Source of the DNA: Paenibacillus polymyxa M1
GTDB taxonomy: Bacteria; Bacillota; Bacilli; Paenibacillales; Paenibacillaceae
DNA: 64,000 bases
Direction: 5' to 3'
NCBI RefSeq assembly: GCF_000237325.1
Contig: NC_017542.1
Coordinates: 4,126,501-4,190,500, forward strand
In this document: positions 1 through 64,000 of the stretch, one piece after another
Numbering within the stretch: the stretch's first letter is position 1
Layout: the number at the start of each line of letters is the position of its first letter
Translations under genes and position numbers: made by a program
The notes under the pieces: generated by a model
What the model saw: only the letters and a program-made list of their open reading frames with translations
What the model was told of the DNA's origin: nothing
Databases searched by the model: none

Positions 1-481
1 GATTGACTTCAAGCTGCGTAATGTAAGGATTTATTGTATATCCCTTAGCTTTTAAGAGTTTTGTAAACAGTTTTTCAGTACTTCCCATTGATCTTAAGAG
101 ATCAAATTCTACTTGGCTAACTTCAAGGTTATATGTCTTTCTAACATCATTCTTTTCGCCTCTGTAGTTTTTCTCAAAATCGAAATAGACGGTATCTGTC
201 CACCTTAAATCTGTATAAATATGTGAAAAGTAACCTATAACAAAGTCCTTCCATTCTGGCCCCGCTTGCTTCAGTAAATATTCCTTGCACTTCTCCATGA
301 TCAATTCCTTGGCTGGTAATTTATCGTTATGTACGAGATGAGTCACACCTTTTTCTTCCCTGGATACCTTCCCTCTCATATGAATCGCATCCGGAGCAAT
401 ACTGCCTAATAAAAAATTGGGTGAGGGGTCATTAATAGAAAGGTTTTCTGAAATTGCAAAGTGTACCATAGGCCAAGGCAA
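1..481 (-). CDS. Zn-dependent phospholipase C-like hydrolase, 3' part outside window
   Basis: The N-terminal 160 residues of a protein of the zinc-dependent phospholipase C/S1-P1-like hydrolase family (Zn_dep_PLPC type). I chose the TTG at 481-479 because GGAGG lies 7 bases upstream at 489-493; a later ATG (469-467) has no ribosome site. Family-like motifs are PWPMVHFAI (residues 2-10), FLLGSIAPDAIHM (23-35), THLVH (47-51) and GYFSHIYTDLRW (83-94), giving a His/Asp-rich set of potential zinc ligands (H7, D31, H34, H48, H87, D91). The reading frame runs off the window's left edge. It is the last visible cassette of the array: its start lies 54 bp from repeat site 1. Substrate unknown; phospholipase activity is inferred from the family only. 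Confidence 0.75.
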   Translation of the reverse strand, partial: MPWPMVHFAISENLSINDPSPNFLLGSIAPDAIHMRGKVSREEKGVTHLVHNDKLPAKELIMEKCKEYLLKQAGPEWKDFVIGYFSHIYTDLRWTDTVYFDFEKNYRGEKNDVRKTYNLEVSQVEFDLLRSMGSTEKLFTKLLKAKGYTINPYITQLEVN

Positions 482-534
482 ATTAATTCCTCCTTTGATA
501 TTTCCTTCAATCATGAACTTGTCGGAATTTCAGT

Positions 535-643
535 TAACGTTCCTGTATTCATGACCCCCGAAGGGGTTGTCTGCTGAAATGCTTCCCTGAAATCTTCTCG
601 CAGACCAAGGCTCCAAAGGAGCCGCTGCTTGAATATTATGTTA
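535..643 (-). repeat. attC-like cloverleaf site 1 (long-loop type)
   Basis: The outer ends are TAAC (535-538) and GTTA (640-643), with inner complementary boxes TATTCA/TGAATA. Between them are three hairpins: CCCC-gaa-GGGG, GTCTGC...GCAGAC with a 24-base loop, and GGCTCC-aaa-GGAGCC. The hairpin sequences differ from those of the other eight sites, yet the three-stem layout is kept. This is the most diverged member. It separates the phospholipase-like cassette from the HTH cassette. Confidence 0.8.
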
Positions 644-664
644 TATGACGGAATCGCTTCTTCA

Positions 665-889
665 CTACTGGTTTTCTTCGGGTACATACTCAATTAAATC
701 TGATAATTTGCAGTTAAATGTATCGCATAGCTTGAATAAAGTTTCCAGCTTTGTTGTTTCTATATTCGTTTCCCTATACAACTTGTTGATTGAATTCCGA
801 CTTAAGCCCGATTTCGCCATCAATTCTGTTATATCATCTATTCGATGTTCTGCCATGAGTTCTCGTATATTGCACTTGATTACGTTCAT
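665..889 (-). CDS. Small Cro/CI-type HTH regulator
   Basis: A 74-residue protein consisting of one XRE-type helix-turn-helix. The recognition region is about residues 21-45 (LMAKSGLSRNSINKLYRETN) and the end DTFNCKLSDLIEY is typical of short single-domain Cro/CI regulators of Firmicutes (YozG-like). The start has a GGAGG-type site just upstream (about 895-900). It is divergent from the gene at 1043, and a promoter with an overlapping palindrome (980-1022) lies between them, so it probably controls that gene, itself, or both. It sits in the cassette bounded by sites 1 and 2, in the usual cassette orientation. DNA binding is a safe family inference; the target is not shown. Confidence 0.8.
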   Translation of the reverse strand: MNVIKCNIRELMAEHRIDDITELMAKSGLSRNSINKLYRETNIETTKLETLFKLCDTFNCKLSDLIEYVPEENQ

Positions 890-979
890 CTTTTCCCCTC
901 CATAATTCTATCTTATCTCCCATACCAGCAATCATCAACGAAAAGCGAAGTTTTAACTCTATAACGTCAAATATTCACC

Positions 980-1022
980 TTGCAATTAACTTTATAAGGT
1001 TATATAATAACTCTGTAGAGTT
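980..1022 (+). promoter_or_regulatory. Promoter with overlapping palindromic operator
   Basis: TTGCAA (980-985), a 17-base spacer and a perfect TATAAT (1003-1008) form a sigma-A promoter reading right. Directly after it, AACTCTGTAGAGTT (1009-1022) is a palindrome with 6-bp arms, placed where a bound repressor would block initiation. A similar half, AACTCTATAAC, lies near 955-965 on the HTH-gene side. The ribosome site GAGGAGG follows before the ATG at 1043. Binding by the divergent HTH protein is inferred. Confidence 0.65.
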
Positions 1023-1042
1023 AATTAGAGGAGGAATAACAT

Positions 1043-1453
1043 ATGATTAATACATTAGAATCATTAACAGAGCCGCTTATAAGAATACGTTTAGAATTAC
1101 TCTATACTGAGCTTCTGGAGTGTCATAAGGAGTACACTCAGCTTTCTTCGGAGACATATCAATATTTTAAAACGCTTCGTGATGCTTTGCCCGATCAACT
1201 TCAACATACGGTTTTTCTTTACGAAGACGCCCAAATTTCTCTACAATCCATCCTAGAAAGAAGTATCTACATACAAGGTTTCAAAGATGCTCTACAACTA
1301 TTTAGTGAATTGAAAATTCTAGTATTTAGAGGGTCATATGACCCTCTTTTTCTATTGTTCTTGATTCTGTCGTATAACGTTCTTGTATTCATGACCCAGC
1401 GCATGCTGGGTGTCCGGCGACTGCCGGAGCGAGGACGAATGTCCGATGCATGA
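1043..1453 (+). CDS. Small helical protein of unknown function, 3' end runs through terminator and repeat site
   Basis: Starts at ATG 1043 behind GAGGAGG. The first ~97 residues are helical and charged (LLYTELLECHKEYTQL, then FKDALQLFSELKIL) and loosely resemble DUF6809-type small proteins; I do not claim the family. After residue ~97 the frame runs through a strong terminator hairpin (1328-1352) and then through most of repeat site 2 before stopping at 1453. The last ~40 residues are therefore probably an accidental extension after loss of the native stop, and little full-length protein may be made. It is the only cassette gene in the array on the plus strand, and it carries its own promoter. 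Confidence 0.55.
   Translation: MINTLESLTEPLIRIRLELLYTELLECHKEYTQLSSETYQYFKTLRDALPDQLQHTVFLYEDAQISLQSILERSIYIQGFKDALQLFSELKILVFRGSYDPLFLLFLILSYNVLVFMTQRMLGVRRLPERGRMSDA
1328..1352 (+). terminator. Rho-independent terminator, inside the 3' end of the preceding frame
   Basis: AGAGGGTCATATGACCCTCT is a perfect 20-bp palindrome, followed by TTTTTCT. It lies within the open frame of the 1043 gene, about 100 bp before its stop, which suggests that the original stop codon was earlier. Confidence 0.75.
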
Positions 1454-1464
1454 ATATTATGTTA
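1375..1464 (-). repeat. attC-like cloverleaf site 2 (short type)
   Basis: TAAC at 1375-1378 and GTTA at 1461-1464 enclose the L-like boxes TATTCATG/CATGAATA. These differ from the common TATTCACG/CGTGAATA by a compensated base pair. The three internal hairpins are CCCAGC-gcat-GCTGGG, TCCGGC-gact-GCCGGA and GGAC-gaat-GTCC. Confidence 0.88.
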
Positions 1465-1487
1465 TCTGCTGTTTCTCACTTCTTTGA

Positions 1488-1976
1488 CTAAACAGTAAGC
1501 AAGTCTTTTAACGACCATTCATTATCATTTCCGTCTTTTGAAACAAACCAAATATGAGTGTATTTTTCTGGCTTGTATATCGCATTTTTATTTCTAAGAA
1601 AATCACTCATTCCGAATATAGGAGAAGCGTTCCTAATTAAAAGCGCTATTGGATATGCAGCATCATACTTCTCTATCTTTTTTTCCTTCTGTTTCAGTAG
1701 TTCATTAAGAACCTGAATATAGCTGGCTGAATTTTCTAATCCATGCATTTCCTCAGCCGATCTTCCAAATAACATTTTAGCTTCGTCGGCATCGTAGAAT
1801 AGGTGAGTTACTTCTAGACCTACTAATCCATCTTTTATGCTCTTTAAGATATAATCTGGACGCTCACGTCTCTCTATTACTTCTAAGTGATCTTCGCGAT
1901 TTAAATTATATAAATCTACAAAGATGCTAACGGCAGCTTCTTCTAAGGCAGATTTTTCATCATCATGATTTTTCAT
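1488..1976 (-). CDS. Cassette protein, possible PD-(D/E)XK-like fold, function unknown
   Basis: A 162-residue cytoplasmic protein without signal or membrane segment. The stretch ERPDYILKSIKDGLVGLEVT (about residues 38-57) has the spacing PD-x(n)-hydrophobic-E-hydrophobic-T seen in some restriction-endonuclease-like folds, where PD and E-x-K/T line the metal site. The lysine is replaced here, so the assignment is tentative. The rest (FYDADEAKMLFG, IEKYDAAYPIALLIRN, THIWFVSKDG) I do not recognise. Its start is 38 bp from site 3 and its stop 24 bp from site 2, leaving little room for a private promoter. Confidence 0.65.
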   Translation of the reverse strand: MKNHDDEKSALEEAAVSIFVDLYNLNREDHLEVIERRERPDYILKSIKDGLVGLEVTHLFYDADEAKMLFGRSAEEMHGLENSASYIQVLNELLKQKEKKIEKYDAAYPIALLIRNASPIFGMSDFLRNKNAIYKPEKYTHIWFVSKDGNDNEWSLKDLLTV

Positions 1977-2014
1977 TACTTCTCCCTCCCTAAATATATT
2001 TGAGAAATTGCAGA

Positions 2015-2128
2015 TAACGTTCCTGTATTCACGACCCAGCGAATGCTGGGTGTCCGGCTGCCTCTTCTTCCCCGTTATCCTCCCATGCCGGACCGAGGGC
2101 GTATGCCCGATGCGTGAATATTATGTTA
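2015..2128 (-). repeat. attC-like cloverleaf site 3 (long-loop type)
   Basis: TAAC at 2015-2018, GTTA at 2125-2128, inner boxes TATTCACG/CGTGAATA. The hairpins are CCCAGC-gaat-GCTGGG, TCCGGC...GCCGGA with a ~28-base pyrimidine-rich loop containing CTTCCCCG, and GGGC-gtat-GCCC. The same CTTCCCCG loop core recurs in sites 5 and 7. Confidence 0.9.
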
Positions 2129-2135
2129 TATGTAG

Positions 2136-2765
2136 TCATCTGACCTCATTGAATAAACTCACATATTCTTGCTCAATTATAAGAAGACCGTTCTTTATTA
2201 CTATTGTTTTGTAGTCACTTTCAAGATTCTCATGTTTCTCAAAAAGTTCAAATCCCATGATTGAAAATGGATCCGTCGAAGTTAATTTGCCCTTTAAAAC
2301 TTCTCTTAAACTAACAGGTGCTCCTAATTCTCTATAAGTTTGCACCATATTCAATCTATGTTTTTCCCAAATTTTCACTGAGAGATTTAGTAGAGGAGCG
2401 ATTTGTTCTCCATTGAATTTCCAACTGTCGTCATCCAACTCTACTTCGTCTTCCGGTAATATCAGATGTAAAATGATTTCATTGGATTGATACGTCCAAA
2501 ATAATCTTAAATGACTAAATTGATTCGACTGTAACAATACTTGTTTGTAATTATGTCTGACATGCTGATCAAATTCCAATTTAAACTTATCTGACAGTAG
2601 TTTAGAATTCCATGAGATAATTTCTTCAAGGTTATTATCTTCAGAATTCCAATAACCTGATTTAAAAGAAAAACATTCAAATATCGTTTCATAGATTTCT
2701 TGAGTAAAGTTAGCAGAGAAATAGTCATAGGGAAAGGAATACTGTATTGAGAAATATGTTGGCAT
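2136..2765 (-). CDS. Cassette protein of unknown function (209 aa)
   Basis: I start it at ATG 2765-2763 (MPTYFSIQYSF), which has CTAGGAGG upstream; the longer open frame only adds codons running through repeat site 4. The protein is soluble, acidic and aromatic-rich (FPYDYFSANF, LRLFWTYQSNEIILHLILPEDEVELDDDSW), suggesting an alpha/beta sensor or adaptor fold, but I recognise no family motif. Its stop is only 8 bp from site 3, and its start 31 bp from site 4, so it fills its cassette almost completely. No catalytic signature is visible. Confidence 0.7.
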   Translation of the reverse strand: MPTYFSIQYSFPYDYFSANFTQEIYETIFECFSFKSGYWNSEDNNLEEIISWNSKLLSDKFKLEFDQHVRHNYKQVLLQSNQFSHLRLFWTYQSNEIILHLILPEDEVELDDDSWKFNGEQIAPLLNLSVKIWEKHRLNMVQTYRELGAPVSLREVLKGKLTSTDPFSIMGFELFEKHENLESDYKTIVIKNGLLIIEQEYVSLFNEVR

Positions 2766-2795
2766 ACTTCCTCCTAGTTTTAAGATGATTACATA

Positions 2796-2884
2796 TAACG
2801 TTCCTGTATTCACGACCCAGCGAATGCTGGGTGTCCGGCAAATCCGGATCAAGGGCGTATGCCCGCAGCGTGAATATTATGTTA
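2796..2884 (-). repeat. attC-like cloverleaf site 4 (short type)
   Basis: TAAC at 2796-2799, GTTA at 2881-2884, boxes TATTCACG/CGTGAATA. The hairpins are CCCAGC-gaat-GCTGGG, TCCGG-caaat-CCGGA and GGGC-gtat-GCCC. The stop codon of the neighbouring 2877-3833 gene is formed by bases of this site. Confidence 0.9.
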
Positions 2885-3833
2885 TAGGTTTTGTGAATTC
2901 ATCAATTAAGCACTTCATTTGACTAGGGCTGCCACTCATTTTAATAGTATGAATCTTTTCTGAATTATCATAATGATATCTATAAATCACATCTTTGAGA
3001 TATAAGATTTCTTCGTTGCAAAGAAAAGAGAAGCTTCTATCTAAAACTGGCACGTATTCAGTAGTTAGAGTTCTTAAAACAATTTCTACTGAAAATCTCG
3101 GATCTTTACTACTTATATTTTTATCTGTCTTTAATAATTTTTCACATGCACCATATATATATTCTGCAAATAGATTTATGCTTTCAAAAGACTCGACTAT
3201 ATATTTCTTTTCAACTGTAAGCTTGTAGCCTTCAAATTTATATTTTTTTCTATAAATATCATCCGTTTTTCCAATTCGATGAACTAAAATATTTCGTCTA
3301 TCATGCATTTCTACGATTTTTTTCAGTTTGACCTCAGATAAATTAAAATCGATTTTAAATTTCTTTTTAAAATATTCGCTGACCTTTTGTATTCCTTGAT
3401 TTTGTATTCTTCTACACTCACTATTAATAATATTTGTATGTAAGCTTGATAGAGAGTCAAAAGAAAGAATCTCCCCTTGGGAGTATTCAATACGTTCATT
3501 CGTTTGAAATAAATCTTTACGAGTAGCAAATAATTCTTTTATCAAATCCATAAAAAAATTCTCTAAAATCGAGATTAAACGTATGAAAATTGTCTCTCTC
3601 AAAACTTGTGGTAACTCTATTTTCATAAGCTGGTCAAATTCTTGCTTGTTTGAGGAGATAGTTACTCGGAAGTTGTTTCCTTGCTCATAATAGATAGGGT
3701 CATTTTCTTTAATAAAACCTGCTTCAATCCTCTCCGAATTCCTTAATTTATTTTGCCAATATGAATTCACAGAGCCTGCGTATAGCAATTCGATTTTATG
3801 CATTTCTTCTTTGAAATTTTCGTAGGCTTTCAT
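2877..3833 (-). CDS. HEPN-domain-like cassette protein
   Basis: A 318-residue protein beginning at ATG 3833-3831 (MKAYENFKEEMHKIELLY), with GGAG 7 bases upstream; the longer frame only extends through site 5. Near residues 195-215 the sequence DRRNILVHRIGKTDDIY carries an R-x4-H motif (RNILVH), the hallmark of HEPN domains. It is preceded by long helices (LRETIFIRLISILENFFMDL), as in the MAE_28990/RiboL-PSP-type HEPN families. HEPN proteins are often RNases in toxin-antitoxin and antiphage systems; that function here is inference. The gene's TAA stop lies inside site 4, so insertion next to an attC-like end appears to supply the stop codon. Confidence 0.72.
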   Translation of the reverse strand: MKAYENFKEEMHKIELLYAGSVNSYWQNKLRNSERIEAGFIKENDPIYYEQGNNFRVTISSNKQEFDQLMKIELPQVLRETIFIRLISILENFFMDLIKELFATRKDLFQTNERIEYSQGEILSFDSLSSLHTNIINSECRRIQNQGIQKVSEYFKKKFKIDFNLSEVKLKKIVEMHDRRNILVHRIGKTDDIYRKKYKFEGYKLTVEKKYIVESFESINLFAEYIYGACEKLLKTDKNISSKDPRFSVEIVLRTLTTEYVPVLDRSFSFLCNEEILYLKDVIYRYHYDNSEKIHTIKMSGSPSQMKCLIDEFTKPIT

Positions 3834-3863
3834 AGCATTACTCCTAGTAAATTGAATTTTGCT

Positions 3864-3979
3864 TAACGTTCTTGTATTCAGGACGCTCGGCGAATGCCGA
3901 GTGTGTCCAGTTGCTTCTACTTCCCCGAAATTCCCCTGCTGGACCGAGGGCATATGCCCGATGCGTGAATATTATGTTA
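3864..3979 (-). repeat. attC-like cloverleaf site 5 (long-loop type)
   Basis: TAAC at 3864-3867, GTTA at 3976-3979. The first stem is CTCGGC-gaat-GCCGAG where other sites have CCCAGC/GCTGGG; the second is TCCAG...CTGGA with a long loop containing CTTCCCCG; the third is GGGC-atat-GCCC. The stem changes are compensated on both sides, although the L-like box has one mismatch. Confidence 0.88.
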
Positions 3980-4000
3980 TACGACGGTGAATTGAAACTA

Positions 4001-4513
4001 CTATCTATAAAGATCTTTATACATTTCTAAGTTTTGAATCTCTTGCTCATATCTCTTATAAAGCTGATTTTCTTCATAGTCATTGAGATAACCTAGCATC
4101 TCATTCAAACTTTCTATTCTTATCATAACCGACATATCTGCCAGGGCATTTGAGTTTATTATTGTTCTACGGTACTTCTCTAATTCAAGAAATCTTTCAA
4201 TTAATTCTTTGAACCCGCTTAGCGAATGTTCCTTAAAATCAAATTCTCTATTAAAGTCAATATTTTGAAGTTCATTTTTATAATCATTAATACCTTTTTG
4301 ACGTATTAATCTTGATGAATCCGCAGCGCGTTGCTGTGGACCAAATCGAAACTGATTTCTCCACTGGATTATGGTATTTTTAGGTACATTAAGTATGCTA
4401 CTGATTTCAGCTGGGATAAGATCTTTCTCAACACAATACTCATACATTATTTCTTTTAACTCTTTCCCCAGTTCCTTCTCCACTTGTAATTTATAATCAT
4501 TGTTTGTCATCAT
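4001..4513 (-). CDS. HTH cassette protein, terminase-small-subunit-like DNA binding
   Basis: A 170-residue protein. The ATG at 4513 is preferred because GAGGAG lies 8 bases upstream (4522-4527). Residues ~30-55 (LIPAEISSILNVPKNTIIQWRNQFRFG) form a helix-turn-helix of the kind in transposase and terminase-like proteins. The C-terminal half is long amphipathic helix (KELIERFLELEKYRRTIINSN, YEENQLYKRYEQEIQNLEMY), probably a coiled coil for oligomerisation. I see no catalytic domain. It is flanked by sites 5 and 6 with short spacers. It could be a regulator or a DNA-binding partner of an unknown system. Confidence 0.68.
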   Translation of the reverse strand: MMTNNDYKLQVEKELGKELKEIMYEYCVEKDLIPAEISSILNVPKNTIIQWRNQFRFGPQQRAADSSRLIRQKGINDYKNELQNIDFNREFDFKEHSLSGFKELIERFLELEKYRRTIINSNALADMSVMIRIESLNEMLGYLNDYEENQLYKRYEQEIQNLEMYKDLYR

Positions 4514-4552
4514 ATGAAACACTCCTCAAGAGTTATTCTACTCACTGTCGTA

Positions 4553-4642
4553 TAACGTTACTGTATTCACGACCTAGCGCATGCTGGGTGTCCGGCGAAT
4601 GCCGGACCCAGGACGAATGTCCGTAGTGTGAATATTATGTTA
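4553..4642 (-). repeat. attC-like cloverleaf site 6 (short type)
   Basis: TAAC at 4553-4556, GTTA at 4639-4642; here the outer end reads GTTAAGT, an exact match to the attC core GTTRRRY. The hairpins are CCTAGC-gcat-GCTGGG (one wobble or mismatch), TCCGGC-gaat-GCCGGA and GGAC-gaat-GTCC. Confidence 0.9.
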
Positions 4643-4697
4643 AGTGATGTTGATCATTTTTTGAGTTATTGAATCTTTTTATCAATAATGAGATTTA

Positions 4698-5453
4698 TTA
4701 AAATGCCGATAATACTTGCGAAACAATAATTTTTTTAGTTTCTGAATCCAAATCCAATATCTTTCCATCAAGCCACTTATCAGACTCTAATTTCTCGCTG
4801 TGATACGGGCTGCTCTCCCAGTTCTTTTTGGTGTGCAAACTATTAAACTCAACAGCAAAGAACCCTTCCCTTGGTTCATTTAAAATTAACTCATCATAGA
4901 ACCAACCAGAAATCTTTATCGAATTTAAATCCTTATAGTCTAGTTCAAAGTTAAATCCATAGTGAGTTTCATATCCTTCTTCGTCATATAAGTCATAGGC
5001 ATTTGAAGATTTAAGCACTTGTACAAGTGGATCAGTAGATTTTAAGAAATACCAGACTATATCAACAAATTCCTTACATCTTTCTTTTTCGGGTGGATCT
5101 GCATCATTATGCTCAATGTCATTTCGAATAGTAAGTAAGCTTTTCATCAAATATGGTCTTACTAATCCAAAATCTTCCAGAATCTCTAAGTATCCTTTGT
5201 TTCTCCATGAAGGATGAATACTTCTAAGATTATAAGAACGTTCTATCAACTGTAGTCTATGATTTAGTGCTCTTTTTAAATTAGCAATCCCATCTCCTAA
5301 TTCAAATTCTGTTGTTGCGTTATCTACTAAAGCTCTTGAGTATTCCCACATTTCATAAGGTCGTTCCCATTTATCATCTGGTAAAATAGTAGCCCATTGT
5401 GAATAATAGTCCCAATCAAAAATTGTTTTCGAAAGATATATAATGTTTTCCAT
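4698..5453 (-). CDS. HEPN-like cassette protein
   Basis: A 251-residue soluble protein, the second HEPN candidate in the array. A helical N-terminal half (IANLKRALNHRLQLIERSYNL, RPYLMKSLLTI) leads to RNDIEHNDADPP near residue 112, which contains R-x4-H (RNDIEH), the HEPN signature. The C-terminal half (FNFELDYKDLNSIKISGWF, EGFFAVEFNSL) looks beta-rich and is unknown. It resembles genes found in defence islands, but I see no antitoxin-like partner in the same cassette, which also holds 55 bp downstream and 79 bp upstream of noncoding DNA. RNase activity is inferred from the motif only. Confidence 0.68.
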   Translation of the reverse strand: MENIIYLSKTIFDWDYYSQWATILPDDKWERPYEMWEYSRALVDNATTEFELGDGIANLKRALNHRLQLIERSYNLRSIHPSWRNKGYLEILEDFGLVRPYLMKSLLTIRNDIEHNDADPPEKERCKEFVDIVWYFLKSTDPLVQVLKSSNAYDLYDEEGYETHYGFNFELDYKDLNSIKISGWFYDELILNEPREGFFAVEFNSLHTKKNWESSPYHSEKLESDKWLDGKILDLDSETKKIIVSQVLSAF

Positions 5454-5532
5454 CAGATGCTCCTCTACTCAATACAATAATGTCTTCTTAAGCTATAGAT
5501 TTCTCAGCTTATATCTTCCTGCCAATTTCACT

Positions 5533-5648
5533 TAACGTTCCCATATTTGCGACGCTTGGCGTATGCCAAGTGTGTCCGGCTGTCTCTGCTTCCCCGGAAT
5601 CCCTCTGCCGGACCGAGGGCGTATGCCCGATGCCTGAATATATTGTTA
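5533..5648 (-). repeat. attC-like cloverleaf site 7 (long-loop, diverged ends)
   Basis: TAAC at 5533-5536, GTTA at 5645-5648. The stems are CTTGGC-gtat-GCCAAG (compensated relative to site 3), TCCGGC...GCCGGA with a long loop containing CTTCCCCGGAATCCC, and GGGC-gtat-GCCC. The L-like boxes (TATTTGCG, CCTGAATA) pair imperfectly, so this site may recombine less well. Confidence 0.85.
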
Positions 5649-5838
5649 TATGTTGTTAAATTGGCGGACTTCGGAGCATCTACTCCCAAATTTCAATCCC
5701 ACTCTGCTTCCGCTTAGGAAGCATTCCTCGTCCGCTCTTCGCTCGTAACTTTCAATCCTTGATCCGCATAGGATCTACCTTCCGTTCTTTCCTGCTCTTA
5801 TCTATCCTTGTTCTTCCAAGCCGAATTTAATGATCTTA
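5649..5838 (-). other. Cassette without an ORF; possible structured RNA
   Basis: This 190-bp unit between sites 7 and 8 has no frame longer than about 15 codons on the cassette strand. It holds three short perfect hairpins: GGAG/CTCC (5673-5686), GCTTCC/GGAAGC (5706-5722) and GATCC/GGATC (5761-5775). ORF-less cassettes are known in integrons. It could encode a small RNA, carry a promoter, or be a decayed gene; the sequence does not decide between these. Confidence 0.45.
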
Positions 5839-5928
5839 TAACGTTCCTGTATTCACGACCCGACGCATGTTGGGTGTCCGGCGGATGCCGGACCCAGGGC
5901 GTACGCCCGCAGCGTGAATATTATGTTA
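5839..5928 (-). repeat. attC-like cloverleaf site 8 (short type)
   Basis: TAAC at 5839-5842, GTTA at 5925-5928, boxes TATTCACG/CGTGAATA. The hairpins are CCCGAC-gcat-GTTGGG (with G-T wobble), TCCGGC-ggat-GCCGGA and GGGC-gtac-GCCC. Confidence 0.9.
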
Positions 5929-5965
5929 ACTGATGTCAACGACTTCATGGTTAACTTACAAATCA

Positions 5966-6922
5966 CTACCTATATGTGCTCTTGGATTTAATGATATTTA
6001 TATCTGTTGCCTCGTACCCATAGTAGCTCAATATCTGGTAAATATCTCCCTCTTGTATATCTGATTTAGGGCCTATTATTATTTCGTTAATGATATTCTT
6101 CGCATACGCTTTAAAAGATAAGTCAAAAAACGATACAATTCTATTCCTATAAGCTTTAAATTGCAGGCCATTAGGAAATAGCACTGCCATATCGCCACTT
6201 AACAATGATTTATCTTCTACTTCATCATACCAATCTTCCCAGTTTGTATATTTATCTAATTCGTCATCAAAAACTATTCGCCATTCTGCCTCTTCCTTGA
6301 AAGAGGGATTTTTATATTTTATTGACTCTTGTATAAAGATCCTTGAAGATATTTCATGAAATACATCAATTGCGTAAGTTTCTCTAGAGAAAATTTTTTT
6401 TGTATCCCCCTCTGTAATTGCATGCAATACACTTTGTAATATATCTTTTGAATGCTTTCTAATCTTCTCAGAGGAGCTATTATTATTTTTCTCTGGGTAC
6501 TCAACTTGTAATAACTTTAGACTCTCCTCTTTATTGATTAATGTTTTTAAAGAGTCAATACTAAATCCAATAGATAAGCCATAACCATCGTCTGCGTAAC
6601 CTCTCCATTGGCTAAGTTTATCGCCTTCTTCAGAGAAACAAGCTACATAAAATAGTTCTTCACTTCTTTCTAACATTTTTTCTTTAATAGATTTAACAAT
6701 GAGTTCCAAGGATGTGACTTCGTCTAGTCCGTAAATCAATTGTCCTCTAAAAAATGAATGTTCTTTATATTGACGAACTATTTCTTCTCCAATGTATTCA
6801 AACAACCATTTTGTTTCTTTATAGTCGTTTGATTTAGAAATATCCGACAATCTTATTGTTTTATTTTTTATAATGTTCAAAAATGTATCATTACTACAGT
6901 AGTGATATAATGAATTGCTCAT
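5966..6922 (-). CDS. DUF2971 family protein
   Basis: A 318-residue cytoplasmic protein matching DUF2971. It begins LYHYCSNDTFLNIIKNKTIR with LSDISKSND, has the central block CFSEEGDKLSQWRGYADDGY followed by GLSIGF, and later FKEEAEWRIVF and IINEIIIGPKSD. DUF2971 proteins are often carried by phages, islands and defence clusters; their biochemical activity is not settled, and a fold related to ADP-ribosyltransferases has been suggested for similar proteins. The start is 30 bp from site 9 and the stop 38 bp from site 8, so it is a single-gene cassette read leftward like its neighbours. Confidence 0.82.
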   Translation of the reverse strand: MSNSLYHYCSNDTFLNIIKNKTIRLSDISKSNDYKETKWLFEYIGEEIVRQYKEHSFFRGQLIYGLDEVTSLELIVKSIKEKMLERSEELFYVACFSEEGDKLSQWRGYADDGYGLSIGFSIDSLKTLINKEESLKLLQVEYPEKNNNSSSEKIRKHSKDILQSVLHAITEGDTKKIFSRETYAIDVFHEISSRIFIQESIKYKNPSFKEEAEWRIVFDDELDKYTNWEDWYDEVEDKSLLSGDMAVLFPNGLQFKAYRNRIVSFFDLSFKAYAKNIINEIIIGPKSDIQEGDIYQILSYYGYEATDINIIKSKSTYR

Positions 6923-6951
6923 TTAAAACACCTCATTTCGTTGATTTCAGT

Positions 6952-7041
6952 TAACGTCCCTGTATTCACGACCCAGCGCATGCTGGGTGTCCGACGACTG
7001 TCGGACCAAGGGCGCATGCTCGCAGCGTGAATATTATGTTA
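6952..7041 (-). repeat. attC-like cloverleaf site 9 (short type)
   Basis: TAAC at 6952-6955, GTTA at 7038-7041, boxes TATTCACG/CGTGAATA. The first stem is CCCAGC-gcat-GCTGGG. The second is TCCGAC-gact-GTCGGA: against TCCGGC/GCCGGA elsewhere, both arms changed together and keep pairing. The third is GGGC-gcat-GCTC. Confidence 0.9.
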
Positions 7042-7057
7042 TCTGAAGTGCCGTTCT

Positions 7058-7594
7058 TTACAGTATTCTTTTCCCTTCTTTAAACCATATTAGTTCAGTT
7101 TTTTTGATTTTTTCCATTCCAGTTTCGAATTCAATAAATAAGCCCCAATCATATTCCAAATTATTGTATCTTTCTTTATCCGTATAACATTCTAATTTTT
7201 TAAAATCAAACCTTCTATCAAGTCTATTTGTCGATTTTTTAATCTCTATTACTAAATAGTTGTCGGTATTCTTTCCTCTCCGGTGGATCACTATATCTGG
7301 AAAAGTTGATAACCCCATATATTCTGTGTCGTCATCAACAATGTCTTTAATAAAATCCTTTTTGAGTCTTTTACATTCTGACTCTAGAACATAGATTCTT
7401 TTCTGTTTGTTCGCTTCGTCAACATTTCTATTGTATTCACAATCCACATTGTACTCTTGGAATTCTTCTTGAAGATATACCGCTAACTTATGTGCAATTG
7501 TTCTTTCATTTAAATCGTGACTTAACAAATGATGATCTTTTTCAAACAGCTTTGAAATAGCTATGTTAATTCCCTTTGTTATTGTTGGATTCAT
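7058..7594 (-). CDS. PD-(D/E)XK nuclease-like cassette protein
   Basis: A 178-residue protein, the first cassette next to the recombinase. Residues ~118-142 contain FPDIVIHRRGKNTDN then YLVIEIKKS, a clear PD...E-x-K pattern that fits the metal-binding core of restriction-endonuclease-like folds. The upstream ERTIAHKLAVYLQEEF and CEYNRNVDEANKQ resemble short stand-alone proteins of this superfamily found in genomic islands. Nuclease activity is inferred, not shown. Its start lies 36 bp from the candidate attI-like end at 7631 and its stop 17 bp from site 9. If the array follows integron logic, it is the most recently gained and best expressed cassette. Confidence 0.78.
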   Translation of the reverse strand: MNPTITKGINIAISKLFEKDHHLLSHDLNERTIAHKLAVYLQEEFQEYNVDCEYNRNVDEANKQKRIYVLESECKRLKKDFIKDIVDDDTEYMGLSTFPDIVIHRRGKNTDNYLVIEIKKSTNRLDRRFDFKKLECYTDKERYNNLEYDWGLFIEFETGMEKIKKTELIWFKEGKRIL

Positions 7595-7630
7595 TTTATT
7601 ACTCCATTTTTATGTTTTAGGCATTACAGA

Positions 7631-7700
7631 TAACGTCTTATTTACGAACTTCCGAAAGAATACTCTCTTTGTCATATTCACGAACTTCGTGAATCCTGCA
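7631..7700 (-). other. Candidate primary attachment (attI-like) site
   Basis: TAACGTC (7631-7637) matches the outer end of the cassette sites exactly at the start of the first cassette. Instead of the cloverleaf it is followed by TTTACGAACTTCCG and then a perfect hairpin ATTCACGAAcTTCGTGAAT (7676-7694), which reuses the ATTCACGA box. No GTTA partner is seen. It lies between the recombinase remnant and the first cassette, where an attI would be. The role is inferred from position. Confidence 0.45.
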
Positions 7701-7731
7701 CTTTTCTCCTTATTCCCGCACTTTCTGCGTT

Positions 7732-8234
7732 TCAATCCTCCAGCTCGCTCATCCGATCCAACGGACTTTGAATCCGCCCAATGTCCCGTCTGCTCACATG
7801 TGTACACCGCTCCGTCGTTCGCACACTCTGATGCCCTAGCAGTTCCTGAATATAGCGAAGATCAATCCCATTTTCCAGCAAGTGGGTCGCAAAGGAATGC
7901 CTTAGCGAATGGATACTCACCTGTTTGCGAATGCCCGCTTCAGCCAGCGCTTTTTCAAACACTTTCTGCGCTGAACGTTCCGTCAGGTGGCGGCCTTCCC
8001 TCTGCCCTGGAAACAGCCAGTCTGCTGGCTGCTCCCACCCTATATACTGCTCGACCACCGCAAAAGCCGCTTCGGATAGCAGCGTTTGCCGATCCTTCCT
8101 GCCCTTTCCCTGACGAACTTTCAGTACTTTCCGTTCACGGTCGCAGTCTTCAAGACGCAACCTCACCACTTCGCTTACCCGTCCAACCGTACGCCAATCG
8201 TTTTTTCATCCCGATAAAGTAGGTTTATCTTCAT
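7732..8234 (-). pseudogene. Xer/IntI-like tyrosine recombinase, internally deleted and lacking the catalytic Tyr
   Basis: An intact start (GGAGG, ATG 8234) encodes MKINLLYRDEKTIGVRLDG and then stops. In another frame the sequence resumes at GRVSEVVRLRLEDC and continues to the natural C-terminus. About half of a normal ~300-residue recombinase is missing. The remainder shows GKGRKDR, HSLRHSFATHLL and LGHQSVRTTERCTHV, and ends IQSPLDRM, as in Xer/IntI-like enzymes. Where the family has TTEIYTHV the sequence is TTERCTHV (TGT), so the nucleophilic Tyr is Cys. The IntI-specific insert before HSLRHS is absent, so the enzyme was Xer-like rather than a true IntI. It reads toward the array, not away from it. 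Confidence 0.85.
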
Positions 8235-8291
8235 CTCACTTGCCTCCTTAGTATATCAGCCGTTCAAAAAATTGGAAATCTAATTTTACAC

Positions 8292-8331
8292 AAAAAAAGG
8301 GACTTAAGATGGATATTCATCTTAAGTCCCT
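8292..8331 (-). terminator. Rho-independent terminator
   Basis: GGGACTTAAGATG (8299-8311) pairs with CATCTTAAGTCCC (8318-8330). On the minus strand it is followed by a run of seven T, so it ends transcripts from the chemoreceptor gene and insulates the cassette island. The 8332-8452 stretch holds nothing else I can name. Confidence 0.85.
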
Positions 8332-8452
8332 GATTCTTTCAGAGTGAATTATTGATCCATTAAGTCCAATTTTCATCATCATAAAGTGTCTTGCCTTTAC
8401 TTGTCCAGTTCCTCCGTCACATCATCCCATAGCATCGCCGCCACCTACCATG

Positions 8453-10516
8453 TTACTCAACCTTAAACTGCTTTAATTCGTCTTGCAGCTTAGTGGACAA
8501 TTGGTTTAATTGTTTGGATAGTTCAGCAACCTGTTCGAAGCTTTCCAATTGTTCCTGCGTGCTGGCGCTGACCTCTTCGGTTGAGGCGGAGTTCTCTTCT
8601 GTGGTGGAAGAGATGATTTCCAGCGCCTGCAAAATCTCATCTTTGTGCTTGTGGACTTTGGAGGTGTTGTTGCTGATCTGGATCATTCGCAATTTCAAAT
8701 CTTCCAAATCCTTGTTAATGCTAAAGAATACTTGCTTCGTGTCCTCTACCGATCTGGCATTTTCTTCTGCAATTTTCAGACCGTGAACGGTATGCTCAAC
8801 CGATACGCTGGTTTTTTCTTCAATGACACGTACTTTCTTGTAGATTTCCTGTGTCGCCCGTGCGGTCTGCTCAGCCAGCTTGCGAACCTCCCCGGCAACT
8901 ACCGCAAACCCTTTGCCCTGTTCTCCTGCACGTGCAGCTTCAATGGAAGCATTGAGTGCCAGCAGGTTGGTCTGCGTTGCAATTTGGTTGACCGTATCCA
9001 CAATGCTCGAAATCTCATGACGGCTCAAATCGATATCCTGAATGATAGCCGACATCGCTTGTGTGGAGTTATGATTTTCTTCTGCCCATTTGGATAGTTG
9101 ATCTACTACTGCAAGCCCTTGTCCGCTTTGTTCGGCTGAGGTTTGCACCATTGTTTCGATGGTTTTGGCATCATTGGCAATTTCGTCAATTTGGCCGGAT
9201 AAGGCTCCGGTTTTTTGTAAAATGTTATCTGTTTCGATGGATTGGTAGTTCGTTGCATTGGCAATCTCATTAATTGCTGTCGCCGTATCGTTCATCGTGA
9301 TCGCGGTTCTGGAAGAAATGGATTGCAAATCATTTGAGGACTGATTCAAGACTTGGGCTGAGCCGCCCACCATTTGGAGCATGCCTTGAATTTTTTGAAC
9401 CATATTGTGAACCCCTTGAGAAATTTGCCCGATTTCGTTATGGGAATTCGTATCAAACGGAACGGTCAAATCTCCATTTTCAATCAGCTTGATTTTGGCA
9501 AGCAATTTCGGAATGGATCTCAACAGGTAACGGAGCGTTATATAACAGATTACCACGAGCAGAATGGTGGCTGCGGCAAAACCGCCAATCGTAATCCAGG
9601 TAAAGGTTCTTAATTCTGAGAGCGCCTCTTGTTCAGAAATGGTTAAGCCTACAGACCATCCTGTATCTTTGCTGGTTGCATACCCAATGTAGCGACGTTC
9701 GCCATTATCATTAATGAGCTGTACTCCAGACTCGCCAGCAATCATTTTCTTACCGATCTCGCCAAGATCACCTGTGCTTTCGTTAATCTTTTCTTTCAGC
9801 ACTTTATTTTGATCAGGGTGATACAAAATATCACCTGTTTTGGATGCAAGAATCGAATAGCCTGTGCTTCCAAGCGAATAGCTTTGCATAACGGCAGGGA
9901 TGTCTTTGAAGGCAATATCCACAGCTGCAAAGCCGATTAATTGGTTGCTGCTATCTTTGATCGGATAGAAAATGCCCATGACCACATTCCCTGTATTGAC
10001 GTCCTTATAGGGTTCTGAGTAGTACAAACCGTCTGCTTCAACAGCTGGCTTGAAGTACGGACGCGAATGGATATCGAAATCCGGCTTGGAAGCAGCACCA
10101 TCATTCTGAAGAAAGAAGCCTTTACCATGTATTCCTGCAATCCAGGCGTCAGCAAAAGATGGCTCTTCCTTGACAATCGCTGCCAGAGTCGCTTGGGTTG
10201 CCGCAGCATGTGGAGAAGTTTTCGCCATCTCTGCTGATTCTGTGGTTTCTATATATTGTCTAAACAAAGTGTTGGTTGACATTTGCTTGACTAGCGAGCC
10301 CTTTTCCTTAAATAACGCGTCAAATTGACTGACGGTGGCCTGCGTCTTGGTCTGGAGCATGGCCTCTTGCTGCTTGACAAGCATGCTTTGCGTGCTCGCA
10401 TACATGAACGTCCCCAAGGTTGCAAAGACGACAACGATAATAACTAACAAGACCATGGCCAATGTGTTGGCGATGCTGGATGATCTGAATGCGCGCTTCT
10501 TCATATTTTGTGACAT
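8453..10516 (-). CDS. Methyl-accepting chemotaxis protein with dCache domain
   Basis: A 687-residue membrane chemoreceptor. I start it at ATG 10516 ([12 protein letters not shown]), which has GGGGAG upstream. TM1 spans about residues 15-38; a long extracellular dCache-type region follows ([44 protein letters not shown]). TM2 is near 312-335 ([18 protein letters not shown]), then HAMP, then a signalling hairpin with the conserved tip [20 protein letters not shown]. It should bind a small extracellular ligand and control CheA. It is a lone gene with its own terminator downstream. No C-terminal CheR-binding pentapeptide is seen. Ligand unknown. Confidence 0.93.
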
Positions 10517-10687
10517 GCTGCCATCTCCCCGAGGAATATTGAGCGAAAAGCTCTTAGATAATATGTCGGAAGTTTGCAGCTGTTTGAATAGGTTTTTAGT
10601 ATACACAATTTAAAGTTTTGCTATCTGATTCCTCATAGATTTCTTCCCAACCTGTTCGGTAACTCTAGCAAAAGATTAGAGCAGCAC

Positions 10688-10716
10688 AAAGAGCCTCCGT
10701 CAGACGCAGGCTCTTT
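10688..10716 (-). terminator. Hairpin, probable weak terminator after cueP
   Basis: AAAGAGCCT (10688-10696) pairs with AGGCTCTTT (10708-10716), a 9-bp stem with an 11-base loop. The T tract is mostly inside the stem, so termination strength is uncertain. Confidence 0.5.
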
Positions 10717-10801
10717 ACTAAAAAAGCTATGAACACGCGAGGTTTTGCAGACTTAAAGTGTACGAGCAATCAAGTAAGCTCAACCTCTTTATTCTCTATC
10801 G

Positions 10802-11341
10802 TTAACCCAACTGCATCGTTGTGATACATGTATCGTTTTTCTCATATGTAGAGAATTCCGTTTGGGCCGTTTTACCTTCATGGTTCACACTAATGCGGTA
10901 GGTTTTATCTCTTGGCAGCCATAGATCAATAAAACCATTGGGTTGTGATTTCATGGCAGCATTCTCCATGATGATATTCCCTTCGGAGTCGTGAACAGTC
11001 ACATTGAACGCCCCATTTTTTATTTCGCCTTGGCAACCGGTTAGACTATGAGTTGCACAAGGGTGGGTCTGGTCTACATATGGCGCAATCGAAACAAAAA
11101 ACTCGTTGTCAGGCAAATTATAAGTTATGGGTTGTGTATTGTTCCCGGTGACTATCAACTGACTGGAATTAATAGAAGCGGATTGGGCTGTTGCCTTGCC
11201 TGCACTGATATCATGCACCAATTGCTTGATATCTGTTGTCCCGAGCTTGTCCGCTCCTTCTTTCTGAAAATTTCCTGCAATCAGGTACGTGCCTAATGCC
11301 GCAACAACCAACCCTGAAGCGACCAAGATTCCTTTTTTCAT
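10802..11341 (-). CDS. cueP: CueP-family copper-binding protein
   Basis: A 179-residue exported or membrane-anchored protein starting at ATG 11341 behind AAGGAG. Residues 4-24 are a hydrophobic signal/anchor (GILVASGLVVAALGTYLIAG). The mature part has the CueP family signatures: IKQLVHDISAGKA, NEFFVSIAPYVDQTHPC, HSLTGCQGEIKNGAFNV, NGFIDLWLPRDKTY and the end DTCITTMQL. The three conserved Cys (THPC, TGCQ, DTC) match those used for copper in Salmonella CueP, where the protein binds periplasmic copper. In a Gram-positive cell it would act outside the membrane. It is monocistronic, with palindromes over its promoter suggesting metal-dependent control. No lipobox is seen. Confidence 0.88.
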   Translation of the reverse strand: MKKGILVASGLVVAALGTYLIAGNFQKEGADKLGTTDIKQLVHDISAGKATAQSASINSSQLIVTGNNTQPITYNLPDNEFFVSIAPYVDQTHPCATHSLTGCQGEIKNGAFNVTVHDSEGNIIMENAAMKSQPNGFIDLWLPRDKTYRISVNHEGKTAQTEFSTYEKNDTCITTMQLG

Positions 11342-11356
11342 CTGGAGTTCATCTCC

Positions 11357-11403
11357 TTGTCCGTTTTTAAACATTATAATGTAGAACGCATCGTAACGGA
11401 CAA
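11357..11403 (-). promoter_or_regulatory. cueP promoter with nested inverted repeats
   Basis: The palindrome ACATTATAATGT (11371-11382) contains a perfect TATAAT on the minus strand, so it covers the -10 region. It is flanked by a 9-bp inverted repeat, TTGTCCGTT (11357-11365) and AACGGACAA (11395-11403). One arm provides a TTGTCC -35-like element and the other overlaps the leader before the ribosome site. This fits an operator for a metal-responsive repressor, perhaps CopY/CsoR-like; the identity is inferred. Confidence 0.55.
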
Positions 11404-11500
11404 AATACAGCACTGAAGTCACCAGATATTCACATCTTTGCTTGTTTATTCAGACGTATCTGCGTTACATTAGAGGATCATTAAGGAGGAGCAAGGGAGT

Positions 11501-11686
11501 ATGAGCAGCTCTGCTGTCTCAACGTACAATCACCCCACCACTCCTATGGAGTCATGGGACACAACTCTTTTTAACGATCCCGGTTCACAATATAATTCAT
11601 TAGATGCTTCAAAAAAGAGATATTGCGGGGCACCTCTTTTAATGCTTCCATGGCAAGACAGTAGTGCCCCCACATCTCTTTACTAG
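11501..11686 (+). CDS. Possible small protein, antisense-overlapping the prenyl synthase gene
   Basis: A 61-codon frame starting at ATG 11501 with a very good ribosome site (AAGGAGG about 18 bases upstream and GGGAG nearer). The first ~23 codons lie in free intergenic DNA; the rest overlaps, antisense, the 3' end of the gene at 11571-13958. Composition is Ser/Thr/Pro-rich with no family match I recognise and no clear promoter. It could be a real short peptide or a chance frame. Confidence 0.25.
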   Translation: MSSSAVSTYNHPTTPMESWDTTLFNDPGSQYNSLDASKKRYCGAPLLMLPWQDSSAPTSLY

Positions 11687-13958
11687 CACCTTCATAGCCA
11701 AGGATGGACACGAAATTTGAATTATTGTTATCCGAATCCTGACCCACAGGTTTTCCAAGTAAGTGCGTATCTCCTTCCACATCAAGCAAATCATCTTTGA
11801 TCTGAAAAGCAATCCCCATATGATAGGCGAATTTCTGCAAAGCAGCAATCTCTGATTCCTCGGTCTGTGCAAGCATGGCTGGCATAACGAGACAAGCCTC
11901 GAACGCCACTCCTGTTTTGTAAAAGCACATCATATTCAGCTGCTCCAAGGTCAAAGCCTTTCCTTTGGAATCCAGATCCATCGCCTGACCCATACACATA
12001 TCCTCTGCCTTACGGGCCGAGTATTGGATCAAGGCAAGCACAGTCTCAGCGTTGAACTGACTCAGTGATGCTTGCTCCCCGATGGCCTTCTGGATCAGAT
12101 ATAGTCCGGTTAATTCCGCAGTAGCGCTATTGTGCACCTGATGTAATGTCTGACGCCCTCTACGGGTAGACGCGTTATCCTGGGAAGGCAAATCATCAAA
12201 AATCAGGGAGGCTGTATGCATATATTCCAATGATCTTAGAAGAGGCACGATTGCCAATGCGTCTAAGCCATATTCGTTCACACCCATGACCCAGGTCAAT
12301 ATAGGGCGTATCCTTTTCCCATCCCCCTCAAGACTATAATTGGCAGCATCAATAAGCTGTTCTTTCATGGCCTCGATCCCAGAAGGCTTGGTAATTTTCA
12401 ATTGGTTGTTAATCTGATCACGGACTGTTTTGACCGTATTCATAAAGTCTTCCTTTTCCCTCGAATCGTTTTTCAGATGGGTAATCATCTGGTCCCGAAG
12501 CAGCTTATCGAAGAAATCTACATCCTCTGCTTTGCCCACCATTTTCTGAACGAGACGTTTGAATTCAGGATTCCCGGATGCAAAAATCTCCATTATCTCA
12601 TTGTACTTTTCTGCACCTACTCGTTCTTTATAACGTTTGAGTCCATTTATTGCACGGTCCAGTATCACCTCACGAGCCGTGGCATCGGAATGATACACGT
12701 TATGGATCAAATTAGAAATGACCGCCCAGTATAGTTCGAAGGGATTGATCAAATCCGATCTTTGCTGATGATATTTTAAATAATAGGTATAGGGGGTTAC
12801 TGCACCGTCTCTCATATCGTCAGCCATATCCGCAAAATCATCAGCAAGCTGGTTATAGATACCATAATAGAATGTTCGTTGCTCAAACCCTTCATCCTCA
12901 GGAGCACTAATGACGGAACGGACAATCAAGCGGGAAGAAGCAGATTTTAAAATAACGGGTATATAAAGTTCTTCATTGGTGTAATGAGTTCGCGTTAGAT
13001 CCTTATCCCGGTCGATATCTTGAGAATGAAAAAAAACATAGGACTGCTCGAAAAAGGTTTGCTGTGTGTCTGGCTGCTGATGTGCCTTAATATACTCAAA
13101 AGCATACGAGAGCTCCGAATGGATATAGCGAATGAACTTCATATGATCGCCGGACCAGTCGCCTAGTTCTGGCACAGATCCGGTAAGAAGCGCGGTACGT
13201 ATCATATGGGAATATTGTTCTTTCTCTTGAACGGTCAACAGCTGAGAATCGAGCAGATCATCAATAAAAGGATAGGTCAGCCCATAGGAATACCCAAGCC
13301 TGATGGCTTCATCCAGCCTGCGCGAACGTTCAACAGGTGACACGGCTTCGTCCATTTCTTCCATCACATGCAGAATAACCCCAATGATGATTTTAATCAG
13401 TTTCCGCTGGGCATGCTCTGCATCCATTTCCTCAGGAATATGAGAAGATACAGCGTTAAGCTTGTTGATTAGCCAGATTACAGTGGTTTCGATCCCTTCC
13501 TTTTGAGACCACCGATACACCCCCGCTAAATTCATAAACTCCGGTTGATCTCTCCTGTTAGCATGGGTGGGTTGAAGCAAATATCTTTTTACGTCAGCAA
13601 TGACGCGCTGAATCCGGGTCTGTGTGTCGGCAGAATCCAGAGCCTTGCCTAGATCCCTCATGTAAATATAAGAGACACTCCGCTTCAGATAATCATCCAG
13701 TTTCCCTGTGTAACTCAGCCATTGAATATATCTGTAGTAATCCCGGGTATCCGGCTTTCTCTTATTCCGCGAAAAGAAGGATAACCATGAAGAAGAATGG
13801 ATATGATTCCTTTTCCATCTATGGATATCTTCTGTAAGAGAGGTCACATAAGTTTTATCCTTGACCTGATTATAGAGTGATGCAAAATACTGAAGCGCCT
13901 TCTGTTCAGCCAGCTGATATCCTGTATCGGCTTGAAATTTTTCATTCATATGATGCAT
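11571..13958 (-). CDS. Two-domain polyprenyl synthetase / terpene-synthase-like protein
   Basis: A 795-residue protein with two class I isoprenoid-synthase-like halves. The C-terminal half (about 500-795) is a trans-isoprenyl diphosphate synthase: GKRIRPIL (547-554), first Asp-rich motif DDLPSQD (588-594), RRGRQTLH (599-606), second motif KDDLLD (721-726). The N-terminal half is all-helical and carries DDLLD (233-237) and LADDFADMADD (371-381), at the spacing of a second, diverged isoprenoid synthase. A normal single-domain enzyme has ~290-320 residues. It may join chain elongation to cyclisation or to head transfer, by analogy with prenyltransferase-terpene synthase chimeras; this is inference. 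The start could also be ATG 13949. Confidence 0.85.
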   Translation of the reverse strand: MHHMNEKFQADTGYQLAEQKALQYFASLYNQVKDKTYVTSLTEDIHRWKRNHIHSSSWLSFFSRNKRKPDTRDYYRYIQWLSYTGKLDDYLKRSVSYIYMRDLGKALDSADTQTRIQRVIADVKRYLLQPTHANRRDQPEFMNLAGVYRWSQKEGIETTVIWLINKLNAVSSHIPEEMDAEHAQRKLIKIIIGVILHVMEEMDEAVSPVERSRRLDEAIRLGYSYGLTYPFIDDLLDSQLLTVQEKEQYSHMIRTALLTGSVPELGDWSGDHMKFIRYIHSELSYAFEYIKAHQQPDTQQTFFEQSYVFFHSQDIDRDKDLTRTHYTNEELYIPVILKSASSRLIVRSVISAPEDEGFEQRTFYYGIYNQLADDFADMADDMRDGAVTPYTYYLKYHQQRSDLINPFELYWAVISNLIHNVYHSDATAREVILDRAINGLKRYKERVGAEKYNEIMEIFASGNPEFKRLVQKMVGKAEDVDFFDKLLRDQMITHLKNDSREKEDFMNTVKTVRDQINNQLKITKPSGIEAMKEQLIDAANYSLEGDGKRIRPILTWVMGVNEYGLDALAIVPLLRSLEYMHTASLIFDDLPSQDNASTRRGRQTLHQVHNSATAELTGLYLIQKAIGEQASLSQFNAETVLALIQYSARKAEDMCMGQAMDLDSKGKALTLEQLNMMCFYKTGVAFEACLVMPAMLAQTEESEIAALQKFAYHMGIAFQIKDDLLDVEGDTHLLGKPVGQDSDNNNSNFVSILGYEGASKEMWGHYCLAMEALKEVPRNISFLKHLMNYIVNRDR

Positions 13959-14087
13959 TACCTCAACTTCTCATTTTGTTAAACATGGTTGCATTTCTCC
14001 CTGAGGGAACGAATTTGGATCATGTTTTTATCTTTATACGGAATAAAGTCTGTGAAGTTACGAATAGATTATATCCTTCTATATATA

Positions 14088-14096
14088 TGCTACAAT
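14088..14096 (+). promoter_or_regulatory. Extended -10 promoter element for the TerD-family gene
   Basis: TGC-TACAAT (14088-14096) is an extended -10 element 40 bp before the TTG start at 14136. A matching -35 is weak, as is usual for extended -10 promoters. It lies in the 177-bp divergent gap with the prenyl synthase gene. Confidence 0.45.
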
Positions 14097-14135
14097 TTCA
14101 GAGTAGAACGAAAATAATGATAAGGGGGCATAACG

Positions 14136-14705
14136 TTGAGTATTAGTCTAGTTAAAGGGCAGAAGGTAGACCTAACCAAAAATAATCCACACTTATCCGT
14201 GCTGAAAGTAGGGCTTGGATGGGACCCTATGAAGGGTAGAAACATGGATATTGATGCGTCAGCGCTGCTTCTTAATGAGAACGGCAAGCTAACTCAGACG
14301 AAAAATCTAGTATATTTCGGAAATAAAAATAGCCCTTGCGGGGCCATCGTACATAGTGGTGACAACTTGACAGGACATGGTGACGGTGATGATGAAGTCA
14401 TTACCGTATCCCTCCAAAAACTACCACCTGAAGTGCATAGAGTCGTATTTATAGTGAATATATTCCGTTTTTTTAGTTTTGGTAGACGTAAGGATTTCAG
14501 TATGGTAAACAATGCTTATATTCGAATATTGGATGCGTCGCAAGATGAAGAGATTCTCCGATACAACTTGACAGAGGACTATAAAGGGATGTGTAGTATC
14601 CGTGTAGGTGAAGTATACCGCTATGGAGGGGAGTGGAAATTCGGTGCTATTGGAGAAGGAAGCACCATTACCTCCCTGAATGAGCTTGTCAAAACGTATG
14701 AATAA
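14136..14705 (+). CDS. TerD family protein
   Basis: A 189-residue TerD/TerE-like protein. The TTG start at 14136 is supported by AAGGGGG 8 bases upstream. Family landmarks are VGLGWDPMKGRNMDIDASALLL (given here in parts: VGLGWDP and DIDASALLL), then SPCGAIVHSGDNLTGHGDGD-DE, an acidic Ca2+-binding stretch, and RVVFIVNIF. It is close to the usual ~190 residues. TerD proteins bind Ca2+ and occur in stress-response and tellurite-resistance clusters; here it is a single gene without the other ter genes. It faces the gene at 14749 across a shared bidirectional terminator. Confidence 0.88.
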   Translation: MSISLVKGQKVDLTKNNPHLSVLKVGLGWDPMKGRNMDIDASALLLNENGKLTQTKNLVYFGNKNSPCGAIVHSGDNLTGHGDGDDEVITVSLQKLPPEVHRVVFIVNIFRFFSFGRRKDFSMVNNAYIRILDASQDEEILRYNLTEDYKGMCSIRVGEVYRYGGEWKFGAIGEGSTITSLNELVKTYE

Positions 14706-14723
14706 GCATTTTTGATGTTAAGG

Positions 14724-14750
14724 AAAAACCCACGTCTAACGTGGGTTTTT
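14724..14750. terminator. Bidirectional terminator
   Basis: AAAAACCCACG (14724-14734) and CGTGGGTTTTT (14740-14750) form a symmetric hairpin with T runs on both strands. It serves the converging terD-like gene and the 14749-15669 gene, whose stop codon overlaps it. Confidence 0.88.
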
Positions 14751-15669
14751 ACGCTAACTCTCCTATAGTCACCTGATACAGCAGAGAACCTTCTCGGAGC
14801 AGCAGGCGGTCTTTTCGGAAATCCTGTTCGTGCGGCTGAAGGAACTCTTGCTCGTCATTTAAAAAACGAATGTGTTGTCCTTTGCTCAAGCTACCTGGCT
14901 TCACATTCTTTTTCAAGACATATTGGCCATTTTTTCTATACCCGCCGTCGAACAAAAAGTGATACCCATCTGTAGCCACCCCAGAGCAACCGGAAATGCT
15001 CGGATTCATAAACGTAATCTTCGTACGATCGCTACCGGAAATGCACCCTAATGAAAAATCTGAATAGTAATAAAACCAGATTTCCTGTTCGCTGACTACG
15101 TTCAAAGCATAGCAATCATGAATATCTGCCGCTTGGTTTTCATATATTTTGTGACCCTCTTTATTCCAGGCGACAAGGCCGGAGGACCCCACAGGCTCAT
15201 TCCAACCATAATTCCCAAATATACCTTCATCAAAATAGCTGGTCCAGATCGTACCTTCCCCTGTAACCTGAACACTCTGGATACCGTCCCCAAGCAGCAG
15301 TTCATTCACAGTACGGCCTTCATAATCAATAATTTTACCATTTAAATCATATTGCCCGGATCCATAACAATGACATCGCGCTCCGACGAGCAGTAGATGA
15401 TGATGTAGAGGCTGTACATAATGATAGTTAAACTGCTGTCCCTCCATATACACTTCTTCAATATGATCGTCTAGAATGAGTATCTTGTAAGTACGTCTCT
15501 CTTTAAGAGAGGCAGGCGGGAACATCCCCCGCACTCGTTCTGGGACTTTATCAATTAGCAAAATATACACGCGCCCATCAGGGCCAAATTGGGTTGAAAC
15601 AATCTCAAACCCTTTAGTATAGTTGGAAATATCGACAAATGAATGAAGCTGTTTATTTAGATGTGACAA
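14749..15669 (-). CDS. Predicted beta-propeller-like protein, function unknown
   Basis: A 306-residue soluble protein with no signal peptide. Repeated short beta-strand blocks such as IVSTQFGPDGRVYILLIDK, DYEGRTVNELLLGDGIQSV and EGTIWTSYFDEGIFG are spaced like propeller blades. A run GSSGLVAWNKEGHKIYENQ and SEQEIWFYYYSDFSLG follows. It resembles uncharacterised cytoplasmic propeller proteins common in Paenibacillus, but I cannot assign a partner or substrate. A good AGGAGG-like site precedes ATG 15669. It is monocistronic. Confidence 0.7.
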   Translation of the reverse strand: MSHLNKQLHSFVDISNYTKGFEIVSTQFGPDGRVYILLIDKVPERVRGMFPPASLKERRTYKILILDDHIEEVYMEGQQFNYHYVQPLHHHLLLVGARCHCYGSGQYDLNGKIIDYEGRTVNELLLGDGIQSVQVTGEGTIWTSYFDEGIFGNYGWNEPVGSSGLVAWNKEGHKIYENQAADIHDCYALNVVSEQEIWFYYYSDFSLGCISGSDRTKITFMNPSISGCSGVATDGYHFLFDGGYRKNGQYVLKKNVKPGSLSKGQHIRFLNDEQEFLQPHEQDFRKDRLLLREGSLLYQVTIGELA

Positions 15670-15763
15670 CGTAGTTCCTCCTCTAAAAGATTAGTAAAGT
15701 GAAGTGTTATTTGTACTGGACTTCATTTTGTCATAACGACATGTAACTGAGGAGGGCGGAAGT

Positions 15764-15814
15764 ATGGCGATATGGATAGTAATCCCAAAGGATGAGCCAT
15801 CGGCAAAAATATAG
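15764..15814 (+). CDS. Possible 16-residue peptide
   Basis: ATG 15764 follows GGAGGG at a near-ideal distance and opens a 16-codon frame (MAIWIVIPKDEPSAKI). The intergenic gap 15670-15882 holds little else apart from the terminator at 15825. It may be a leader peptide, a gene remnant, or chance. Confidence 0.15.
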   Translation: MAIWIVIPKDEPSAKI

Positions 15815-15819
15815 TCAAC

Positions 15820-15862
15820 AAAAAAAGCTGGGTTCTGCTTCATAAGAAAAGCAACCCAGCTT
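15820..15862 (-). terminator. Rho-independent terminator
   Basis: AAGCTGGGTT (15825-15834) pairs with AACCCAGCTT (15853-15862), and on the minus strand a T run follows. It ends the ADP-ribosylglycohydrolase transcript. Confidence 0.85.
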
Positions 15863-15882
15863 GATCTTTATAGATGTCCCTC

Positions 15883-16824
15883 TTAAAGTATCTGGCCCTT
15901 GTCGGCCTTCTGCCATAAAGCCTCCGTCAGCTCATCAATAGTCTCCTTCATCGCCAGCTTCTCGAGCCAGTGACTCGGGATACCGCTTTGTCCGTAATAA
16001 GCTCCTGCAATTTGCCCATACACCGCCCCGGTCGTATCGGCGTCATCCCCCAGATTTACGGCCAGTAGTGCCCCCTCTTCAAACGAAGTCGAATGGTGAA
16101 ATGCCCACAGCGCAGCCTCAAGGGAACGAATGACATAGCCGGTTCCCTGTATTTCGGGCGGCTCCTTATCCTTGTAAGATCCCTGAATGATTTCTTCAAT
16201 GGCTGCCGAATAAGCTGGCTGTTCCTGCCGCCGCCACTTATAGCAGATGTCGGCTGATAACATGGATTCTTTGTCCGCTCCCCGCAGACCTGCCACAAGG
16301 ATTGAAGCAAGCACAGCACAGGCCTCCACACTTTCGACTGCTCCATGGGTGGTTCGCGAGCTCAGCTCGGCGTACATCACTGCCTCTTCCGGACGGTTCG
16401 CATAGGCCATTGCAACAGGTGCAAGCCTCATAATCGAACCATTACCGGCAGTCATGGGGTCAACGGACCCACTATACGGCTCTCCAGTGGCCTCGAAGCG
16501 ATGCAGTGCTGCTCTCGTCGCACCACCGATATCAAAACACGTTCCCGTGCTACTCATATATCCCAGGTGATACCAATTGGTGTAGCGACGCATTTGGTCC
16601 GCTGGATCAAAGCTATCTTTTTGCACCATACTCTCGGCTAAACAAAGTGCCATAGACGTATCGTCGGTCCACTGCCCCGGCTTTAACCCAAAGACACCGC
16701 CGCCCACGATATCCGTTACAGGTTCAAATGTACCTGGACTGCTGAATTCCACAGTGGTTCCCAAAGCATCACCCACGGCCAGTCCAGCGAGACTTCCATA
16801 AAAACGATCCTTGATCAGTGCCAT
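15883..16824 (-). CDS. ADP-ribosylglycohydrolase family protein
   Basis: A 313-residue DraG/ARH-type hydrolase that would remove ADP-ribose from proteins, nucleic acids or small molecules in the cytoplasm. Motifs are GSLAGLAVGDALGTTVEF (10-27), WTDDTSM (52-58, metal ligands), GNGSIMRLAP near residue 127 and NLGDDADTTGA near 262-272, the second metal-binding block. Length and motif order are normal and no active-site residue is missing. It has its own terminator. No ADP-ribosyltransferase gene lies beside it, so its substrate cannot be inferred. Confidence 0.92.
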   Translation of the reverse strand: MALIKDRFYGSLAGLAVGDALGTTVEFSSPGTFEPVTDIVGGGVFGLKPGQWTDDTSMALCLAESMVQKDSFDPADQMRRYTNWYHLGYMSSTGTCFDIGGATRAALHRFEATGEPYSGSVDPMTAGNGSIMRLAPVAMAYANRPEEAVMYAELSSRTTHGAVESVEACAVLASILVAGLRGADKESMLSADICYKWRRQEQPAYSAAIEEIIQGSYKDKEPPEIQGTGYVIRSLEAALWAFHHSTSFEEGALLAVNLGDDADTTGAVYGQIAGAYYGQSGIPSHWLEKLAMKETIDELTEALWQKADKGQIL

Positions 16825-16907
16825 TTTGATCTAAGCTCCTTTATAATTGTTATAGCTAATGCATATTTTCCCATACACTAGGAAGGAAGAAAGTCCGATA
16901 CCGTCGT

Positions 16908-17996
16908 TTATTCGTAGCTTAAGGCTGTACAACCGCTATCTGGATTTAATTCAATGAAAATCCCTGCCTCATGATGGTAAATGAGTGGAAATCGCACCGT
17001 ATCTACATATTCCCTCACACCGCTTGAAAGCCGCCATACCTGGAGCGGTACTCCTTTTCCCCACAAGAATAATCGGTCACCGGAAACGGCCATATCCGCT
17101 TGGGGATATGGGTAAATCCCGTATTCATCAGGCTTACAATTTAGAGGCGGGATCGCAGGAAGCACACGTCGGTACCCTGGCTGAGTCATATCGAATAGGA
17201 CAACCGCCGGTTCCACTCCTTCCTCTCCCCAATCTTCCTCCTCCAGTAAATCGGCATCCATCTGTCCCCAAACCGCCAATCTATCGGGTCCTGTCCAACA
17301 TACTGGCCCATCCCAATCTATGGTTTGCCAAAGATGGCGAACTGACGGACCATTCTCCGATTCCCATGAGTTCAGCAGCCAATTAGATAAGGACCAAGTT
17401 CGGACTACTCCTAATGGAGCCCATACCCATCCCGTATCCGCAATCCACTTTCCCTCTGGAGAAGTCAGGAGCCTCCCATGAAAATAATTTAGATAATGCT
17501 CATCTTTTCTTTCGCTGTTATAAACAGGGGTTGGTCTTGCTGTCAAAAGCATCCCGGTTTCTACATCCGTCAGATCCAGCCGGTTCCATTCCGTCCCATG
17601 AACAAGGATACATGCACCATCTCGATGAACAAATGCCAGGGGAAACATACTTTTATCGTAGTGGTATTCGTCCCGTGATAATTGCATTTTTTCTTGAGCA
17701 TGGACTAAATCATACACTGCCGCATGTCGGCCAAATCGATTGGAGATCGCCACGTACTTGCCGTCAGGACTGGTAACCATTTGGACAGGTTGCAGGGGAT
17801 TAAAATCAGGAATACAAATATGTGTGCATAATTCTGCGCTGCCAGAGCGAAGTTCTAGTCTCCACAGTTCTGCCTGTGTGTTTAGTGCTAGCAGGGTTAT
17901 GCTTCCCTGAGAGCCACCCTTTAGTGGATGAATGGCCGTAAGACGTCCGATAGTCTGTGGTAAATCAGGTAAAGAAACGTGATGAAATGGCATCAT
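16908..17996 (-). CDS. Predicted WD40/beta-propeller protein, function unknown
   Basis: A 362-residue soluble protein with propeller-like repeats (MVTSPDGKYVAISNRFGRHA, LLTSPEGKWIADTGWVWAP, CWTGPDRLAVWGQM). The acidic insert DLLEEEDWGEEG is unusual. Its start overlaps the stop of the gene at 17993 by 4 bp (ATGA), so the two are translationally coupled and likely act together. I do not recognise the family. Confidence 0.7.
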   Translation of the reverse strand: MMPFHHVSLPDLPQTIGRLTAIHPLKGGSQGSITLLALNTQAELWRLELRSGSAELCTHICIPDFNPLQPVQMVTSPDGKYVAISNRFGRHAAVYDLVHAQEKMQLSRDEYHYDKSMFPLAFVHRDGACILVHGTEWNRLDLTDVETGMLLTARPTPVYNSERKDEHYLNYFHGRLLTSPEGKWIADTGWVWAPLGVVRTWSLSNWLLNSWESENGPSVRHLWQTIDWDGPVCWTGPDRLAVWGQMDADLLEEEDWGEEGVEPAVVLFDMTQPGYRRVLPAIPPLNCKPDEYGIYPYPQADMAVSGDRLFLWGKGVPLQVWRLSSGVREYVDTVRFPLIYHHEAGIFIELNPDSGCTALSYE

Positions 17997-18988
17997 TTAA
18001 CCCCTTTTAATCTGGATAAATAATAATTTATACCCGTATTTGTGAAGCTGGATTTATCGATAAAAAATCTGATTTCAAGCAATGCAGATAATACTTTCAT
18101 AAAAACTCCCGGTTTTTTCTTGCAGAAACATTTAAAATATGTAATTTCGCTAGGATTACTTTTGAGAATAAAATAGGAGTAATTCATCAAGATCAAATTG
18201 GAGATGAACTTCTCTGTTGGCGATTGATGCTCATTTATACAGTCGATCAGCACCTCTAATACCCTATTTTTATTAGAGTTATAGGCATGTATAAACATCG
18301 TTGCTTCTGCAAACGGCTTGTTGAAATCGTCATACGGAAAATCATATACATCATGACTGCCTAGGATGAAGCTGACCAACTGACCTTGCAAATTTTTTAT
18401 TTTTCCTAGCGCTGCTCGGGTATCTATATCCATCTCATTTTTGTTAATATGCTCATGCAAAATGTCAATTAGAATATGCATATCATACTGCCGTGCGTCT
18501 TCCATGCTGTACATCAGCTTATTATTTTCAATCGTTAGACGATCATAAATGTCATCCCCTAAACCCAGTTCAAATAAGAGTTGGTGAAGAAAAAGTAGCC
18601 TGTCCTGAGTAGGCGAGAATTCATTCCCTCTCTCTGCTAGATGTGAAACTTGATATTGATAATAAACACAACATAAGTTTTTTTGGCTATAAGCAATATC
18701 TTTATGTATATCAAAAATGTTAAAAATGAGCGAAAGCAATCGAATCAGACGTTCAGCATCTGCTACGCTTAGAATGGGATGATCCATTTTTGTAAATAAC
18801 GACCTGTCAAATAAATCATGCCATCGCACTAAAGAAATATGATCCTGCTCATTTATATTCAGAGTTAATATTCTTAAATTTTGCTCTTGATCAGGATAGG
18901 AATAAAATAGATCTTCATGACTTAAATCAGAAATACGCTCATTAAAATAGGCTCTTAATTTGTAATCGTATATTTTAGAAAAAGACAT
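17993..18988 (-). CDS. Protein of unknown function, coupled to a propeller protein
   Basis: A 331-residue helical protein. I start it at ATG 18988 (MSFSKIYDYKLRAYF), which has AAGGAGGAGAG upstream, rather than at the longer frame. The sequence is rich in Tyr, Phe, Asp and Leu (LHQLLFELGLGDDIYDRL, MHILIDILHEHINKNEMD) and looks like a helical repeat scaffold. It contains no membrane segment or catalytic motif that I recognise. The 4-bp overlap with the 16908 gene indicates an operon. Confidence 0.68.
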   Translation of the reverse strand: MSFSKIYDYKLRAYFNERISDLSHEDLFYSYPDQEQNLRILTLNINEQDHISLVRWHDLFDRSLFTKMDHPILSVADAERLIRLLSLIFNIFDIHKDIAYSQKNLCCVYYQYQVSHLAERGNEFSPTQDRLLFLHQLLFELGLGDDIYDRLTIENNKLMYSMEDARQYDMHILIDILHEHINKNEMDIDTRAALGKIKNLQGQLVSFILGSHDVYDFPYDDFNKPFAEATMFIHAYNSNKNRVLEVLIDCINEHQSPTEKFISNLILMNYSYFILKSNPSEITYFKCFCKKKPGVFMKVLSALLEIRFFIDKSSFTNTGINYYLSRLKGVK

Positions 18989-19205
18989 TTCTCTCCTCCT
19001 TGCACAGCAAGACAAACTTCATGTTGAACCTGGCATAACACATTAATCCGAACTCCTATATTGTAAAATTAATCTGGATCGACTGGCAAGGTGACATAAA
19101 ATAGAGAAACGTATGTTCTTCCTTTTTATATTATGATATCTTTATGCTAGGAATGAAACGTTATGACGAAGGTCATAGTCTGCGATTAGAAAGGAATGAA
19201 CACCT

Positions 19206-19856
19206 ATGAAACAGCTAAGCGAAGCTCTGGCCCGGTTTGTACAACAACAAGACTTGTATAATGCAGCCCACGGGCTGTTCCAAGACCACGACATCCAGCC
19301 CCGGACGGAGAACCTGACAGATTGCTGGGACAACCGCATACCTATATCCCCTGAGCTTGAGTACCTATATAGCCATTATGAATTGATTGATGCCAAGGCA
19401 GCGGGAACACACAAATTAAAAAATGCAGCCGTTGAAATTGGGGATGCTGCTGTTCTCTTTTTTGCCGCACCAGAACATTTATATCGCCAACAGCTAGGCT
19501 ATCGCTGGATTACATCGGGTGAGCTTGTCCAAGAGTCTTCTTCGTGGCCCTCCCATCATGTTGTAATTGCCACGTTTAATGACGATCCACTCATTGTCGA
19601 TACTAGCGCACCCGATTCCCCTGTATATGCTGCTATTGAAGGTGGCGCAGCTCGGCAGGTTGCCAAATCTTTAGCTAACTTCTTTACGGCTCTTTCCATC
19701 CTGATTGAAGGTGCCTGTACCTTTAAGGGAGAATTGATAGATGAAGATACATACGAAACCAAAGCAGCATATATCGAGCACGTAAAACCATTGCTGCATC
19801 ATTTGTTGGGCGAAAACCAAACCACGTATTTGCTGAATTACCTATCCTTTTGTTAG
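19206..19856 (+). CDS. SMI1/KNR4 (SUKH)-like protein
   Basis: A 216-residue protein with SUKH-like features: ISPELEYLYSHYELIDAKAA near 48-67, AVEIGDAAVLFFAAPEHL, and YRWITSGELVQ, followed by VIATFNDDPLIVDTSAPDSP, a typical SUKH strand pair. SUKH proteins often act as immunity proteins of contact-dependent or polymorphic toxins. No toxin lies next to it. The start follows an AAAGGAATGAACACC-like leader; spacing is acceptable. It precedes the DUF1697 gene by 34 bp and may be cotranscribed. Confidence 0.72.
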   Translation: MKQLSEALARFVQQQDLYNAAHGLFQDHDIQPRTENLTDCWDNRIPISPELEYLYSHYELIDAKAAGTHKLKNAAVEIGDAAVLFFAAPEHLYRQQLGYRWITSGELVQESSSWPSHHVVIATFNDDPLIVDTSAPDSPVYAAIEGGAARQVAKSLANFFTALSILIEGACTFKGELIDEDTYETKAAYIEHVKPLLHHLLGENQTTYLLNYLSFC

Positions 19857-19890
19857 AAATCCTATTGGTTAAAGAGAGGTGGGGCTTTTT

Positions 19891-20460
19891 ATGATCTATA
19901 TCGCATTACTGCGGGGCATCAATGTCGGCGGCAACAACAAGATCGAGATGAAGAAGCTCAAGCAAACGTTTGAACATGCAGGTATGGGGCATGTGACGAC
20001 TTACATTAATTCTGGAAACATTATTTTTTCCAGTCAGGAGCGGCCCAACCAGGAGCTATCGCTCGTACTGGAACAGGCGATTCTGGAGGATTTTAGCTTA
20101 CCTATCCGCGTCATCGTCCGTAATATGAAGGAGATTCAGAGCATTATGGGGGCCCTGCCGAATGAATGGGCTAATGATACACAGATGAAAAGTGACGTAA
20201 TGTTTCTGTGGGATGAAATTAACAGTATTTCCGTTCTGGACAAGCTTCCTTTAAAACCGGGAATTGGGCATGTCATGTATACGACCGGAGCCATTCTGTT
20301 TTCTGTCAGCAAGGAACAAGTCACAAAAAGCGGGTTAACAAAATTAGTCGGCACCAAGCTGTATCAGCAAATGACGGTGCGGAATGTGAACACAGCACGG
20401 CAGATTTATAAACTGATGCAAATGGCTGAACAAGAAGAGTTGCAGGATATGGACGCATGA
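19891..20460 (+). CDS. DUF1697 family protein
   Basis: A 189-residue protein of DUF1697. I chose ATG 19891 (MIYIALLRGINVGGNNKIEM) because GAGGTGG lies upstream; the longer frame adds only MGLF. Family signatures are IALLRGINVGG, TYINSGNIIFSS (about 41-52), ILEDFSLPIRVIVRN and SGLTKLVGTKLYQQMTVRN-VNT. It is of normal length. The function of the family is unknown; a nucleic-acid or nucleotide-binding role is only guesswork. It lies downstream of the SUKH-like gene on the same strand. Confidence 0.88.
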   Translation: MIYIALLRGINVGGNNKIEMKKLKQTFEHAGMGHVTTYINSGNIIFSSQERPNQELSLVLEQAILEDFSLPIRVIVRNMKEIQSIMGALPNEWANDTQMKSDVMFLWDEINSISVLDKLPLKPGIGHVMYTTGAILFSVSKEQVTKSGLTKLVGTKLYQQMTVRNVNTARQIYKLMQMAEQEELQDMDA

Positions 20461-20652
20461 CTGTAGTCGTGATTAAATAGGGATAGGCAAGATCAAAAAC
20501 TCGCCAAAACTCATTAAAAAAATTATCTATATAATCAACAATTTCTGATACTATAGGCATAGAGATTTTGCTAAACTGGAAGGGTTCTCAGACGTAGAGG
20601 GACACCTATCATCAGCATGAACTAAACACTGAATAATGGGAGAAAAAACACT

Positions 20653-21237
20653 GTGACAAACCTACAAAATCAAAAACAAGTATATATAATCCACGGCTAC
20701 ACAGCTTCGCCAACAGATCATTGGTTTCCTTGGTTACAAGATAAATTACAGGAAGACGGGGTTTCGGTAAATATACTAGATATGCCCAACTCGCAAGCCC
20801 CCAAACTTAATGAGTGGATTGAGCACCTATTGCAAAATATTAAAGCCCTACATAAAGACATCTATTTTATTGGTCATAGCTTGGGTTGTGTATCCATATT
20901 AAGATACCTGCAGCAAGTCAACATCCCGGAACCACTAGGTGGCACCGTTTTCGTTTCCGGTTTTACTGACCCAGTGCCAAGCCTGCCGTCATTAAATGAA
21001 TTTACAAATGACCATTTGGATCATCAGCAGATCACGGATTCGCTAAAAGCACGTGTAGTTATAGCTTCAAAGGACGACGCAATTGTCCCCTTTGCACTTA
21101 GTAAGAAACTAGCGGAAGATATGCAGGCTGATTTCCACGAAGTAGATCATGGGGGGCACTTTTTACAGAGTGACGGCTTTACCACTTTACCGATCGTCTA
21201 TCAAGTTTTAATAGAAATGATGAATGAAAATAAGTAG
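20653..21237 (+). CDS. RBBP9/YdeN-type alpha/beta hydrolase
   Basis: A 194-residue serine hydrolase of the RBBP9/YdeN family. VYIIHGYTASPTDHWFPWLQ (10-29) holds the oxyanion region, and FIGHSLGC (about 73-80) the nucleophilic Ser. SKDDAIVPF (about 139-147) gives the Asp and DHGGHFLQSDG the His, so the catalytic triad is complete. GTG 20653 is the start, behind GGGAGAAA. It is probably a small cytoplasmic esterase of unknown substrate, with its own terminator at 21245-21290. Confidence 0.88.
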   Translation: MTNLQNQKQVYIIHGYTASPTDHWFPWLQDKLQEDGVSVNILDMPNSQAPKLNEWIEHLLQNIKALHKDIYFIGHSLGCVSILRYLQQVNIPEPLGGTVFVSGFTDPVPSLPSLNEFTNDHLDHQQITDSLKARVVIASKDDAIVPFALSKKLAEDMQADFHEVDHGGHFLQSDGFTTLPIVYQVLIEMMNENK

Positions 21238-21244
21238 CGTTAAT

Positions 21245-21290
21245 AACCCGCAAAATAGACCTAGCAAAAGGGTCCAGCTTGCGGGTTTTA
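21245..21290 (+). terminator. Terminator hairpin
   Basis: AACCCGCAA (21245-21253) pairs with TTGCGGGTT (21279-21287) followed by TTT. The loop is 25 bases and contains a second short helix, GACC/GGTC. Confidence 0.75.
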
Positions 21291-21342
21291 CATTTTCTAC
21301 TGGATGAGCTATGGAAAATAAAGCGTATGTTTAGTCAAGATA

Positions 21343-21879
21343 TTAATACAATGCCCATTTTTCCGTGCATAGCTCCATAAAAGAATGAGCAACCTGTTCA
21401 CATTCGTCATACCCCAAGCTACCAGAATGAGCAAAAAGAATGGGATATTCATTGTTTCTTTTTTCCTCTCTCATATCAAACATATAATGGTTACCGCATC
21501 CATCCATCGCAAACGACACGGCACCCGGCATATACTCTGGCAGCTCGTAGGCAAGGTTCATTTCTCTCAAATCTTCAGTATTGAAAAACTGGAAATAACG
21601 TTCTCCATTCTGAAATTCACCGCCATTAGAATATTTCAGCAATTCTATGTAACTATCAGGAAATTGTCCTTGGGGCAAATGCCAGCTAACAGGATCTAGC
21701 GGTTTATATTGATCATAAAATGGAGACGATTTCGGAAAAGGGTTCACTTGTCTTTGTTGGATTTCGCGAATCTCCTGCTCCGATAGCTTGATGTTCCATG
21801 TGCTCAAAAAAATCGCGATTTGTTCACCAGTTGCTTCCGGGCATTTTACAAACTGTTGCTCAAAATGAATACTCCACAT
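21343..21879 (-). CDS. SMI1/KNR4 (SUKH) family protein
   Basis: A 178-residue SUKH protein starting at ATG 21879 behind GGGAGG. LPQGQFPDSYIELLKYSNGG (about 85-104) is the classic SUKH helix and Asn-Gly-Gly turn, followed by YFQFFNTEDLREMNLAYELP and VSFAMDGCGNHYMFDMRE. Such proteins often neutralise toxic nucleases. It is one of several immunity-like genes within 19.2-24.8 kb, all without visible toxin partners. Confidence 0.85.
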   Translation of the reverse strand: MWSIHFEQQFVKCPEATGEQIAIFLSTWNIKLSEQEIREIQQRQVNPFPKSSPFYDQYKPLDPVSWHLPQGQFPDSYIELLKYSNGGEFQNGERYFQFFNTEDLREMNLAYELPEYMPGAVSFAMDGCGNHYMFDMREEKRNNEYPILFAHSGSLGYDECEQVAHSFMELCTEKWALY

Positions 21880-21932
21880 AATAACCAACCTCCCTACCTT
21901 GATGTCTCTAAAAGTTGTTGTTAGTACCTTTT

Positions 21933-22367
21933 TCAACCTTTTCCATCTTTTTCAACCCATTCAGCCACACTTTCATGAGGTTGAAGGTTCTCACGTTTAT
22001 AGTAAAAAACGGTCTTGAGCTCGTAATCCAAGCTTTCAGTAGCAATGAAAAATCGGGTACCAAACGTTTGATCCTCCATACAAATCACAGGCCCCTCAAG
22101 AAATCCGTAAGAGACGGTTTTTAACATTTCCAATTCCTTGTCATTAGCCAGTCTAAAGCATTCAATTGAAAATACACCGCCCGGACAGGAAAGAAACGAG
22201 ACCTCGTAAAATGTAATCTCTATGTTGTGATAATAGCTAAAGTCAAAGCTCCCTGCTAGTACCAGCTTGGGGCGACTTGTATAATCATAAATGTAGTAAT
22301 GGTCAATGTTATTTTGAGAAAGTATTTCATTCAGCTGCATCAGTTTGGATTGAATGGAATGATTCAT
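21933..22367 (-). CDS. Small protein of unknown function
   Basis: A 144-residue protein, started at ATG 22367 (MNHSIQSKLMQLNEILSQNN). The longer frame enters the neighbouring gene. Strands such as YYIYDYTSRPKLVLAGSFDF and NIEITFYEVSFLSCPGG suggest a compact alpha/beta fold like those of polymorphic-toxin immunity proteins. I do not recognise the family. It lies 30 bp after the DUF2625 gene, likely in the same operon. Confidence 0.65.
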   Translation of the reverse strand: MNHSIQSKLMQLNEILSQNNIDHYYIYDYTSRPKLVLAGSFDFSYYHNIEITFYEVSFLSCPGGVFSIECFRLANDKELEMLKTVSYGFLEGPVICMEDQTFGTRFFIATESLDYELKTVFYYKRENLQPHESVAEWVEKDGKG

Positions 22368-22396
22368 GATCCTATGTCCCCCCTCCCCACTCGCGG

Positions 22397-23062
22397 CTAT
22401 TCCCGATCCGTCGCCGCCTGCCACGCTTCTGTTATTGCTATAGGTGATTTGTGGCTGGTCTCTCCGCCACCTTCCTGAGTCCATAGCGGCGGATAATAAG
22501 CAAATATCTCTCCTGGCTGAAGTTGCTCCATATCCGACTGCCAACCATTCCAACGGAATGTCTGGTAGAACAAGCCCAAATCTCCCTCAGCCAACCAGCT
22601 CAAGAAACCGGAATAGGCCAGCTCAGTGGATTCCCACTCCAATGCATCCGGTGCAAAATAGTAGATATGGCCGCTCCGTCCAAACTTTCCTGTATCCAAT
22701 CCAAAGAAGCCACCTGCTGCATCATAGGCCACAATCAGCATTCCCCCAAGTGCAGGAACGCTCGCTGGCTCTTGCAGCCCGTTCCACGAAGCCAAACTAC
22801 CGTAAACTCCGGGCCCACCTGCACCCAGTAAGGTGATCCATCCGTGGTCAAATATGATCCCTCCTGTTTCATAGGCAACCGTTCCCAAGTACGATTTTGT
22901 GCTCACTTGCAAACGGTAGAGCGAATCTCCCCTAACAGATTCCGATTCTGCCAGTACAATGCGATATGGATTATTCCCTTCTTGCAGAATGTTTCTGACC
23001 TCTTCCCATGCATGGTTGTCCTGATCCATTAGCTCATCCACCGTTAATGTATGCATGTTCAT
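22397..23062 (-). CDS. DUF2625 family protein
   Basis: A 221-residue protein of DUF2625. It begins HTLTVDELMDQDNHAWEEV and has the family core LYRLQVSTKSYLGTVAYETG followed by GIIFDHGWITLLGAGGPGVY (about 50-95), then LASWNGLQEP, GGFFGLDTG and YFAPDALEWE. Members are common near toxin-immunity loci, but the biochemical role is unknown. It forms a close minus-strand group with the genes at 23093 and 21933. Confidence 0.88.
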   Translation of the reverse strand: MNMHTLTVDELMDQDNHAWEEVRNILQEGNNPYRIVLAESESVRGDSLYRLQVSTKSYLGTVAYETGGIIFDHGWITLLGAGGPGVYGSLASWNGLQEPASVPALGGMLIVAYDAAGGFFGLDTGKFGRSGHIYYFAPDALEWESTELAYSGFLSWLAEGDLGLFYQTFRWNGWQSDMEQLQPGEIFAYYPPLWTQEGGGETSHKSPIAITEAWQAATDRE

Positions 23063-23092
23063 TCCCCTTCCTGTATTCCAAGATCCATTTTT

Positions 23093-23611
23093 TCAACCTG
23101 TGAACTTATTTTTGAAAACTTGCGTTTGCTCTAAAATCACCCACTGATTCAGCTCGTCGTAGCCTTGGACAATCGCCGTGACCTCATGCCTCGGATACAT
23201 CCACTCGGATGGGGTCTTTTCCGCATATGAATGGGTGTCTGCCAATCCGACTGCATTGTGCTGGAAAATATGAATTAGTGTTCCGTGTGGAAAAAAGGCT
23301 TCAATATATCCAGTTACCTTAGTCCCAACCGGCAGTGCGGTTTTGACTTGATGCCATTCCTTGTTGGAGGTGTGAAGATTGTTGGACCAGACTTCTTCAA
23401 ACTCTTTTTTTGTAATTTTCGTATAATAGGGCTCTGTATCATCAATCGCTTTCTCGGCTAACAAGAAATGATATTGCTCGTGCTTACGATTAGAAGCAAT
23501 ATACGTGCCATCATCCTGGATCACAATTTGCCGATAAGCTACGCCGTTTGAATCTATTTCAAAGTACCAGGTTCCCATGCCTGGTTCCGGACAATCTTTA
23601 AGATATTTCAT
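23093..23611 (-). CDS. S1-like OB-fold protein, function unknown
   Basis: A 172-residue protein. The C-terminal ~85 residues resemble an S1/OB fold: PVGTKVTGYIEAFFPHGTLI, VGLADTHSY and EVTAIVQGYDELNQWVILEQ. The N-terminal part (CPEPGMGTWYFEIDSNGVAY) is a small beta-rich unit seen in uncharacterised Paenibacillus proteins. RNA binding is possible but not shown. It is adjacent, on the same strand, to DUF2625 and to an Imm26-like protein. Confidence 0.65.
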   Translation of the reverse strand: MKYLKDCPEPGMGTWYFEIDSNGVAYRQIVIQDDGTYIASNRKHEQYHFLLAEKAIDDTEPYYTKITKKEFEEVWSNNLHTSNKEWHQVKTALPVGTKVTGYIEAFFPHGTLIHIFQHNAVGLADTHSYAEKTPSEWMYPRHEVTAIVQGYDELNQWVILEQTQVFKNKFTG

Positions 23612-23641
23612 TCGTACCTCCTAAAAGGATGTATAACCGTG

Positions 23642-24802
23642 TCATTTCATCTTTCTTTTTCCGCTATAAGTCCTTGTCAAATATGCGAGATATTCCGAAC
23701 GCGTCAGGCCTCCTGTTTGGCGGTTGAACTCATCGTACGAAATGTCTTCCGGGAATCCGAATTCGGCCAGTGCTTTTCGGCGCTCTTCCCGATACAACGG
23801 GTTATCCAGCGTGTGGTGCCACTCCCGCTCTTCCCAAGGACCAAAACAGTCTGCAATGACACCTGAATATACACCATTATTTAACAATTCGCGCGAAGAC
23901 TTGAAGACTGTCTTCCCTTCCGGTTTGGAAATTGTGCCCGTTCCCCAGGAGAGTCTATATATTCTTTCTTTACTGCTATCTATGCTACTGCCGTAACCAA
24001 TCGGAAACACAATATCCTCTTCCGCCAACGCTTTATGCCCTATCCGCTCGTAGGACCCTCGCATAAAGGAATCATCCATGACAATCCAGGTTGTATCAGA
24101 TAACGGGGCGGCCGTGATGGATTCCAAAGTTATTGAACGGTCACGACTTGTACACAAATACGGACGTACGAATAAAGGCATCGTCATGACACTGTTCCAT
24201 ATGCTCTCCTTTGCAAACAACTGATCCTTTTGCATTTGGCGCAAATCTCCGACGACCAGTACATAGCCATCTGTAAAAAGGTCTATTTCCACGCGAAAGA
24301 TGTCTCCCGGAATGGTTTTATAACGCAGGTTTTTCCTATGCTTCAATCGTTCCAGCTTACGATCATAGTCGTTAGGCACAAGCGACGGGTAACGTTGAAG
24401 CCAATCGATGATCTCTTCTTTACTATGTAAATGCTCACATCCAGTGATGGGCAATCTCACGCCAGTTTTGCTATTCACAGCAGTAACATAACTAATATTA
24501 CGATCTCTTCGAATGCCTGCTGAAAAGGACACACCTTCTGCTGTGATGCTCGAAACACTTGTATAATTCAGTTTTTTCTCTTTGCCACGAGCCGTTTTAG
24601 GCAGAACAAATGCCCGATCACGAGTAAAAATCTCTACATCAGCTTCTCCATAAGCATCCTCTTTGGAAGAAATTCGCTTGCGAATAACATCTCCATCCAT
24701 GCAAATAAAATATCCTTCTTTAATTTCTACTACGTCCCAATGTTCTTCCAGCGTCTCCAGCCCAAAATAGGGTCGTAACGCGTTCGTTAACCAACTATTC
24801 AT
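23642..24802 (-). CDS. Imm26-like protein, function unknown
   Basis: A 386-residue protein. I start it at ATG 24802 (MNSWLTNALRPYFGLETLEE), which has CAGGAGGAG directly upstream; the longer frame lacks a ribosome site. The middle section, TIPGDIFRVEIDLFTDGYVL then VVGDLRQ, resembles the Imm26 immunity domain (PGDIF...). The N-terminal 150 residues (VVEIKEGYFICMDGDVIRKR) and the C-terminal 90 residues are unrecognised. It is read with, or close to, the S1-like gene. Immunity function is inferred only. Confidence 0.65.
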   Translation of the reverse strand: MNSWLTNALRPYFGLETLEEHWDVVEIKEGYFICMDGDVIRKRISSKEDAYGEADVEIFTRDRAFVLPKTARGKEKKLNYTSVSSITAEGVSFSAGIRRDRNISYVTAVNSKTGVRLPITGCEHLHSKEEIIDWLQRYPSLVPNDYDRKLERLKHRKNLRYKTIPGDIFRVEIDLFTDGYVLVVGDLRQMQKDQLFAKESIWNSVMTMPLFVRPYLCTSRDRSITLESITAAPLSDTTWIVMDDSFMRGSYERIGHKALAEEDIVFPIGYGSSIDSSKERIYRLSWGTGTISKPEGKTVFKSSRELLNNGVYSGVIADCFGPWEEREWHHTLDNPLYREERRKALAEFGFPEDISYDEFNRQTGGLTRSEYLAYLTRTYSGKRKMK

Positions 24803-24886
24803 CTGCTCCTCCTGTTCCGAGTATAATTCAGTAGACTTCATTTCTGTTATTCCAGAAATTATAACATAACACGGCATGTAGCTCGT

Positions 24887-25894
24887 TTATTCATACATTG
24901 TTCCAGCTTGGACCAACTCCTCCTGAATCCAGCTACTGCTGGTAGACAGTTGGAGCAAGTCGGCCGTGATCTGTTTGATCTGTTCTTGCAGCACGTGTGG
25001 CTGATCTGTTCCTTCCAGAAAGCGACTCACAAAATGAAGAAAAACGTCTACCTTCCTAAGCAGCATTAACACAGGCAAAGCGTCAACCTCGGATTGGCTT
25101 AAACGAACCTGACGGCTGAAGCCCCGGCAAAAATCACGAACAGCTGTCGTTTCCTCCGGTTGTCCCAAAAATCCTGATAAAATGACCGCCGGATCCATGG
25201 CCCGAACGTCCAGCGTACAAAATTCAAAATCAAGCAGTGCAGCCACCTGACTAGGGTCAGAATCTTTTACCAACAAATTGGAAGCGTTCAAATCTCCATG
25301 TACAAGCTGATGCGGCAAGTCTTCCAATGCATGAAGTGAATCTATAATCTCTTCATATACTTTTCCTATCAAACGCAGCTCCTCATGTAAATCTTTTAGA
25401 GGCTCCGGCGGGTTTAAACAAAAGCCTTGGATTACTTCCCGGTTACATAATGGATAGGATTGCTGCAAAGCATAATACGGCCGGTAGACTGGAGTCATAT
25501 CAAAATTAAGTGTTGCAAGTGCAGCAGATAATTCGCCAGCTGTCTCGCCAAAAGAATAGGCAAAGCTAGGATCCTGCTCCGATGGGGATGTGCCTTCTAT
25601 GTATTCGAACAGACACACATATTTGCCACTATCCTTCTCAACCTGTACAAGTGTCTCTCCCATAATCGTTCGGATTGGCATTGGAACCCTGAATGATAGA
25701 GAATGCCTGCTCAGTTCCTGCAAAACCGCATGCTCAAATTCGATTTTGTTCCGATCCCTGTGTGTATCGTAGATGCGCAGCACCCCCCTTCGCCCACCGC
25801 TCTTAACAAAATACGTCGTATTATTCCAACCTCCGGTTCGTCTCTGTAGTGTCCCGTCCCACTCCGGCCAGTGCCGTCTTAATACCGCTTCCAA
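24887..25894 (-). CDS. APH-type phosphotransferase (homoserine kinase II/SrkA-like)
   Basis: A 335-residue small-molecule or protein kinase-like phosphotransferase. The TTG start at 25894 has GGGAGG 7 bases upstream. GGWNNTTYFVKSGGRRGVLR is the nucleotide-binding N-lobe; LVHGDLNASNLLV (about 194-206) carries the catalytic Asp; LLDFEFCTLDVRAMD (about 218-232) has the metal-binding Asp in place of the kinase DFG. Pattern and length match homoserine kinase type II and related APH enzymes. No thr operon or resistance genes are nearby, so the substrate is open. Confidence 0.85.
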   Translation of the reverse strand: MEAVLRRHWPEWDGTLQRRTGGWNNTTYFVKSGGRRGVLRIYDTHRDRNKIEFEHAVLQELSRHSLSFRVPMPIRTIMGETLVQVEKDSGKYVCLFEYIEGTSPSEQDPSFAYSFGETAGELSAALATLNFDMTPVYRPYYALQQSYPLCNREVIQGFCLNPPEPLKDLHEELRLIGKVYEEIIDSLHALEDLPHQLVHGDLNASNLLVKDSDPSQVAALLDFEFCTLDVRAMDPAVILSGFLGQPEETTAVRDFCRGFSRQVRLSQSEVDALPVLMLLRKVDVFLHFVSRFLEGTDQPHVLQEQIKQITADLLQLSTSSSWIQEELVQAGTMYE

Positions 25895-25987
25895 AATGTA
25901 TCCTCCCTATTAAACATCCGCTTATGAATTTGCAGTTATTATAACAAATATAGACGCCCATTAGAATTGGACGTCCTTGTGTATCCT

Positions 25988-26986
25988 TTATTTCCTCATT
26001 TGTTTGTTTCGGATATTCTGCGGGGTGGCACCATACGCTGTTTTAAATTTTTTATAGAAAAAACTCATGCTGTTATATCCGACCTGCTTAAAGATCATTT
26101 CGAATGGCAGGTTGGTATTCACTACCAAAGAATAGGCCGCATTAAGTTTAATGTTGGCAATAAGCTGCGTGTAAGTAAGACCGGTTACTTTTTTCAACTT
26201 ATTACTTAAATACGTACTATTGTAGTTAAAATGAGTAGATAATTGCTGGAGGCTTAAATGCTGATAATGCTCTTCCATGTAATTCAGAATAGAAGTAATA
26301 TTACTTTCCTGCTGGTTTAAGTGAATATTATGCTCGCTTTCCAATACACGGACCAATTCCCCAAATACAATGGGCAAATAAGCCTTGACCAGCTCCATGG
26401 AATCCTCTTGCCTGGAAAAATATTCGATCAAGATTCTACGCAATATATATTGAAGGTTTTCATTATGCTGTGACTCAAAAATAATAAAGTGATTATGATG
26501 CTGATGCTGGAGGACTGAATTGGCAAGAAACTCGCCGATCAAACTTTTTTTCTTAGATAGCCGCTGTAGAAATAGGGATGAAATCGTTTCTCTTTGCAGG
26601 AGGATATTAATCAGTATATCGTTTTCTCCCAAAGGTGCGATGCTGTGCGGCACATCCTTATCGAGGACACACACTTGGCCTTCACAAAGCTCAATCTCTT
26701 TGCCTGCTATGATTTGGTTGCACTTACCTGAGTAAACATAGTTTAATTCAATAAATTCATGCATGTGCTCCAGCATCGGAGCAAACCTGTTGTGCTTGCT
26801 AATATAAATATCATGTTCTCCGAAGAAAAATAAAGCAGGCATTCGATACATATTCTGATTTATATCAAAAAATCGCTCATTTTCCGATTCTTTGGAGAGA
26901 TCATTAATCACTTGATTGTTTTGCTGTTGTAAAAGCTCAATTTCAGTTTTACTTCTCAGCAACTGATCCAGCTCATGAAGGTTCAT
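25988..26986 (-). CDS. AraC family transcriptional regulator of a rhamnoside operon
   Basis: A 332-residue regulator starting at ATG 26986 behind AAGGAGGAG. The N-terminal part has a cupin-like sugar-sensing domain (HDIYISKHNRFAPMLEHMHE, then FIELNYVYSGKC and VCVLDKDVPHSI). The C-terminal ~100 residues are a double HTH with LSLQQLSTHFNYNSTYLSNK and the AraC signature FKQVGYNSMSFFYKKFKTAY. It is the third gene of the GH78-MFS-araC operon (28-bp gap), so it probably activates it in response to rhamnose or a rhamnoside, by analogy with RhaS/RhaR-like regulators. Confidence 0.88.
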   Translation of the reverse strand: MNLHELDQLLRSKTEIELLQQQNNQVINDLSKESENERFFDINQNMYRMPALFFFGEHDIYISKHNRFAPMLEHMHEFIELNYVYSGKCNQIIAGKEIELCEGQVCVLDKDVPHSIAPLGENDILINILLQRETISSLFLQRLSKKKSLIGEFLANSVLQHQHHNHFIIFESQHNENLQYILRRILIEYFSRQEDSMELVKAYLPIVFGELVRVLESEHNIHLNQQESNITSILNYMEEHYQHLSLQQLSTHFNYNSTYLSNKLKKVTGLTYTQLIANIKLNAAYSLVVNTNLPFEMIFKQVGYNSMSFFYKKFKTAYGATPQNIRNKQMRK

Positions 26987-27014
26987 AAACACAGACTCCT
27001 CCTTCAGACTCCCA

Positions 27015-28208
27015 TTAACTGTGAACTGCCGTCTGTGTTTTGCTTCCCTTTCCTCTAATAGCGATTCCCAGACAGAGGAGCGCAGCAATCATAAATACAA
27101 TCGCAGAGACAAGAAAGGAAAATGAGGCAGTTTCATTCCCAGACAACACCCCAACTAACTTGATAACATAAGGCGAAGCAAACGCTCCCAAATTGGAGCC
27201 TACCATTGCAATCGAAATAGATATCGTCTCACTGCCTTTAGGTACGATTTTAGTTAGTATCGTAAAAATATAAGGAATAAACAGCGCAAAGCTAAAGCCA
27301 ATGATCAGCATGGCAACCGTAACCATGGTCACATTCTGAGCAAACCACAGCAGGACAAAACCTGTCGCTGTTAATAAACTGGAGATAAAAGGTGCGTAAT
27401 TTCTGAACCATTTATATATTCTACCGAACAAGAAGCCTGCAATCATAGTTGATAAGGAGAACAGCGTCAAAGCGGTCCCTAAAAACCCTGCGTTAGGCAT
27501 ACTCTTTTCAGCAATCATAATACCTGTTTTGGTATACACAATCATGATAAAGGTCATAAACAGGAAAAGTGCAGCCCCTAATCCAAGTACAGGTAGGGAC
27601 ATTCCCCCGCTCTTGTGGCCCGTTCCTGTCGTGCTCGCTGTAGGCTCCTCACGCTCTGGTTCAGGAATGATAAAAAAGAACAACAGTGCGATCGGAATAG
27701 TGATCGCATAGCACAAAAAAGCAAACGGCCAGTCGATTAGGGCAAGCTGTCCTGCCACGAAGGTAGCCAAGCTGCTTCCGAGCCCTTGTACAGCGCTTTG
27801 AAAGCCTACCAATTGAGCACGTTCGTCCCCTTCAAAAAAATCACTAATTAAACTGACAGCCAGCGAATTGAACATCCCCAGACCTGCACCTAACACCAAA
27901 CGCAACGCGAGAATCCATGTAATGTTCGTAGTGAGCATAGGAAGTATTCCGCCGATGACCACGAGCAAAAGTCCTAGCAGGACTGTATTTTTTTTACCCA
28001 AGCGGGAAGAGATCGGACCACTCAACAGCACAAACAGCATCATCGAGAAAGATGGGATTGTAACTATGCTTTCAATCAGTGAACTGGAGACTCCCGGTAA
28101 TTGGTTCAGCATCATCGGGATGATAGCTGAAATAGCACTCGCTGATGTCAGGACTAAGGAAATGGACAACAATGCTGTTTTAAACCATATTTTGTTTTTA
28201 ATATTCAT
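27015..28208 (-). CDS. MFS transporter, likely sugar or glycoside uptake
   Basis: A 397-residue major facilitator with 12 predicted membrane segments. ATG 28208 is preferred because GAGGTGAG lies upstream. The loop between TM2 and TM3 has GPISSRLGKKNTVLLG, a variant of the MFS motif A. The central cytoplasmic loop (EPEREEPTASTTG) separates the halves. It lies between the rhamnosidase gene (24-bp gap) and the AraC gene (28-bp gap), implying uptake of rhamnose or short rhamnosides. Efflux cannot be excluded because CynX/YeaN-like and DHA families look alike at this resolution. Confidence 0.82.
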   Translation of the reverse strand: MNIKNKIWFKTALLSISLVLTSASAISAIIPMMLNQLPGVSSSLIESIVTIPSFSMMLFVLLSGPISSRLGKKNTVLLGLLLVVIGGILPMLTTNITWILALRLVLGAGLGMFNSLAVSLISDFFEGDERAQLVGFQSAVQGLGSSLATFVAGQLALIDWPFAFLCYAITIPIALLFFFIIPEPEREEPTASTTGTGHKSGGMSLPVLGLGAALFLFMTFIMIVYTKTGIMIAEKSMPNAGFLGTALTLFSLSTMIAGFLFGRIYKWFRNYAPFISSLLTATGFVLLWFAQNVTMVTVAMLIIGFSFALFIPYIFTILTKIVPKGSETISISIAMVGSNLGAFASPYVIKLVGVLSGNETASFSFLVSAIVFMIAALLCLGIAIRGKGSKTQTAVHS

Positions 28209-28232
28209 CAAGCTTCTCACCTCTAGTCTATG

Positions 28233-30983
28233 TTATAGCTTCTGGTTGTATTTGTACTGGAACGTATACTGTCCAGATCCGACGGTAAACGTCAATTCAT
28301 GATCTCCACTCAGTTGGAAAATCGCCTGTTCTCCGGGAGAACCTGATTTCCCGGCCAGCTCTTGTGGCACATTACCAGGCGGATACTGAATCGACGGGTA
28401 TTGCGTAGTAATGGTCTGTTGTAATGCTTCTGGCTCTAGAACGCCCGGAAGCGTAATCTCAGCTGTCGTATTATGTGGTACGTGAACCGTCATCCGCATT
28501 TCTTCATTCACGATTTCCCAATGGACAGCAACCTCACCATAAGGTGTCTCCAGCTTGCCATGGGCCGAAGTAAGATTAACAGGCGGTTTGGGTGCTAACC
28601 GTGACTTTTTGTAGCCCGCTTCAAGCACATCGATTCCGGCAATATTTTGGTACATAAAGTCTCCAACTGAACCGTACGAATAGTGATTGAACGAGTTCAT
28701 ATCGGTGCTCCAGAACGAGCCGTCCACTTTGATACTGTCCCAATGCTCCCACATGGTCGTTGCTCCCCGTTCAACCTGATAGAGCCAAGAAGGATAATCT
28801 TTCTGAAATAAAATTTTATAAGCTATATCTGTATAGCCATTGTCGGATAAAACCAGGCATAGATAGGGTGTGCCTACAAAGCCAGTATCCAGATGCATAT
28901 CATTTTTTTCTATCAGCCGTACGAGCTCCTGAACCACTTGCTTTTTATATTTTTCTGGTACCAATCCGAAGTGCAAAGCCACAACCTGTGCAGTCTGGGT
29001 ATTCGAAGTCAGTTTGCCAGCGTCATCAAAATAACGGTTCGCAAAAGCGCTTCTAATCCCCTCATGCAAGCTTTGATAGGTGTTGTAATCGGTATACCGA
29101 TTCAGCAGTTTGGCCGTCTGCGCCAAGATATGAGTCGAATACGCAAAGTATGCAGTCGCTACCAGCGTTCCATCGGTCGCTCCAAAATAGCTTCCTTCCT
29201 CGCTATCCAGCGCCAGCCAGTCTCCCAGCTGCAAACCAGTATCCCACAGATGTTCCTCGGTCCCCTGGGCACGAATATAATCGACCCATGCTTTCATACT
29301 GTCATACTGCTGAGCTAGAATTTGCTTATCCCCATAACATTGATAGATAGTCCACGGACATATAACCGCTGCATCTCCCCATGCGGCTGTCGTTTGGTCC
29401 ATATTGTCTGCAAAGGTTCCTTTGAGGACATCCGGCACGACAAAAGGCACAGCCCCATTCTCCAGCTGGTTGTAAGCCAAATCTTTCAGCCACTTTCGAA
29501 AGAAGGAAGCACTATTCATATTGAAGCTGGCCGTTCTGGCAAAAATCTGTGCATCGCCGGTCCAGCCTAATCGCTCATCACGTTGCGGGCAATCGGTCGG
29601 CACATCCAGGAAGTTCCCCTTTTGTCCCCATACAATATTGTGCTGGAGTTGGTTCAGCTTTGGATCGGATGTCTCGAACAAGCCAATTGTCGCCATGTCT
29701 GAATGCAAAACAACGCCTGTAAAATCTTCAATGGCTACGCCAGCCGGAAAGCCCTCAAGCTTCACATACTGGAAGCCTTGAAAAGTGAAATGCGGCCTAA
29801 ATATCTCCGTCCCCTTGCCGCTGCAAATGTACGTAATCTGCTGCGCTGCATCACGCATATTATCTCGGTAAAAATTCCCTTGCTGATCCAGCACTTCACC
29901 ATGAACCAGATTCAGAACCGTACCTTCGGGGGCTTCCACTTTAAATTCCAGCCAGCCTACCATATTTTGACCCAAGTTAAGTACTAGTTCGCCTTTAGGA
30001 GTCCGAATCAGTTCAACAGGCTTTAATCGGTTCATTACACGGACAGGTTCGTTCTCCTGAGCAACCAGATGACTTAACGGAAACGGGACGACCTGCATCA
30101 TTTTCCGTTCGTTCAAGAAGCGATGTTCGGCTGCCTGCTGCTCCAGTCGAGCATCATAGATTTCGCCGTTATAAATATCTGACATCAAAATGGCACAGCT
30201 CGTTTCCTCCCAGGAAGAATCAGAGCAAATGAGTTCTGAACGGCCATCTTCATAGCTAATCTTCATTTGAAATAGCAAAGCATTCGTGTTCCCGTAAGTA
30301 TCCTTGCGCTTTTGCCAGCCTAGATAGCCGCTGTACCAGCCTTCTCCCACCGTTGCTGTGATGCGGTTATGTTGTTCTCGAACGGTAGAAGTCACATCAT
30401 AGGCTTGCACCTGAACACGATCGTTATAATCTGTCCATCCCGGGGTAAAGTAGGCATCGCCTACTCTTTGTCCATTGAGCTCCAGCTCATACAGACCAAG
30501 GCTTGTGGCATAAATGACTGCTTTTTTCACTTTTCCCTCAACCAAAAAACACTTGGAAGCGGCAAAAGGGGCTCTTGTCTGAAACTTTTCATGAATGCTT
30601 CGCTCCTTCACTGTAATCCATTGTGCCTTCCAGTCCTGCTCATGGAGCAGCCCCATTTCCCAAAAGCCAATCTCACTCCATTCCGATTCCTCCGGTTCGG
30701 TGTCACCCGCTCCCTGAGCCCATACTTTTACCCGGTAATAATATCTTTGTCCTGATTCGAGTGGAGGACCTTCATAGGGAAACAGAATGGATTGTTCCGA
30801 ATAGGAAAAATGATTCCAGAGCAGCGGTTCAAAAACAGGATTTATGGATACCTGCAATTGGAAGCGTTTTTGGAAAACATATATGTTGTCAGATTCAATT
30901 TGCCAACTTAATCGAGGCTTTAGACAACCCAGTCCAATCGGATTGTTTACATGTTCACATCTAAGCGCTTTCACTTTTAGCAT
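28233..30983 (-). CDS. GH78 alpha-L-rhamnosidase
   Basis: A 916-residue family 78 glycoside hydrolase cleaving terminal alpha-L-rhamnose. It shows the usual order: N-terminal beta domains (LRCEHVNNPIGLGCLKPRLS near residues 7-26, RVGDAYFTPGWTDYNDRVQV), a middle domain, and an (alpha/alpha)6 catalytic domain with FLDVPTDCPQRDERLGWTGD and the acidic DERLGWTGD block, LGDWLALD and TTMWEHWDSI. A C-terminal beta domain has TPYGEVAVHW. No signal peptide is seen, so it acts in the cytoplasm on imported rhamnosides. It leads the operon with the MFS and AraC genes, and two cre sites lie at its start. Confidence 0.93.
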   Translation of the reverse strand: MLKVKALRCEHVNNPIGLGCLKPRLSWQIESDNIYVFQKRFQLQVSINPVFEPLLWNHFSYSEQSILFPYEGPPLESGQRYYYRVKVWAQGAGDTEPEESEWSEIGFWEMGLLHEQDWKAQWITVKERSIHEKFQTRAPFAASKCFLVEGKVKKAVIYATSLGLYELELNGQRVGDAYFTPGWTDYNDRVQVQAYDVTSTVREQHNRITATVGEGWYSGYLGWQKRKDTYGNTNALLFQMKISYEDGRSELICSDSSWEETSCAILMSDIYNGEIYDARLEQQAAEHRFLNERKMMQVVPFPLSHLVAQENEPVRVMNRLKPVELIRTPKGELVLNLGQNMVGWLEFKVEAPEGTVLNLVHGEVLDQQGNFYRDNMRDAAQQITYICSGKGTEIFRPHFTFQGFQYVKLEGFPAGVAIEDFTGVVLHSDMATIGLFETSDPKLNQLQHNIVWGQKGNFLDVPTDCPQRDERLGWTGDAQIFARTASFNMNSASFFRKWLKDLAYNQLENGAVPFVVPDVLKGTFADNMDQTTAAWGDAAVICPWTIYQCYGDKQILAQQYDSMKAWVDYIRAQGTEEHLWDTGLQLGDWLALDSEEGSYFGATDGTLVATAYFAYSTHILAQTAKLLNRYTDYNTYQSLHEGIRSAFANRYFDDAGKLTSNTQTAQVVALHFGLVPEKYKKQVVQELVRLIEKNDMHLDTGFVGTPYLCLVLSDNGYTDIAYKILFQKDYPSWLYQVERGATTMWEHWDSIKVDGSFWSTDMNSFNHYSYGSVGDFMYQNIAGIDVLEAGYKKSRLAPKPPVNLTSAHGKLETPYGEVAVHWEIVNEEMRMTVHVPHNTTAEITLPGVLEPEALQQTITTQYPSIQYPPGNVPQELAGKSGSPGEQAIFQLSGDHELTFTVGSGQYTFQYKYNQKL
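30961..30973 (-). promoter_or_regulatory. cre (CcpA) site inside the 5' coding region
   Basis: On the minus strand, TGAAAGCGCTTAG is a near-perfect catabolite response element. It lies at codons 4-8 of the rhamnosidase gene. cre sites within early coding sequence act as CcpA roadblocks in Bacillus. Binding is inferred. Confidence 0.65.
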
Positions 30984-31029
30984 TCTTATGTCCTCCCTGA
31001 GATCTTCTTTTGTGTTTCTATACTCAAAT

Positions 31030-31043
31030 TAAAACGCTTTCAT
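31030..31043 (-). promoter_or_regulatory. cre (CcpA) site upstream of the rhamnosidase gene
   Basis: On the minus strand, ATGAAAGCGTTTTA matches the cre consensus and lies 47 bp upstream of the ATG (30983). Together with the site at 30961 it suggests strong carbon catabolite repression of the rhamnoside operon. Confidence 0.7.
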
Positions 31044-31244
31044 TAATTGTGCGCAATGTTGTATCCCTGCATGTTGTATGCTTGATTTACAGGTGTTGAA
31101 TGTCCATCCCTCATATTGAATCTTAAAATGGGTCTATTAGAAAAATATGTACGTGTGACAGCGCAGTACTCAAAAGGAAAACTCTTGTTTTTTGTACATA
31201 TGGATTGTAGTATTAAGCCGATCCGTGAAAGGAGAATTACAGTA

Positions 31245-32249
31245 ATGGAAACGAACTACAAAAAGCTGCTGGATCAGATGATGGCACCCTATGATGAAAT
31301 GCTGCAGAGTCTAATAAGTGATCACGCCGATTATTCGAAGGTTGACTATTTGGAGAAATATAGTGAGGAATATGGAAAAAATGATGCCAATTATACCAAT
31401 CGCTTGAAGGTGCTTTTGGCTATGTATAATCGTGAGGATCGATATGCCCCGTATTATGAACCGATTGTGAGAAGACTGCTCGTTAATGAGATTATAGACA
31501 GGGAAACGAACAGTTTTCAGGGGATTGGCGATGCTCTATACTACGCCGTTTTTTTACTGCAAAAATATGAGCGTGAGCAGGACCAAGTTTTGTTCCAGCA
31601 GGCCAAGAAAGCCAATTTCGATACATACGCCGGGTTTGATCCTGAGTTGATTTTGGAAACATATTTGTTCAGCAAAGATACAGCTGATCTTGAAGATTGC
31701 ATCAATATCGCAAGTGAACTCGGGGAAGATGTATATCTATCATTATTTATCGATCTGTGGATCAGAGAGCAGACGGATTGGGACAAAGAAAATTTGCGGA
31801 CACTCGTTTATCATGAGAGATGGCGCAACCATGCAGAAGGTGAAATTGAAGCTCTCAAAAAGCTGGCCGAAATGGAGAAAATAGAAGAAAATTCTAGTAA
31901 CTACTGTTCTACTGCATCCAGCTTGGCAGAAAAGCTCATTGAAACAGGACGATGGGATGAAGCTTGGGAAACGATGGCAACCATCATTCCGCTTATTACG
32001 AAGGAAAAAGAATGGTTCCTGTACGGACTTGGCCGCAATATAATTACAGCCTGTATCCACATCATCATGCATTTTGGAGCAAAAAGCCGACAGGCTACTT
32101 CGTTATGGCAAATGATAAAAGGGGTTCTTCAACCTGCCACTAACAATATGGGGACCATTCAATATCAGCTTGCTGTATCTGTCAGCAAATTTATGGGTGA
32201 TACCAAATTGGAGCAAAAGTTACTCAGGATTCGGAAGCAACGTCAATAA
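31245..32249 (+). CDS. Helical-repeat protein of unknown function
   Basis: A 334-residue protein, started at ATG 31245 with AAAGGAG upstream; the longer frame lacks a site. It is almost entirely helical and acidic, with TPR-like repeats (FDPELILETYLFSKDTADLE, DCINIASELGEDVYLSLFID, GRWDEAWETMATIIPLIT). A scaffold or protein-binding role is plausible, but the family is not recognised. It is monocistronic, divergent from the rhamnosidase operon. Confidence 0.7.
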   Translation: METNYKKLLDQMMAPYDEMLQSLISDHADYSKVDYLEKYSEEYGKNDANYTNRLKVLLAMYNREDRYAPYYEPIVRRLLVNEIIDRETNSFQGIGDALYYAVFLLQKYEREQDQVLFQQAKKANFDTYAGFDPELILETYLFSKDTADLEDCINIASELGEDVYLSLFIDLWIREQTDWDKENLRTLVYHERWRNHAEGEIEALKKLAEMEKIEENSSNYCSTASSLAEKLIETGRWDEAWETMATIIPLITKEKEWFLYGLGRNIITACIHIIMHFGAKSRQATSLWQMIKGVLQPATNNMGTIQYQLAVSVSKFMGDTKLEQKLLRIRKQRQ

Positions 32250-32377
32250 TCCAGTTGCCATAAGGAGCCTGTCGCATGCAATGTAAAGAACGAGGCATTT
32301 GACCCAGCAGCTCGCTTTCCAGTTGCCCCTCGAAGCGAGGGGCAGCGAAAATACGGATTGCAGTGCATTGCCTTCCT

Positions 32378-32785
32378 CTACAGATTTCCGGTCACGATAA
32401 TACCATCTGCTTGCTTCAAATGCGCTCTGACCCATGCTGTAAAGGAATCGATAAATATGCGTAATTCTGGCTCCTTGGCAGGCCAAGCATCCAATTCTGT
32501 TAATATTTCATGCCATACCGACGCCTGAATCGGATTATCCCAGCAGGCATCAAAAGCCTCAGACGTTTCCCCCGTGTCAGGATCGACAAGTGGATATTTG
32601 GACTTTAACACAGACAGCACGATATCAAAGTCATCTGCGTAGATGAAGATCATCTCCTCCAGCTTTGGCTCATCTGTATCTCCATAGCGCAGCGGTTCAA
32701 AAGTATATCCAATATTGGCTCTTGGACCACTATAGCGATAGATTAGTGTCTGAATCTCTTTTTTGTCCTTCTTACTCAATTTCAT
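32378..32785 (-). CDS. Small protein of unknown function
   Basis: A 135-residue soluble protein (MKLSKKDKKEIQTLIYRYSG...). The middle (MIFIYADDFDIVLSVLKSKY) looks like an alpha/beta unit, and the end KQADGIIVTGNL is short and hydrophobic. I do not recognise it. It follows the 32802 gene by 16 bp on the same strand and probably shares its transcript. Confidence 0.6.
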   Translation of the reverse strand: MKLSKKDKKEIQTLIYRYSGPRANIGYTFEPLRYGDTDEPKLEEMIFIYADDFDIVLSVLKSKYPLVDPDTGETSEAFDACWDNPIQASVWHEILTELDAWPAKEPELRIFIDSFTAWVRAHLKQADGIIVTGNL

Positions 32786-32801
32786 CTACTCCTTTCTTCG
32801 G

Positions 32802-33128
32802 CTACAACTCGAACCAATCCGCAGCGCATTTCTCTTCTTCCAGTGCCCTACACATTCCTTCCCTCAACCTCATCGCATCTCCGCCGCCGATATGAAATAG
32901 ACAATAGATATAAGGTTCATCATCTTCTAACCCTTCAATATTTCTTGCCTCTTCCACTGAAATCTGAAGCGCTTCAGGCCAATCAGAATTATTCTGAAGC
33001 AGAACAAAGCCATCTTCATCCCTTTGCATCCGATATCCCTCAATCCTAGGCAATGCTTCAGCTAAGCGTTCCATTAGTGCTTTAATATCCTTAACATCTG
33101 CGACCTTAATTCCATACTCCCACCCCAT
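32802..33128 (-). CDS. Small protein of unknown function
   Basis: A 108-residue protein. ATG 33128 is taken as the start because GGAGGA lies just upstream. YGIKVADVKDIKALMERLAE and EGYRMQRDEDGFVLLQ suggest a small alpha/beta fold; the end REGMCRALEEEKCAADWFEL is helical. It resembles SUKH-neighbour or immunity-like small proteins but no family is recognised. It is read with the 32378 gene. Confidence 0.6.
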   Translation of the reverse strand: MGWEYGIKVADVKDIKALMERLAEALPRIEGYRMQRDEDGFVLLQNNSDWPEALQISVEEARNIEGLEDDEPYIYCLFHIGGGDAMRLREGMCRALEEEKCAADWFEL

Positions 33129-33222
33129 CTGCATTCCTCCAATTTTATGAACTCCTCCTTAATTAGAACCACCCCTAAATTGGGTTTCACCTTCTCATTC
33201 ACCTCAGGAAATTCACTTGGAT

Positions 33223-33694
33223 TCAGTCATAGTCCGCATATAAGAGGTATTCCTTGCAATGCCTGCACTGAAATAAATAACCCCGAAACGATCCGTCACG
33301 TTCCATGCTTTCCCGTATTCGACTCTTAGCCTCTTTTTCATTATACAAAGCCAAAATAGGCATAAACATCAGGTTGACATCATTTTCTATCCCTCTACTG
33401 ACAAGCTCCTTCCAGCCCACAAAATCTATAAAAACACAGTAGTCATCACAGTGATCCAGCCACGCGGCGGTCTGCCATGCCTCATAACCGGGAGTCCGAT
33501 GCAGTAACTCATCCAGTTTTGGTTCCTCCAGTTGTGCACAGCAAGCAGGATCATGAAATGTTCCCTGTAGCATGCTCGCTTTCTAAGCCCTCAAGCTCTT
33601 CCTTCAATTGGTACATGGCTTGTACAGCCTCGGGACTGGGTGCGTGCAAACTATATCTTTTGTTTAGTGCCACCCATTTTTGCTGGATTTCCAT
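33223..33694 (-). pseudogene. cbrC: CbrC/UPF0167 family gene with internal deletion
   Basis: A normal start (GAGGGG, ATG 33694) encodes MEIQQKWVALNKRYSLHAPS followed by PEAVQAMYQLKEELEGLESE, typical of the N-terminal part of Paenibacillus CbrC proteins, then stops. In another frame the C-terminal part resumes: GTFHDPACCAQ, RTPGYEAWQTAAWLDHCDDY, FQCRHCKEYLLYADYD. The middle, including the family's CxxC blocks and the CPWCIADG region, is missing. The two parts are joined out of frame, so no functional protein is expected. Confidence 0.75.
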
Positions 33695-33751
33695 AAGCCC
33701 CTCACTTCCTTCTGATTTTCCTGAAATTTCTTATAACTTATTATAATAGAT

Positions 33752-33785
33752 ATAGGCTTCCGGTGAGTATACCCCGGAAGCCTAT
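33752..33785 (-). terminator. Terminator hairpin for the MFS gene or gap spacer
   Basis: ATAGGCTTCCGG (33752-33763) pairs with CCGGAAGCCTAT (33774-33785), a 12-bp stem. The following minus-strand tract is AT-rich but not a pure T run. It lies just downstream of the MFS gene's stop at 33810. Confidence 0.7.
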
Positions 33786-33809
33786 GGATTCATCTAACCA
33801 ATCTTTTAT

Positions 33810-35012
33810 TTATTTTGCCTTATGAGACACAGGCTCACTATTCCCGTTTCTTTTTCTCACTACCAACATAATAACAGCCATAACAGCTACCAAGACTGCT
33901 ATAAGCATAAAGGGAATATATTTGTCCACTCGATACAAGGTGGTCGTCAAAATAGGAGCAATGATCGCGGAAATTCCCTGTACCGCAGCTACCAGCCCCG
34001 CTGCTCCCCCTTGCTGCTCTTGACTGACCGAAAGCGAAGCACCTGCCATAAAACCGGGCATCAGTAAGCCTGTGCCTATGCCAAACATAAAGAATGCTGC
34101 ATAGTAAACGGCCAAGCTGGCTGAAATCAGAAATAATGCCATTCCAGCAATTAGGAATAGAGAACCAAGCAAAATCATCAGTTTAGGCTTCCATTTAAGC
34201 CATTTCATCTGGATGATCTGCACAATCAGCATCGCTGCCCCGGAGAACATAAGTCCAAAGGACACGACTCTTGCTGTTTCTTCGGATGTAAGACCTAACT
34301 GATCTTGAAAATAAAAACCACCTATAACCTGAATAGTCACAATACTTATCATCGTAACCAATCCTGCAAACAAATACATTCTTAGACCTGGCTGGAGGGG
34401 GTTAATTCGAGCGGGTTTTTGCTGAATAACGGGCTGGGCCGCCGGAATCGCCAGCAGAGACACCACGAATGCAACAGCGGCAATGACAATTCCAAAATAT
34501 AAGGGCCATAACAGCCCTATTAAAGTAAAAGCACCTGCAATCGCGGGGCCAAATACCAGCCCAAGCCCATTCGCCGCACTAATAATAGCCATACCACTTC
34601 CACGCTCTTCTCCTTCCGTTACATCCCCCATATAAGCTTGAGACGATGACAACACCGCCGGGATAAAGCCGCCAATTAAGCCGCGTGTAACAATCAGCAG
34701 GACTAACAGCAGCCCCCCACTAAGCCAACCATTTAATCCTGCAAAAAGAGTAAGTGTAAACAACAGACAGCTTACACACATCCCTATGAAACCAAGCAGA
34801 ATCACCGGCTTGCGTCCCTTTGCATCACTTAGATTTCCCCATACTGGAGCCATTAAGGCCATCGTTATAGAACCAAGCGATATAATTAATCCGGAATGGC
34901 TTTCTCTTAAGCCTAATTCACGAATAAGGGGCGGCATAATTGGAGCAATAAGCATGAGCCCTAGCATAGCCACAAATACACTGAAAAAGATGCTCCCTTT
35001 TATTCTATTCAT
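33810..35012 (-). CDS. MFS multidrug-type efflux transporter
   Basis: A 400-residue, 12-TM (DHA1-like) major facilitator. Motif A is seen as GNLSDAKGRKPVILLG (about 59-74), and RGLIGGFIPAVLSSSQAYMG is the motif C-like antiporter region in TM5, typical of drug/H+ antiporters of the TetA/NorA/YfmO type. A Lys/Pro-rich central loop (QPVIQQKPARINP) separates the halves. It is a single gene; no regulator lies beside it. Substrate cannot be told from the sequence. Confidence 0.85.
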   Translation of the reverse strand: MNRIKGSIFFSVFVAMLGLMLIAPIMPPLIRELGLRESHSGLIISLGSITMALMAPVWGNLSDAKGRKPVILLGFIGMCVSCLLFTLTLFAGLNGWLSGGLLLVLLIVTRGLIGGFIPAVLSSSQAYMGDVTEGEERGSGMAIISAANGLGLVFGPAIAGAFTLIGLLWPLYFGIVIAAVAFVVSLLAIPAAQPVIQQKPARINPLQPGLRMYLFAGLVTMISIVTIQVIGGFYFQDQLGLTSEETARVVSFGLMFSGAAMLIVQIIQMKWLKWKPKLMILLGSLFLIAGMALFLISASLAVYYAAFFMFGIGTGLLMPGFMAGASLSVSQEQQGGAAGLVAAVQGISAIIAPILTTTLYRVDKYIPFMLIAVLVAVMAVIMLVVRKRNGNSEPVSHKAK

Positions 35013-35372
35013 CCTCGCACACTCCTCTGTTAAAGATTCTCTCTATGCAGAAGTATACGGAGCATACCAAAACGCTACTGCCTATAGACGGATAAATTTG
35101 CGGTTAAACGGATTTAATTTTGCGTATAAAACAGCAGCCAGTCTTCAGACAGTAAAAAATGGCCTGCATTCTATGGCCCAATGGGCGTCGTTAATTATAG
35201 AGTCGCTCTTTCGTTGTGAAATGAACTACATCGGTCTCTTCATTGCTGACTGGATGGAAGGGCTTCATTTCCTGGCATGTTATTACGATATATGATGTAC
35301 AGTCTTTTGCCTTTAGTAATTAGCGTAGCTGTGGGTTGAGTCTGTATATCGATGTCTAAGGGGGAAATCTCA
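35013..35372. other. Intergenic region without recognised genes
   Basis: A 360-bp gap between the divergent MFS and chemoreceptor genes. I see no RNA gene, repeat or terminator in it. It must carry both promoters; neither matches the consensus well. Near the chemoreceptor the leader has AAGGGGG before the GTG start. Confidence 0.5.
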
Positions 35373-37133
35373 GTGAAAACAAAAATAGGATCAATCATGA
35401 AGGTAAGATCGTTAAGAACGAAGTTAACCATAATGTGCTTGATTATTTTAATTGTACCCACATTCGTGATTGGAATCAGTTCTTATGTTGTTTCCAAGAA
35501 TGAAATGAATGAATCAGGCAAAGTAGCACTTAAGAATAGTGTGCAAATGGTAATTGGTATGATTAGTTTCCTCAATGGGCAAGTCGAAGCCGGTAATTTA
35601 ACATTGGAAGAAGCACAGGAAAAACTGCGCATCGAGCTGCTCGGTGTAAAAGATGCTAATAACAAAAGACCGGTTAAGATTAAATATACTGTAGGTAAAA
35701 CAGGTTATCCGTGGGCAGTCAACCAAGATGCCGTTTCAGTGATGAACCCTTCAAATGAAGGCCAGGATTTAATAAATGCCGTATCGAAAGACGGTGTGCA
35801 TGTGGGAAAAGAGTTTGTAGAAGCCGGTACAAACGGCGGGGGATTCGTCACTTATAAATGGGCTTTACCTGGTACAGATCAAGTGGAGACGAAAATTTCG
35901 TACGTTGAAAGGGATCCTTATTGGGGATGGATCATCGGCTCTGGAGCATATTTTAACGAATTTAACAGCGGGGCGACCAAGGTCCTTTATATTGTCCTGA
36001 TTATTACGACTATTGCAGTTATTCTGGGAGCAATTATCGTAAGCTTTGTTTCGGGACGTTTTACGAAGCCTATTATCATGATTGCAAAGCGGCTTAACGC
36101 AGTTGCGGACGGTGATTTAACGGTCGAAGAAGTCAAAATGAATTCAAAAGATGAGGTTGGCGAGCTGGCACAGGATTTCAATCATATGATTAAAAATATT
36201 AGATATTTGATCGGTGAAGTAAATCTCTCCACAAAGCAGGTAGCAGCTTCCTCGAAAGAATTAACCCTTGGAGCAGAGCACACTGGACAGGCAACCGAGC
36301 ATATTACCATTGCGATTCAGGAATCGGCGGCCGGTGCGAAGGAGCAGCAACTGATGCTCCAGAAGACAACCAGCTCGCTTGAAGAAATTTCAATAGGCAT
36401 GCAGCGGATCACGGATAGCTCCTTGACTATTGCTGAATCGTCTGCAGACGCGATGGAGATGGCGAGCCTTGGCGGTACTGCTGTACAACATACGGTGAAG
36501 CAAATGGACTTGATTAACCATTCCGTCAATGAAACCGATGCGGTTATGAGAATGCTGGATGAACGCACTCAACAGATCGACACGATGCTACATGCCATTA
36601 CGGATATCGCACAGCAGACCAATCTGCTTGCCTTAAATGCTTCGATTGAGGCTGCCCGTGCAGGCGAAGAAGGCCGCGGTTTCTCCGTAGTTGCTTCAGA
36701 GGTAAGAAAGCTGGCCGAACAATCGAACCAGTCTTCCGGGCAGATTTCCGAGTTGATTCAGAATATGCGCAAAGATATGGAGCATTCGCTTAAGACCATG
36801 GAACGCGTAAAACAGGATGTAGACTCCGGCATTAAAATTGCCAATGAGACGGAGCAGCAGTTTAAGAAAATTGTGGCGTCCACCAATCATATCGCACAGC
36901 AAACGGAAGAGCTCGCGAGCATCACGGAGCAAATAACCGCAAGTGTCCAGGAGATTTCAGCGAGCGGAGAGAACGTATCCAGTCTGGCGCTTCAAGCAGC
37001 GGACAACTCGCAGAATATTGCAGCGTCTGCAGAAGAGCAGCTGGCTTCGATGCAGCAGATCACCAGCCTGGCAACGACCTTGTCGGATATGTCACAAAAG
37101 TTACAAGATCTAACGGTCAAATTTAAATACTAA
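35373..37133 (+). CDS. Methyl-accepting chemotaxis protein
   Basis: A ~586-residue transmembrane chemoreceptor. I prefer GTG 35373, placed 8 bases after AAGGGGG; an ATG 21 bp earlier is possible. TM1 is [20 protein letters not shown]; the extracellular part (about 45-200) has the single-Cache pattern [20 protein letters not shown] and [23 protein letters not shown] end; TM2 is [24 protein letters not shown] and a signalling domain with [20 protein letters not shown] follow. It should report to CheA/CheW. It ends with a strong terminator and is monocistronic. Ligand unknown. Confidence 0.92.
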
Positions 37134-37183
37134 CGGAAATAAGTCTTTCCAAAACATCGCGCTAAACTGTTATTCATATTATA

Positions 37184-37216
37184 AGGTCAACCAGTTCTTT
37201 CTGGTTGACCCTTTTT
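37184..37216 (+). terminator. Rho-independent terminator
   Basis: GGTCAACCAG (37185-37194) pairs with CTGGTTGACC (37201-37210), followed by CTTTTT. Confidence 0.9.
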
Positions 37217-37299
37217 GCATTGTTCTGAGGAATTACTGAAAAGGCTTGCAAATCATAATTCCCTTCTAGCGATGTGAATTGGACACGGTTTTTGTTGAT

Positions 37300-37320
37300 T
37301 TGGTTCAGAATTGGTTCAGA
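37300..37320 (+). promoter_or_regulatory. Tandem repeat upstream of the SLH-protein gene
   Basis: TTGGTTCAGA occurs twice (37300-37309, 37311-37320) with an 11-bp period, i.e. one helical turn, followed by TATAGT (37330-37335). This looks like a direct-repeat operator for a response regulator or activator. The factor is unknown. Confidence 0.45.
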
Positions 37321-37429
37321 GGCATTTAGTATAGTAATTCAGTAGTGTAAGAAAATCATATTCGTAGGTTAGTCATCATGGAGATCTTAGTAAGCTCATC
37401 GTGACACCGGAAATTTATGGAGGAAGTTT

Positions 37430-39025
37430 ATGAGTAAATTCAAGTCTTTTTGTTTAACTTATCTTGCTGTTATCGTCTTATTTGGAACCTGGACATGGAG
37501 TTTTTCCGAGAGTACTGTGTATGCAACCTCCTCACCAGCACCTAGTGTAACGGATGCTGTGTATGCTACTGAAACCACGGTAACGAGTTGGACAAATCCT
37601 TCTAAACAAGGTCAATCCGTAACGTTTAGCATCAAAACCATCTCAACCCCACAAATTACGAAAGATTTAACCGGCTCGGTTATCCTTATGGACGGTACGG
37701 ATATATTAGATACGCTGACGATGAGGCCAAATGGCATTGCGAATGGATATGCCACTGCGACCTACACCACAAGCGATTTAAGTGTGGGAAGTCATCCGAT
37801 TACTGCTATATATAGTGGGGATGCTCGATTTGCCCCCAGTACATCTGAGCCTTACGTTCAGGTCGTAAATGCATCTACACCTACGACTACACCTTCACTG
37901 AGACCTACAGTAACTACAGTACTGAGTTCGCCAAATCCGTCTAGTCACGGCCAAGAAGTAAGGTTTAGCGTGAGGACAACTTCGAACCCACAAACTTCGG
38001 GCGATTTAACCGGAACAGTCATCCTTATGGACGGCACGAATATATTAGGTACGCTGACGATGGAGCCAGTGGGCATTTCGAATGGTTATGCCAATGCGTA
38101 CTACACTACAAGCAACTTAAGTGTGGGAAGCCACCCGATTACTGCTATATACAGTGGAGATGTTCGATTCGCGCCGAGTACCTCTGAAGCGTATATACAG
38201 GTTGTAAACGGAGATGCAGGCACTGGTGGTACTGGAAGTACGAGCGGAACCGGTGCTACTACTGGTAACGACAGCAGCAGTAGTAATAAAAAAGATAAGA
38301 AGGATAACGCGGATAGCAGTGATTCATCTTTTTCCAGTGAAACAACCACATCTTCATCACCATCGGTTTCAACAACGGATGTACCGACTCCGGAAATCAT
38401 GCCCGTAGAGCAATCCGAGGTTGCGCATGAAAAATATATAACGGGTTATCAGGATGGTACATTCCGACCGGACCAGTCCATTACACGAGCTGAAACCGCC
38501 GCGATGATGGCTAGAATTATGAAGCTGGAGACAAAAGAAGGCTCAACGACATACAAAGATGTACCTAACATGTATTGGGCAAAGGATTCGATTATAGCGC
38601 TTACGACACAGCACCTCATGAATGGATATGCAGATGGAACATTTCGGCCAGAGCAACCCATTACCCGTGCAGAAATGGCAGCAATACTCGCATCCTGGAA
38701 GCAGCTTAAAGGTACACAAACCGCAGCGTCTCCCTATACCGATATCGAAAAGCATTGGGCAAGAGATTCCATTGTAGCGCTAGCTAATGCAGGATGGATT
38801 ACCGGTTATAACGACAACAGCTTCCAACCCAATAAATATATAACACGAGTAGAGACTGTTACCATTTTGAACACTATCTTAAAGCGAGGACCCCTGGAAG
38901 GAACAATTCAGGCTACTTGGAAGGATGTACCAGTAGATTACTGGGCATTCAAAAATATTGAAGAAGCGTCTCGTACCCATACTTCAACCATCAATTCAGA
39001 GGGTACAGAAACTTTCGTAAAATAA
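37430..39025 (+). CDS. S-layer-homology surface protein with bacterial Ig-like repeats
   Basis: A 531-residue exported protein. Residues 1-33 are a signal peptide ending near VYATS. Two near-identical Ig-like domains follow (about 45-147 and 155-262), each with VILMDGT, LSVGSHPITAIYSGD and RFAPSTSE. A Gly/Ser/Thr-Lys-Asp-rich linker (265-325) leads to three SLH units (GYQDGTFRPDQSITRAETAA, GYADGTFRPEQPITRAEMAA, GYNDNSFQPNKYITRVETVT), which bind pyruvylated wall polymer. It is therefore a wall-anchored surface protein; ligand unknown. The first SLH unit lacks its start, and the last is shortened. Confidence 0.9.
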   Translation: MSKFKSFCLTYLAVIVLFGTWTWSFSESTVYATSSPAPSVTDAVYATETTVTSWTNPSKQGQSVTFSIKTISTPQITKDLTGSVILMDGTDILDTLTMRPNGIANGYATATYTTSDLSVGSHPITAIYSGDARFAPSTSEPYVQVVNASTPTTTPSLRPTVTTVLSSPNPSSHGQEVRFSVRTTSNPQTSGDLTGTVILMDGTNILGTLTMEPVGISNGYANAYYTTSNLSVGSHPITAIYSGDVRFAPSTSEAYIQVVNGDAGTGGTGSTSGTGATTGNDSSSSNKKDKKDNADSSDSSFSSETTTSSSPSVSTTDVPTPEIMPVEQSEVAHEKYITGYQDGTFRPDQSITRAETAAMMARIMKLETKEGSTTYKDVPNMYWAKDSIIALTTQHLMNGYADGTFRPEQPITRAEMAAILASWKQLKGTQTAASPYTDIEKHWARDSIVALANAGWITGYNDNSFQPNKYITRVETVTILNTILKRGPLEGTIQATWKDVPVDYWAFKNIEEASRTHTSTINSEGTETFVK

Positions 39026-39034
39026 GCACCAAAT

Positions 39035-39075
39035 AAAAAGCTGGCATCCTTTCTATAACAGGGTTCCAGCTTTTT
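39035..39075. terminator. Bidirectional terminator
   Basis: AAAAAGCTGG (39035-39044) pairs with CCAGCTTTTT (39066-39075) across a 21-base loop. T runs exist on both strands, serving the SLH gene and the converging AraC gene. Confidence 0.85.
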
Positions 39076-39113
39076 GTTTACTTGATATCTTTAGAAGGGT
39101 CAAAAAAGAAATT

Positions 39114-40076
39114 TTAAAATACTTTCTTCAAGGATGATGGTTTCACTCCGTATTCCCGGAAAAATTGCTCTGAAAATGCACTCACATTGCTGTACCCTAC
39201 AGCCATCGCAGCTTCTGTTACATTGCTCTCCTGGCTTCGAAGCAGCTTCATCGCATAATCGAGACGAATTTGGCGCAAATATTCAAATACAGTCGTTCCA
39301 AAACATGCTTTGAATCCTTTTTTTAATTTAAAATCGTTTAATCCTACTTTTTTGGATAATGCGATCAGTGAAGGAGGATCAATCATGCTGGATTCAAGGA
39401 TTTGCCGAGCCATAAGCAACTTTCTGACATCTTCTTTAGATAAGCCTTCGGGCATGGGGGTTAAATCAAATAATTGAATCATAAGTCGATTTAAAATCTC
39501 TAGTGCTGCTGCTTCCATTAATAAAGGCGATCTATGCACACTTTTCAAGTCTTTGATCAAATGTTCAATCATCACTATACTTCTGTGATCCAGTTCAAAA
39601 CCAAAGTGATGGAATGCAGCCCCCTTCAGAATTTGATTAAATTCAATAGCTACCTGTCGACGAGCCGCCAACTGTGAAGCCGCATAATTAAACAACGAAA
39701 CAGGAATGCCAAGTGCAAATGATTGGTATTGTTCGTTAACCGGAGGATGGAAGCGTGCTTTGAAATCCTGTAAAAAAATAAGAGCCCCCCGCCCCGACGG
39801 GAGTGTATAGTCCAGACCAGCTATATTCACATGACGTTGCCCCGAAAGTGCAAATTGAAGTTCAATCATTTGTCCTCTGGAAGCAAAGTTCGTCGGGTAA
39901 GGCCCGTGATATTGAATGTGCGAATACACAATCTCGATTCCGCTGTAAGTTGTAACTCGGTAAATATGTCCGTTACCCGCTTCTGGTAACATCATATAGG
40001 TATGCTCGTTTTGTTTTCTAAACGGAGTTTTTTCTAAATAATGCTGATATATTAATGATAACGAATTTGAATTCAC
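39114..40076 (-). CDS. AraC family regulator, PchR-like, iron controlled
   Basis: A ~320-residue regulator. The start is placed at GTG 40076 because GAGGTGG lies 6 bases upstream, and because the longer frame would begin inside a Fur box. The N-terminal domain (IYRVTTYSGIEIVYSHIQYH, MIELQFALSGQRHVNI) matches the PchR/YbtA subgroup that senses iron-siderophore complexes. The C-terminal HTH pair has PPSLIALSKKVGLNDFKLKK and AAMAVGYSNVSAFSEQFFRE. With the Fur box this suggests an iron-starvation regulator of siderophore uptake. No siderophore genes lie within this window, so its targets are elsewhere. Confidence 0.85.
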   Translation of the reverse strand: MNSNSLSLIYQHYLEKTPFRKQNEHTYMMLPEAGNGHIYRVTTYSGIEIVYSHIQYHGPYPTNFASRGQMIELQFALSGQRHVNIAGLDYTLPSGRGALIFLQDFKARFHPPVNEQYQSFALGIPVSLFNYAASQLAARRQVAIEFNQILKGAAFHHFGFELDHRSIVMIEHLIKDLKSVHRSPLLMEAAALEILNRLMIQLFDLTPMPEGLSKEDVRKLLMARQILESSMIDPPSLIALSKKVGLNDFKLKKGFKACFGTTVFEYLRQIRLDYAMKLLRSQESNVTEAAMAVGYSNVSAFSEQFFREYGVKPSSLKKVF

Positions 40077-40117
40077 AAGCATCCACCTCAAAGGTTTTCG
40101 TTCATTTTGATGATTCA

Positions 40118-40136
40118 AATGAGAATCGTTATCATT
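40118..40136 (-). promoter_or_regulatory. Fur box
   Basis: TGAGAATCGTTATCA (40120-40134) matches the Bacillus 7-1-7 Fur consensus TGATAATNATTATCA at most positions and is embedded in AATGAGAATCGTTATCATT. It lies 42-60 bp upstream of the regulator's start. Iron-dependent repression is inferred. Confidence 0.78.
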
Positions 40137-40206
40137 AATATTAGCTGAATTTGAATGGTTTGACCAGACTTATTGGAGTATGCTGTAGTGATATTCGGGG
40201 AATCTA

Positions 40207-40602
40207 TTAATCCCAATCCATATAAAACGTTGCTTTCAATTTCCCCTTTTCCCATGCTGGGCAACTCAAATGAACAGGCACATTGTTTTCAATGTGTTCC
40301 TGCTCCATAACACTCGCGCATCTAGGACAAGCATAAGAAATTTTATACTGTGATGAGTCCGATATCATCTCAATAAACAGTTCATTGCGGATGGCCTGAC
40401 AGACCGGACATACATATATCGCGTCATAAGCATCATATCTCGTCGAAGGGTTGCCTATGAATTCCCCAATACGTCGTTTAAGGACAGTATCCTGTACAAA
40501 CGAAGCAATGGATTCCAAACTCATATATGAAAAACCAAACCCTACAAATATGTTCTTAGTATAAGCACAGGTATCACAGTCCAGCTTGTACGCTTCCCCC
40601 AT
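40207..40602 (-). CDS. Zinc-ribbon-type protein of unknown function
   Basis: A 131-residue protein starting at ATG 40602 with GGAG upstream. It has CDTC (near residue 9), CPVC (about 66-69), CPRC (about 93-96) and a later HLSCPAW, giving up to three pairs of Cys that look like one or two zinc ribbons. The spacing KLDCDTCAYTKNIFVGFG suggests a metal-binding adaptor. No enzyme motif is seen. It is monocistronic. Confidence 0.65.
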   Translation of the reverse strand: MGEAYKLDCDTCAYTKNIFVGFGFSYMSLESIASFVQDTVLKRRIGEFIGNPSTRYDAYDAIYVCPVCQAIRNELFIEMISDSSQYKISYACPRCASVMEQEHIENNVPVHLSCPAWEKGKLKATFYMDWD

Positions 40603-40674
40603 GTTTATCACTCCACATCACTCATTCTTTTTATAATGGCTTTGTTAAACTTTGTTGTTGATATTAGATAGTAA

Positions 40675-40688
40675 CGAACAAACGTTCT
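40675..40688 (+). promoter_or_regulatory. LexA (SOS) box upstream of the IS1595 transposase remnant
   Basis: CGAACAAACGTTCT matches the Bacillus LexA consensus CGAACRNRYGTTYC at 13 of 14 positions. TATAAT (40688-40693) overlaps its end, so bound LexA would block the promoter. The transposase ATG is at 40728. The upstream GGCTTTGTTAAACTTTGTTG (40639-40658) may be the element's left end. Confidence 0.6.
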
Positions 40689-40727
40689 ATAATATAGGCA
40701 ATATCACTATTCGGAGATGGTTTACCT

Positions 40728-41090
40728 ATGGATTTAAAGGAACTGAAAAAGCTTGCTAATGCCGATAGCGAAAAACGAGAACTTGTTTACTTTTTGCAGA
40801 CTCGAACGACGGGGATTGCTAATCAAATACGGGCAATTGATGAAATTCAAGAGCAGAAGCACAAAGATGGGCTTGTTTGTCCGCATTGTAAAAATCATTC
40901 TGTCGTGCGATTTGGAAAGTACGCTGTAAAAACACGCACTGGAGAGGTTAAACGTCAACGTTACCGTTGTAAGTCCTGTCGCCAAACGTTCAATGACCTT
41001 ACAAACACCCCTCTTCAACGCACGAGAAGACCTCATATTTGGGTTCGTTATATTGAATGCATGATTGAGGGGTTTGGTTTCAATACCTAG
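40728..41090 (+). pseudogene. IS1595 family transposase, N-terminal fragment
   Basis: 120 codons matching the N-terminal part of IS1595-type transposases. A zinc ribbon (CPHCKNHSVVRFGKY, RYRCKSCRQTFNDLTN) is followed by TPLQRTRRPHIWVRYIECM and the start of the helical region EGFG. A full transposase is ~300 residues with a DDE/N core; here a stop follows and the catalytic part is absent. The downstream 41091-41218 bases show no continuation in other frames that I can recognise, so it is truncated rather than frameshifted. It sits behind a LexA-type box. Confidence 0.8.
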
Positions 41091-41218
41091 ACAGCAAGGA
41101 ATATGAGAATACCGCATCGAATAAGAAAAATATGTTGGTCAAATCGTGCTTGTTTACTGTAACCGACACGAATACCAAACTTCGGATTTCTGCTTATTCT
41201 TGTTAAGCTAACTGGCAG

Positions 41219-41665
41219 TTATGTACTAAAAATTTGTTCGAGATGGTGTTCCAAGTGCTCAACATAGTCTTTTATAAGCCACTCTAACGTAACAAGTTTT
41301 TCTTCACCAATGTCGCATAAATACAGCAACTTGTCTTCAGGAATGTTTGCAATGACTACAGCCACTTGCTTATTCAATATAACCCAAAGAGCCAAAATAT
41401 GATCAATACTTAGGTTTTGGTAATTCATGAGTTCCACCCAATGATTCTGGGCGTATTTTAACACTGAGTAAGGTTGAGATTCATATTGAGAACGCACAAA
41501 TATTTGTAAATTAGTAAGTGCGGAGTCACACAGATGCCCTAGTATTTCCTTTTTTGACCAACTGTTTGGTCGGGTCCGAATAGAAAAATCGAGTTCAGAA
41601 TAAGTATGGATTCTGGATGGAACATCAGTAATCCTAAAATTAAGATGTTGTAAGATGGCTTCCAT
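41219..41665 (-). CDS. DinB superfamily protein
   Basis: A 148-residue four-helix DinB-like protein. It shows PNSWSKKEILGHLCDSALTN (about 33-52), the family's W-S-x-K-E-x-L-x-H-L element with a metal-binding His, and DYVEHLEHHLEQIF (about 133-146) with the other two His of the site. Length is typical (150-175). DinB-fold proteins include thiol-dependent transferases and many proteins of unknown role. It is monocistronic and lies downstream of the IS remnant in the opposite direction. Confidence 0.85.
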   Translation of the reverse strand: MEAILQHLNFRITDVPSRIHTYSELDFSIRTRPNSWSKKEILGHLCDSALTNLQIFVRSQYESQPYSVLKYAQNHWVELMNYQNLSIDHILALWVILNKQVAVVIANIPEDKLLYLCDIGEEKLVTLEWLIKDYVEHLEHHLEQIFST

Positions 41666-41789
41666 GGTATTTCCTCCAATTTGTTTTTATAGATTGTACC
41701 AACACTAATATTGTGGGTCAACAATTGGTTATTACGCTAAGGTTTTTTTCATGGGTAATTCTTAAACAAACGGGTACGATAGCTTAATG

Positions 41790-41815
41790 AACCGCCTTTC
41801 AACTGAGGCGGTTTT
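41790..41815. terminator. Terminator-like hairpin
   Basis: AACCGCCT (41790-41797) pairs with AGGCGGTT (41805-41812), followed by TTC. No plus-strand gene ends nearby, so its role is unclear. It may belong to a lost gene. Confidence 0.5.
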
Positions 41816-41861
41816 CTTATGGTCAAATATCAACATTAGAATTTAACATAGCCTTTATAAT

Positions 41862-41888
41862 AAAAAGCCCGCCGTAAGAGGCAGGCTA
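41862..41888 (-). terminator. Rho-independent terminator
   Basis: AGCCCGCC (41866-41873) pairs with GGCAGGCT (41880-41887), with one G-T pair. On the minus strand a T tract follows. It ends the rsbQ/PAS-GGDEF transcript. Confidence 0.78.
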
Positions 41889-41945
41889 GGCTAATTAGCT
41901 CTAAGGCGCGTCGGCTCTTAATTCCCTTTATTAATAAGCCTCTAT

Positions 41946-42929
41946 CTATTTCTTTACAAGACTTGCTGAATGCGTGACCCGGTTTCTCCCGCCACTCTTG
42001 GAAGCATACAGTGCAAAATCCGCTTGATGAACTATCGATTGTTCCGTATCCGCTTGCGTAACCGTTGCCACACCGATACTCACAGTAATGCTGTATTCTC
42101 CCCAATCCCTTGAGGCCGTCATGGAACGATATCTTTCTGCCGTACGAATGGCTTCCTCTTGATCGTTGCCCGGAAGAATAATGACAAACTCCTCGCCACC
42201 ATAACGAGCGACAATGTCCATCTCCCGTGACATGGATTGTAGTAACTCAGCCAGATTAGTGAGCACCAGGTCGCCCACCGGATGACCATAAGTATCATTA
42301 ATGCTTTTGAAACGATCAATATCAATGATCAGCAACGAGAAAGGTATTCCGGTCTCTTGAAAAGAGGCTAGACTGACTAATAATTGATCTTGAAAATATC
42401 TTCTATTTTTAAGCCCGGTTAACGGGTCGGTTGACGCCATCGTTTCTAGCTGGAGATTGATTCGCACCAATTCCTGCTGTTTGATTTCATATTCTGCGTG
42501 CAACCGTTCAAGCTTCTGGTTTGCTTCATTCGTCGCCTGATATAATTCCTGAAGCTTGGTTTTGGTCTGTAGTATATCTTTTTCATGTTCAATTCGCTTA
42601 CGCATCATTAGCACTACACAATCAATAACAGCTTCTCCGTTTCGTTCCTGGCGAACCCCGTTTAGAAGTACAGGCACATCCTGTCGATCACTTGTCCGAA
42701 ACGAAAAGTACATCTCATCGACACGCCCGTACAACTGGATATAGGGATAAAAATAAGTATGAAAAAATAGCTTGTTCGTAACAGACATTGTCGTTTCAAT
42801 CGGCCGTCCAAGCAATTGATCGTGTTCATAAAGAAGCATGTCCAATAAAGTTTGATTTACCGATTGAATGATCCCAGCGTCCGAAATTGAAAAGTATCCA
42901 CAGGGAGCTTTATCTAATTGAATATCCAT
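41946..42929 (-). CDS. PAS-GGDEF diguanylate cyclase with RsbP-like sensor
   Basis: A 327-residue protein, started at ATG 42929 (MDIQLDKAPCGYFSISDAG). The N-terminal PAS (about 1-115: CGYFSISDAGII, NQTLLDMLLYE, EMYFSFRTSDRQDVPVL, DCVVLMMRKR) closely resembles the sensor of B. subtilis RsbP. A coiled coil (about 120-170) follows, then GGDEF (about 172-320) with DPLTGLKNRRYF and the active motif GGEEF. It should synthesise cyclic di-GMP. It lies 24 bp downstream of rsbQ, so this unit replaces the usual RsbP phosphatase output with a cyclase. No EAL domain is present. Confidence 0.88.
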   Translation of the reverse strand: MDIQLDKAPCGYFSISDAGIIQSVNQTLLDMLLYEHDQLLGRPIETTMSVTNKLFFHTYFYPYIQLYGRVDEMYFSFRTSDRQDVPVLLNGVRQERNGEAVIDCVVLMMRKRIEHEKDILQTKTKLQELYQATNEANQKLERLHAEYEIKQQELVRINLQLETMASTDPLTGLKNRRYFQDQLLVSLASFQETGIPFSLLIIDIDRFKSINDTYGHPVGDLVLTNLAELLQSMSREMDIVARYGGEEFVIILPGNDQEEAIRTAERYRSMTASRDWGEYSITVSIGVATVTQADTEQSIVHQADFALYASKSGGRNRVTHSASLVKK

Positions 42930-42953
42930 TGTATGACTGCCTTTCATTCGATA

Positions 42954-43760
42954 TTACACACTGGCTAAATATTCTTTGATTAAATCGCTCGTTTCTCCTG
43001 GTTGGCTTAAATGAGGATAATGCCCCTTTGCTCTCATCTGCTGAAGTCTGCTATTTCTAAGATGGGTATGCAAATAATCCCCTACCTCAATCGGAGCAAT
43101 ACTATCGTCTGAGCACTGGAGAATAAGCGTAGGAACCGAAGCATGCTGAAGATCGACACGGCAATCTGAAAAAAATGTAACCTCTGCGAATTGCCGTGCT
43201 ATATGAGGATCTCTTGAACAAAATGCTTTTTCCAATTCTTCGGTTAAGTTCCCTCGCTCGGGATTCTGCATAGCAATGGGTGCCATGTAACTAGCCCAGC
43301 CAATAAAGTTCATTTGCATCATATCCAGTAATTCATCAATATCACTCTTATCGAAGCCTCCATAATAAGAAGGCAGGTCATTCACATAGCGTGGAGAAGG
43401 ACCGAGCATGACAATGCGTTCAAAATATTGAGGGCTGCGGATGGAGGCGAGCATTCCGATCATACTGCTAACGGAGTGTCCGACGAATATGGTATTTCGT
43501 AAGTCTAACACTTCCATAATATCCAGCACATCTTGGGCATACCCTTGCAAGTCACTGTATTTTTTGGAATCATAGTATTTTATTTGAGAATCTCCGGAAC
43601 CAACGTAATCAAATAAGACGATTTGGTAGTTGTCGATAAAGCTAGGGACGATATAACGCCACATATCCTGGTCGCATCCAAAGCCGTGAGCAAACACAAT
43701 CGTCTGGCTACCTGTGCCCAGCACTTTTACATTATTACGTAGGAGAATATCAACGGTCAT
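42954..43760 (-). CDS. rsbQ: RsbQ-like alpha/beta hydrolase
   Basis: A 268-residue hydrolase closely matching RsbQ of B. subtilis (269 residues), which feeds energy-stress signals to RsbP. It keeps VFAHGFGCDQDMW, FDYVGSGDS, and the nucleophile Ser96 in FVGHSVSSMIG. The acid Asp lies in LQCSDDSIAP and the His in AKGHYPHLS. Its partner here is the PAS-GGDEF protein at 41946, not a PP2C phosphatase. It is the first gene of a two-gene operon with a terminator at 41862. Confidence 0.9.
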   Translation of the reverse strand: MTVDILLRNNVKVLGTGSQTIVFAHGFGCDQDMWRYIVPSFIDNYQIVLFDYVGSGDSQIKYYDSKKYSDLQGYAQDVLDIMEVLDLRNTIFVGHSVSSMIGMLASIRSPQYFERIVMLGPSPRYVNDLPSYYGGFDKSDIDELLDMMQMNFIGWASYMAPIAMQNPERGNLTEELEKAFCSRDPHIARQFAEVTFFSDCRVDLQHASVPTLILQCSDDSIAPIEVGDYLHTHLRNSRLQQMRAKGHYPHLSQPGETSDLIKEYLASV

Positions 43761-43846
43761 TGTAAATCACCTCTCTGAGGTAGTATCTGTTCTATGGCTT
43801 CTCTTCCCTATTATATCGGAAAAGATTTGATTATGGATAATGGATC

Positions 43847-44197
43847 TCATTCATAAATCCAGCGTTTAATGATCCCTTTTACCTTGTGCACATGTTGCTG
43901 TGATAAGGAACAAATAATAACTAATTCGTTTTTCCCATTCGTATCTAACCAATAGTGTACGTCATCCTCTTCATGATCCGTTTCTTGAATGAGTCTGATG
44001 GATTTATGACTTAATTTTGATTTAGCCGAAAAAATGGGGTTCATATCCATGACTTTCTGACCATTAGAAAAAGATGTGTTGTAATAAGGAATCACCCAGT
44101 TCTCCTTATCCTGATCTTGTACTACATTTAGAAATACACGCACCCAATAGTCCTCTAGTTCTGTGTAACTCTGTTCATTCAACCCATTCAAATTCAT
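43847..44197 (-). CDS. Small protein of unknown function
   Basis: A 116-residue acidic protein, started at ATG 44197 (MNLNGLNEQSYTELEDYWVR) behind GGAGTGG. YNTSFSNGQKVMDMNPIFSA and HYWLDTNGKNELVIICSLSQ suggest an alpha/beta fold. I do not recognise the family. It is monocistronic and shares the terminator region at 44234 with the chemoreceptor-like gene upstream. Confidence 0.6.
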   Translation of the reverse strand: MNLNGLNEQSYTELEDYWVRVFLNVVQDQDKENWVIPYYNTSFSNGQKVMDMNPIFSAKSKLSHKSIRLIQETDHEEDDVHYWLDTNGKNELVIICSLSQQHVHKVKGIIKRWIYE

Positions 44198-44233
44198 ACA
44201 TGTATCCACTCCAAGTTATTCATCTATAAACTT

Positions 44234-44302
44234 AAAAAAGTCTCACCCTGTGATCTACATTTCCATGACGGAATGCACAATTCACAGACCGAGACTTTTT
44301 TT
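44234..44302 (-). terminator. Terminator, long composite hairpin
   Basis: AAAAAAGTCTC pairs with GAGACTTTTTTT at the base, and CTGTGA/TCACAG (44248-44253, 44282-44287) extends the stem inside. T runs exist on both strands. It ends the soluble chemoreceptor gene on the minus strand. Confidence 0.7.
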
Positions 44303-44308
44303 CAATCT

Positions 44309-45145
44309 TTATTTTGCATCAACATCATTCGTGATTTTCTCTATTAAACCTCTCAAACCTTGGTTAGTTTCATTTAATTGATCGATAATATTCATAAACT
44401 CCGACACAAGCTTGGCCTGCTCTTGGGAAGATACCGTAATCTGCGTAATCTCTTGTTCCATGTTATAAACGGATTGTCTGACAGCTTGCAAGGATTGCTC
44501 GATTCGTCCAGTTGCTTCCTTAGTGCCCGTAGACATCTTGCGGATTTCTGCAGCGACAACTCCAAACCCTGCTCCTGCCTCACCCACCCGAGCAGCTTCA
44601 ATGGCTGCATTTAATCCAAGCAAGTTTGTCTGCTCTGAAATTTCCTTGATGTAGCCTGCCACCTCAGTCACATTACCAGAATCCTCAACCGCCTTTTTCG
44701 TATTGCTTAAAATGTCCTCGGCCGTCGCACTAAGCTCCTCCGAATGGGCCGCCACATGCTGAATCCCTTCAACTAGCTTGCTTGTAACATCCTCTGCTTG
44801 ACTCATCAACTTCTTCAGTTGATCTTGATTATCCGTACTATAGGTGATGCACATTACTGCCTCGATCTCATTCTGTTCATTCTTTATCGGATGAAAGTAA
44901 GAATCAGCAGCAAACCCAAAAACTTCGGCATCATAGCGCACTCTGGTCTTTTCTCCACCTACTAGCATTTTGAAGTTCTTGTGTACATCAGGAAGAGGGT
45001 CGCCTGCCTTGAAGTCATAGACTAAACTTTTACCCGACTGAAAGAATAGAAATTTTTCCCTATCCAATACGGAAATTAAAACATCTTGTCGTGCAGCTTC
45101 TCTGATATACGGCATGGCAGTCAAAACAGCTTCTACTTGATTCAT
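44309..45145 (-). CDS. Soluble chemoreceptor (YfmS-like)
   Basis: A 278-residue receptor without transmembrane segments, like B. subtilis YfmS (286). An N-terminal PAS/DUF-like part ([40 protein letters not shown], about 20-110) precedes a short signalling hairpin with [20 protein letters not shown] then [10 protein letters not shown]. It would bind a cytoplasmic ligand and act on CheA/CheW. No membrane anchor or HAMP exists. It is monocistronic. Confidence 0.88.
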
Positions 45146-45308
45146 AATATGTATCCACTTCCTTATATTTTGTTATCCATCCTACCCTCTATTTCGACAT
45201 TTTCATCCCATGTGTTTAGTGAATTAACATACTATTGGCTAGGTTGAGTCCCTAATCTGTATACATTTACCGTAGTTTCCTGAAGGGGAGTCGTTTTTAA
45301 ATCCAAAC

Positions 45309-45337
45309 AGCGCATACCTATGGAATAGGCACGCGCT
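45309..45337 (-). terminator. Hairpin downstream of the bglH remnant
   Basis: AGCGC (45309-45313) pairs with GCGCT (45333-45337), with an inner CTAT/ATAG pair. On the minus strand GTTTGGATTTAAAAA follows. It may be a weak terminator of the bgl operon. Confidence 0.4.
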
Positions 45338-45371
45338 GACTGTACAACTTTTTGAAGACACACACGAAGCA

Positions 45372-46597
<1,226 letters not shown>

Positions 46598-46622
46598 TCA
46601 TTCCTCCTAAAATATTGGTAGC

Positions 46623-48637
<2,015 letters not shown>

Positions 48638-48655
48638 AAGGAGTTATTCAATTGG

Positions 48656-49483
48656 TCATTGGGTTACGCGCTGAATATGAATCGTTATATACAGTTTTTC
48701 TTCATCTGACAATACCGTGTCCAAGTATTTCTCAATCTTTAGCATACAGTTGTAAGCTTTTTTGTACTTTGCTTTCACTTGCCTTAATAGAAAATCATCT
48801 TCCAGTGCTAATTTTTTTTCTTTTTGAATTAATCGTTGAAAGAAAAACCTTAAATGCGTAATAAATCGTTCATAGCTGGTCGATTGTTCGTCTAGCGTAA
48901 TATTGTAAGAGTACTTAATAATATTTAAGATATCCTGTATTTTTTGAGTTTGTTGAGCAACATCAGCTATTTTATGGTAGGAGCTGTTGACTTGAGCATT
49001 GATTAAATGAAGAGCTATGTTACCTGCCTCATCTTCAGACAATCGTTTACCTGTTTCGTCTTCAATAAACTCCAGTGCTTTTAAGCCAACTCCAAATTCT
49101 TTAGGATAAAATTTTTTAATTTCCCAGATGAGCGGGTTCGCATTTTTAAATCCTTCATCAAACATTTTAAATGCATTGTTCATGTGATCTGTAAGCGAAA
49201 CATATACATAGTCACTCAGTTGCGCTTCCAATATGCTTTTTCCATATTCAATGATGTCATAGCATAACGAAACATATTCTGTAGGGACATCCTCTAACAA
49301 TAATTTAAATTTTTCTGAAGCATCTTTTTGTTTAAGTACAAACACCTTTTCAATTAAATGCTCTTCTACTTGTTCTCCTGCATTCTTTTTGAATGCAATT
49401 CCACGACCCATAACAACAAATTCATGCCTTTTTGAATCTTTGGCTATTATGGCGTTATTATTAAATATCTTTGTTATGATCAT
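48656..49483 (-). CDS. licT: LicT/BglG family transcriptional antiterminator
   Basis: A 275-residue antiterminator, started at ATG 49483 (MIITKIFNNNAIIAKDSKRH). The CAT RNA-binding domain is residues 1-56 (VVMGRGIAFKKNAGEQVEEH). PRD1 (about 65-165) and PRD2 (about 170-275) carry the regulatory His residues in SLTDHMNNAF and ALHLINAQVNSSYHK. It binds RAT RNAs in its own leader and in the bglP leader and is controlled by PTS phosphorylation. It is the first gene of the bgl operon. Confidence 0.93.
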   Translation of the reverse strand: MIITKIFNNNAIIAKDSKRHEFVVMGRGIAFKKNAGEQVEEHLIEKVFVLKQKDASEKFKLLLEDVPTEYVSLCYDIIEYGKSILEAQLSDYVYVSLTDHMNNAFKMFDEGFKNANPLIWEIKKFYPKEFGVGLKALEFIEDETGKRLSEDEAGNIALHLINAQVNSSYHKIADVAQQTQKIQDILNIIKYSYNITLDEQSTSYERFITHLRFFFQRLIQKEKKLALEDDFLLRQVKAKYKKAYNCMLKIEKYLDTVLSDEEKLYITIHIQRVTQ

Positions 49484-49708
49484 TCTGGCTGCCCCCTGAT
49501 CCCGTAATAATTTAAAAAAGGATTTAGATGCTGGGCGATATTTCAGATAGGTCACAAGACGGTAATAGCCGATCAACTTTCATTGCAAACAAACTGTAAA
49601 GTGCAGTAAAGATCTACAACTCCATTGTATTGAAAGCGCATTCATAAAGAGAGATAAGCCCTACATCATCACTCACCTTTCTGCGTTATTGTAAATCTGT
49701 ATACAAAA

Positions 49709-49779
49709 AGAAAAGGCAAAACCCAACACATGGAAATCCAGTTCCATGTCCCGGGTTTTGCCTTTTCAGTAACAATCCC
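49709..49779 (-). promoter_or_regulatory. RAT antiterminator and terminator before licT
   Basis: On the minus strand, GGATTGTTACTGAAAAGGC (49779-49760) is a RAT that overlaps the long terminator AAAAGGCAAAACCC...GGGTTTTGCCTTTT (49711-49766) followed by CTTTTTG. licT therefore controls its own leader as well as bglP. Confidence 0.88.
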
Positions 49780-49785
49780 AAGATC

Positions 49786-49835
49786 ATAATAACATCAAAT
49801 TTAAGTTTTGCCAACAAAAATGTTTGCGCTTTCTC
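49786..49835 (-). promoter_or_regulatory. licT promoter with candidate cre
   Basis: Minus-strand TTGGCA (49814-49809), 17 bases, TATTAT (49791-49786) is a strong sigma-A promoter just before the RAT. ATGTTTGCGCTTTCTC (plus strand, 49820-49835) is a cre-like sequence right upstream of the -35, which would give CcpA control. Confidence 0.75.
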
Positions 49836-49881
49836 TTTGGGGGCAACACCTTGAATACGGCCCATTGCCATGATAAAAATG

Positions 49882-50898
49882 TCAGCCCCCAATATAGGAC
49901 ATGTTAATTTTTTTTCGGTTGTTTGCAGTCTCTTCAGTACGTTCATCGGAATACCGATCTAAGCGTTGTTCCCATACTGAAGTAATCGCATCGAGTAGTT
50001 CCTCATTATTCGCCCCGTTACGAAGCATCTGGCGCAAATCGAATCCGTCTGAAGCAAATAAACACGTATAAAACTTGCCATCAGAAGATAGACGGGCACG
50101 CGTGCAGGATGAGCAAAATGAATCAGAAACCGAAGTAATAAAGCCAACTTGCGCGTCGCTGTCTTTATAACGGTAACGTTTTGCCACTTCTCCAAAGTAA
50201 TTTTGATCTATCGGCTCCAGCTCGTACGCATTCTTAAGACGCTCAATAATTTCTTCTTTTGTTACTACCTTTTTGAAGCTCCACCCGGTATCGTTACCTA
50301 CATCCATAAACTCAATAAAACGAAGGGTTATTCCCTGCTCCTTAAAATAAGCGGCCATTGGTAAAATTTCAGAATCATTAACACCTTTTTGAACTACCAT
50401 ATTGACCTTGATCTCAAAACCGATTTCTCTTGCACAATCGATCTGCTTCAAAATAAAAGCAGGCTTAATGCCCCGTCCATTCATCCGCCCAAATAGCTCG
50501 GGGTTCAGAGCGTCTACACTGACATTCAGTCGTCGCAGCCCCGCATCATAGAGGCGCTGAGCCTGTTGCCCTAGTAGCAAGCCATTTGTGGTCAACCCCA
50601 TATCCTCCACTCCGTTGATAGACAAAATTCGGGAGACAAGGTCGGGAAGATTCGGCCGCATTAATGGCTCACCGCCTGTGAGCCGGATTTTTTTGACCCC
50701 AAGGCCTACAAAGAGCTCCGTAAGGCGATGGATCTCTTCAAACGATAGGCATTCGCTTTTGGGAAGAAAGGCAAAATCGTCGCCGAAAATTTCTTTTGGC
50801 ATACAGTAGGAACAGCGGAAATTGCAGCGATCCGTAACAGATATACGTAAATCGCGGATCGGACGCCGCAATAGGTCTTTCAGTGAATGTGAACTCAT
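49882..50898 (-). CDS. moaA: GTP 3',8-cyclase MoaA
   Basis: A 338-residue radical SAM enzyme making the first intermediate of molybdenum cofactor from GTP. The radical SAM cluster CNFRCSYC uses Cys25, 29 and 32. [20 protein letters not shown] (about 72-91) is the SAM-binding region. The C-terminal cluster has [18 protein letters not shown] (about 264-281). It is the last gene of moeB-moaE-moaD-moaA, separated from moaD by 69 bp, with AGAAGGTGG before the ATG. All expected residues are present. Confidence 0.95.
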
Positions 50899-50967
50899 GT
50901 GACCACCTTCTTTTTTTCATTAGCTGTAGTTGACGTTGCAGAAATGGACACATGACGAGCATTTTCA

Positions 50968-51201
50968 CTAGCCACCGCTGACAGGCGGAATAAATGCTGC
51001 GATATCTCCATCCTGCAGTACATCTGTAAGCAACGCGTACTCTTCGTTTACTGCAATTCGTGTAGACTTGATCGACATATCTGGATATTTATCTGTAATC
51101 CAACTGCATAATTCTCCTACAGTTTGTCCTGCCAAATCTGCCATTTCTTCAGATTTCCCCGTCACCTCACGGAGTCCTGCAAAATAGTACAGCTTAATCA
51201 T
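50968..51201 (-). CDS. moaD: Molybdopterin synthase sulfur carrier subunit MoaD
   Basis: A 77-residue ubiquitin-like sulfur carrier, started at ATG 51201 (MIKLYYFAGLREVTG). It ends in PPVSGG, whose terminal Gly-Gly is adenylated by MoeB and loaded with sulfur for molybdopterin. It overlaps moaE's 3' end by 8 bp, so the two subunits are translationally coupled. The longer open frame (to 51405) is in antisense-free coding overlap and is not the start. Confidence 0.93.
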   Translation of the reverse strand: MIKLYYFAGLREVTGKSEEMADLAGQTVGELCSWITDKYPDMSIKSTRIAVNEEYALLTDVLQDGDIAAFIPPVSGG

Positions 51202-51637
51202 GCCTGATTTCCTCCGGTTTTTTCTTTTGTTGTCCGATCCATTGCGTTCCGTCTTCCCAAATCTCTCGTTTCCAGATCGGAACGATTTCCTTGATTCGCT
51301 CGATTGCGTATTCATTCGCCTGATATGCATCCGAGCGGTGTGGTGAGGAGACGGCGATGACAACGGCAATATCACCGATCTGAAGTTCACCAATCCGATG
51401 TGCAATTGCTACTCTTGTCCCTTCCCATTTCTGTTCAATTTCGCGGCCAATCTCTGCAAGCTTTTTCTCGGCCATAGGCACATAAGCTTCGTATGCAAGG
51501 TATAACGTCCGTACGCCTTGGGTCCACTCTCTTACATGCCCTGTAAATAGGGTCACTGCTCCTGCTTCCGGTCTTAAGACATAGTCTGCATAAGTCTGCG
51601 GAAGAATGGGCTCCGTCACGATTTCAAATACTCTCAT
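51194..51637 (-). CDS. moaE: Molybdopterin synthase catalytic subunit MoaE
   Basis: A 147-residue protein, started at ATG 51637 (MRVFEIVTEPILPQTYADYV) behind GGTGG. It has the family stretches GAVTLFTGHVREWT, LYLAYEAYVPMAEKKL, HRIGELQIGDIAVVIAVSSP, HRSDAYQANEYAIERIK and VPIWKREIWEDGTQWIG with the catalytic Lys. It transfers sulfur from MoaD to precursor Z to make molybdopterin. It overlaps moaD. Confidence 0.94.
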   Translation of the reverse strand: MRVFEIVTEPILPQTYADYVLRPEAGAVTLFTGHVREWTQGVRTLYLAYEAYVPMAEKKLAEIGREIEQKWEGTRVAIAHRIGELQIGDIAVVIAVSSPHRSDAYQANEYAIERIKEIVPIWKREIWEDGTQWIGQQKKKPEEIRHD

Positions 51638-51723
51638 CTTTTCCACCTTCCAGCCACCTAACAAGCTACTCTGCTATGAAAACTCTATACATTATTTACA
51701 TTTATCGGATCTATATCTCTTGT

Positions 51724-52743
51724 TCAACCAAACAACTGATGGTATAGCTTTTGACCTCTGGCAACACTTCCGATCCCGTGAATGAGGAGTCTTCCGTTTT
51801 TAAATAAAATCATTCGATGCTTAAAGGCATAAAATTCAACGAAATAAGGGGTCCTTTTTACATGTTCCGCCATAAGCCTGCCCATCTTCTCTGCATCGTC
51901 CAGCGTGATCGGACGATGAGGGTCTGGAAGAACCTGCACCACATCCCGCCCGCACAGCGCCGCATATGCCGAGCGATGGGTTGCTGTCAGTGCAGGAAAC
52001 TCAGGCTGTTCTCCACAGGTTGGACAATCCTGATTCCGGATGCGGGAAATCCCTATGTCCATTTGCGTATTTTCCCATAGATCGAATAGATGAACCTTGC
52101 TGCGCATCTTATCACGTTTGCCGCTCAGCCACTTCATGGCTTCTGCACATTGGAGGGCGGCCGTCACTTGGACAGCAGGCGATATGATTCCAGCCGTATC
52201 ACAGGTCTGATTGATCGCTGGCAGCGAAGGCAGAAGGCAGCGAAAACATGCCGACTTGCCCGGCACGAATGGAAAAACAACGCCTGTGCTTCCAACACAG
52301 GCGCCGTAAATCCATGGAATTTCAGCCTTTAGTGCAGCATCGTTTATAAGTAACCGAGTTTCAAAATTGTCCGTTGCATCCATCAGCAATGTGCTTTTAC
52401 CAGCAAGCTCTTGAGCAAGCCCGGCATCCAGGCTGTCGAGATAGGTATACAAGCGTACGTCTTCTCGTATCGCCTTCAGTCTTTTTTCAGCAGCCATAAC
52501 CTTGGGGAGCATTTGTACAGCATCCTGCTCCGTGAATAACTGCTGGCGTTGCAGATTCGATGTCTCCACATAATCACGGTCAACCAGGTGAATCTCTCCG
52601 ACGCCCGCTCTTACTAATGTTTCAGCAATGGCGGAACCTAGTGCCCCGCAGCCGATAATGGTGACAACAGCTTCAGACAGATTACGTTGTCCTTCACTGC
52701 CGATGGGTCTAAATAAGATCTGTCTTGAATAACGTTCCTTCAT
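51724..52743 (-). CDS. moeB: MoeB/ThiF-type adenylyltransferase
   Basis: A 339-residue E1-like enzyme, started at ATG 52743 behind AGGGGG. The ATP site is VTIIGCGALGSAIAETLVRA (about 28-47) and DATDNFETRLLINDA the ligand loop. The zinc ligands CFRC and CPTC are present. It adenylates the C-terminal Gly of MoaD. A ~75-residue C-terminal extension (about 265-339) beyond the ThiF fold is not a rhodanese and is unrecognised. Context (next to moaE/moaD) favours MoeB over ThiF. It leads the moa operon. Confidence 0.9.
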   Translation of the reverse strand: MKERYSRQILFRPIGSEGQRNLSEAVVTIIGCGALGSAIAETLVRAGVGEIHLVDRDYVETSNLQRQQLFTEQDAVQMLPKVMAAEKRLKAIREDVRLYTYLDSLDAGLAQELAGKSTLLMDATDNFETRLLINDAALKAEIPWIYGACVGSTGVVFPFVPGKSACFRCLLPSLPAINQTCDTAGIISPAVQVTAALQCAEAMKWLSGKRDKMRSKVHLFDLWENTQMDIGISRIRNQDCPTCGEQPEFPALTATHRSAYAALCGRDVVQVLPDPHRPITLDDAEKMGRLMAEHVKRTPYFVEFYAFKHRMILFKNGRLLIHGIGSVARGQKLYHQLFG

Positions 52744-52851
52744 CACAATGTCCCCCTAACGTTGAAGAGCGATCGTTAACTTTGTGCTTATTCCTGTGGC
52801 TCTCGCTAGAAACGTTAAAGGTGCCTTTATAATTTCTTCACTCTTAATGCT

Positions 52852-54048
52852 TTACTGCTGAAGTTCCTTTTGTTTCTCAAAGTGGTTCTGCTCGGCAGCT
52901 ACAGGGAAACGTGCTTGATAATATAGCCATATGACGAGAATCAGGCTAGCCAATGCCACTTGGGAGAGTAACATGAACCCAATGGAATATTGGCCAGTAG
53001 CCGCATGAATCGTCGATAACAAGATCGGAGGGAAAAAGCCACCAAGACCACCCATCATGGATACAATTCCGTTCACTATGCCTGCCTGTTTATTAAAATA
53101 AAATGGAACTAGCTTGAAAATGACACCGTTCCCGATTCCCGCACTCACAGCGATAGCCAAGCACCCTACGGTATACAGTGTGATATCTGGTGAAAAAGCC
53201 AGAAGAATCGCAGCAACCGTATACACAGCAAACGTACCTACCAGCAGGAACAAGGGCTGAAAACGATCCGCCAGCCAGCCACCGATAGGGCGGAAGAATG
53301 TGGCAATCGCGATAAAGCCTGCTGTACGCATCCCTGCATCCACTTTATCCAGTTCAAAGTTCGATACGAGGAAATTCGGTAGATACACCGTGAACGCTAC
53401 AAATGAGCCAAACGTAATAAAATAAAAGAGCGAGAAAAACCAAAGCTTTTCATTTTTGTAAACCCCTTTGATTTGCTCCATAATGGGGGTTTTGACTTTA
53501 GTTTCATGACGGTCCCCAAAGAAGAAATTCAAAACGATAAAAACAAGCAACAGGATCAGATACAGCTTAACTGTAAGTGCCCATCCTACCTGCGTCGCTA
53601 CAATCGGAGCGGAGAAGGTCGTTACCGCTGTCCCCAAGTTGCCCACACCATACATCCCGTTGACAAAGCCATGTCTTTCCTTCGGATAATACTTGGGCAG
53701 TGAAGTCACTCCAACCGAGAACACCGCTCCCCCAATTCCAAGGAATAAGCCACCGATAATTAAATCCGTCATCGTAGAAGCTTCACTGATATAGTAGACC
53801 GGAAACAAAAGCAAAACAAAGCTAACGAGGAAAACGATTCTCGCCCCGAAAATATTGGCATAATAACCAAGCGGAATGCGCAGAATCGATCCAAGCACGA
53901 CCGGAATCGCCGTAACCATGGCCAGTTTTCCGGGTGGAATCACGATATCCTCCGTAATGAACGGCATGAGGGAAGAAATGATGACCCACACCATGAATCC
54001 AAGAATCAAGTTCAATGTTTGTAGTGGCAACTGCATTTTTCTAATCAT
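52852..54048 (-). CDS. narK: Nitrate/nitrite transporter NarK
   Basis: A 398-residue, 12-TM major facilitator of the nitrate/nitrite porter family. LILGFMVWVIISSLMPFI (about 13-30) with IPVVLGSILRIPLGYYANIF, plus the nitrate signatures LGIGGAVFSVGVTSLPKYYP and IVSMMGGLGGFFPPI, are characteristic. It imports nitrate for the reductase and/or exports nitrite. It is read from its own promoter (54107-54172) bearing NreC-type palindromes. It precedes the moeB-moaEDA genes by 108 bp, without a terminator, so these may be partly cotranscribed. Confidence 0.93.
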   Translation of the reverse strand: MIRKMQLPLQTLNLILGFMVWVIISSLMPFITEDIVIPPGKLAMVTAIPVVLGSILRIPLGYYANIFGARIVFLVSFVLLLFPVYYISEASTMTDLIIGGLFLGIGGAVFSVGVTSLPKYYPKERHGFVNGMYGVGNLGTAVTTFSAPIVATQVGWALTVKLYLILLLVFIVLNFFFGDRHETKVKTPIMEQIKGVYKNEKLWFFSLFYFITFGSFVAFTVYLPNFLVSNFELDKVDAGMRTAGFIAIATFFRPIGGWLADRFQPLFLLVGTFAVYTVAAILLAFSPDITLYTVGCLAIAVSAGIGNGVIFKLVPFYFNKQAGIVNGIVSMMGGLGGFFPPILLSTIHAATGQYSIGFMLLSQVALASLILVIWLYYQARFPVAAEQNHFEKQKELQQ

Positions 54049-54106
54049 TTAACTCACCTTTTCAACTTTATTCTGTCGAATGTTTGATTTGTATTTTTCT
54101 GTTCCC

Positions 54107-54172
54107 ATTGTAGCCGCTAGCCCTTCCTTTCGAATATAGGGGACTCCCCTTTCCCAGTCAGGGGAGTCCCTG
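54107..54172 (-). promoter_or_regulatory. narK promoter with two NreC-type palindromes
   Basis: On the minus strand the -10 is TACAAT (54112-54107), with no -35, as expected for an activated promoter. Two GC-rich palindromes lie upstream: AGGGGAGTCCCCTA (54150-54137) and CAGGGGAGTCCCTG (54172-54159), each matching TAGGG-N4-CCCTA at 8 of 10 positions. Their centres are about 45 and 66 bp upstream of the inferred start of transcription. NreC is encoded just upstream. Confidence 0.75.
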
Positions 54173-54175
54173 AAA

Positions 54176-54208
54176 ATAAAAAAAGCCGCTTCTCGTAAGA
54201 AGCTGCTT
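54176..54208 (-). terminator. Rho-independent terminator after nreC
   Basis: On the minus strand, AGCAGCTTCT and AGAAGCGGCT pair across TACG and are followed by seven T (54184-54176). This separates the nar-nre transcript from the narK promoter. Confidence 0.85.
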
Positions 54209-54256
54209 GATTCATTCTAGATATATTATTGGACTAAAAATGATCTTCTTCATAAA

Positions 54257-54907
54257 CTAAAAATCCAGCATTTTTTTCTTTAAGGCATATTGGACCAGCT
54301 CAGGCCGGCTTTTTAAGTTCAACTTCTCCATAATTTTAGCTTTGTTCGCTTCCACGGTCTTGACAGAGATGAACAGCTTTTCGGCAACTTCCTTGTTACC
54401 GTATCCCTTTGCGACCAGAGGGAGAATCTCCAGCTCACGCTTGGACAGGATCTCATAAGGATCTTCGGTTTGTGAGGTTGTGTCTTTTTTGATGAACTCA
54501 CGCACGAGAGAAGTAGCCATTTTAGGATGGATATACGTCCCACCCCCATGAATGGTGCGTATGGCAAGCAATAGCTCCTCATCGGGTGCATTTTTCAAAA
54601 CATACCCTGAAGCACCGTTCTTCAAAATATGAAATAAATATTCTTCGTCATCATGCATGGTTAAAATCAGAATTTTAGTATCGGGGTGGTCCTCTTTAAT
54701 TTTGCCTGTAGCGATCAATCCACTTTCGCCTGGAGGCATACTAAGGTCCATAATGAGAATATCCGGCTTATGTTTAGCTACCATAGTATACGCTTCAATA
54801 CCGTCCGCAGCCGTTCCTACAACCTCCATATCCGATTGGAAGTTGAGAATCATGGAAAATCCACTTCGTACAATGGCATGGTCATCCGCTAATACAATTT
54901 TGATCAA
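54257..54907 (-). CDS. nreC: NreC response regulator
   Basis: A 216-residue NarL/FixJ-type regulator. TTG 54907 ([14 protein letters not shown]) is the likely start since GAGGAGG lies 9 bases upstream; the longer frame runs into nreB. The receiver domain has DDH (8-10) and the phospho-Asp54 in ILIMDLSMP, and the C-terminal LuxR HTH has [20 protein letters not shown]. Phosphorylated by NreB, it activates narG and narK when oxygen is low and nitrate is present. It is the last gene of nreABC. Confidence 0.94.
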
Positions 54908-54911
54908 GTTT

Positions 54912-55976
54912 CTATTCCTCCTCATGTCCAATCGGAATTTGTAAAAAGACTTTGGTTCCTTGACCAACATTAGAAAGGACGCCAAAACTTCCGCCTACCA
55001 GCTCTGCTCGCTCCTGCATACCATACAGACCAAGTCCCGTTCCAATAGGTTTGCCCCCTTTATCAAAGCCAATCCCATCATCCTCTACAGTTAAACGAAG
55101 CGAATGTTCATGCTCGGACAAAGAAACTTTAATGGTGTCGACCTGGGCATACTTCAACGCATTGAGCACAGCCTCCTGGCAGACGCGGTAAATGACTGTT
55201 TCTTTTTCGCTTCCATACCGCTTTTGGGGAAGATCAGATACGAACTCAACCACTAGACCAAAGCTTTGCTCGACCCGCTTAAAGTGGGAACGGAATGCCG
55301 CTTCAAGTCCAAAATCATCAAGGGTGGCAGGCCGGAGTTCCACAGACAGGTTACGGATATCATCCAGCAAGCGTGTCATGGATGCTTCCGTCTGCTTCAT
55401 GTTTTTAATGAGCTGATCATCATTCGTCATGTATTTTAACACTCGTAGTTCAACAACCGCGCTCATCAATTCCTGGGCGACGCTGTCGTGCAGCTCTCTG
55501 GAAAGCCGTTTACGCTCGTTTTCCTGTGCTTCAATGACATGCTTCATCATTTTGTTTTGATACAATTTTTCCTGCGTCTGAAATTGCGGGGTCAAATCTC
55601 TCAGCATCAGCACCCGGATTCCATTTGTAGAATCAACGGTATGGAAAGAAGCGGCATAGGGAACCATCCCATTGCTTTTTGTTTCCAAATAGACTTGAAA
55701 AGAAGCAAATTTGTCGGATTCAGGCACATTGAAATAACAGTCAAGGCAGGTGCGGGGCTCTGTGTCGCTTGTGTAGCCCCTGCATGTTCCGCATAAAGCT
55801 CTGTCCTGTCCTTCATAGAGTTGAATGAGAACGTCATCGCCTACAATCTCCTCAGCCGCCGGATTCATGGCTAGGGTTTTCCCTTCCCTATCAAAAAAGA
55901 AGATAGCTTCTGTGCTGTTCTCAAACATCTTCACCATTAGCGCACTCAAAGAGTCTGTCCCAATAGACAATGTCAA
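54912..55976 (-). CDS. nreB: Oxygen-sensing histidine kinase NreB
   Basis: A 354-residue cytoplasmic kinase. The PAS domain carries four Cys (62, 65, 77, 80: LCGTC and RTCLDC) with the same 2-11-2 spacing as Staphylococcus carnosus NreB, which hold an oxygen-sensitive [4Fe-4S] cluster. HisKA_3 phosphorylation is at His163 in [11 protein letters not shown], and the ATPase has NALKYAQ (N box), DDGIGF and [12 protein letters not shown]. It lacks transmembrane segments. It overlaps neither neighbour but is 1-4 bp from them, so nreA-nreB-nreC is a tight operon. Confidence 0.95.
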
Positions 55977-55977
55977 T

Positions 55978-56430
55978 TCAAATCACTTCCTTCCCGTTCA
56001 ACTCTCCAAATCCCTCATGTGCCAAGGCTTCCAAATCACGCATCATGGCTTCGGTCATCAGTTGTTCTTCTCGAAATCCACCCAATAGTACGCCCGCGAC
56101 GCGAGCATCGTTCCACAGAGGCACAGCCCCGAGACTCTTGAGCTTTTCGGATTGAACGATCGGATAGTTAAATAGGTTCTCTGCCCCAACATATTGATGA
56201 ACAGATGGAATAAAGACAGACTTCCCGGTTTTAAACACGACTCCTGCTATGCCCTTTCCAGATTGCAGCACAATCCGCTTAAATCGATCATTTAAATTGC
56301 CAGCGGCATTTTTCCATTTAATGACGTATTGATATTCGGCCGGTTCAACCAGAGCAAGTGCCATAAAATCATAACCGAAATGTTCGCGTATTCGCTCAAG
56401 CTCCCTTTGATAATCCATCTTATTATTCAT
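55978..56430 (-). CDS. nreA: Nitrate receptor NreA (GAF domain)
   Basis: A 150-residue GAF-domain protein, started at ATG 56430 behind AGGAG. The end of a GAF fold is visible: FGYDFMALALVEPAEYQYVI, FKTGKSVFIPSVHQYV, VQSEKLKSLGAVPLWN, VAGVLLGGFREEQLM. In Staphylococcus, NreA without nitrate inhibits NreB autophosphorylation; nitrate relieves this. Position first in nreABC and right after narI supports the assignment. Confidence 0.92.
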   Translation of the reverse strand: MNNKMDYQRELERIREHFGYDFMALALVEPAEYQYVIKWKNAAGNLNDRFKRIVLQSGKGIAGVVFKTGKSVFIPSVHQYVGAENLFNYPIVQSEKLKSLGAVPLWNDARVAGVLLGGFREEQLMTEAMMRDLEALAHEGFGELNGKEVI

Positions 56431-56446
56431 CACTCTCTCCTAATAA

Positions 56447-56481
56447 AACTAGGAAAGAAGGCAGGGCCCGCTTTCCTAGTT
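56447..56481 (-). terminator. Partial terminator or processing hairpin between narI and nreA
   Basis: AACTAGGAAAG (56481-56471 on the minus strand) pairs with CTTTCCTAGTT (56457-56447), with TTATT after. It includes narI's stop codon and lies just before the nreA ribosome site. It probably lowers nreABC expression relative to narGHJI. Confidence 0.7.
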
Positions 56482-57159
56482 CGATTTATGTCTTCTGTAC
56501 AGGATATAACTTCTGCGCACATAATTCAACGGAACGCTCCACACATGTACAAGCCGGGTAAACGGCCAGAACGCAAAAATCGCAAAACCCATAAGTACAT
56601 GAAGCTTGAAAGAAATCGGTACATCTCTCATCAGTGTCGGGTCGACACGGAATATGAACAGGCCGCGGAACCAGATTGAGATCGTCTCCCGATAATCGAA
56701 TTCAGGCTGTACCGCATTCGTTACGAGAGTTGCAAACATCCCCATGCATACAAGTGCCAACAGCAATACATTTACAATCAAATCAGAAGCTGTACTTAAA
56801 CGGCGCACATTACGAATTGTAAAACGTCGAGAGGTAAGTATCAACATCCCCAGGAACGTCATAGCCCCAAATATTCCACCAATATAGACCGCTCCAATGT
56901 GATATAGATGATCGTTTACACCCAGCGCATGCATCCAGGTTTTGGGTATGCCCAGACCAGACACATGACCAAATATAACAGGAATAATCCCCAAGTGGAA
57001 TAAGAGACTTCCAATCATCAATTGTTTCTTTTCAATAAATTCACTCGATTTTGCCGTCCAATTGAACTGGTCAGTTCTATAGCGGAAGATATGACCTACG
57101 ATAAAGATGACCACGCACATATAAGGGAAAATGACCCATAAAAACTGCTCCATCATCAT
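56476..57159 (-). CDS. narI: Respiratory nitrate reductase gamma subunit NarI
   Basis: A 227-residue membrane cytochrome b subunit with five transmembrane segments. I start it at the first of three ATGs, 57159 (MMMEQFLWVIFPYMCVVIFI), behind GGAGG. Haem-ligating His are seen in VGHIFRYR, LLFHLGIIPVIFGH and in the C-terminal SFKLHVLMGFAIFAFWPFTR. It takes electrons from menaquinol and passes them to NarH. Its start overlaps the narJ stop by 4 bp. Length is normal. Confidence 0.95.
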   Translation of the reverse strand: MMMEQFLWVIFPYMCVVIFIVGHIFRYRTDQFNWTAKSSEFIEKKQLMIGSLLFHLGIIPVIFGHVSGLGIPKTWMHALGVNDHLYHIGAVYIGGIFGAMTFLGMLILTSRRFTIRNVRRLSTASDLIVNVLLLALVCMGMFATLVTNAVQPEFDYRETISIWFRGLFIFRVDPTLMRDVPISFKLHVLMGFAIFAFWPFTRLVHVWSVPLNYVRRSYILYRRHKSN

Positions 57160-57722
57160 AACGCGGCTGCCTCCTGTTCTACGCAAGCTTTAAGCGTTTC
57201 GCGCAGTCCCTTGACCAGATGAAAATACGGGCTTTCCATTTTTTCCAGCGCTTTAAGCAAATGATAGGTGCCGTCTTCCAAAATCGCGATGGGCATGCGG
57301 AAGTTTTCTGTCGTCTTTGCATCCTGCACCCATTCAGCGGCATATAGAAATTCACACATGAGCGGCAGATAATCAGGTAGCTCTCCATCTGGCATTTCAA
57401 GACCATACATTTCATAGAGGACCTTTAACTTGACCAGCATTTGTCCTCTTTCCTTTGCATCTTCGAACTTGAAGTAAGTCATATATAGTGCGCAATTTTT
57501 TTGAAAATCAAAAGTTTCCGTATACATTTCCTGGATTTCTTCCATACTAAACTCTTGCATCAAAGACCAGTACATATTAGCATGCGTATACGCAGGATGA
57601 TCCGGATTAAAGGATGCTTCCAGAAAAGCCGGATGAAAATCCAGCTTTTCTGGGTACATGAGTTGTTGGGCGAAAAACCCGAATGAAGGCTTGAATTCAT
57701 ACAGTTTCGCTACATTAATCAC
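57156..57722 (-). CDS. narJ: Nitrate reductase assembly chaperone NarJ
   Basis: A 188-residue TorD-like chaperone. I choose GTG 57722, which overlaps the narH stop by 8 bp and has GGGGG 8 bases upstream; the longer frame lies within narH. It shows PEKLDFHPAF, MYTETFDFQKNCALYMTYFK, GQMLVKLKVLYEMYGLEMPD and LPDYLPLMCEFLYAAEW, typical of NarJ. It helps insert molybdenum cofactor into NarG and attach NarGH to NarI. Confidence 0.93.
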   Translation of the reverse strand: MINVAKLYEFKPSFGFFAQQLMYPEKLDFHPAFLEASFNPDHPAYTHANMYWSLMQEFSMEEIQEMYTETFDFQKNCALYMTYFKFEDAKERGQMLVKLKVLYEMYGLEMPDGELPDYLPLMCEFLYAAEWVQDAKTTENFRMPIAILEDGTYHLLKALEKMESPYFHLVKGLRETLKACVEQEAAAL

Positions 57723-59304
57723 GCCAAATACCCCCGTAGAAGTTTTCTTCATACATTTGCTTGCCTGTTTTCGAAGGCTCTTCCATTCCTGTGGAGCTTC
57801 CCAGGCTACAACCGCTACAGCCAGCTCCTTGAGTTCCACAACTATCCATAGTCCCTAAAGTATCACCGTAACCGGCAGCTCCTTGGGCGCGATATGGATT
57901 GGCATAACCCTCTTTATGCGATGTCGGAATGACGAAACGGTCCTCGTATTTGGCAATGGCCAGAAGCCGGTACATTTGCTCTGCCTGACGTGCTGTCATG
58001 CCAGTGCGTTCCAGACGGCTTTCATCGAAAGATTGTCCTGTGGACTGGGCGCGCATATAGGAGCGCATCATAGCCATCCGCTGCAGCGATTCTTTCACCG
58101 TCTGGGTGTCGCCCGCCGTCAACATATTGGCAAGATACTGAATAGGCGTGCGCATTTCTTCGATAGCTGGAAAGATCATATCCGGATTCTCGATGGAGTC
58201 TTTCCCTTCAAAGTAATTCATGATCGGACTAAGTGGTGGTACATACCAGACCATCGGCAAAGTGCGGTATTCCGGATGAAGTGGGAATGCCAGCTTATAT
58301 TCAATCGCAAGCTTGTAGACCGGTGAGTTCTGCGCTGCCTCAATCCAGTCTTGCGAGATCCCATCTTTTTTGGCCTGCGCAATCACTGCCGGATCACTTG
58401 GATCCAAGAATAAATCACACTGTGCTTTATACAGATCTTTCTCATCCTCTTTAGAAGCAGCCTCTTGCACCTTATCCGCGTCATACAATAGAACGCCAAG
58501 GTAACGAATTCGTCCAGTACATGTCTCGGAGCAGACGGTTGGCAACCCGGCTTCCACGCGCGGGAAGCAGAAGGTACATTTTTCTGCTTTGTTCGTCTGC
58601 CAGTTGAAGTACACTTTCTTGTATGGACAACCCGTCATGCAATATCGCCAGCCGCGACATGCTTCCTGATCCACGAGCACGATGCCATCCTCGTCCCGTT
58701 TGTACATAGCACCCGAAGGGCAGGATGCGACACAGCTCGGATTCAGACAGTGCTCGCAAAGCCGAGGGAGATACAACATGAACGACTTTTCGAAATTGAA
58801 TTTAATCTCTTCTTCGATTTTCTGAATATTGGGATCAAGAGGTCCTGTCACATGGGTGCCTGCCAAATCGTCTTCCCAGTTTGGTCCCCAATTCAGATCC
58901 ATTTTTTCGCCTGTTACAGCAGATTGTGCACGTGCTACCGGAGAATGCTTCTGCTCTTTAGCGTTGGTCAAATGTTCATAATTGTAGGTCCACGGCTCAT
59001 AATAATCTTTCATTTCAGGCATATCGGGGTTGTAGAAAATTTTACCTAGCGCTATCTTGGACAGCTTGTTCCCTGACTTCAGTTCAAGCTTCCCTTTGCG
59101 AAGCTGCCAGCCGCCCTTATACTGCTCCTGGTCTTCCCAGCGTTTTGGATACCCAATACCAGGTTTGGTTTCCACGTTGTTGAACCACATATATTCCGCA
59201 CCTTTGCGGTTTGTCCAAGTTGTTTTACACGTCACGCTGCACGTATGGCAGCCAATACATTTATCCAGGTTCATGACCATGGCAATTTGAGCTTTAATCT
59301 TCAA
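57715..59304 (-). CDS. narH: Respiratory nitrate reductase beta subunit NarH
   Basis: A 529-residue iron-sulfur electron-transfer subunit. Four cluster regions are present: CIGCHTCSVTCK (16-27), CEHCLNPSCVASCPSGAMYK (about 184-203), CRGWRYCMTGCPYK (about 217-230) and CTFCFPRVEAGLPTVCSETC (about 244-263). The Trp in the CRGW cluster marks the [3Fe-4S] centre. It receives electrons from NarI and passes them to NarG. It overlaps narG by 11 bp and narJ by 8 bp, so all are coupled. Confidence 0.96.
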   Translation of the reverse strand: MKIKAQIAMVMNLDKCIGCHTCSVTCKTTWTNRKGAEYMWFNNVETKPGIGYPKRWEDQEQYKGGWQLRKGKLELKSGNKLSKIALGKIFYNPDMPEMKDYYEPWTYNYEHLTNAKEQKHSPVARAQSAVTGEKMDLNWGPNWEDDLAGTHVTGPLDPNIQKIEEEIKFNFEKSFMLYLPRLCEHCLNPSCVASCPSGAMYKRDEDGIVLVDQEACRGWRYCMTGCPYKKVYFNWQTNKAEKCTFCFPRVEAGLPTVCSETCTGRIRYLGVLLYDADKVQEAASKEDEKDLYKAQCDLFLDPSDPAVIAQAKKDGISQDWIEAAQNSPVYKLAIEYKLAFPLHPEYRTLPMVWYVPPLSPIMNYFEGKDSIENPDMIFPAIEEMRTPIQYLANMLTAGDTQTVKESLQRMAMMRSYMRAQSTGQSFDESRLERTGMTARQAEQMYRLLAIAKYEDRFVIPTSHKEGYANPYRAQGAAGYGDTLGTMDSCGTQGAGCSGCSLGSSTGMEEPSKTGKQMYEENFYGGIWRD

Positions 59305-62300
59305 GCCAGTTAACCTCCTTCATTTTACGTACCGCTACGTACACATCGCGCTGGTTGCCGATCGGACCGTAATAGTTGAATCCGTAGCTAAGCTGAGCGT
59401 ATCCACCAACCATCTGGGTCGGTTTGAGATGAATTCTTGTTGGCGCATTATGACTGCCCCCGCGTGTATCCGTGATTTCGGAGCCTGGCACTTGAATGTG
59501 CTTATCTTGAGCATGGTACATAAACATCGTTCCTCTTGGCATCCGGTGGCTGACAACTGCCCGGGCGGTTACGACACCGTTACGGTTGTACACCTCCAGC
59601 CAGTCATTGTCGGCAATAGCATGAGTCGCTGCATCTTCGTTATTGATCCATACCGTAGGACCTCCGCGGAATAGCGTAAGCATATGTTGATTATCCTGGT
59701 AGGTGGAGTGAATATTCCATTTCCCGTGTGGGGTCAGATAACGAAGCACCAGTGAATCCTGACCACCCTTGATTTCCCGATCACGCGTGCCGAATACCAT
59801 CGGTGGCAAAGTCGGTTTATAGATAGGCAGCGACTCCCCAAACTGCTGGAAGATTTCATGATCGATATAGAAATGCTGTCTGCCTGTCAAAGTCCGGAAC
59901 GGAACGAGACGCTCAATATTTGTGGTAAATGGCGAGTAGCGACGTCCCTGTTTGTTGGAGCCACTGAATACCGGTGTCGGTATAACTTCACGCGGCTGCG
60001 CTGTAATGCTTTGGAACGTGATTTTCTCGGCTGCGCGGTCGGCTGAGATGTCCATCAGCTTCACCCCGTGATCCTTTTCCGCCTCTTCGTAGGCTTTTTG
60101 GGAGACACGACCATTGGTTGCCGACGACAGATGGAGAATCGTATCGGCCACTTGGCGAGCTGTCTGGATTTTCGGCAGTCCATCTTTGATGGACTCATCG
60201 TAATAGACCCCGTTCAGCTTCTTCAATTCCTCATATTCCTCCGCTACCGAGAAGCTAACGCCGTGCGCGCCCGTTTTTCCTGTAGCCAAATTGGGACCGA
60301 GCGAGACATACTTATCGTAGATTTTCGTGTAATCGCGTTCTACGATGCTGAAATTAGGCATAGTTTTACCCGGTACAGCAGCGACCTCGCCCTTCGTCCA
60401 ATCCTTGACAAGACCCATCGGCTGCGAAATTTCGCCTATAGAATCATGTCCAAGCGGTGCAGTTACAAGGTCTTTATATATTCCCGGCAGATGCACTTTG
60501 GCCATGTTCGAGAAGGTTTCAGACAGCTGACGGTAAATATCCCAGTCTGAGCGAGATTCCCAAAGCGGATTTACCGCCGGATTAAATGGATGTACGAACG
60601 GGTGCATGTCTGTTGAGGACAAATCCGTCTTCTCATACCAGGTTGCCGCCGGAAGTACGACATCCGCGTACAATGGCGTTGTGGTCATCCGGAAATCAAG
60701 TGCGACCATCAAATCAAGCTTTCCTTCTACATCTTCCCGCCAAACGATTTCCTCTGGCTTCTGATCTTCGTTCGGTCGGGCAAGCAGTGCGTCGGAGGCT
60801 CCGAGCAAATGCTTCATGAAATATTCCTGTCCCTTGGCCGAGCTGGAAATGAGGTTGGATCGCCAAATAAAGAGTGAACGCGGGAAGTTCTCTGCTGCCC
60901 CTGGATCTTCAATAGCGAAACGGGTCTTACGCGATTTAATCTCTTCCACAGTGTGGTTAATGATTTCCTCGTTTGACTTCTTGCCTAATTGCGCTGCTTC
61001 TTCAGCGAATAGCAGGCTGTTTTTATTAAACTGTGGGTAAGAAGGCATCCAACCCAACCGGGCAGCAAGCACATTGTAGTCCGCCGGATGCTGGTAACTG
61101 ACATCTCCCGCAGTCGGCGATTTCAATGTGTCGGTGCCACTTTCTTCATAGCGCCACTGTTCTGTTGCAAAATAGAAAAATGAAGTAGCATTTTGCAATC
61201 GAGCCGGTCCCTGCCAGTCTTTTGCAAAGGCAATCGTTGACCAGCCTTCAATAGGACGGCACTTCTCTTGACCTACATAATGCGCCCAGCCTCCGCCGTT
61301 GACACCTTGAGAAGCAGTCAGCACGACCAGGTTCAAGATGGAGCGATAAATGGTATCACTGTTGAACCAGTGATTGATACCCGCCCCCATAATGATCATA
61401 GAACGTCCTTGGGTGTCGATTGCGTTTTGAGCAAATTCGCGAGCAACTTGCACTACAACCGATGCCTTGACTCCCGTGATCTTTTCCTGCCAGGCAGGAG
61501 TATAATGACAAGCTGCATCGTAATAGTCCTTTGCATTATGAGGGCTATCATTACGAGCGACACCATACTGGCTCATCATCAAATCATATACGGTGGCTAC
61601 GAAACGCTCTGAACCATCAGCCAGACGTACTTTTTTCGCCGGAATGACACGTTTGAACGTTCCGTTACCTGCGTTATCAAAATAAGGGAATACGATTTCT
61701 TCCCATTGCTCGTCATGACCTACCACCGTGAGCGCAGGTTCAACCTTTGTTCCGTCTTCCCGCTCCAAGATCAGATTCCATTTCTTATCTTGCTCCCAGC
61801 GCTGTCCCATTGTACCGTTCGGAACCATCATTTCGCCTGCTACTTCATCGAATATGACCGGTTTCCAATCTGCATGTTGTGAAGCATCCCCCAGATCGCT
61901 GGCCCGCAGAAAACGTCCGCCTTTCCAGGCTCCTTCGTGGGGATCAAGCAGAATCATGAATGGCATATCTGTATATTGCTTGGCATAGTTAATGAACATA
62001 GGTTCCTGGCGTTCTTGATAGAACTCATCCAGAATGACATGCGTCATCGCCTGTGCCACAGCGGCGTCTGTACCTGGATTGGGTGCAAGCCAGTTATCAG
62101 CGAACTTTACGTTTTCCGCCAAATCCGGAGCCACGGATACAACCTTCGTTCCTTTATAGCGTACTTCCGTCATAAAATGGGCATCTGGCGTCCGGGTAAG
62201 CGGCACGTTCGAGCCCCACATGATCAGATAACCTGCGTTGTACCAATCTGAGGATTCAGGTACGTCCGTTTGCTCACCCCAAATTTGAGGAGAAGCAGGC

Positions 62301-62968
62301 GGAAGATCGGCATACCAATCGTAAAAGCTCAACATCTCCCCACCAAGCAGAGAAATGAACCGTGCTCCCGAAGCGTAGCTTATCATCGACATTGCTGGAA
62401 TAGGGGTGAAGCCTGCAATCCGGTCAGGACCGTACTTGCGAATGGTGTAAATTAATTGCGCCGAAATCAGATGCAGAACATCATCCCAAGCCACACGAAC
62501 ATGGCCGCCTTTGCCTCGAGCCGATTTGTAGAGCTTGGCTTTCTCCGGATCTTCCACAATGCTGGCCCATGCGTCTACCGGATTGCTATGCTCCTTGAGG
62601 GTAGCTTGCCAGAGTCGCAATAACTTACCGCGCATATATGGATATTTCACACGTAACGGGCTGTATTCATACCAAGAAAATGAAGCCCCACGCGGGCATC
62701 CACGCGGCTCAAATTCCGGCATGTCTGGACCGCAGGAGGGGTAATCGATTTGCTGATTTTCCCAGGTGATGATGCCATTCTTAACAAAAACCTTCCAGCT
62801 ACAGGAGCCAGTACAGTTAACACCATGCGTCGTACGAATCACTTTGTCATGAGACCAACGCTGGCGATACACGTTTTCCCATTCTCTATTTTTTTCTTCA
62901 AGGATTGACCAATTTCCAGAATAGCTCTCGATTGGCTTGAAGAAGTTGAGACTGTATTTTTTTTTCAT
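59294..62968 (-). CDS. narG: Respiratory nitrate reductase alpha subunit NarG
   Basis: A 1224-residue molybdopterin oxidoreductase reducing nitrate to nitrite at the inner face of the membrane. The FS0 cluster ligands His48, Cys52, Cys56 and Cys91 have the spacing found in E. coli NarG. FYDWYADLPPASPQIWGEQT holds the Asp that ligates molybdenum. Further landmarks are IMWGSNVPLTRTPDAHFM, VVLPAATWYEKTDLSSTDMH and the C-terminal SYGFNYYGPIGNQRDVYV. There is no Tat signal, as is usual for NarG. It begins narGHJI; the promoter at 63043-63086 has an NreC-type site. Confidence 0.97.
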   Translation of the reverse strand: MKKKYSLNFFKPIESYSGNWSILEEKNREWENVYRQRWSHDKVIRTTHGVNCTGSCSWKVFVKNGIITWENQQIDYPSCGPDMPEFEPRGCPRGASFSWYEYSPLRVKYPYMRGKLLRLWQATLKEHSNPVDAWASIVEDPEKAKLYKSARGKGGHVRVAWDDVLHLISAQLIYTIRKYGPDRIAGFTPIPAMSMISYASGARFISLLGGEMLSFYDWYADLPPASPQIWGEQTDVPESSDWYNAGYLIMWGSNVPLTRTPDAHFMTEVRYKGTKVVSVAPDLAENVKFADNWLAPNPGTDAAVAQAMTHVILDEFYQERQEPMFINYAKQYTDMPFMILLDPHEGAWKGGRFLRASDLGDASQHADWKPVIFDEVAGEMMVPNGTMGQRWEQDKKWNLILEREDGTKVEPALTVVGHDEQWEEIVFPYFDNAGNGTFKRVIPAKKVRLADGSERFVATVYDLMMSQYGVARNDSPHNAKDYYDAACHYTPAWQEKITGVKASVVVQVAREFAQNAIDTQGRSMIIMGAGINHWFNSDTIYRSILNLVVLTASQGVNGGGWAHYVGQEKCRPIEGWSTIAFAKDWQGPARLQNATSFFYFATEQWRYEESGTDTLKSPTAGDVSYQHPADYNVLAARLGWMPSYPQFNKNSLLFAEEAAQLGKKSNEEIINHTVEEIKSRKTRFAIEDPGAAENFPRSLFIWRSNLISSSAKGQEYFMKHLLGASDALLARPNEDQKPEEIVWREDVEGKLDLMVALDFRMTTTPLYADVVLPAATWYEKTDLSSTDMHPFVHPFNPAVNPLWESRSDWDIYRQLSETFSNMAKVHLPGIYKDLVTAPLGHDSIGEISQPMGLVKDWTKGEVAAVPGKTMPNFSIVERDYTKIYDKYVSLGPNLATGKTGAHGVSFSVAEEYEELKKLNGVYYDESIKDGLPKIQTARQVADTILHLSSATNGRVSQKAYEEAEKDHGVKLMDISADRAAEKITFQSITAQPREVIPTPVFSGSNKQGRRYSPFTTNIERLVPFRTLTGRQHFYIDHEIFQQFGESLPIYKPTLPPMVFGTRDREIKGGQDSLVLRYLTPHGKWNIHSTYQDNQHMLTLFRGGPTVWINNEDAATHAIADNDWLEVYNRNGVVTARAVVSHRMPRGTMFMYHAQDKHIQVPGSEITDTRGGSHNAPTRIHLKPTQMVGGYAQLSYGFNYYGPIGNQRDVYVAVRKMKEVNWLED

Positions 62969-63042
62969 CGGTGATCAACGCTCCTTTTCAGAATGAATCA
63001 GCCCATCGCAAACTCACGGGGAAGATTCATTCGCTTACTCTC

Positions 63043-63086
63043 ATTATGTAATTCATTCATCTCCGTTCCCATTAGGGAATGTCCTA
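63043..63086 (-). promoter_or_regulatory. narG promoter with NreC-type site
   Basis: On the minus strand the -10 is CATAAT (63048-63043) with no good -35. TAGGACATTCCCTA (63086-63073) matches TAGGG-N4-CCCTA at 9 of 10 positions. Its centre lies about 43 bp upstream of the inferred transcription start, the usual place for an activator. It is flanked by the perfect palindrome CTATAGCGCTATAG (63084-63097). Confidence 0.78.
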
Positions 63087-63121
63087 TAGCGCTATAGAAA
63101 ATCCCTCGTTCTATGGAAAGA

Positions 63122-63154
63122 TACAAAAAAAGCCCCCTCTACCAGAGGGAAGCT
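63122..63154 (-). terminator. Rho-independent terminator after modB
   Basis: On the minus strand, GCTTCCCTCT pairs with AGAGGGGGC across GGT and is followed by TTTTTTTG. It ends the modAB transcript before the narG promoter. Confidence 0.85.
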
Positions 63155-63166
63155 TGTATGAATAAA

Positions 63167-63844
63167 TTAATTGTTCTTTTGGCCTGTTAACAGGAGCATC
63201 ATAAAGGAAATCAGTATAATAGAGCATGTCCATACCCAGGCCATAGGAAGATGACCAGAATCTACTGCAATATAGATGGCTGTGGGGATCGTTTGTGTTT
63301 TACCCGGAATATTTCCGGCAATCATCAGCGTAGCCCCGAATTCGCCCAGCCCACGGGCAAACCCGAGTATAAAGGCCGCTTTAAAAGAAGGGAAAATCAA
63401 CGGAAAGGTGATATATCGAAAGACCTGCCATTCATTTGCCCCCATTGAGCGTCCCGCGTTTTCCAAGTCCTGATCCACTGAAGCGAATCCCATTCTCAGT
63501 GTTCGATAGACTAGAGGAAAAGCCACAACCACCGCGGCCACAACCCCAGCCCACCATGAAAATACAATAGGCTCGCCAAACCATTGCTCCACCAAACGTC
63601 CAAACCAACTTTTTCGTCCGAGTAAGATTAACAGTAAAAATCCAACTACCGTTGGTGGGAGTACCAAAGGCAGCATAAGCACGGTTTCAACGAGTGTTTT
63701 CCCTTTGAATAATCCTAACCGCGACATGGACCATGCCGCAAACAAGCCTAATAGGATCACCAAAACGCTGGATAACAGTGCAACCTGTAACGATAATCGG
63801 ATCGGAGGCCAATATTCGTTCCAATCTATAGCCTGCATGCTCAC
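63167..63844 (-). CDS. modB: Molybdate ABC transporter permease ModB
   Basis: A 225-residue membrane permease. The GTG 63844 start overlaps the modA stop by 4 bp (GTGA). It has five or six transmembrane segments and the inner-membrane loop AGRSMGANEWQVFRYITFPL (about 131-150), the EAA-type motif that meets the ATPase, plus FARGLGEFGATLMIAGNIPG, characteristic of ModB/CysT-like permeases. It brings molybdate in for the cofactor of NarG. No ModC ATPase follows before the terminator, so the ATPase must be encoded elsewhere or upstream of modA. Confidence 0.93.
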   Translation of the reverse strand: MSMQAIDWNEYWPPIRLSLQVALLSSVLVILLGLFAAWSMSRLGLFKGKTLVETVLMLPLVLPPTVVGFLLLILLGRKSWFGRLVEQWFGEPIVFSWWAGVVAAVVVAFPLVYRTLRMGFASVDQDLENAGRSMGANEWQVFRYITFPLIFPSFKAAFILGFARGLGEFGATLMIAGNIPGKTQTIPTAIYIAVDSGHLPMAWVWTCSIILISFMMLLLTGQKNN

Positions 63845-64000
63845 TTCGGTATGGTAAATCCATACTTAGCCATAATATTCAGAGCTTCTTGCGATTGAAG
63901 GTATTCATAGAAGCTTTCGGCTTCTTGGATGTGCTTGGAAGCTTTGATGATCCCGATAGGGTACTCAACCGTTGAATAAGTTTTAGAGTCCACCTCAAAG
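63841..64000 (-). CDS. modA: Molybdate-binding protein ModA, C-terminal part
   Basis: Only the last 52 residues lie in the window. They read EYPIGIIKASKHIQEAESFY then EYLQSQEALNIMAKYGFTIPK, the typical C-terminus of periplasmic-type molybdate-binding proteins (Tyr-Pro-Ile, then F-x-x-Y/F-L, K-Y-G-F). In a Gram-positive cell it would be a lipoprotein, but the N-terminus is outside the window. It overlaps modB by 4 bp. Confidence 0.88.
   Translation of the reverse strand, partial: FEVDSKTYSTVEYPIGIIKASKHIQEAESFYEYLQSQEALNIMAKYGFTIPK

What the first reader, a model, noticed from the sequence alone, without database searches (positions are those of the whole stretch)
1..7700. Integron-like array of cassettes with attC-like sites in a Gram-positive chromosome
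Seen: nine sites with TAAC...GTTA ends and complementary inner boxes (ATTCACG/CGTGAAT) with unequal spacers (5 and 8 bases) lie one per cassette. Eight leftward CDSs, plus an ORF-less unit and one reverse gene, fill the gaps. Genes start 29-79 bp after a site and stop within 56 bp of the next. A tyrosine recombinase remnant sits at the 5' end. Known: true attC sites have R boxes (RYYYAAC/GTTRRRY) and L boxes with a spacer bulge, and cassettes insert at an attI near the integrase. Inference: this is a cassette capture system analogous to integrons, but with a different site architecture and an Xer-like rather than IntI recombinase. I know of no description of this type in Paenibacillus.
Basis: partly seen in the sequence, partly recalled or inferred. 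Interest (0 to 1): 0.93.

Follow-up and report, generated by a model that had tools for sequence, protein, structure and literature searches.

The report
Non-IntI integron-like system in Paenibacillaceae
This stretch of a Paenibacillus chromosome is part of a gene-cassette collection that appears to be built and exchanged by a recombinase unlike the known integron integrases, in a group of bacteria where integrons are reported to be extremely rare.

Summary
The nine sites in the window belong to a one-directional array of at least 26 sites over 35 kb. A covariance model of the sites matches 281 of 394 genomes of the family, but none of 394 Bacillota genomes outside the genus in a phylum sample. 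Cassettes behave as mobile units: of 34 end-to-end homologous pairs between species, 28 share no detectable flanking homology on either side, and homology stops within GTTA. Each cassette's two ends are complementary to each other, not to their array neighbours (216 cassettes, 0 of 10000 permutations; repeated in 126 more). This implies a circular intermediate with a folded site. A fixed attI lies about 100 or 127 bp past a dedicated tyrosine recombinase gene, and the first cassette differs between genomes. Of 129 genomes with that recombinase, 128 have sites. It lacks the IntI-specific domain and misses the IntI model cut-off, so this works like an integron but fails a defining membership test. 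The window's recombinase copy is broken. Nine library searches found no description. Recombination itself was not tested.

The parts
7735..8234 (-). Broken cassette-array recombinase: first 18 residues (8181-8234) and residues 231-379 (7735-8181) remain, in different frames; residues about 19-230 are missing, and the invariant Tyr356 reads Cys. The open ORF is 7732-8169.
   Evidence: tblastn of the intact G061 protein; one search shows it is the only ortholog in the genome at E<=1e-25; PF00589 2.2e-33
7634..7688 (-). attI: conserved sequence ending at the crossover, written G(7634)|TTA, with a 19-nt imperfect direct repeat (16/19) 36 bp upstream at about 7670-7688
6955..7633 (-). Cassette 1; gene 7058-7594 (178 aa, PADLOC PD-Lambda-3_A 1.6e-33)
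6952..7041 (-). Site (attC-like) 1
5842..6954 (-). Cassette 2; gene 5966-6922 (DUF2971)
5839..5928 (-). Site 2
5536..5841 (-). Cassette 3, no plausible ORF
5533..5648 (-). Site 3 (degenerate)
4556..5535 (-). Cassette 4; gene 4698-5453, unknown
4553..4642 (-). Site 4
3867..4555 (-). Cassette 5; gene 4001-4522, weak HTH match
3864..3979 (-). Site 5
2799..3866 (-). Cassette 6; gene 2877-3833, weak HEPN-like match (below cut-off)
2796..2884 (-). Site 6
2018..2798 (-). Cassette 7; gene 2136-2765, unknown; end-to-end copy at 95.4% in genome G025, no flanking homology found
2015..2128 (-). Site 7
1378..2017 (-). Cassette 8; gene 1488-1976, unknown
1375..1464 (-). Site 8
538..1377 (-). Cassette 9; HTH_26 gene 665-889 (-) and divergent ORF 1043-1453 (+); end-to-end copies at 85-98% in five other genomes (two of them with a 45-55 bp match in the upstream flank)
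535..643 (-). Site 9
1..537 (-). Start of cassette 10, which runs off the window; gene weakly like Zn-dependent phospholipase C (below cut-off). 17 further sites lie upstream, as far as C1:4098449

Best explanation
This is a sedentary chromosomal cassette-capture platform that works like an integron but uses a different recombinase family. It consists of a recombinase gene, an attI just after its end, and an array of cassettes. Each cassette is usually one gene plus a folded recombination site, and all sites point the same way. Inferred mechanism: a cassette excises as a circle. In the circle its own start (TTANNNGA..) pairs with its own end (..TAAC) and forms one long hairpin: an outer arm, a fixed 2-nt mismatch, an R arm of about 9 bp, an asymmetric unpaired spacer (5/8), an L arm of 7-8 bp and three inner hairpins. 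The tyrosine recombinase recognises this folded strand and joins it to attI within GTTA (G|TTA by analogy with IntI), always in one orientation. Shown here by sequence: the array, the attI boundary, cassettes shared between species as exact units, own-end complementarity, hairpin covariation, and co-occurrence with the recombinase. Inferred: the circular intermediate, the single-stranded substrate, and that this enzyme is the catalyst. In the window's genome the only recombinase copy found is broken, so the array is probably frozen unless another recombinase acts on it.
For: Own-end complementarity: 216 cassettes, 9.65 of 16 versus 5.52 for non-own pairs and 5.64 (n=232) for the junctions present in the arrays; 0 of 10000 permutations; repeated in 62 cassettes of second arrays without a recombinase in 20 kb and 64 of other genera. 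Circular form folds better in 167 of 193. Covariation: 96.5% of cells paired, 319 double-change cells versus 125 shuffled and 2-111 when slid. Mobility: 34 inter-species end-to-end pairs at 85% or more, homology ending within GTTA; 28 of 34 show no flanking homology on either side. attI conserved before the junction (0.86 in 8 clade A, 0.80 in 11 clade B genomes over -40..-1), then 0.40/0.42 and 0.29/0.32. Same chromosomal neighbour gene in all 8 clade A genomes. Recombinase-site co-occurrence 128 of 129. Orientation uniform: 286 of 287 hits in 21 arrays.
Against: No recombination was observed. About 153 of the 281 site-bearing genomes show no recombinase at E<=1e-80 (a few of them may be among the 6 not searched), so loss is common or other enzymes can act. 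26 of 193 cassettes fold no better in circular form. Own-end matching at attI was unclear in 6 of 21 arrays: in G053, G007 and G033 the best match lay elsewhere, in G013 and G025 the attI position scored only 8 of 16, and in G038 9 of 16 at an unlike sequence; for all but G038 the attI sequence itself was recognised. 3 of 34 shared cassette pairs also share 580 bp of homologous downstream DNA and 3 have 45-98 bp of upstream similarity. Sites were not found on plasmids or phages with one site as query, so the route of transfer between species is unknown.
Confidence: 0.88

Rival explanations
1. A true integron or CALIN: the recombinase is a divergent IntI and the sites are ordinary attC.
For: Same layout (integrase, attI, cassettes), AAC/GTT ends, boundary within GTT, folded site. 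TIGR02249 is the second-best NCBIfam model (203-208 bits); PDB IntI4 2a3v matches at 133 bits.
Against: TIGR02249 cut-off 265 not reached by any of three intact proteins. The IntI-specific insert is absent: box I to HxxRH is 66-68 residues in 12 of 12 relatives measured versus 107-108 in three IntI, and the 2a3v alignment breaks there. IntI forms its own 100/100 clade, in a tree with long branches. The site has three inner hairpins and an extended outer arm.
Confidence: 0.1
2. A dif-type system: host XerC/XerD move double-stranded modules at dif-like sites, as in pdif modules.
For: The left half of the sites, TAACATAATAT, equals half of a dif-like 28-mer at C1:3000649-3000676.
Against: Only one dif-like half per site; variable arm bases kept only as self-complementary pairs; inner hairpin covariation; a dedicated recombinase co-occurs and sits at attI.
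Confidence: 0.05
3. The sites are passive repeats or MITE-like transposons scattered between unrelated genes.
For: Palindromic, abundant, family-specific.
Against: Not scattered in this genome; homology units are gene plus site with ends within GTTA; uniform orientation; fixed attI.
Confidence: 0.02

Closest known systems
Integrons (IntI / attI / attC), including sedentary chromosomal integrons and CALIN
   Same: Integrase-attI-cassette layout, usually one gene plus one site per cassette, uniform orientation, folded site with AAC/GTT ends, own-end pairing restored in the circle, junction within GTT, arrays with and without integrase.
   Different: Recombinase lacks the IntI-specific domain and has an extra N-terminal stretch of about 95-150 aa; longer outer arm with a fixed 2-nt mismatch; three inner hairpins; asymmetric 5/8 spacer; no LexA-like box found upstream with simple patterns; confined to one family in the Bacillota sampled.
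Reverse integrons of Treponema denticola
   Same: Integrase gene points the same way as the cassettes (PMC4909258, passage read).
   Different: Those carry IntI (PMC4909258 passages speak of IntI); this does not.
XerA-type / Xer tyrosine recombinases and dif
   Different: Extra N-terminal stretch; associated with folded cassette sites and attI rather than chromosome dimer resolution.
pdif modules (recalled, not searched)
   Same: Gene modules moved by Xer-type recombination.
   Different: Double-stranded dif sites, no attI or dedicated recombinase, no folded cassette site.

Membership tests
Integron (IntI type) | Integrase is IntI with the IntI-specific additional domain (PMC9668308, passage read) | tested here: not met
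   TIGR02249 203-208 bits versus 265 in 3 of 3 intact proteins; insert absent (66-68 versus 107-108 residues)
Integron (IntI type) | attI next to the integrase where cassettes enter | tested here: met
   conserved sequence up to the junction in 19 of 21 arrays, variable first cassette; own-end match to the first site unclear in 6 of 21
Integron (IntI type) | Array of mobile cassettes, each ending in a recombination site | tested here: met
   by comparison between species
Integron (IntI type) | attC folds as a single strand with R and L arms and unpaired spacers | tested here: met
   folding predicted and supported by covariation, not assayed
Integron (IntI type) | R box RYYYAAC/GTTRRRY (recalled consensus) | tested here: inconclusive
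   TAAC/GTTA kept, outer three bases free but self-complementary
Integron (IntI type) | Found by the standard attC covariance model | not testable with these tools
   the published attC model was not available
Integron (IntI type) | Recombination of attI with the attC bottom strand | not testable with these tools
   needs experiment
XerA-type recombinase family (NF040815) | Score above the curated cut-off of 220 bits | tested here: inconclusive
   224.8, 216.2, 209.8 bits for three intact proteins
Xer/dif (pdif) modules | Two Xer arms around a 6-bp centre as double-stranded site (recalled) | tested here: not met
   by eye only one dif-like half per site; the other half is CGTGAATACAGGAACGTTA

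The most novel reading that the evidence does not exclude
Paenibacillaceae carry an independently evolved integron: a non-IntI, Xer-derived recombinase that solved structure-specific capture of folded single-stranded cassettes without the IntI domain, probably using its own N-terminal domain and a longer, differently folded site. A related recombinase at the head of a six-copy hairpin-repeat array on a Chryseobacterium plasmid suggests that such non-IntI cassette systems may exist in other phyla and have been missed because detection tools require IntI and canonical attC.
Probability: 0.6. Interest if true: 0.94.

Novelty: new variant of a known kind. Interest (0 to 1): 0.92.

Why it matters
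Integrons are reported as extremely rare in Firmicutes, and their lack in certain clades is called intriguing (PMC9024848, passages read). Here a whole family of Gram-positive bacteria has an integron-like system in about 70% of sampled genomes (281 of 394). It gives a natural comparison for how a tyrosine recombinase comes to use folded single-stranded DNA, a way to test whether the IntI-specific domain is really needed, and a large pool of unstudied cassette genes, some resembling phage-defence genes.

Tried and rejected
Rfam scan of the window: 0 matches. LexA-like boxes upstream of the recombinase: none in 21 loci with four simple patterns (starts were extrapolated where the gene is truncated); this does not exclude SOS control. 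Sites in plasmid and phage collections by blastn with one site: none. Recombinase tree (21 rows): IntI 100/100 separate, but long branches and 7 of 18 inner branches open, so the exact relation to IntI is unresolved; the rows called own Xer are Xer-like genes of the same genome, not verified XerC/XerD. Chryseobacterium repeat against Paenibacillus sites: at best 15-23-nt local matches. In the ORF count the longest ORF was taken, so some of the 20 'opposite' ones may be antisense artefacts (for example cassette 9, where the HTH gene is on the cassette strand). My first neighbour test counted only neighbours that were themselves end-to-end pairs and gave 0 of 34; a looser blast of the flanks found downstream homology in 3 and short upstream similarity in 3, and the looser figures are the ones used. 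Rows dropped: site hits above E 1e-3 and cassettes with an unresolved boundary or outside 60-4000 bp, outside 150-3500 bp; cassette proteins under 80 aa, opposite-strand or of the own genome.
Full report
THE OBSERVATION. The window (G000:C1:4126501-4190500) holds nine sites of 89-116 bp on the minus strand, each with TAAC...GTTA ends, L arms ATTCACG/CGTGAAT (degenerate in one) and spacers of 5 and 8 bases. A covariance model from 13 sites (R1) finds 26 sites in the genome at E<=0.01, all on one strand and all inside C1:4098449-4133555. The genus is taken to be Paenibacillus: the 33 named loci with a relative of the recombinase are all titled Paenibacillus.

SPECIFICITY AND DISTRIBUTION. R1 matches 74 of 75 genomes of the genus at E<=1e-4. 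R2, built from 150 sites, matches 281 of 394 genomes of the family, in 16 of 19 genera, and 4 of 398 genomes in a phylum-wide sample, all four of the own genus. These searches used Infernal's stricter filters, so positives are lower bounds. Some genomes have two arrays far apart. In seven second arrays I found no recombinase within the 20 kb fetched, which resembles CALIN.

CASSETTES MOVE AS UNITS. From 21 arrays I cut 193 cassettes (median 787 bp). The longest ORF runs with the array in 165, against it in 20, and 8 have no ORF of 60 aa. Between genomes, 34 pairs are homologous from end to end at 85% identity or more. Just inside the start boundary (bases +4 to +6) identity is 1.00, 0.97, 0.97, against 0.48, 0.34, 0.30 for random cassettes; just outside the end boundary it is 0.50, 0.35, 0.32, against 0.46, 0.35, 0.32 at random. 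Because GTTA itself is nearly invariant, the exact base within it cannot be resolved; G|TTA follows the IntI analogy. None of the 34 pairs has neighbours that are also end-to-end pairs. A looser blast of the flanking 580-600 bp finds nothing upstream in 31 of 34 (three matches of 45-98 bp) and nothing downstream in 31 of 34; three pairs among G001, G039 and G049 share 580 bp downstream at 97-99%. So 28 of 34 show no shared flank at all. The 34 pairs are formed by 34 cassettes in overlapping groups and are not 34 independent events. Two cassettes of the window are among them: 2018-2798 (95.4% to G025) and 538-1377 (five genomes, 85-98%).

attI. Downstream of the recombinase gene lies a fixed sequence ending at the junction: 100-101 bp after the last matched codon in the clade of the window and 127-128 bp in clade B (142 bp in G034, where the match stops 5 residues early, and 142 bp in G038, where the sequence is unlike). 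In eight clade A genomes identity is 0.86 over the 40 bases before the junction, 0.40 over +4..+40 and 0.29 over +41..+80; in eleven clade B genomes 0.80, 0.42 and 0.32. So the platform is shared and the first cassette differs in each of these genomes. Against this, own-end matching was unclear in 6 of 21 arrays: the best match lay elsewhere in G053, G007 and G033, and scored only 8, 8 and 9 of 16 in G013, G025 and G038. Clade A attI has an imperfect 19-nt direct repeat, 16 of 19, 36 bp upstream; the two clade B genomes examined show only 10 of 19 there. All eight clade A arrays follow the same chemotaxis-receptor gene, so the platform is sedentary.

OWN-END COMPLEMENTARITY. In the array, the bases after GTTA and before TAAC of one site belong to different cassettes. 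I compared each cassette's start with its own far end. In 216 cassettes the match is 9.65 of 16, against 5.52 for other cassettes' ends and 5.64 (n=232) for the two sides of a site as it stands in the array; 0 of 10000 permutations reach it. For the own genome alone: 13 cassettes, 8.77 against 5.43, 1 of 100000. Positions 1-3 and 8-12 match in 0.69-0.86, where 0.27-0.49 is expected; positions 4-5 are conserved anyway (0.86 observed; 0.86 and 0.75 expected); positions 6-7 are a near-fixed mismatch (0.38 and 0.06). The result repeats in 62 cassettes of seven second arrays (9.34 of 13 against 4.98) and 64 cassettes of four genomes from other genera (9.31 against 5.02), 0 of 10000 each. The arm bases vary freely between cassettes but pair within a cassette. 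That is expected if the substrate is a folded strand of a circle, and not if a protein reads a double-stranded sequence. Predicted DNA folding of the circular form is lower in 167 of 193, equal in 2, higher in 24 (mean -26.1 against -21.4 kcal/mol). Inside the site, 96.5% of cells pair (85.6% shuffled, 35-53% slid); double-change cells number 319 against 125 in shuffles and 2-111 in slid controls. A caveat: that alignment was fitted to the structure.

LINK TO dif. The TAACATAATAT of most sites equals half of a dif-like 28-mer at C1:3000649-3000676. This suggests descent from a Xer/dif pair; it is an inference from one genome and a recalled dif pattern.

CARGO. Of 148 cassette proteins of 80 aa or more from the 20 other arrays, 12 match GNAT acetyltransferases (PF00583), 5 SnoaL-like, 3 APH-like phosphotransferases, 2 each NUDIX and HEPN (Cthe_2314); a few match defence profiles such as PDC-M08B (3), GajA/Old-like (2) and AbiLi (2) (only the 25 commonest families are shown, so the share without any match is not known). 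In the own array a caspase-like peptidase, an aspartyl protease (PDC-M08B) and methyltransferases occur. Defence enrichment was not tested against a background.

PRIOR ART. Nine searches of the open-access library listed no paper on integrons or cassette arrays of Paenibacillus, judged by titles and abstract openings, plus passages in three papers that mention both words: PMC4909258 (a cassette protein with a Paenibacillus homolog), PMC3382206 (one Paenibacillus isolate, all zeros in the table row seen) and PMC7691350 (a homolog). IntegronFinder 2.0 reports a single complete integron in Firmicutes, in Limnochorda pilosa, and a few CALIN in different genera (PMC9024848, passages); whether any of those CALIN is of this kind was not checked. 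Subscription papers and preprints are not held, so prior description cannot be excluded. Papers seen as passages only: PMC9024848, PMC8618304, PMC4909258, PMC8876359, PMC9668308, PMC3382206, PMC7691350; all others as search listings.

VERDICT. It works like an integron; it fails one defining feature of the integron family as now defined. I rate it a new variant of a known kind, with a fair chance that it is an independent origin.

Noticed in passing
L128 / L151 (Chryseobacterium sp. SNU WT5 plasmid NZ_CP041688.1): A relative of the recombinase (38% identity over 97%, N-terminal part included) heads a stretch in which a roughly 190-209-nt hairpin repeat occurs six times on the record; three copies examined are 90-98% identical, end in GTTA and have diverged flanks. 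Twelve of 16 other CDS in the 17-kb stretch point the same way as the recombinase; the other four are transposases and a group II intron protein. Possibly an analogous cassette system in Bacteroidota.
   Followed up: partly
L131 (Acinetobacter nosocomialis plasmid NZ_CP095868.1): A truncated relative of the recombinase (221 aa) lies directly upstream of tet(X3) and groups with the Chryseobacterium protein (96/92) in the tree. Described only.
   Followed up: no
G000:C1:3003258-3009651: Two further dif-like sequences flank a 323-aa Xer-like gene close to the dif-like 28-mer at 3000649: possibly an island integrated at dif.
   Followed up: no
window 538-1377: The cassette shared with five other genomes carries a divergent pair, an HTH_26 regulator (-) and an ORF (+) that reads into the recombination site, with a terminator-like hairpin at about 1328-1350 (by eye). 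It looks like a self-expressed two-gene module.
   Followed up: no
window 5536-5841: A cassette of 306 bp with its site and no plausible gene: may carry a promoter or RNA, as reported for Vibrionaceae gene-less cassettes (PMC11014356, listing only).
   Followed up: no
G040, G037, G049, G053, G039, G034, G063: Second arrays without a recombinase nearby; in six of these seven genomes they lie about 0.86-0.98 Mb from the first array, in G063 about 2.6 Mb. Why is unexplained.
   Followed up: partly
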